From Bacteroidota bacterium (GTDB lineage Bacteria; Bacteroidota; Bacteroidia; Chitinophagales; Chitinophagaceae): DNA of 20,545 bases. Where the stretch lies: contig JAGWPI010000276.1 in NCBI GenBank assembly GCA_028877005.1, positions 1 through 20,545 of the forward strand. Direction: 5' to 3'. Both the position numbers and the translations under genes were made by a program. Position 1 is the stretch's first letter; every line of letters starts with the position of its first letter. The notes under the pieces were generated by a model that saw nothing but the letters and a program-made list of their open reading frames with translations, made no database searches and was not told the origin of the DNA. Below, in pieces: positions 1-20,545 of the stretch.

Positions 1-275
1 GATTATCGGTATTTAGAAGTAATGCAGAGATTTACGCGCAATTAATTGATGATGATAATGGTGTAACATTAGCTGCTGCTTCTTCAAGAGATAAACATTT
101 GGTTGCTCAGAAAGTTACAAAAATAGAAAAAGCTAAAATGGTAGGTGCAGCTATTGCACAAAAAGCTGCAGAGCTGGGCATCACAAGTTGTGTATTTGAC
201 AGAGGAGGCAATTTATACCATGGTCGCGTAAAAAGTGTAGCTGATGGTGCTAGAGAAGGCGGTCTCCAATTTTAA
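1..275 (+). CDS. rplR: 50S ribosomal protein L18 (uL18), 3' part
   Basis: Open from the window edge (frame from base 3) to a TAA at 273-275, giving the last 90 residues of L18. L18 binds 5S rRNA in the central protuberance of the large subunit. The visible part has the typical L18 C-terminal half: [17 protein letters not shown] near the start, the AAASSRD segment, and the terminal [24 protein letters not shown] block ending GGLQF. The N-terminal RNA-binding part lies outside the window. rpsE begins 29 bp downstream in the same direction, the usual L18-S5-L30-L15-SecY order of the spc operon. Confidence 0.97.
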
Positions 276-304
276 TCTAAACAAATATTTAATAATTTAG
301 GTCC

Positions 305-826
305 ATGTCTAAAATAATCGAAAATAAAGTAAAACTAACCGGTGATATTGAACTGAAAGAAAAAGTAGTTGCAATTAACCGTGTTGTAAAAACCACCAAA
401 GGCGGACGTACATTTAGTTTCTCAGCATTAGTCGTTGTTGGAAATGAAAAGGGTATTGTTGGTCAAGGATTAGGTAAGGCAAAAGAGGTTCAGGAAGCAA
501 TTGCTAAAGGTATTGATGATGCAAAAAAGAATTTGGTAAAAGTACCTGTAATGCATGGAACAATTCCTCACGAACAATGGTCAAAAGCTGGTGCTGCAAA
601 AGTTTTAATTAAACCCGCTGCTCATGGTGCTGGTGTAATTGCCGGTGGCAGTATGCGCGCAGTACTAGAAAGTGCAGGTGTTACCGACGTTTTAGCTAAA
701 AGTTTAGGTTCAGCTAACCCACATAACGTTGTTAAAGCTACTATTAAAGCGTTAACTGAATTACGTGAGCCAATTCAGGTTGCAAAAAATCGTAATTTAA
801 AATTAACTAAAGTTTTTAATGGCTAA
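305..826 (+). CDS. rpsE: 30S ribosomal protein S5 (uS5)
   Basis: 173 residues, the usual length for S5, which helps form the mRNA entry site and contributes to decoding accuracy. The N-terminal double-stranded-RNA-binding fold is visible as [19 protein letters not shown] followed by [22 protein letters not shown] (about residues 20-62). The C-terminal domain shows the [19 protein letters not shown] and [12 protein letters not shown] blocks (about residues 108-145). The ATG at 305 fits the alignment. No clear Shine-Dalgarno sequence precedes it, as is normal in Bacteroidota. It sits between rplR and rpmD (29-bp gaps on both sides) and is surely co-transcribed with them. Confidence 0.98.
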
Positions 827-855
827 ACTCTAGCTTTTTAGCTGAGGTAAAAATT

Positions 856-1047
856 ATGAAGATCATGAAAAAAATTAAAGTTACACAAATAAAAAGTGGT
901 ATCGATAGATCTGAGCGTCAAAAGAAAACCTTAGAAGCACTTGGCTTAAATAAGTTAAATGCTTCACGCGAAATTGAGGCTACTCCCCAAATCTTAGGTA
1001 TGGTTAATAAAGTTAGCCATTTGGTTAAGGTTGAGGAAGTTAAATAA
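856..1047 (+). CDS. rpmD: 50S ribosomal protein L30 (uL30)
   Basis: 63 residues from the ATG at 856, or 60 from a second in-frame ATG at 865 (MKKIKVTQIKSG), which matches the family start better; both are possible. L30 is a small protein of the large subunit. Recognisable features are the KIKVTQIKSGIDRSERQKKT start, the LGLNKLNASREIEATPQILGM middle and the HLVKVEE end. It lies between rpsE and rplO as expected. The 114-bp gap to rplO is unusually long for this operon and carries two hairpins. Confidence 0.96.
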   Translation: MKIMKKIKVTQIKSGIDRSERQKKTLEALGLNKLNASREIEATPQILGMVNKVSHLVKVEEVK

Positions 1048-1060
1048 CCCAATAATATTT

Positions 1061-1105
1061 ATGCTAAATGCATTATGTGAAGTATTTTCACATATCATTT
1101 AGCAT
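1061..1105 (+). repeat. Long hairpin between rpmD and rplO
   Basis: A perfect 10-bp inverted repeat (ATGCTAAATG at 1061-1070, CATTTAGCAT at 1096-1105) encloses a second stem, TGTGA at 1076-1080 with TCACA at 1088-1092. Together they make an RNA hairpin with a small internal bulge region. No T-run follows, so it is not a standard terminator. A second, small stem (GGGG at 1127-1130, CCCC at 1136-1139) lies just upstream of rplO. A role in mRNA processing, stability or regulation of rplO-secY is inference only. Confidence 0.6.
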
Positions 1106-1161
1106 TAACATTTATTCATCATGCGAGGGGCGATTCCCCGATAAGTACAAAATCAATAAAA

Positions 1162-1611
1162 ATGAAACTACACAATTTAAAACCAGCAGAAGGCGCTACA
1201 CACAAACAAAAAAGATTAGGTAGAGGTGAGGCTTCCGGTAAAGGTGGTACATCTACAAAAGGTAACAAAGGTGGACAAAGCCGTGCAGGTTACCAACGTA
1301 AAAATGCTTTTGAAGGTGGTCAAATGCCAATACAGCGCAGATTACCTAAACGTGGATTTAAAAATATTCATCGTATTGAATACAAAGTCTTCAATTTAGG
1401 TCAAATTGAAACTCTGAACGAAAAATATGCATTTTCAGAGTTTTCGTTAGAAAACCTTTACATTAATGGATTAGTGAATAGAACTGATAAAGTTAAAATT
1501 TTGGGTAATGGGGAGCTGAAAACCAAATTAAATTTTAAAGTAAATGCTATTAGTGACAAAGCAAAAGCTGCTATTGAATCTGTAGGCGGTACTGTGGAGC
1601 TAATTAAATAA
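1162..1611 (+). CDS. rplO: 50S ribosomal protein L15 (uL15)
   Basis: 149 residues, normal for L15, a late-assembling large-subunit protein. The extended Gly/Lys/Arg-rich N-terminus is typical: MKLHNLKPAEGATHKQKRLG, then a GRGEASGKGGTSTKGNKGG stretch and an FEGGQMPIQRRLPKRGF block (about residues 50-67) that threads into 23S rRNA. The C-terminal globular part ends AAIESVGGTVELIK, the usual L15 finish. The ATG at 1162 is preceded by an A-rich stretch, not a Shine-Dalgarno sequence. secY follows after 74 bp in the same operon. Confidence 0.98.
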   Translation: MKLHNLKPAEGATHKQKRLGRGEASGKGGTSTKGNKGGQSRAGYQRKNAFEGGQMPIQRRLPKRGFKNIHRIEYKVFNLGQIETLNEKYAFSEFSLENLYINGLVNRTDKVKILGNGELKTKLNFKVNAISDKAKAAIESVGGTVELIK

Positions 1612-1685
1612 TTTACTGTATATTGCCCTGCGCATTTATTTGCGTGTGAATTACTTAAGGTTTTAAACTCATAACAACAGTATTT

Positions 1686-3038
1686 GTGAAAAAATTCATC
1701 AAAACAATTAAGAATATTTGGGGTATTGAAGAACTGCGCGATAAAATTATTGTTACGCTTGCTTTAATATTAGTTTATCGGTTTGGTACACACGTGGTAC
1801 TACCCGGTATTGATCCCAATTTGTTAGATCAAACTAAGTTAAATGCTGCTAATAAAGGTCTTTTGGGGCTCTTCGATACATTTGCAGGTGGTGCTTTTAC
1901 ACAAGCTTCTATATTTGCATTGGGTATTATGCCTTATATATCTGCTTCCATTTTTATGCAGTTAATGACCATTCTTGTTCCACAATTACAAAAAATTCAA
2001 AAAGAAGGAACGAGTGGACAAAATAAAATAAATCAATGGACACGTTATTTAACCGTAATTGTAACTGCTTTCCAAGCAGGTGCTTATGTTGCTTATTTAA
2101 CAAATCCTCAGGGTGGATATGCCCAAGCCATTTTGCTAGATAGAACTATTTTCACATTTACAACTGTCATTACACTTTCTGCAGGTACTCTGTTTGTAAT
2201 GTGGTTGGGTGAAAGAATACAAGATAAAGGGCTTGGTAATGGTACTTCTATCATTATTATGGTGGGCATTCTAGCTCGCTTTCCTCAAGCAACCATTCAG
2301 GAATTTTCTGCTAAAAGTGAAAAAGCAGGTGGCGGATTATTAATTTTCTTAATTGAAATTGCCATATTAGTTGCCGTAATCATGAGTTTAATCATTCTAG
2401 TACAGGGTGTTCGTAAAATACCTGTTAATTATGCCAAACAAATTATAGGTAACAGGCAATTTGGTGGGGCAAGGCAATTTTTACCCGTTAAAGTAAATAG
2501 TGCCGGGGTAATGCCTATCATTTTTGCACAAGCCATCATGTTTTTACCAACTTTGGTTTCCTTTACAAATATTGATTCTGCTAAAGGAATCATCAAAATT
2601 TTTAATGATCATAGTAACCCTTGGTATATGCTTATTTATGGTGTAATGGTGATTGGCTTTACTTTCTTATACACTGCGTTAATATTTAATCCTAAGCAAA
2701 TATCAGAAGACTTAAAGCGTAATAATGGGTTTATACCTGGTGTTAAACCCGGTCAACCTACTACTGATTATATTGGATCTATAATGGATAAGGTTACTTT
2801 ACCCGGAGCCATTTTTTTAGCCATCGTAGGTATTATGCCCGGATTTGCACAAAAATTAGGCGTTACTAGTGCATTTAGTACATTTTATGGTGGTACCTCA
2901 TTGTTAATTATGGTGGCAGTTATATTAGATACTTTACAACAAATTGAAACTTATTTGTTAATGAGGCAATATGATGGCTTAATGACTGGTGGTGGAAGAA
3001 TACAAGGAAGGCAAGGTGTTACATCTTCAGTACTTTAA
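1686..3038 (+). CDS. secY: Protein translocase subunit SecY
   Basis: 450 residues, forming the channel of the SecYEG translocase in the inner membrane. The start is GTG at 1686; MKKFIKTIKNIWGIEELRDK matches the usual Bacteroidota SecY N-terminus. The chain has about ten hydrophobic segments. The first (about 22-42) is followed by the plug region (GLLGLFDTFAGGAF) and the second segment with FALGIMPYISASIFMQL. Also visible are GNGTSIIIMVGI and the C-terminal YLLMRQYDGLMTGGGRIQGR cytoplasmic tail needed for SecA and ribosome contact. It is the last gene of the ribosomal operon here, and an intrinsic terminator follows 27 bp after the stop. Confidence 0.99.
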   Translation: MKKFIKTIKNIWGIEELRDKIIVTLALILVYRFGTHVVLPGIDPNLLDQTKLNAANKGLLGLFDTFAGGAFTQASIFALGIMPYISASIFMQLMTILVPQLQKIQKEGTSGQNKINQWTRYLTVIVTAFQAGAYVAYLTNPQGGYAQAILLDRTIFTFTTVITLSAGTLFVMWLGERIQDKGLGNGTSIIIMVGILARFPQATIQEFSAKSEKAGGGLLIFLIEIAILVAVIMSLIILVQGVRKIPVNYAKQIIGNRQFGGARQFLPVKVNSAGVMPIIFAQAIMFLPTLVSFTNIDSAKGIIKIFNDHSNPWYMLIYGVMVIGFTFLYTALIFNPKQISEDLKRNNGFIPGVKPGQPTTDYIGSIMDKVTLPGAIFLAIVGIMPGFAQKLGVTSAFSTFYGGTSLLIMVAVILDTLQQIETYLLMRQYDGLMTGGGRIQGRQGVTSSVL

Positions 3039-3064
3039 TCATAAAATATTTTCTTTATAATAGT

Positions 3065-3100
3065 AACCTGTTGGGCTTAAGCTCAACAGGTTTTGTTTTT
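3065..3100 (+). terminator. Rho-independent terminator after secY
   Basis: A perfect 9-bp inverted repeat (AACCTGTTG at 3065-3073, CAACAGGTT at 3084-3092) is extended inward by a G-T and two G-C pairs around a TTAA loop. TTTTGTTTTT follows (the stem's last bases plus 3091-3100). It closes the rplR-secY transcript and separates map from the ribosomal genes. Confidence 0.9.
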
Positions 3101-3158
3101 AAAGTTGAATTTATCTGCACTGCAGTAACTATCAATTTTATCAATTAATTTTATTTAA

Positions 3159-3989
3159 ATGTCACGAAGAAATAATGTAAATATGATGTATGCTAAAACA
3201 GAACAGGAAATTGAGATCATGAAAAAAGCTGCCTTGTTGGTAAGTAAAACCTTAACTGAAGTGGCTACTTTTTTAAAGCCTGGTATAACAACTTTACAAA
3301 TTGATAAGCTTTGTTTTGAATTTGTACAAGATCATAAGGCTATCCCTTCATTTCTAAATTATCATGGTTATCCTTATTCAGTTTGTGCCTCAGTAAACGA
3401 TGTAGTTGTGCATGGATTCCCCAATCATCAACCTATTAAAGATGGCGATATTGTATCAATTGATATGGGGGTAATTTTAAATGGATGGCATGGCGATCAC
3501 GCTTATACATTCATTATGGGAGATGTTGCGCCCGAAATTTTACAACTAGTAAAAATTACTAAAGAGAGCTTATATAAAGGCATAGAAAAAGCAATTGTAG
3601 GAAATAGGGTTGGAGATATTTCTTTTGCGATACAGGAACATACTGAAAAAAAAATGGGCTATGGTGTTGTTCGTGAACTGGTGGGTCATGGATTAGGACG
3701 ATCACTACATGAAGACCCTCAAGTACCCAACTATGGTAAACGTGGTAATGGTCCTAAATTAAAAGAAAATTTAGTGTTAGCAATAGAACCTATGATTAAT
3801 TTAGGTTCAAAAGATGTGTATACAGAAAAAGATGGTTGGACAGTAAAAACCAAAGACGGTAAAGTTTCTGTTCATTTTGAACATGATGTTTGTGTAAAGA
3901 AAGATAAACCCCTTATTTTAAGTGATTATTCTATTATTGAAGCTGCTGAAAAAAAGAATATAAATTTAAATACAAGTTACTATTCATGA
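3159..3989 (+). CDS. map: Type I methionine aminopeptidase
   Basis: 276 residues from ATG 3159. The cytoplasmic enzyme removes the initiator Met from nascent proteins. All five metal ligands of the pita-bread fold are present: Asp in SIDMG, Asp in GDHAYTF, His in GHGLGR, Glu in AIEPM and Glu in HFEHD. The VNDVVVHGFP segment supplies the conserved active-site His. Homologues usually start close to the YAKTEQEIEIM motif, so the in-frame ATGs at 3183 or 3186 may be the real start; the first eight residues (MSRRNNVN) are not family-typical. In many Bacteroidota map lies between secY and infA. Here it still follows secY but behind a terminator, and infA-rpmJ-rpsM do not follow. Confidence 0.96.
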   Translation: MSRRNNVNMMYAKTEQEIEIMKKAALLVSKTLTEVATFLKPGITTLQIDKLCFEFVQDHKAIPSFLNYHGYPYSVCASVNDVVVHGFPNHQPIKDGDIVSIDMGVILNGWHGDHAYTFIMGDVAPEILQLVKITKESLYKGIEKAIVGNRVGDISFAIQEHTEKKMGYGVVRELVGHGLGRSLHEDPQVPNYGKRGNGPKLKENLVLAIEPMINLGSKDVYTEKDGWTVKTKDGKVSVHFEHDVCVKKDKPLILSDYSIIEAAEKKNINLNTSYYS

Positions 3990-4066
3990 TTTTTTTTGAA
4001 GGATTTGCATCTTAAGTTGATTAATTAGGTGCTCATAATTCTTTTATATGTAATATATATTCATAT

Positions 4067-5602
4067 ATGCGAAGCGTAATATTTACAGTTAGTTTTATTT
4101 TATTAAGTATAGTAGTAGTTAATGCTCAAAAGCAATCGGAACTGAATTGGTTTAGCCAATATCAGGAAACGTATAGGGCTGAAATTATGCAGCAGTATAT
4201 TGATTTTATTAGTATTCCCAATACAACTTCATCTCAGGGTATGCTGTTAAAAAATGCTCAATTTTTATTAAAGCAAATGCAGCTTGCAGGTATTAAGCAA
4301 GTGCAACTATTAAAGCTAAATGAAAATATTCCTCCTGTAGTATATGGTGAAGTAAAAGTGCCTGGGGCAACTCAAACAATAGTATTTTATGCACATTATG
4401 ATGGACAGCCTGCCGATAGTACTAACTGGTACAAAGGATTACACCCATTTATACCTTCCTTTTACAATTACCCCATTCAAGAGGGTGGCACTTCCTTAAC
4501 TAAAGAACAATTTATTGATAGTTTAAATGATGATTATAGGATTTATTGTCGCGGAGTAGCTGATGATAAAGCAGGAGTAATGGCCATCATACAGGCCTAT
4601 ATTGCTTTAAAAAAAATTAATATTCAACCTAAGTTTAATATTAAATTCTTTTTTGAAGGGGAAGAAGAAGCTGGATCTCCCCATCTTGGTGAAGTGCTTC
4701 AACAAAACAAATTATTATTACAATCTGACATTTGGATTATATGTGATGGTCCACAGCCTTTCAATAAAAAAAATTTAATTTCTTTTGGTGTTAGAGGCGA
4801 TACACATATGGATATTACATTGTATGGTAGCAAGGTACCACTTCATAGCGGACATTATGGTAATTGGGCACCCAATCCTGCATGGAATTTAATTCGTTTA
4901 TTGGCTTCTATGAAAAATGATAGCGGCTATGTAACTATAAAAAATTTTTATGCAGATGTACAACCCTTCTCTGCTGAAGATAAAAAACTTTTAGCCGATT
5001 TAGATCTTAATGATGCAAAATTGAAACAAGAATTTGGTTTTAATCATGCCGAGATGCAAAATGTTAGTTTATCGGAAGCAATTTTTTTACCTACATTAAA
5101 TATTAATGGAATAGCTAGTGGAAATGTAGGTAAACTATCAACCAATAGCATACCTGCTTCTGCTTCTGTTAGTTTAGACTTACGGTTAGTTCCTGGAAAT
5201 GATTATCAAAAACAGCAACAAAAAGTGCTGCAACATATACAAAGTAAAGGTTATTATATTATTGACCATGAGCCCTCAGACCATGAAAGAATGGCACATA
5301 CACATATTGCAAAAGTAATTTGTGGATCTGGTTATAATGCCCAAAAAACACCCATAAATTTGCCTATTTCTCAGAAAATTATTCAAGCCATATCTACTAT
5401 TTCCACAAATGGTTTAATGATAATGCCCTTAACAGGCGGTAGTCTTCCTCTTTTTACAATTGAGCAACAATTAAATGCTAAAGCCATTTCTATACCTATT
5501 GCCAATTATGATGACAACCAGCACGCAGCAAATGAAAATATTCGGATTGGCAATTTTTGGAATGGGATTAAAGAAATGATTTCAATTATGACAATGCAAT
5601 AA
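4067..5602 (+). CDS. Secreted M20-family metallopeptidase
   Basis: 511 residues with an N-terminal signal peptide (about 1-20, hydrophobic core VIFTVSFILLSIVVV, cleavage near VNA-Q), so it acts outside the inner membrane. M20 dipeptidase/deacylase motifs are all visible: His110 and Asp112 in YAHYDGQPAD, bridging Asp166/167 in GVADDKAG, catalytic Glu pair at 199-201 in FEGEEEAG, Asp227 in ICDGP and His486 in DDNQHAANE. The dimerisation or lid domain (about 240-360) contains LHSGHYGNWAPNPAWN, typical of the carnosinase-like M20 branch. The substrate is not evident; a di- or oligopeptide is likely. Its stop overlaps the start of the downstream flavoprotein gene by one base, so the two are probably translated from one mRNA. 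Confidence 0.92.
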   Translation: MRSVIFTVSFILLSIVVVNAQKQSELNWFSQYQETYRAEIMQQYIDFISIPNTTSSQGMLLKNAQFLLKQMQLAGIKQVQLLKLNENIPPVVYGEVKVPGATQTIVFYAHYDGQPADSTNWYKGLHPFIPSFYNYPIQEGGTSLTKEQFIDSLNDDYRIYCRGVADDKAGVMAIIQAYIALKKINIQPKFNIKFFFEGEEEAGSPHLGEVLQQNKLLLQSDIWIICDGPQPFNKKNLISFGVRGDTHMDITLYGSKVPLHSGHYGNWAPNPAWNLIRLLASMKNDSGYVTIKNFYADVQPFSAEDKKLLADLDLNDAKLKQEFGFNHAEMQNVSLSEAIFLPTLNINGIASGNVGKLSTNSIPASASVSLDLRLVPGNDYQKQQQKVLQHIQSKGYYIIDHEPSDHERMAHTHIAKVICGSGYNAQKTPINLPISQKIIQAISTISTNGLMIMPLTGGSLPLFTIEQQLNAKAISIPIANYDDNQHAANENIRIGNFWNGIKEMISIMTMQ

Positions 5603-6867
5603 TGCAAACAGCAAAAAATTTAATAGTAGTAGGAGGGGGTGCAGCCGGTTTTTTTTGTGCAGTAAATGCTGCGCGAATGAATCCTAATTTAATAGTAACT
5701 ATTGTTGAAAAATCAGATAAGGTTTTATCCAAAGTAAAAATTAGTGGTGGCGGGCGTTGTAATGTAACACATGCTTGTTTCGATATTGCTTCTCTCACTG
5801 ATTTTTATCCGAGAGGTGGTAATTTTTTAAAAAAATGTTTTCATTGGTTTAATACCATACATACCATTCATTGGTTTAAAGAGCGTAACATAAATATAGT
5901 TGCAGAACCAGATGGGCGTATGTTTAGTGATACCAATACCTCACAAACAATTATTAATTGTTTATTGGCAGAAGCAAACCGTTATAATGTAACTATATTA
6001 TTAAGAACTGCTATTAATGAAGTAATTAATGAATATAATTATTTCATATTAAAAACTTCTCATGGTAATACCTTGCAGGCTAATTATGTTTGTATTACTA
6101 CAGGCGGTTTTCCTTCTTTAGCACAGTGGAGTTGGCTTGCTAAACTTGGCCATACTATTATTCCTCCGGTTCCATCTTTGTTTACATTTAATTTACCTAA
6201 ACATCCTATTCATGCTTTAATGGGTGTAAGTGTTTCTGAGGCTGTTGTTAAAATTTCCGGAACAAAATTAAAACAAACCGGTCCCCTTTTAATTACGCAT
6301 TTTGGTTTCAGTGGTCCCGCTATATTAAAGCTTTCGGCATGGGGTGCCCGTTATTTAGCAGAAAATAATTATGAATTTGGTATAGAAATAAATTGGCTGC
6401 CACAAATGAGTGAGCAACAACTTAGAAATAAGCTAAATGAATTGAGATTTGATGCTGCCAAACAAATGATTGGTTCTAAGTGTTATTTTTCAATTCCATC
6501 AAGGCTTTGGCTTTTTTTCTTAGAACAAATTAAAATCTCTTCTCAAAAAAAATGGGCTGATATAACTAATCAACAAATTAATCAGTTAATCCTGCAACTG
6601 CAGTTTAATCATTATCAAATTAAGGGAAAAACAACTTTTAAAGAAGAATTTGTAACCGCAGGGGGTATAGATTTATCAGAAGTAAATCCAAATACTTTAG
6701 GCAGTAAAAAAATACCTAATTTATATTTTGCTGGAGAAGTATTAAATATAGATGGTATAACTGGAGGATTTAATTTTCAAAACGCATGGACAACTGCTTA
6801 TATTGCTGCATCATCTATTGCTGAAATAAGTAGTCATGCAAACCATCAAAAAACTGCTACTGAATAA
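5602..6867 (+). CDS. BaiN/HI0933-family NAD(P)/FAD-dependent oxidoreductase
   Basis: 421 residues. The N-terminal Rossmann fold binds FAD: VVGGGAAGFFCAVNAAR (about 9-25) and the acidic VEKSDKVLSK end of the second strand. ISGGGRCNVTH (about 48-57) is the signature of the HI0933/BaiN (YhiN) flavoprotein family. The C-terminus has the second nucleotide-associated block, AGGIDLSEVNPNTLGSKKIP, then LYFAGEVLNIDGITGGFNFQ. The family's physiological substrate is mostly unknown; some members are named after bile-acid dehydroxylation, which should not be carried over here. The ATG at 5602 shares its A with the stop of the M20 gene (TAATG), suggesting translational coupling. The last codons lie inside a terminator hairpin of the convergent gene. 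Confidence 0.93.
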   Translation: MQTAKNLIVVGGGAAGFFCAVNAARMNPNLIVTIVEKSDKVLSKVKISGGGRCNVTHACFDIASLTDFYPRGGNFLKKCFHWFNTIHTIHWFKERNINIVAEPDGRMFSDTNTSQTIINCLLAEANRYNVTILLRTAINEVINEYNYFILKTSHGNTLQANYVCITTGGFPSLAQWSWLAKLGHTIIPPVPSLFTFNLPKHPIHALMGVSVSEAVVKISGTKLKQTGPLLITHFGFSGPAILKLSAWGARYLAENNYEFGIEINWLPQMSEQQLRNKLNELRFDAAKQMIGSKCYFSIPSRLWLFFLEQIKISSQKKWADITNQQINQLILQLQFNHYQIKGKTTFKEEFVTAGGIDLSEVNPNTLGSKKIPNLYFAGEVLNIDGITGGFNFQNAWTTAYIAASSIAEISSHANHQKTATE

Positions 6868-6882
6868 TAAACAGTAGCAGTT
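6848..6882 (-). terminator. Intrinsic terminator of the small repeat-protein gene, inside the flavoprotein 3' end
   Basis: A perfect 11-bp inverted repeat (AACTGCTACTG at 6852-6862, CAGTAGCAGTT at 6872-6882, loop of 9). On the minus strand the stem runs straight into a T-run (bases 6853-6848), 17 bp after the stop of the minus-strand gene. On the plus strand no T-run follows. The distal arm and T-run encode the last residues (KTAT) of the plus-strand flavoprotein. Confidence 0.8.
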
Positions 6883-6898
6883 GTACAGTTGCTTTAAT

Positions 6899-7174
6899 TT
6901 AACCTTTTTTAGGTTTAGATGAAGCAGGTTTGTTGGCTTTATATCGCATATCTGGCGTACCGTCTTTTTTCTTTGGCCCGGCAACTTCCTTTTTTTCTTT
7001 ATTTTCTTTATACCTCATATCAGCAGTTCCATCTTTTTTTACATGCTTTGCCGAGGTTGTAGCAGCTTCTTTTTTTTCTTTAGCGGGCTGTTTTTTGGGA
7101 GCTTGTGCAAAAGAAGCTGAAGAAAAAATGGCTAAAGCCAATACAATTGCAAAAATTTTTTTCATTTTTTTCAT
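6899..7174 (-). CDS. Small secreted lysine-rich protein with two KKDGTxDMRYKxNK repeats
   Basis: 91 residues. A signal peptide (about 1-23; MKKMKKIFAIVLALAIFSSA, cleavage near SFA-Q) is followed by a very basic Lys/Ala-rich region with no predicted fold. Two copies of a 14-residue motif are seen at about 46-59 (KKDGTADMRYKENK) and 69-82 (KKDGTPDMRYKANK). From memory, similar DGTPDMRYK/DGTPDKRFK repeats occur in many small exported Bacteroidota proteins; their function is unknown to me. At DNA level the two copies differ at several synonymous positions, so the protein motif seems selected. Met4 (7165) is an alternative start. It is divergent from rpsA and has its own terminator. Confidence 0.85.
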   Translation of the reverse strand: MKKMKKIFAIVLALAIFSSASFAQAPKKQPAKEKKEAATTSAKHVKKDGTADMRYKENKEKKEVAGPKKKDGTPDMRYKANKPASSKPKKG

Positions 7175-7340
7175 TTTTTAAATTATTGATTAAAAAAAGA
7201 CTTTCATTTTTAATAAATGATTATCAAAATAAATTTAATTAAAAATTGGTTCTGGTGTAATTTTTTTATAATTTTTTAATAGTAGCATGTTTAGCCCATT
7301 ATTTTAGATTAAATACGGATGGAAAAATTACCTAAAAAGG

Positions 7341-7370
7341 CTGTTTTACAGCAATAATTAATTACCTTTG
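7341..7370 (+). promoter_or_regulatory. Bacteroidota-type promoter of rpsA
   Basis: TACCTTTG at 7363-7370 matches the Bacteroidota -7 consensus TAnnTTTG. A CTG at 7341-7343, 19 nt upstream, could serve as a degenerate -33 (TTG) element. The transcript should start near 7375-7377, about 25 nt before the ATG at 7401. This excludes the in-frame TTG at 7368 as the start codon. Confidence 0.7.
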
Positions 7371-7373
7371 CAG

Positions 7374-7393
7374 CCCGAATTAAAACAATCGGG
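7374..7393 (+). promoter_or_regulatory. Hairpin at the 5' end of the rpsA leader
   Basis: CCCGA (7374-7378) and TCGGG (7389-7393) form a 5-bp GC-rich stem with a 10-nt A-rich loop, followed by TTTTATT and then the rpsA ATG at 7401. With the inferred start site it would form the very 5' end of the mRNA. A role in mRNA stability or S1 autoregulation is speculation. Confidence 0.4.
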
Positions 7394-7400
7394 TTTTATT

Positions 7401-9323
7401 ATGATTTTTATTCACAAACAATTAAACGCTGATGCACAGGAGAATGTATCTGGTGCTGCTCAGGAAGCAGTTCAAGAACAATCTACAGCGACAACAACTG
7501 CACCTGTAGCCGAGTTACATGAAGAGGTAGTAACCGCTCATGATGATTTTGACTGGAGTATTGACAAACGTAATGTTAGTCTATACACTGATGATGAAAA
7601 AGCCAAATATGACAAAGTGTATGAAAATACATTTGTTCAAATTGAAGATGGCGAAATTTTACAGGGTGATATTGTTGGCTTAACAAAAACCGACGCTGTT
7701 ATCAACATTGGATTCAAAAGTGATGGCTTAATTTCTCTTAATGAATTTCGCGATACACCAGGGTTGAAAATTGGTGACAAAGTGGAAGTAATGGTAGTTG
7801 AAAAGGAAGATAGAGATGGTAATCTACATTTAAGCCGCAAATCTGCCCGTATATTTCGTGCTTGGGAAAGAATTGTGGAAGTTCATAAAACAGGTGAAGT
7901 GGTTACCGGTACAGTTACATCTAAAACAAAGGGTGGTTTAATTGTAGATGTTTTTGGAATGGAAACCTTCCTGCCTGGCTCGCAAATAGATGTGAAACCT
8001 GTTACTGATTACGACCAGTTTGTGGGTAAAACAATGGAATTTAAAGTGGTTAAAATTAATGAAACCATTAAAAACGCCGTTGTGTCTCATAAAGCTTTAA
8101 TTGAAAGTGATATTGAAGCCCAAAGAGCTGAAATTATGAGTAAATTAGAGAAAGGACAAGTATTAGAAGGTACGGTGAAAAATATTACAGACTTTGGTGC
8201 ATTTATGGATTTAGGTGGATTGGACGGCTTACTATATATTACAGATATTTCATGGGGAAGAATTTCTCATCCATCAGAAGTGGTAAAAATGGATCAAAAA
8301 TTACAAGTAGTAGTTTTAGATTTTGATGATGATAAAAAACGGATTAGTCTTGGTTTAAAACAATTAACCCCACATCCTTGGGATGTATTACCTGCTGATT
8401 TAGCAGAAGGGGCCGTTGTTAAAGGTAAAGTGGTAAATATTGAGGACTACGGTGCATTCTTAGAAATTCAGCCCGGTGTTGAAGGACTGGTACACGTATC
8501 TGAAATTACATGGGCTAATACCCCAATTAATGCCAAAGAGTTCTTTAAATTAGGTGATGAGTATGAAGCTAAAGTAGTAACTCTAGATAAAGAAGCTCGC
8601 AAAATGAGTCTTTCTATCAAACAAATGACTGAAGACCCATGGAGCACCATTGAAACCAAATTTGCAGAAGGTAGCAAACACAAAGGTTTAGTGAAAAATA
8701 TTACTCCTTACGGTGTATTTGTTGAATTAGAGGCCGGAATTGGAGGTATGATTCATATTAGTGATTTAAGCTGGTTAAAGCGTTTCAATCATCCGGGAGA
8801 ATATGTAAAAGTGGGTGATTATATTGATACGATTATTTTAGGTATTGATAAAGAAAACCGCAAATTACAATTAGGCCATAAACAATTAGAAGAGGATCCT
8901 TGGAATGCTTTGGAAGAAACTTTTGGCGTAGGTACAGTTCATGAAGGGACTATCATTCGTAAAGATGATAAAGGCGCTGTTGTGCAACTGTCTTATGGTT
9001 TAGAAGGATTTGCTCCTAACCGCCATTTAGTAAAAGAAGATGGAAAATCTGTTGGAGCAGATGAAACAGCACAATTTATTGTAATTGAGTTTGACAGAAA
9101 CGAAAAACGTATAGTTTTAAGCCATAGCAAAATTTGGGAACAAGCTCAGGCAGAGGAAAAAGAGTCTGTAAAAAAAGAAGCTAAAGCTGAAGCAGAAAAA
9201 ACCAAAAAAGCTGTGAAAAATATTCAAAGTAAGGTTGAGAAAGCTACCTTAGGCGATTTAGGTGCTTTAGCTGATATCCGCGCCAAATTAGAAGGCGATG
9301 AGAAGGAAGGCGAAAACAAATAA
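7401..9323 (+). CDS. rpsA: 30S ribosomal protein S1 (bS1)
   Basis: 640 residues from ATG 7401. S1 binds mRNA at the small subunit and helps initiation, which matters in Bacteroidota because their mRNAs rarely use Shine-Dalgarno pairing. After an acidic Ala/Glu/Gln-rich N-terminus and the HDDFDWSIDKRNVSLY segment typical of Bacteroidota S1, six S1 (OB-fold) repeats follow. Good landmarks are GQVLEGTVKNITDFGAFMDL (repeat 3), VVKGKVVNIEDYGAFLEI (4), HKGLVKNITPYGVFVEL (5) and VHEGTIIRKDDKGAVVQL (6). The C-terminus is a charged, probably helical tail (EEKESVKKEAKAEAEKTKKA). The reading frame extends upstream to a TTG at 7368, but that codon lies in the promoter. The N-terminal MIFIHKQLN is unusually hydrophobic. 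Single-gene unit with its own promoter and terminator. Confidence 0.96.
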   Translation: MIFIHKQLNADAQENVSGAAQEAVQEQSTATTTAPVAELHEEVVTAHDDFDWSIDKRNVSLYTDDEKAKYDKVYENTFVQIEDGEILQGDIVGLTKTDAVINIGFKSDGLISLNEFRDTPGLKIGDKVEVMVVEKEDRDGNLHLSRKSARIFRAWERIVEVHKTGEVVTGTVTSKTKGGLIVDVFGMETFLPGSQIDVKPVTDYDQFVGKTMEFKVVKINETIKNAVVSHKALIESDIEAQRAEIMSKLEKGQVLEGTVKNITDFGAFMDLGGLDGLLYITDISWGRISHPSEVVKMDQKLQVVVLDFDDDKKRISLGLKQLTPHPWDVLPADLAEGAVVKGKVVNIEDYGAFLEIQPGVEGLVHVSEITWANTPINAKEFFKLGDEYEAKVVTLDKEARKMSLSIKQMTEDPWSTIETKFAEGSKHKGLVKNITPYGVFVELEAGIGGMIHISDLSWLKRFNHPGEYVKVGDYIDTIILGIDKENRKLQLGHKQLEEDPWNALEETFGVGTVHEGTIIRKDDKGAVVQLSYGLEGFAPNRHLVKEDGKSVGADETAQFIVIEFDRNEKRIVLSHSKIWEQAQAEEKESVKKEAKAEAEKTKKAVKNIQSKVEKATLGDLGALADIRAKLEGDEKEGENK

Positions 9324-9344
9324 AATTGTTTACAACTATTCAAT

Positions 9345-9381
9345 AACGTCTCATGTCAATAAAGGCATGAGACGTTTTATT
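9345..9381 (+). terminator. Rho-independent terminator of rpsA
   Basis: A perfect 11-bp inverted repeat (AACGTCTCATG at 9345-9355, CATGAGACGTT at 9366-9376) with a 10-nt loop. Its T-run continues to TTTTATT. It begins 21 bp after the rpsA stop. Confidence 0.9.
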
Positions 9382-9451
9382 AACTACTTGTATGAAATTT
9401 TAACACAACAGGGTCACATTTCAATTTATACTATCGCTATTTTACATTAAT

Positions 9452-11023
9452 TTATATTTCGTTTTCCCCATATCTTCTTTTTTTACTAGCCTTATATTTA
9501 TCATAAATAATTTCACTCATAGTTTTGTGGTATACTTTGGATTCAACCCAAGAAATAATATCCAAATAAGCAAAAGCACGAGTTTCAAATCTGTTTTTCT
9601 CTAAATGTTTTATTTTAGAAAGTAATAACTGTAATGCATCATCTAGTTTTTCTTCTCCAACAAAAAATGATCTTCTTAAAAAAGCAAAAATTTCTTCTTC
9701 TACAATAGTTAAATTTTGCATCCGAGCCATGTACCGATAAACTGATTTAATGAGTGATTCCAATATGTCAAAATTTCCCATTTCATAATGCGCTAATAAA
9801 TGCATTAAGCGAGCATAGCATTGCAAGTCGTTTCTTAAAGAAAAATTATCATTGATTATTTTTTGCAAGTAATCAATACACTTGGCAAATTGTCTGCTGC
9901 CAAAGTAAAGAGAAGCAATTTTATAGTTAAATACCAAAATACGGTGTGCATCAATAAACCTTTCAAGTTTTTGCATTTCTGCCTCCATGGCGGGGATGAT
10001 AGTTAATCCTTCCTCAAATGTGCCAGTCATTAAGTACCAGTTAATTTTTGCACTATGAATGTAAATAAAGGTTTGAATTCTGAAATTATCATGCTGATTA
10101 GCCAGATCGGTGATTGAAAACGCCTCAAAGCGTTGAAGTATAATTTGAAACTTATCAAAATTTCTTAAATCAAAGTGCGCATTTAGTAAGTTGTGTAGTC
10201 CTTTAATGTAATGTCCTGTTTCAACAGCAATCATATTGGGTTGTTCATCAAACAATCCTAGCCACTTTTCACTATAACGATAATACATTAAAAAGTCCTG
10301 TCGAATAAATGCATACCATGTATAGCTTTGGTATAAATATAAGCGTTCATAAAACCCAGTAAGCATATAAGCATTCTCCGGCAGGTTTTCTTTAAAAAAC
10401 AATTTTACATCTGTTTCATCTTGTACATTTCTTGCATGACCGTTTTTAATATACCATGTATATAAGTGTAATGCTAGGTTTGATAAGGCAGATACCTGTG
10501 TTACATGTTCACTTACTTTTATAGATTCCGCGGTTATTTGCATGGTTTTTCCCGGCATACTTCGGGTAATATGTAAGGTTTCAATTTTTTTTTCTAAAGA
10601 AAGCACCTGTGTCATAAAATTAAATTTATTGGCAGTTTTAGCCATTTCTTTAGCACGCTCTAAAATTTTTAGACTTTGCAGAAATAGACCTTTATTATAC
10701 AATATTCTGGCGTAGTCTAATTGTTCGTTTAGTTGTAAGTCAATACTATCGGTGCTTTTTAATAACCTTAAACTAGCTAATACTTGTTTATATAAATGTG
10801 TTTTTAAATTAGCTAACTGAGGTTTATTAATATTACTTAAACGTTTTAATAAATTTTTTTCATCATAATCAGGCATTTTTTCTAATGCATCAAATAATTG
10901 CACAATTTTTAGATCTTCTTTATTGGAACTCCGTTTTATGTATAGCTTAAAATGCCTTTTTTCTGACTTTTGCAGTGATTGAATGAGTAGAAATAATGGG
11001 TCTGAATTTCTGTTGGGCATCAT
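9452..11023 (-). CDS. Hypothetical helical protein, Bacteroidota type
   Basis: 523 residues from the first ATG (11023); the frame extends to a GTG at 11044, but MMPNRNSDPLFLLIQSLQKS looks like a natural start. I do not recognise a named family. The protein is soluble (no signal peptide or membrane segment) and almost entirely alpha-helical. It opens with a conserved-looking basic segment (SEKRHFKLYIKRSSN, about residues 20-35). Long helical-hairpin stretches resembling divergent TPR repeats follow, for example GLFLQSLKILERAKEMAKTA, SRQFAKCIDYLQKIIND and YARLMHLLAHYEMGNFDILE. TPR-like folds usually mediate protein contacts; any specific role is unknown. The C-terminus is basic (YKASKKRRYGENEI). 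The gene lies downstream of a candidate small RNA gene on the opposite strand, and no clear own promoter was found. Confidence 0.8.
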   Translation of the reverse strand: MMPNRNSDPLFLLIQSLQKSEKRHFKLYIKRSSNKEDLKIVQLFDALEKMPDYDEKNLLKRLSNINKPQLANLKTHLYKQVLASLRLLKSTDSIDLQLNEQLDYARILYNKGLFLQSLKILERAKEMAKTANKFNFMTQVLSLEKKIETLHITRSMPGKTMQITAESIKVSEHVTQVSALSNLALHLYTWYIKNGHARNVQDETDVKLFFKENLPENAYMLTGFYERLYLYQSYTWYAFIRQDFLMYYRYSEKWLGLFDEQPNMIAVETGHYIKGLHNLLNAHFDLRNFDKFQIILQRFEAFSITDLANQHDNFRIQTFIYIHSAKINWYLMTGTFEEGLTIIPAMEAEMQKLERFIDAHRILVFNYKIASLYFGSRQFAKCIDYLQKIINDNFSLRNDLQCYARLMHLLAHYEMGNFDILESLIKSVYRYMARMQNLTIVEEEIFAFLRRSFFVGEEKLDDALQLLLSKIKHLEKNRFETRAFAYLDIISWVESKVYHKTMSEIIYDKYKASKKRRYGENEI

Positions 11024-11112
11024 GTAAATTTTTTGATGAAACACAATGTAGATGCAGCTTTTACATCATTTAAAATTGGTTTAAGGTAATAAAATCATGC
11101 CTAAATTGATTT

Positions 11113-11141
11113 CTGTCAATAAAAAACCCACCTTACTTTTG
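11113..11141 (+). promoter_or_regulatory. Promoter-like element of candidate small RNA
   Basis: TACTTTTG at 11134-11141 matches the -7 consensus TAnnTTTG exactly. CTG at 11113-11115 lies 18 nt upstream, a layout close to that of the rpsA promoter in this window (CTG, 19 nt, TACCTTTG). Inferred transcript start about 11146-11148. Confidence 0.55.
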
Positions 11142-11169
11142 TATAAGAAAGATGAGTTAAAGGTATTAA

Positions 11170-11282
11170 AGCAATCGTTAGAGAGACAAAAATCGTTAGA
11201 GGCAAAATTTTAAGGCAGTTATTTAAACTACCTTTCAATAATAAAGTTCAAGAATTTTCATATGGCAAGCAATCGTTAGAGG
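11170..11282 (+). repeat. Three direct copies of AATCGTTAGAG(G)
   Basis: Copies at 11173-11183, 11191-11202 and 11271-11282. The first and third share 14 identical bases (AGCAATCGTTAGAG, starting at 11170 and 11268). The second and third share 12 (AATCGTTAGAGG). Spacing is irregular (18 bp, then 80 bp), so this is not a CRISPR array. All lie inside the candidate small RNA; the third abuts the terminator stem. They could be repeated binding or base-pairing sites in the RNA, or operator sites in DNA. Confidence 0.8.
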
Positions 11283-11314
11283 TCGTTCTGTTTCTACGGG
11301 ATGACCCTTTTTTT
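11281..11314 (+). terminator. Rho-independent terminator of candidate small RNA
   Basis: As RNA, GGUCGUUCUG (11281-11290) pairs with CGGGAUGACC (11297-11306) over 10 bp with three G-U pairs and a 6-nt loop, followed after one C by seven Ts (11308-11314). The orientation is plus, opposite to both flanking genes, and no plus-strand protein gene ends here. Confidence 0.75.
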
Positions 11315-11371
11315 ATTCGGCACAGCAAGTTAAAGATTATTTAACACGCACCAAATTTTTTTTCAAATTTC

Positions 11372-12043
11372 TTATAAAAATGATTGATGAAGGACATTGA
11401 GATGCAAAGCCCCAAAATTTTGTAAAGAACTTAATTTTAAATCGGCAGCCCCCCATCTTTGTTCTTTTTGTTGGTGGTACATAGGAATAACTACACATTT
11501 CATTCTGGCAGCTTTTGCAGCAATAAGGCCATTAAAGGAATCCTCAAAACACACGCAATTAATAGGTGGCACTTTTAATTGCATGGCGCAATTAAGGTAT
11601 ACTTCTGGATGAGGTTTACCATAAGGTAAATTTTCGGCAGAAGCAGTTGCCATTATGTAATTTGAAATGTTTAATTGTTTTATAACCTGGTTAATGATGA
11701 ATTGGGGCGAGGACGAGGCAATACCAATATTGAATTGTCTGGATTGAAAAAAATCAAAAATATAATCAACACCCGGCATTGCCTTCCCTTTTGCTGCAAT
11801 TTTTGCTGCAACATTTTCTAAAATTTTTTGTTCCGCAATAATAATTTCTGTTTCCGGAATTTTAAATTTAGAAAACCATGTAGCTACAAATTCATGTGTA
11901 CGTAAACCAGTGGTGGTATGGTATTGCAATTCGCTTAATTGAATTTGGTAATTAATAAAAGTTTCATCAGCTGCTTCTTTCCACAATGGCTCACTATCTA
12001 TCAATAAACCATCCATATCAAATATTACCGTATTAATTGCCAT
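11372..12043 (-). CDS. hxpB: HAD-family sugar/hexitol phosphatase, HxpB (YniC)-like
   Basis: 223 residues, a cytoplasmic HAD subfamily IA phosphatase. Motif I is FDMDGLLIDSEPLW (nucleophile Asp9, acid/base Asp11), motif II the Ser in GIASSS, motif III the Lys in YGKPHPEVY, and motif IV ED in CFEDSFNG. The cap domain lies at about 16-90. GLLIDSEPLW, SAENLPYGKPHPEVYLNCA and GLIAAKAARMKCVV are close to E. coli YniC/HxpB, which hydrolyses sugar and hexitol phosphates such as 2-deoxyglucose 6-phosphate. I therefore favour that branch over phosphoglycolate phosphatase or beta-phosphoglucomutase, though substrate cannot be fixed from sequence. A consensus promoter lies only 8 bp before the ATG, so the mRNA is almost leaderless. 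Confidence 0.85.
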   Translation of the reverse strand: MAINTVIFDMDGLLIDSEPLWKEAADETFINYQIQLSELQYHTTTGLRTHEFVATWFSKFKIPETEIIIAEQKILENVAAKIAAKGKAMPGVDYIFDFFQSRQFNIGIASSSPQFIINQVIKQLNISNYIMATASAENLPYGKPHPEVYLNCAMQLKVPPINCVCFEDSFNGLIAAKAARMKCVVIPMYHQQKEQRWGAADLKLSSLQNFGALHLNVLHQSFL

Positions 12044-12051
12044 TTTTTGCG

Positions 12052-12083
12052 CAAAGGTATTCTATTGTAATAAATCACTCCAA
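12052..12083 (-). promoter_or_regulatory. Promoter of the HAD phosphatase gene
   Basis: On the minus strand TTG (12083-12081) is followed after 21 nt by TACCTTTG (12059-12052), a full match to the Bacteroidota -7 box. The ATG begins at 12043. Transcription should start about 5-6 nt after the box, leaving a leader of only a few bases. Confidence 0.75.
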
Positions 12084-12167
12084 TTTGATCTATATTTTAA
12101 AACCACCATTTTAATATGCAGTAACAATCTTTATATTGCGTAATTTTATAGGTAAACTATTTGCTTC

Positions 12168-12929
12168 ATGCCTGTCACAGAAAAGTTAAAACACATTAAA
12201 TTAATTCGTTCTTTTATTTATTGTTTAGTAGGGGCTATAACTTATCCGGGTATTGCAATTTTGAATCGTTTAAAAATTGAGGGGACTGAGCATTTGGCCA
12301 ATTTGCCTAAACGCAATGTTTTATTTGTTAGTAATCATCAAACTTATTTTGCCGACGTTATTGTTTTTATACACATATTTTGCGCAGTAAAATGGCGAAA
12401 AAAGAATCGCCTAGGCATACCCTATTACCTACTAAATCCTTTTACACATGTGTATTTTGTTGCTGCGGAAGAAACAATGCGTAGTAGTTGGATTAGCAGG
12501 TTATTTATTTTAGCAGGTGCATTAACAGTTAAACGAACATGGCGGCATGAATCTACTGAAGTAAGACGAGGGTTAGACCCTTCTGATACACGAAAAATAC
12601 AACAAGCACTACAAAATAATTGGGTAATAACGTTTCCTCAAGGAACCACAAAACCCTTTGCGCCAGGCCGAAAAGGTACTGCTCATATTATCAAAAATGT
12701 ACAACCTATTGTTATACCGGTAGTTATTAACGGATTTTGGAGGGCATTTAATAAAAAGGGCTTGCATCTTAAAAAGCGAGGCATACTGCTATCTGTAACG
12801 TTTAAACCTCCACTGTGTGTGGATTATCATGCAAATGTTGAGGAAATTTTAGAGCAGGTAATGGATGCCATTGAACAAAGTAAAATATACATGCTAAAGG
12901 GTGCGCACCATCGCCATTTTTCTGTATAA
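12168..12929 (+). CDS. PlsC-type lysophospholipid acyltransferase (1-acylglycerol-3-phosphate acyltransferase-like)
   Basis: 253 residues. Members of this family acylate lysophosphatidate or related lysolipids at the inner membrane. A hydrophobic N-terminal segment (about 13-32) could anchor it. Motif I is NHQTYFAD (about 56-63), with His57 and the Asp six residues on (HX5D), not the usual HX4D. The motif III position reads FPQGTTKPF (about 156-164), with Gln where FPEGTRS has Glu. IVIPVVING (about 181-189) is motif IV. I recall both variants from other Bacteroidota homologues, so the enzyme is probably active, but the acceptor is uncertain. It is divergent from the HAD gene and convergent with the thioesterase gene (2-bp gap). 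Confidence 0.85.
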   Translation: MPVTEKLKHIKLIRSFIYCLVGAITYPGIAILNRLKIEGTEHLANLPKRNVLFVSNHQTYFADVIVFIHIFCAVKWRKKNRLGIPYYLLNPFTHVYFVAAEETMRSSWISRLFILAGALTVKRTWRHESTEVRRGLDPSDTRKIQQALQNNWVITFPQGTTKPFAPGRKGTAHIIKNVQPIVIPVVINGFWRAFNKKGLHLKKRGILLSVTFKPPLCVDYHANVEEILEQVMDAIEQSKIYMLKGAHHRHFSV

Positions 12930-12930
12930 T

Positions 12931-12947
12931 ATTATTTCCCAAATAAT
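12931..12947. terminator. AT-rich hairpin at a convergent gene junction
   Basis: ATTATTT (12931-12937) and AAATAAT (12941-12947) form a perfect 7-bp stem around CCC, exactly where the acyltransferase and thioesterase genes meet. It is very AT-rich and lacks a long T-run, so terminator function is only possible. Confidence 0.3.
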
Positions 12948-13444
12948 GCTTTCAATTCATTGGCATCATCAGGTTTCATTTTACCGGCTAATATTAATCT
13001 TAATTGTCTTCTTCTAAGCGCACCTTCAAATAAATTAATTTCTTCTTCTGTTTCCGGAATTAAAGCAGGAACTGGTCTGGGTTTACCATTGGGGTCTAGC
13101 GCAACAAAAGTAAAATAAGCCTCATTACTTTCATATTGGTATTGATGTAAGCTATCTTCTCCCCATACTTTTAAGTGAATTTCCATAGAGGTGTTAAAAG
13201 CTCTGGTTACTTTAGCCTCTATATGAACAATATTGCCCAATTTGATAGGATTTTTAAAACTAATATTATCTACACTAGCAGTCATACAAGGTGTATTGCT
13301 GTGCTTCATTGCTGAAAGTGCTGCTGCAATATCCATCCAATACATTAAACGGCCACCCATTAAATTTCCAAAGCTATTTGTATCATTGGGTAGTACCAAT
13401 TCATTCATTACGGTAAAACTTTTCGATGCCGGTCTGCCTTGCAT
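12932..13444 (-). CDS. Hotdog-fold acyl-CoA thioesterase (YciA/BFIT type)
   Basis: 170 residues from ATG 13444 (MQGRPASKSFTVMNELVLPN). Cytoplasmic acyl-CoA hydrolase. The N-terminal hotdog domain contains DTNSFGNLMGGRLMYWMDIA, the family motif: the Asn/Gly-rich turn, then the central helix with its Asp. TASVDNISFKNPIKLGNIV, the second core strand pair, follows. The C-terminal part (about 120-170) is a charged helical tail (PETEEEINLFEGALRRRQLR). The frame runs upstream to a TTG at 13501, but a promoter-like TATCTTCG box lies between TTG and ATG, so ATG 13444 is preferred. It is immediately downstream of the epimerase gene and may be transcribed both with it and from its own promoter. Confidence 0.87.
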   Translation of the reverse strand: MQGRPASKSFTVMNELVLPNDTNSFGNLMGGRLMYWMDIAAALSAMKHSNTPCMTASVDNISFKNPIKLGNIVHIEAKVTRAFNTSMEIHLKVWGEDSLHQYQYESNEAYFTFVALDPNGKPRPVPALIPETEEEINLFEGALRRRQLRLILAGKMKPDDANELKALFGK

Positions 13445-13462
13445 AGTTGTTTTATTTGGTTG

Positions 13463-13492
13463 CGAAGATAGTGTAATAGGCAGTTTTACCAA
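13463..13492 (-). promoter_or_regulatory. Promoter-like element of the thioesterase gene
   Basis: On the minus strand TTG (13492-13490), 19 nt, then TATCTTCG (13470-13463), one mismatch from TAnnTTTG. It lies 18 bp before the ATG at 13444 and just after the epimerase stop. Confidence 0.45.
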
Positions 13493-13501
13493 CAACTTCA
13501 A

Positions 13502-14602
13502 TTAAATGCTAATGTTTTCTAAAGTACTTAAATAAGTTTCATCAACTTGTGCGCCTATTCCGGGTAAATTTGGAGCGGTAAGCTGTAAACCATTTTCATA
13601 ATGAACACCATTTAAAACCGGATCTTCTAAGTGTCCAATGATGCAAGTGTCTAAATCAAAAAATTTAATATTATTATTAGCAACTGCAAAATGTACCATT
13701 GCTGTTAATGCCAATCTGCTTTCCAACATACCGCCCATCATACATGGGATACCTTGTTCAGCAGCTAGTTGATGAATTGCTTTAGCCTCTAATATGCCCC
13801 CACTTTTAGCAAATTTAATATTAATGTAATGGCAAGATTTTGTTCTTATAATTCTGGCTGCATCTTGCCATGTAAAAACACTTTCATCTGCCATAATGGG
13901 AATGGGCGAAGTGGCACAAAGTAAAGGTAATAAATCATCATTAAATTTTGCCATGGGCTGCTCACAAAATTCAATTTTAAAGGATGCAAGTGCCTGTAAA
14001 ATATTTTTGGCGTCTGTTGGGGTCCATCCCTGATTGGCATCTATTCTTAGGGTTATTTCAGTTCCAATAGCATTTCGTATGGCCTCTATTCGTTCAATAT
14101 CTTCTTCTATTTTTTTCCCCAATTTAACTTTAATACAACGTATACCTCTTTGCGCATATGCTAAGGCATTGTTTGCCATTATTTCCGGGGTATTTATACC
14201 AATGGTTAAATCACTTTCTATGGTGTGGTTAGTACCACCCAAAAAAGCATATAGCGGAACTTGATGGTATTGTGCAGCTATATCATATAAAGCCATATCA
14301 AATGCACTTTTAATAGTGTAATTTCCTGCTGTATATTGGTGTAATTCTTGCAGCCTTGATTCAATGGCTAATGGATCTTTCCCCTTCCAGATTTTTGCAA
14401 AATCTTTGGCCATTACAAAACATGTATTTTGTGTTTCACCCACAATCATTGGAAATGCAGAACATTCACCCCATCCAATAATACCTTCATCAGTAAATAT
14501 TTTTATTAAAATGTTTTGTGCAAAATGCATTGTACCTGTAGCAATGGTAAAAGGTTCCATGGGGATGGAATATCTGTAAATTGTAATATTGTGAATTTTC
14601 AT
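13502..14602 (-). CDS. Enolase-superfamily dipeptide epimerase (L-Ala-D/L-Glu epimerase-like)
   Basis: 366 residues. N-terminal capping domain (about 1-120) with the 20s loop near PFTIATGTMH, then a TIM barrel. Catalytic residues of the dipeptide epimerase group are complete: KVK pair Lys158/Lys160, metal ligands Asp188 (RIDANQGW), Glu214 (FCEQP) and Asp239 (MADES), base Lys266 (INIKFAKSGG), and the DxD pair Asp316/Asp318 (FFDLDTC) that binds the dipeptide ammonium group. The DxD motif separates it from o-succinylbenzoate synthase and muconate cycloisomerase. It likely interconverts L-Ala-D-Glu and L-Ala-L-Glu from murein peptides, or another dipeptide. It ends directly before the thioesterase frame. 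Confidence 0.88.
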   Translation of the reverse strand: MKIHNITIYRYSIPMEPFTIATGTMHFAQNILIKIFTDEGIIGWGECSAFPMIVGETQNTCFVMAKDFAKIWKGKDPLAIESRLQELHQYTAGNYTIKSAFDMALYDIAAQYHQVPLYAFLGGTNHTIESDLTIGINTPEIMANNALAYAQRGIRCIKVKLGKKIEEDIERIEAIRNAIGTEITLRIDANQGWTPTDAKNILQALASFKIEFCEQPMAKFNDDLLPLLCATSPIPIMADESVFTWQDAARIIRTKSCHYINIKFAKSGGILEAKAIHQLAAEQGIPCMMGGMLESRLALTAMVHFAVANNNIKFFDLDTCIIGHLEDPVLNGVHYENGLQLTAPNLPGIGAQVDETYLSTLENISI

Positions 14603-14692
14603 TTTATTTAAGTAGAATTATTTATGAATGTTTAAATATAGCAATTGTTCCTAAAAATGCTGCACTAAACGCATAGTATACCTGCCATTTTT

Positions 14693-14700
14693 TATATTTG
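14693..14700 (+). promoter_or_regulatory. Possible -7 box of rpiA
   Basis: TATATTTG matches TAnnTTTG 65 bp before the rpiA ATG. No TTG was seen at the proper distance upstream, so support is limited. Confidence 0.35.
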
Positions 14701-14765
14701 TTACCCACCCAAATCTATTATAAGGTTATTGGTGTTATTTTAAAAAGAAAATAGATATTTGTGTT

Positions 14766-15443
14766 ATGGATGCCATTCAATTGAAGCAAAAAGCTGCAGC
14801 AAAAGCAGTAACATATGTAAAAAACGGAATGACGGTTGGGTTAGGTACAGGTAGTACAGCTTATTGGGCTATTCAGTTTTTAGGGGAAAAAGTTCGGAAC
14901 GGATTAGATATTCAGTGTATTGCCACTTCAAAACAAAGTGAGGAATTAGCCCGTTCATTAAATATTCCTATTACCAACTTTTCTAATGTTATAAAAATTG
15001 ATTTAACTATTGATGGTGCTGATGAAACAACGCCAAATCGTCAATTAATTAAAGGCGGGGGTGCAGCACTATTAAGAGAAAAAATTGTAGCTGCAACTAC
15101 TGAATTTTATATCATCATTGTGGATGAGCAAAAATTGGTTAATCAATTAGGTAAATTTAAAATTCCTATTGAAGTGGTTCCTTTTGGCTATGAGTCTACC
15201 CTTAGAAAAATTGAAAGTTTAGGTGCCCAGGCTAAAGTTAGGTTAAACAATGAAGGAAGCATATTAGTTACCGATAATCACAATTATATTGTTGATGCTG
15301 ATTTTGGTTTAATTGATGATGTAGACACATTGCATAAAAATATTAATGAAATTGTAGGGGTTGTTGAAAATGGTTTATTTCTTAACATGGCTTCTCTTGT
15401 TATAGTTGCATATGCAGACGGTACCATAAAAGAATTGAAATAA
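14766..15443 (+). CDS. rpiA: Ribose-5-phosphate isomerase A
   Basis: 225 residues, normal for RpiA, which interconverts ribose 5-phosphate and ribulose 5-phosphate in the pentose phosphate pathway. Signatures: GLGTGSTAYWAI (about 26-36, phosphate binding), TIDGADE (Asp83, Asp86) and KGGGAALLREKI with Lys96 and catalytic Glu105. VVPFGYESTLRKIE and the C-terminal VENGLFLNMASLVIVA are typical too. The ATG at 14766 gives the standard MDAIQLKQKAAAKA start. It is divergent from the epimerase gene and followed by a probable terminator. Confidence 0.97.
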   Translation: MDAIQLKQKAAAKAVTYVKNGMTVGLGTGSTAYWAIQFLGEKVRNGLDIQCIATSKQSEELARSLNIPITNFSNVIKIDLTIDGADETTPNRQLIKGGGAALLREKIVAATTEFYIIIVDEQKLVNQLGKFKIPIEVVPFGYESTLRKIESLGAQAKVRLNNEGSILVTDNHNYIVDADFGLIDDVDTLHKNINEIVGVVENGLFLNMASLVIVAYADGTIKELK

Positions 15444-15449
15444 TGCTGT

Positions 15450-15495
15450 ATGGTTACTATCATTTAATATCAATTATTGATAACCATTGTTTTTT
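15450..15495 (+). terminator. Probable terminator of rpiA
   Basis: ATGGTTA (15450-15456) and TAACCAT (15481-15487) form a 7-bp stem followed by TG and six Ts (15490-15495). The loop holds a second palindrome, TATCAAT-T-ATTGATA (15468-15482), which competes with the outer stem. The large loop lowers confidence. Confidence 0.5.
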
Positions 15496-15585
15496 ACTGC
15501 GTGTTTGTTTGCATCATTCATTATAGATAAAGGTATCTACAACAAAATCATTTTATTGATGTTATAATACTTCAATAAAAAAAAT

Positions 15586-16302
15586 ATGGAAAATCTAAAA
15601 GACAAATGCGTATTGTTGACCGGTGCAACAGGTGGAATTGGTCGCAAAATTCTTCCATTATTACAACACTCCGGGGCACGTGTTTTTATTACAGGTAAAC
15701 AGCAAGAAAAATTATTGAACTTAGCTGCCACCTTACATTTACCTGAAAAGCAGTTATTGGCAGCAGACCTTAGTAAGCAAGATGATGTAACAGCTTTAAA
15801 GGATGCTTATTTTTCTGTATTTGATAATATTGATATAATTATTAATGCAGCAGGTATTGGTATTATTAAGCCTATTGAACAGTTAACGGCTACAGAATTT
15901 GTTTTAAGTTTTGAATCTAATTTGTTAGCCCCATTTTTTTTAATACAAGCCTTTTTGCCAAATATGAAGCAAAATAAAAAAGGACTTATTATTAATATAC
16001 CCGGGGTATTGGGTAAAGTACCAATGGCTGGAGCTGCAGCTTACAGCGCTTCTAAATATGGTTTAGTAGGAATGATGCAAAGTATAAGGGAGGAAGTAAA
16101 ACGAACAGAAATAAGAATTACCAACTTGTTTTTAGGAGGTGTTGATACCCCTTTTTGGGATACAATTGACTTACGTGTACAAAAAGATAAAATGGTTGTT
16201 GCTGAAGAAGCAGCCAAAGCAATATGGTTTTTATGCCAACAACCAGCATCCGGTGTTGTAAGTGAAATGGTTTTACAGCCTTTTAACCATCAGGCCATTT
16301 AA
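15586..16302 (+). CDS. Short-chain dehydrogenase/reductase (SDR)
   Basis: 238 residues, a classical-size SDR. The NAD(P)-binding TGATGGIG motif is at about 12-19, followed by an acidic ADLS that binds the adenine ring. The NNAG-equivalent is INAAG (86-90). Asn112 and the YSASK pair (Tyr153, Lys157) are present. The catalytic Ser, expected 13 residues before the Tyr, is replaced by Gly140 (in NIPGVLGK), so the usual Asn-Ser-Tyr-Lys tetrad is incomplete. The substrate is unknown. The C-terminal GGVDTPFWD and the AAKAIWFLC helix resemble 3-oxoacyl-ACP-reductase-like SDRs of unclear function. It stands alone between rpiA and the proline dehydrogenase gene, both on the same strand. Confidence 0.88.
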   Translation: MENLKDKCVLLTGATGGIGRKILPLLQHSGARVFITGKQQEKLLNLAATLHLPEKQLLAADLSKQDDVTALKDAYFSVFDNIDIIINAAGIGIIKPIEQLTATEFVLSFESNLLAPFFLIQAFLPNMKQNKKGLIINIPGVLGKVPMAGAAAYSASKYGLVGMMQSIREEVKRTEIRITNLFLGGVDTPFWDTIDLRVQKDKMVVAEEAAKAIWFLCQQPASGVVSEMVLQPFNHQAI

Positions 16303-16418
16303 ATTAGTAATAAAAAATAACTATTTTATATTTATATGCAAATTTTGTATTAAAAATAGGTTCCAATTTTTTACTTTACATTTTGCATACGATATTCGCA
16401 GTGCGAACAATTGTTAGT

Positions 16419-17621
16419 ATGGATATTTCATTTGAAAATACTCAACAGGCTTTTGCCTATAAAACCGATAAGGAACTTAAACAATCCAAGTTTTTATTCA
16501 ACACAATGGGTTATCCATTATTTGTGCCTATAGGTACACGTGTTACCCCATTTTTAATGAAAACGGGTTTGCCTATACATGGCATTGTTCGTAAAACAAT
16601 ATTTAAACAGTTTGTTGGAGGCGAAACGTTAGAAGAAACTGCACCAGTAGTGGAAACTTTGGGAAAATATGGTGTAAAAGTTATTTTAGACTATGGTGTT
16701 GAAGGAAAACAAGATGAAGCGGATTTTGACCATGCAACTGAATCATTCATAAAAACTATTGAATATGCAGGAACTCAAACAAATATTCCATTCATTAGTG
16801 TAAAAGTTACCGGTATTGCGCGGTTTGATTTGTTGCAAAAATTAAATGAGGCTCCAAGACTAAGAAGCGGCATTCATGATAATGAATCCGAAATGAATGA
16901 GTGGGGTAGAGTGGTTGATAGAATGTATGCAATCTGCTCAGCTGCTGCTGAAAAGAATATAGGTGTTTTAATTGATGCCGAAGAAACTTGGATACAAGAC
17001 CCTATTGATCGACTAACCATGGAGATGATGGAGGTTTTTAATAAAGAAAAAGCAGTAGTCTACAATACAATTCAATTATATAGGCAAGATCGGTTGAAAT
17101 TTTTGCAGATTTCTCACCAAATTGCTAAAGCCCAAAATTTTATATTAGGTATTAAATTGGTGCGTGGTGCTTACATGGAAAAAGAGCGAAATCGTGCGCA
17201 ACAAATGGGCTATGAAAGTCCCATTCAAACTAATAAAGAAAATACCGACCGTGATTTTGACGCAGCAGTTCGTTATTGTATTGAACACATTCAGGATATA
17301 TCTACTATTATAGCCTCTCATAATGAAGCTAGTAATTTATTGGGTGCCTCACTTTTAGCGCAATCTGAATTGCCATTCAACCACCCACATATCCATTTTT
17401 CTCAATTGTATGGTATGGGAGATCATATTACATTTAACCTTGCAAAAGCAGGATATAATGTTAGTAAATATGTGCCTTTTGGTCCAATTCGCGATGTAAT
17501 TCCCTATTTAATGAGAAGAGCACAAGAAAACTCAAGTGTGAGTGGACAAACTAACCGAGAGCTAAATTTAATTAAAAAAGAGTTGAAGCGCAGGAAATTA
17601 GCTGAAACCATTAAAGCTTAA
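16419..17621 (+). CDS. Proline dehydrogenase (monofunctional, FAD-dependent)
   Basis: 400 residues from ATG 16419. It oxidises proline to pyrroline-5-carboxylate and passes electrons to the respiratory chain. The TIM-barrel PRODH domain shows LDYGVEGK (about 90-97), KLVRGAYMEKERNRA (Arg/Lys near the active site), QLYGMGDHITFNLA and the C-terminal YLMRRAQENSSV, whose Arg pair binds the proline carboxylate. There is no pyrroline-5-carboxylate dehydrogenase domain, so it is not a full PutA. The frame extends to a TTG at 16383, but that codon overlaps a near-consensus -7 box (TACATTTTG, 16377-16385), so the ATG is preferred. It converges with the response regulator gene (32-bp gap). Confidence 0.93.
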   Translation: MDISFENTQQAFAYKTDKELKQSKFLFNTMGYPLFVPIGTRVTPFLMKTGLPIHGIVRKTIFKQFVGGETLEETAPVVETLGKYGVKVILDYGVEGKQDEADFDHATESFIKTIEYAGTQTNIPFISVKVTGIARFDLLQKLNEAPRLRSGIHDNESEMNEWGRVVDRMYAICSAAAEKNIGVLIDAEETWIQDPIDRLTMEMMEVFNKEKAVVYNTIQLYRQDRLKFLQISHQIAKAQNFILGIKLVRGAYMEKERNRAQQMGYESPIQTNKENTDRDFDAAVRYCIEHIQDISTIIASHNEASNLLGASLLAQSELPFNHPHIHFSQLYGMGDHITFNLAKAGYNVSKYVPFGPIRDVIPYLMRRAQENSSVSGQTNRELNLIKKELKRRKLAETIKA

Positions 17622-17653
17622 ATCGTTTTTTCTGGTATTTGAGATGAAATATT

Positions 17654-18052
17654 TTACATGGCTTTTAAAATTTCATCCGACTCCGTACTTATTTTTTCCA
17701 TCAATGGCCCTATTTGATCAAATTCATTGGCTTTATCTATAAAATGATAGGCACCAATGTTATAGCAAGTATTTCTATAATATTCTGTAGAGTGATTGGT
17801 AAGCATAATTACTTTTATGGCAGGGTAATGTTCTTTTACTTCTTTTAATACTTCTATTCCATTTTTTTCCGGCATGTTAATATCTAATAGTATAACATCC
17901 GGCTGAAAATCTTCTATAGTTTGCAGGGCATAAACGGGTGCTGAACTTGTTTTAATAGTAGATACACATGGAACTGTTGCCAGTACTTCTGACATTACTG
18001 TTAATATTATTGTTGAATCATCTATTAGTAATACTTTCAAATTTTTAGCCAT
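17654..18052 (-). CDS. Single-domain response regulator (receiver only)
   Basis: 132 residues from ATG 18052 (MAKNLKVLLIDDS); an in-frame ATG at 18082 would add MIISKRERWA, which is not receiver-like. The complete CheY-like domain has Asp11/Asp12, phosphoacceptor Asp57 in DVILLDINMPEKNG, Thr85 in VIMLTN and Lys107 in HFIDKA. It ends just after the last receiver helix (LMEKISTESDEILKAM) with no DNA-binding or enzymatic output domain, and no continuation is seen in other frames downstream. It follows a HisKA_3 histidine kinase gene on the same strand (310-bp gap) and is its likely partner. It may act by protein contact or as a phosphorelay intermediate. Confidence 0.9.
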   Translation of the reverse strand: MAKNLKVLLIDDSTIILTVMSEVLATVPCVSTIKTSSAPVYALQTIEDFQPDVILLDINMPEKNGIEVLKEVKEHYPAIKVIMLTNHSTEYYRNTCYNIGAYHFIDKANEFDQIGPLMEKISTESDEILKAM

Positions 18053-18362
18053 AGCCCATCTTTCTCTTTTAGAAATAATCATAGTACATTGTTTTTTACA
18101 AGTATGTTTTTCAACACTTCATATTACTAAAACACCCACTTCCCACTTTTTTAGGGCTGATGGATGTTTCTACTTTTAATAGAAATAAAATAAAGGATAT
18201 TGGGTTTTAAAAACGCACTGGAGTAAAATTGGCTTTCAATAGGTATTCGTATTTTGATAGAACAAAGTAACATCCATTCGTCGGGCTATTCAATAGCAAA
18301 ATGTATCATTTGTTTGTAGTTTATTCTCTACAACTTAATTATGTTCCTATTTTAAAATGTAG
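18053..18362 (-). other. 310-bp gap between kinase and response regulator genes
   Basis: No credible ORF. It contains several inverted repeats: ATGGATGTT (18160-18168) with AACATCCAT (18269-18277), TTTCTA (18167-18172) with TAGAAA (18180-18185), and TTGTAG (18314-18319) with CTACAA (18328-18333). None has the T-run of a clear terminator. Minus-strand near-matches to the -7 box (TACTTTG near 18264-18270, TACATTTTG near 18297-18305) could promote the response regulator gene separately. Evidence is weak. Confidence 0.4.
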
Positions 18363-20545
18363 TTATAAGGTATTAATTTGTTTTTTGCCGGGAATTTTTA
18401 TTAACAGATGGCCACCCTTATTATCTTCAAGACTTTTAATGGTACATGTTCCTTTTAAATTTCTTGCTCTGTCCTTTATGCCGATGATGGTTAAGCTTTT
18501 GTCTTTGTCTTCAATATAATTACCCAAACCATTATCCGTTATTGAAAGTATGATATCGTTATTTATTTTACTAAGTTCAATAGTTATTTGTGTAGCTTGC
18601 GCCATTTTGTAAATATTTGAGAGCGCTTCCTGTACAATTCTATATAAGTTAGACTGAAGGTCTGCAGTTTCATTTTTAAGGCTGTTATCATATTTAAACA
18701 AGCAGATTATGCCTGTTCTTTTTTCAAATTCTCTACATTCCCATTCAATAGCAGCGGCTAATCCAAAGTCATCTAATATACTAGGTCTTAAATCAGTTGC
18801 CATTTTTCGAATCGCCAAAATAACATTATTGGCTATTTCAATATCATGATTAATTTTTTCTGCTAAATCTGCATCTGTTTTTTGAATTTTATTTTTTAGT
18901 ACAGTTAAATCAATTTTTATTCCCGTAATAGGTTGCCCAATGGTATCGTGTATGTGTTCTGCAATAAATTTTCTCTCTTCTTCTTTTGTTCTGCGCTGAT
19001 GCGCTGATAATCTTTGTAATTGTATGTGTGAAGTCATTAATTCTTTTTCTGCTTTTCTTCTTTGGGTAACATCAACGAAAATAATATAAACGGTGTTTTT
19101 ATAAATACTAAATAAATAACTAAATGTTTTTATACTTCCATCTTTACAAGTAATATCACTTTCTACGTAAGGAATTTCTTGATTAGGGTTTTGACTAAAG
19201 GCTTGTATTAGCGATATCCAATGCTCATAGTATTGCTTCCGTTTTATTGGATCTGGTTGGGTACGATAATACCAATCTTCAATAGTTGGTAAATCTTCTG
19301 CTACATAACCAATTGTTTTAGTAAAATAGTTATTAATAAAATTAACTGACCCATCTGTATTATAACTACCTATTGCTATGGGCATATTTTGTGCTAAAGC
19401 CTTAAATCTCTCTTCACTTTCCTGTAGTAGTTTTATATAATTATTTTGTTCTGTAACATCTTCTAAAATGGCAAATAATTCATTATCAAATAAATTAAAA
19501 GTTATATTAATATCCCTTACTTGGCCTTTGTTGTTGTAAATTTGTCGGTATAAAATTGGTGTAATACTATCCGGATTTGCTTGTAAGTCTTTTAAATATC
19601 CATAAAACTCAGCATCATGTTTGGCTTCTTCCTCGGGTGTATCAAATTTTATTTTTTTGAACCATGCAGGATACAGTTTAATTTCTTCCATCTCATAACC
19701 AAATATTTCTTTAAATTTTTTATTAGTAAATAATAAATTGTAATTTAAATCGCAACTAGCCATTGGAACCGGAAAATTTTCTATTATCCTTTTAAATTTT
19801 ACTGCTGTTTCTCTTGCCTCGACTTCTATATTTCTTTTTTCTGTTAAATCTATAAAAATATTGTATATATTTCCGTTACTATAAGCTGTTTTTATTTCAA
19901 TAATTTTTTTAGCACCATTTTTTGTCACCAATTCTAATTCGTGTGATGTATTTATGTTTTCTTGGTGTACTTGTTTTACATGATTTGCCCAACGTTCTTT
20001 GGCTTGCTGTGCCGAAATTTTATTTGGATAAACTTTGTTAAACCAATCTTCAATTGTTTTTAAATCCTTACGGGTATAACCAAAAATTTTTGTAAATGCT
20101 TTGTTAAGGTAAACAATGTCTCCTTTTGTATTGCAAAATGAAATGCCAACAGGCAATGCTTCTGTTAACAATTTAAATTTATGCTCACTTTGTTGTAAAG
20201 CATTGGCTGTTGCTTTTACATTAGAAATATCAATCCCAACACTTAAAGTACCTTTAAATTGGCCTTCTGAAAATATGGGTGTATTTTTCCATTGTATCGT
20301 TATTAGTTGATTTTTCTTTATTTGTATGTTGTTTTCAAAATCAATGGCCTTTTTAAGTGCTTTTAATTGTTTAAAAATTTGTAAGGCTTTTTTCCTTTCG
20401 TTTTGTGGAATAAAAATGTTGAACCAATTTTGATGTAAGATTGACTTTAGTGGATAACCTAAAATTTTTTCCCCTGCACGGTTTAGATATTCAATATTTC
20501 CATTTGTATCTAAAACTAAAATAATAGTGTGTAAGCTATTAATTA
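18363..20545 (-). CDS. Multi-PAS sensor histidine kinase, HisKA_3 (NarX/DegS-like), 5' end outside window
   Basis: The minus-strand frame is open from the window edge to the stop at 18363-18365, over 720 residues; the true start is beyond the window, so the TTG at 20171 is not the start. Four PAS domains are visible in order. The first contains LVLDTNGNIEYLNRAGEKIL; the next three start near ISFCNTKGDIVYLN, MASCDLNYNLLFTN and IGSYNTDGSVNFIN. Each ends in a FIDLTEKR-like or DVTEQN-like linker. No membrane segment is seen, suggesting cytosolic sensing in this part. The kinase core has the HisKA_3 H-box EEERKFIAEHIHDTIGQ (phospho-His codon at 18948-18950) and LRPSILDDFGLAAAIEWEC. The ATPase shows an N-box (IVQEALSNIYKMAQA, with Met where His is common), DNGLGN and GIKDRARNLKGT. 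The likely partner is the receiver gene downstream. Confidence 0.93.
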   Translation of the reverse strand, partial: INSLHTIILVLDTNGNIEYLNRAGEKILGYPLKSILHQNWFNIFIPQNERKKALQIFKQLKALKKAIDFENNIQIKKNQLITIQWKNTPIFSEGQFKGTLSVGIDISNVKATANALQQSEHKFKLLTEALPVGISFCNTKGDIVYLNKAFTKIFGYTRKDLKTIEDWFNKVYPNKISAQQAKERWANHVKQVHQENINTSHELELVTKNGAKKIIEIKTAYSNGNIYNIFIDLTEKRNIEVEARETAVKFKRIIENFPVPMASCDLNYNLLFTNKKFKEIFGYEMEEIKLYPAWFKKIKFDTPEEEAKHDAEFYGYLKDLQANPDSITPILYRQIYNNKGQVRDINITFNLFDNELFAILEDVTEQNNYIKLLQESEERFKALAQNMPIAIGSYNTDGSVNFINNYFTKTIGYVAEDLPTIEDWYYRTQPDPIKRKQYYEHWISLIQAFSQNPNQEIPYVESDITCKDGSIKTFSYLFSIYKNTVYIIFVDVTQRRKAEKELMTSHIQLQRLSAHQRRTKEEERKFIAEHIHDTIGQPITGIKIDLTVLKNKIQKTDADLAEKINHDIEIANNVILAIRKMATDLRPSILDDFGLAAAIEWECREFEKRTGIICLFKYDNSLKNETADLQSNLYRIVQEALSNIYKMAQATQITIELSKINNDIILSITDNGLGNYIEDKDKSLTIIGIKDRARNLKGTCTIKSLEDNKGGHLLIKIPGKKQINTL

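Follow-up and report, generated by a model that had tools for sequence, protein, structure and literature searches.

The plus-strand stretch at 11148–11313 of the window (the whole 20,545-nt piece of Chitinophagaceae DNA analyzed here) is probably the gene for a trans-acting sRNA of a multicopy family of sibling sRNAs with FopS-like anatomy, in which an unpaired segment would be both the docking and the pairing site; judging from the sequence, we give this reading a probability of about 0.65. Comparison of genomes at the sequence level shows a noncoding RNA with a promoter box, two or three GCAAUCGUUAGAGG-type motif copies, and a terminator under selection. The RNA family is spread through Chitinophagaceae, is also present in some viral genomes, and is apparently undescribed.

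The element occupies the gap between a TPR gene (9452–11023) and a HAD hydrolase gene (11372–12043), both of which are on the minus strand, as a first-pass annotation of this DNA had stated when it proposed an unannotated sRNA gene on the plus strand. The −7 promoter box TACTTTTG at 11134–11141 (plus strand) fits TAnnTTTG, given as the Bacteroidota sigma-A −7 consensus in PMC9723704, and a TTG at 11107–11109, 24 nt from the box and replaced by TTA in H. sandarakina, could by its letters be a −33 element. With the 5′ end placed from the box and the 3′ end from the terminator, the predicted sRNA is ~166 nt long (11148–11313, plus strand). Three motif copies of the AAGCAATCGTTAGAG type were located on that strand, at 11169, 11187 (80% identity) and 11267: M1, AAGCAATCGTTAGAG itself (11169–11183), is supported by the repeat search and by the same-genus and TPR-context alignments; M2, AATCGTTAGAGG (11191–11202), has its repeat match starting at 11187; and M3, TTTTCATATGGCAAGCAATCGTTAGAGG (11255–11282), contains the match at 11267 and is the RNA-family core. 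Between M2 and M3 the centroid fold places a small plus-strand hairpin, AAGG...CCTT (11212–11234), in a poorly conserved stretch, and hairpins of other sequence seem to occupy this position in many relatives. The intrinsic terminator (11281–11314, plus strand), recognized by folding and covariation, has an 11-pair stem with 5 G-C pairs and a 4-nt TTCT loop at 11281–11306, one pair more than the 10 bp previously given, followed by T7 at 11308–11314. The RNA as a whole folds no better than its shuffles (z 0.09), the 3′ module folds better than its shuffles (z −3.1), and the motif copies lie outside stable hairpins in the centroid fold.

Shuffling the scanned region yields 0.9 ± 0.8 terminator-like sites by chance, and since neither box nor terminator is significant alone, the case for a gene comes from conservation. 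The gap aligns with that of three other same-genus genomes (Hydrotalea flava, H. sandarakina and a Bacteroidetes bin), and this comparison, which the first-pass annotation had itself suggested, bears out its sRNA gene: box, repeats and terminator are all kept in the syntenic gap of the four genomes. The box is invariant, as are 61 of the 63 columns of M3 plus terminator and 54 of the 69 columns of the M1/M2 stretch, compared with 12/34 for the internal hairpin and linker and 28/53 for the flank beside the TPR gene. Directly after the terminator, 27 of 28 columns (11319–11346) are also invariant in these genomes, and this stretch holds a dyad, GTTAAAGATTATTTAAC, at 11329–11345 that occurs once in the window's genome. 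The earlier description of about 165 nt of ORF-free sequence with a repeated motif holds for the length and for the motif, now counted at three copies; it fails for the reading frames, since a 38-codon ORF at 11097–11213 overlaps the box and repeats. We rejected this ORF as a gene because its frame is lost in the relatives (27 and 23 residues, and in one case 63 with no stop codon reached within the piece read).

The box is also found beyond the genus. It aligns in 44 of 47 TPR-context sequences family-wide, 41 of these 44 having TAnnTTYR and 20 the strict TAnnTTTG. Counted over 82 rows, to which some loci contribute two, the strict form is present in 42, against 10.9 ± 3.3 (maximum 19) in Markov controls, and it is commonest 100–150 nt before the core (32 rows).

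The 3′ module consists of UUUUCAUAUGGCAAGCAAUCGUUAGAGG and a UUCY-looped terminator hairpin that covaries, the hairpin being preceded by the near-invariant unpaired segment CAUAUGGCAAGCAAUCGUUAR. Our covariance model (R1) and its alignment (A1) took in 42 of 45 selected sites, leaving out L161, L163 and the decayed L005:1883 copy; R1 was built from exact-core copies, so it favours such copies, and it includes four pairs within the invariant core that have no covariation support. In the covariance alignment five stem pairs show changes on both sides. Among 148 unique hairpins, the paired fractions counted from the loop were 1.0, 1.0, 1.0, 1.0, 0.90, 0.68, 0.66, 0.93 and 0.91, compared with 0.72, 0.63, 0.70, 0.71, 0.58, 0.45, 0.49, 0.72 and 0.44 at the same nine positions when the arms were shuffled; the register was chosen for good pairing, at least four pairs were required and 19 sites were skipped, with the first four positions paired by selection and the others carrying some bias. 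The loop is TTCT or TTCC in 117 of the 148. Judged from these alignments, the terminator hairpin is kept by compensatory changes. Since copies found by exact match are invariant by construction, we inspected 36 divergent copies found by the model: CAAGCAAUCG is kept in 33 and GCAAGCAAUCG in 31 while the flanks have changed, and likewise CAAGCAATCG is present in 33 and GCAAGCAATCG in 31. The three without (L231, L232 and L242) may, from their letters, be false matches. On the 3′ side of the core the divergent copies vary, with CGTTGAGG, CGTAAAGG, CGAAGACGG or CGCCGG.

The covariance model found the module in 167 of 244 Chitinophagaceae genomes at 1–11 copies each, including three copies in the window's own, incomplete genome; the gene proposed for this locus is one member of a multicopy family that also reaches viral contigs. 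When the gap was the query of a BLAST-type search, its 3′ part turned up in 25 of 59 genomes, none from outside this taxonomic family, and wider samples gave the same picture, with matches in 48/248 genomes of the order and 5/247 of the phylum, every one in Chitinophagaceae. The exact core 20-mer is present in at least 119 genome-contig stretches; among the 80 matches listed, titles are mostly Chitinophagaceae, genera of that family, or plain Bacteroidetes/Bacteroidota, and a handful of bins bear the names Flavobacterium, Pedobacter or Sphingobacteriales. Tandem runs of modules at ~380–530 bp spacing were seen at L021 (G016:C41) and on G010:C18, G025:C1 and G013:C1, reaching at most six copies per contig, five within ~1.7 kb and one beyond the TPR gene, with one of them decayed. 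The first-pass annotation had allowed for a known Rfam class, including 6S RNA, and the covariance-model search of Rfam does not support this: nothing in the whole window reached a family's gathering score, the gap gave only hits that fell far short of it (E 1.3–3), and the 6S model was not matched.

Copies of the module recur in a small number of genomic contexts, which we counted for 117 sites at exact-match host loci after de-duplicating sites by flanking sequence. At 40 of these the element stands head-to-head with the TPR gene as in the window, with 171–309 nt (mostly 200–260) from the gene to the matched start; at 34 it follows a divergent ECF sigma gene, precedes pheA, or both; and 43 show neither context, the flank being too short to decide for 26 of these. 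The recurrent order in the TPR context is box, M1 (GCAAGCAATCGTTAA), M2 (AATCGTTAGAGGCC), often a small hairpin, an A-rich linker, M3 and terminator, as read from an alignment (A4) of 47 of 52 sequences that leaves out L007, L075, L098, L208 and L241. An upstream GCAATCGTTA copy with at most one mismatch was found at 43/78 TPR-context sites (controls 0–2), 0/56 sigma/pheA sites, 8/86 other sites and 1/16 viral sites. The next downstream gene in the TPR context is on the same strand in 28 cases and on the opposite strand in 31 (67 sites).

At the inspected sigma/pheA loci a small lipoprotein-type ORF precedes the element. In 29 of 57 copies at this locus GCTTGC occurs 31–42 nt before the core (within a hairpin loop in 26), compared with 0/78 TPR-context and 3/89 other copies; six control hexamers gave 0–1 of 57 at the sigma/pheA locus, and a seventh, which overlaps the motif, gave 5. 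It is possible that the GCUUGC loop pairs with GCAAGC of the core (e.g., L058, L036, L182), which would form a loop–core pseudoknot or an on/off switch; of two RNAs folded, the minimum-energy structure contains this pairing in L058 and not in L036. A third recurring locus has divergent copies 183–252 nt behind a same-strand ORF (L209, L228, L230, L238, L239), presumably an aminotransferase gene.

The neighbour conserved beside stand-alone copies is the divergent TPR gene (9452–11023, minus strand). By its sequence its product is a relative of the BT_2802 family and, under the curated cut-off, not a member, matching NF058569 distantly over its full length at 143.6 bits (cut-off 550, E 9.9e-42). 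The fold is Rap/NprR-like, and domain and profile searches identified no RNA-binding domain. We aligned the query with 33 of the 120 homologues listed (A5). Most carriers have a second TPR paralogue, and some families elsewhere in the order are rich in copies (G043 has 16 matches). A close homologue is found in 40 of 42 module-positive genomes of the family and in 1 of 18 module-negative ones, these being raw counts uncorrected for phylogeny and based on a 530-bit threshold set after seeing the data, with G029 assumed to fall below it.

Outside host genomes, the exact core 20-mer is on eleven IMG/VR contigs (L162 and L165 being the same stretch), and a looser 18-mer is on 17, of which L247 looks like chance; no copy was found in INPHARED or PLSDB. 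Of 12 contigs examined, seven have PHROGs matches, with functions including integrase, SbcC-like nuclease subunit, RecT-like annealing protein, exonuclease, tail lysozyme, replication initiation, neck protein and unknown. ARAGORN called a tRNA on 6 of 11 viral loci, and in L161, L163 and L170 the hairpin runs into the tRNA without a T-tract. In L160, L162, L165, L166, L168, L169 and L245 the element begins 9–26 nt after the end of a mechanically called ORF.

We infer action in trans because the copies are dispersed, the downstream gene has no preferred orientation, and viral contigs carry the module. In the trans-acting sibling sRNA that we favour, the RNA would be transcribed from a promoter of its own or, at other loci, derived from the 3′ ends of mRNAs, and its function would reside in the unpaired segment, which would both dock on an RNA-binding protein and provide the seed for pairing. 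By analogy, it would control mRNAs much as FopS does with RbpB in Bacteroides, and phages that carry copies of the 3′ module would exploit that partner or titrate it. PMC11697453 describes the FopS RNAs as paralogues that combine a conserved unpaired segment with a terminator, associate with RbpB, repress mRNA by pairing near its start (susC-type targets), and have been deposited in Rfam. FopS/GibS of Bacteroides thetaiotaomicron and the family found here are, on that description, both multicopy paralogous sRNAs of a Bacteroidota in which a conserved unpaired segment is followed by an intrinsic terminator, with intergenic and 3′-UTR members and sigma-A type promoters. Our family has the unpaired segment, the terminator and several paralogues per genome; it differs from FopS as there described in that the conserved segment adjoins the 3′ terminator and can be repeated within one RNA, and in its other bacterial family, its viral-contig copies, and a partner and targets that are predicted only. 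The comparison is with the description in PMC11697453, the window giving no Rfam match at gathering score and the gap only the far weaker ones noted above. The csRNAs, Qrr and OmrA/B sibling sRNAs (PMC4211561) likewise have several related genes per genome, partly in tandem; they belong to unrelated hosts, number 2–6 members in the sets given there, and are likened by description. The family described here has related, separately encoded predicted sRNA genes in one genome, three in the window's and 1–11 among carriers. Phage-encoded sRNAs are similar in being RNA elements on phage genomes, but here the phage copy carries the core of a multicopy host RNA family.

Searches for targets gave no conserved perfect site. 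Within its own genome, the 18-mer antisense with up to three mismatches found only the elements and one 3-mismatch site; exact 10-mer core antisense gave no conserved site in the four same-genus genomes; and the start-region complement GCCATATGAAA with up to one mismatch gave nothing conserved at a start codon in them, with a minority of the one-mismatch places inspected. Pattern counts of GCCATATGAAA against the reversed control were in clear excess only in G002 (124/59), and were 78/69, 109/124 and 84/95 in the others. In H. flava (L254, G003:C61:8251–8260), sense CAAGCAATCG lies just before the start codon of a gene that we take to be dapB-like; an exact copy so placed is absent in the other three same-genus genomes. 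The lack of a conserved perfect target neither excludes seeds of 7–9 nt nor proves a protein partner, and we therefore split the function between a FopS-like mode and a decoy.

In the decoy mode, CsrB-like in logic, the repeated motif would bind a protein and titrate it away, so that less reaches mRNAs; candidate partners are the divergently encoded TPR protein and RRM proteins, and phage copies would be sponges. The two to three motif copies per stand-alone RNA, the long near-invariant core with no conserved perfect RNA target, and the adjacency and co-occurrence of the TPR gene argue for this. However, away from the TPR context a single motif is the rule, as the upstream-copy counts show, the co-occurrence carries the phylogenetic and post hoc caveats given above, and the TPR protein has no identified RNA-binding domain, so we regard a decoy as unlikely, if worth keeping in mind. 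CsrB and RsmZ have multiple GGA motifs in hairpin loops that bind CsrA. Our RNA resembles them in repeating a short motif, but the motif is in unpaired stretches outside stable hairpins and Rfam gave no Csr family match, so we do not assign it to that group. More speculatively, the module could be a family-wide RNA hub whose GCAAGCAAUCG core is recognized by a dedicated RNA-binding partner, perhaps a RusR-like, Rap-fold TPR protein, with phage copies hijacking or titrating that partner; we consider this doubtful.

The possibility that the module acts in cis, as a conditional terminator or 3′-UTR stabilizer that only ends or protects its own transcript, seems to us poor. The module is a terminator, several viral copies closely follow an ORF end, and at the sigma/pheA locus a small ORF precedes the copy and pheA follows it; but termination has no need of a near-invariant 20-nt unpaired core, stand-alone copies have their own promoter, the downstream gene is unbiased in orientation in the TPR context, and three viral copies enter a tRNA without a T-tract. 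Cis-attenuation is likewise unsupported. Since many copies are mRNA 3′ ends, part of the RNA family may be simply terminators.

A mobile or selfish repeat of REP type, which might be considered given the multiple copies, the tandem runs near 390 bp spacing and the viral contigs, is very improbable, as copies occupy the same loci across genera and compensated changes fall in the stem, the unpaired part staying constant, the reverse of the pattern in REPs. We give hardly any credence to a translated mini-ORF, ATG GCA AGC AAT CGT TAG (MASNR), acting for example as a signal peptide for the Rap-like TPR protein. All 172 sites matched by a pattern ending in GTTA continue into a stop codon, TAG where the next base is G (154) and TAA where it is A (18), and the TPR protein resembles peptide sensors in fold; but a codon-degenerate pattern added no viral contig to the 11 matched exactly, so that no synonymous variants occur there, the window's M1 and M2 have no ATG, and the core persists in divergent copies whose ATG (ATATAGCAAGC, ATAGGGCAAGC, ATATCAAGC) or stop (CGAAGACGG, CGCCGG) is gone. 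We rejected MASNR because of this variation at ATG and stop and the lack of synonymous variants on viral contigs; neither it nor the 38-codon ORF has a frame kept with synonymous variation. The antisense role on read-through transcripts of the HAD gene that the first-pass annotation suggested, for which the gene geometry in this window speaks, is also very improbable, since a HAD homologue adjoins the element at only two of 117 host sites (both Hydrotalea records) and the conserved neighbour is the divergent TPR gene.

Multicopy families of the sibling-sRNA type are already known as a kind; this one is set apart as a variant by the motif repeated in one RNA, the family-wide near-invariant 3′-terminal core, and the viral-contig copies. 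The literature available to us on paralogous sRNA families, Chitinophagaceae or Hydrotalea RNAs and phage sRNAs gave no description of it and no occurrence of the core letters, supplements and most subscription papers being outside that search. About 20 near-invariant unpaired nucleotides in 1–11 copies per carrier and on viral contigs point to a conserved regulatory circuit in Chitinophagaceae, a widespread group with little-studied post-transcriptional control. If the hub reading were true, it would mean a new RNA–protein regulatory system and a new phage route to host regulation. One core sequence, one conserved TPR neighbour, and cultured Hydrotalea and Niabella species offer an experimental handle that bears on how sRNAs work in Bacteroidota and on their possible exploitation by phages.
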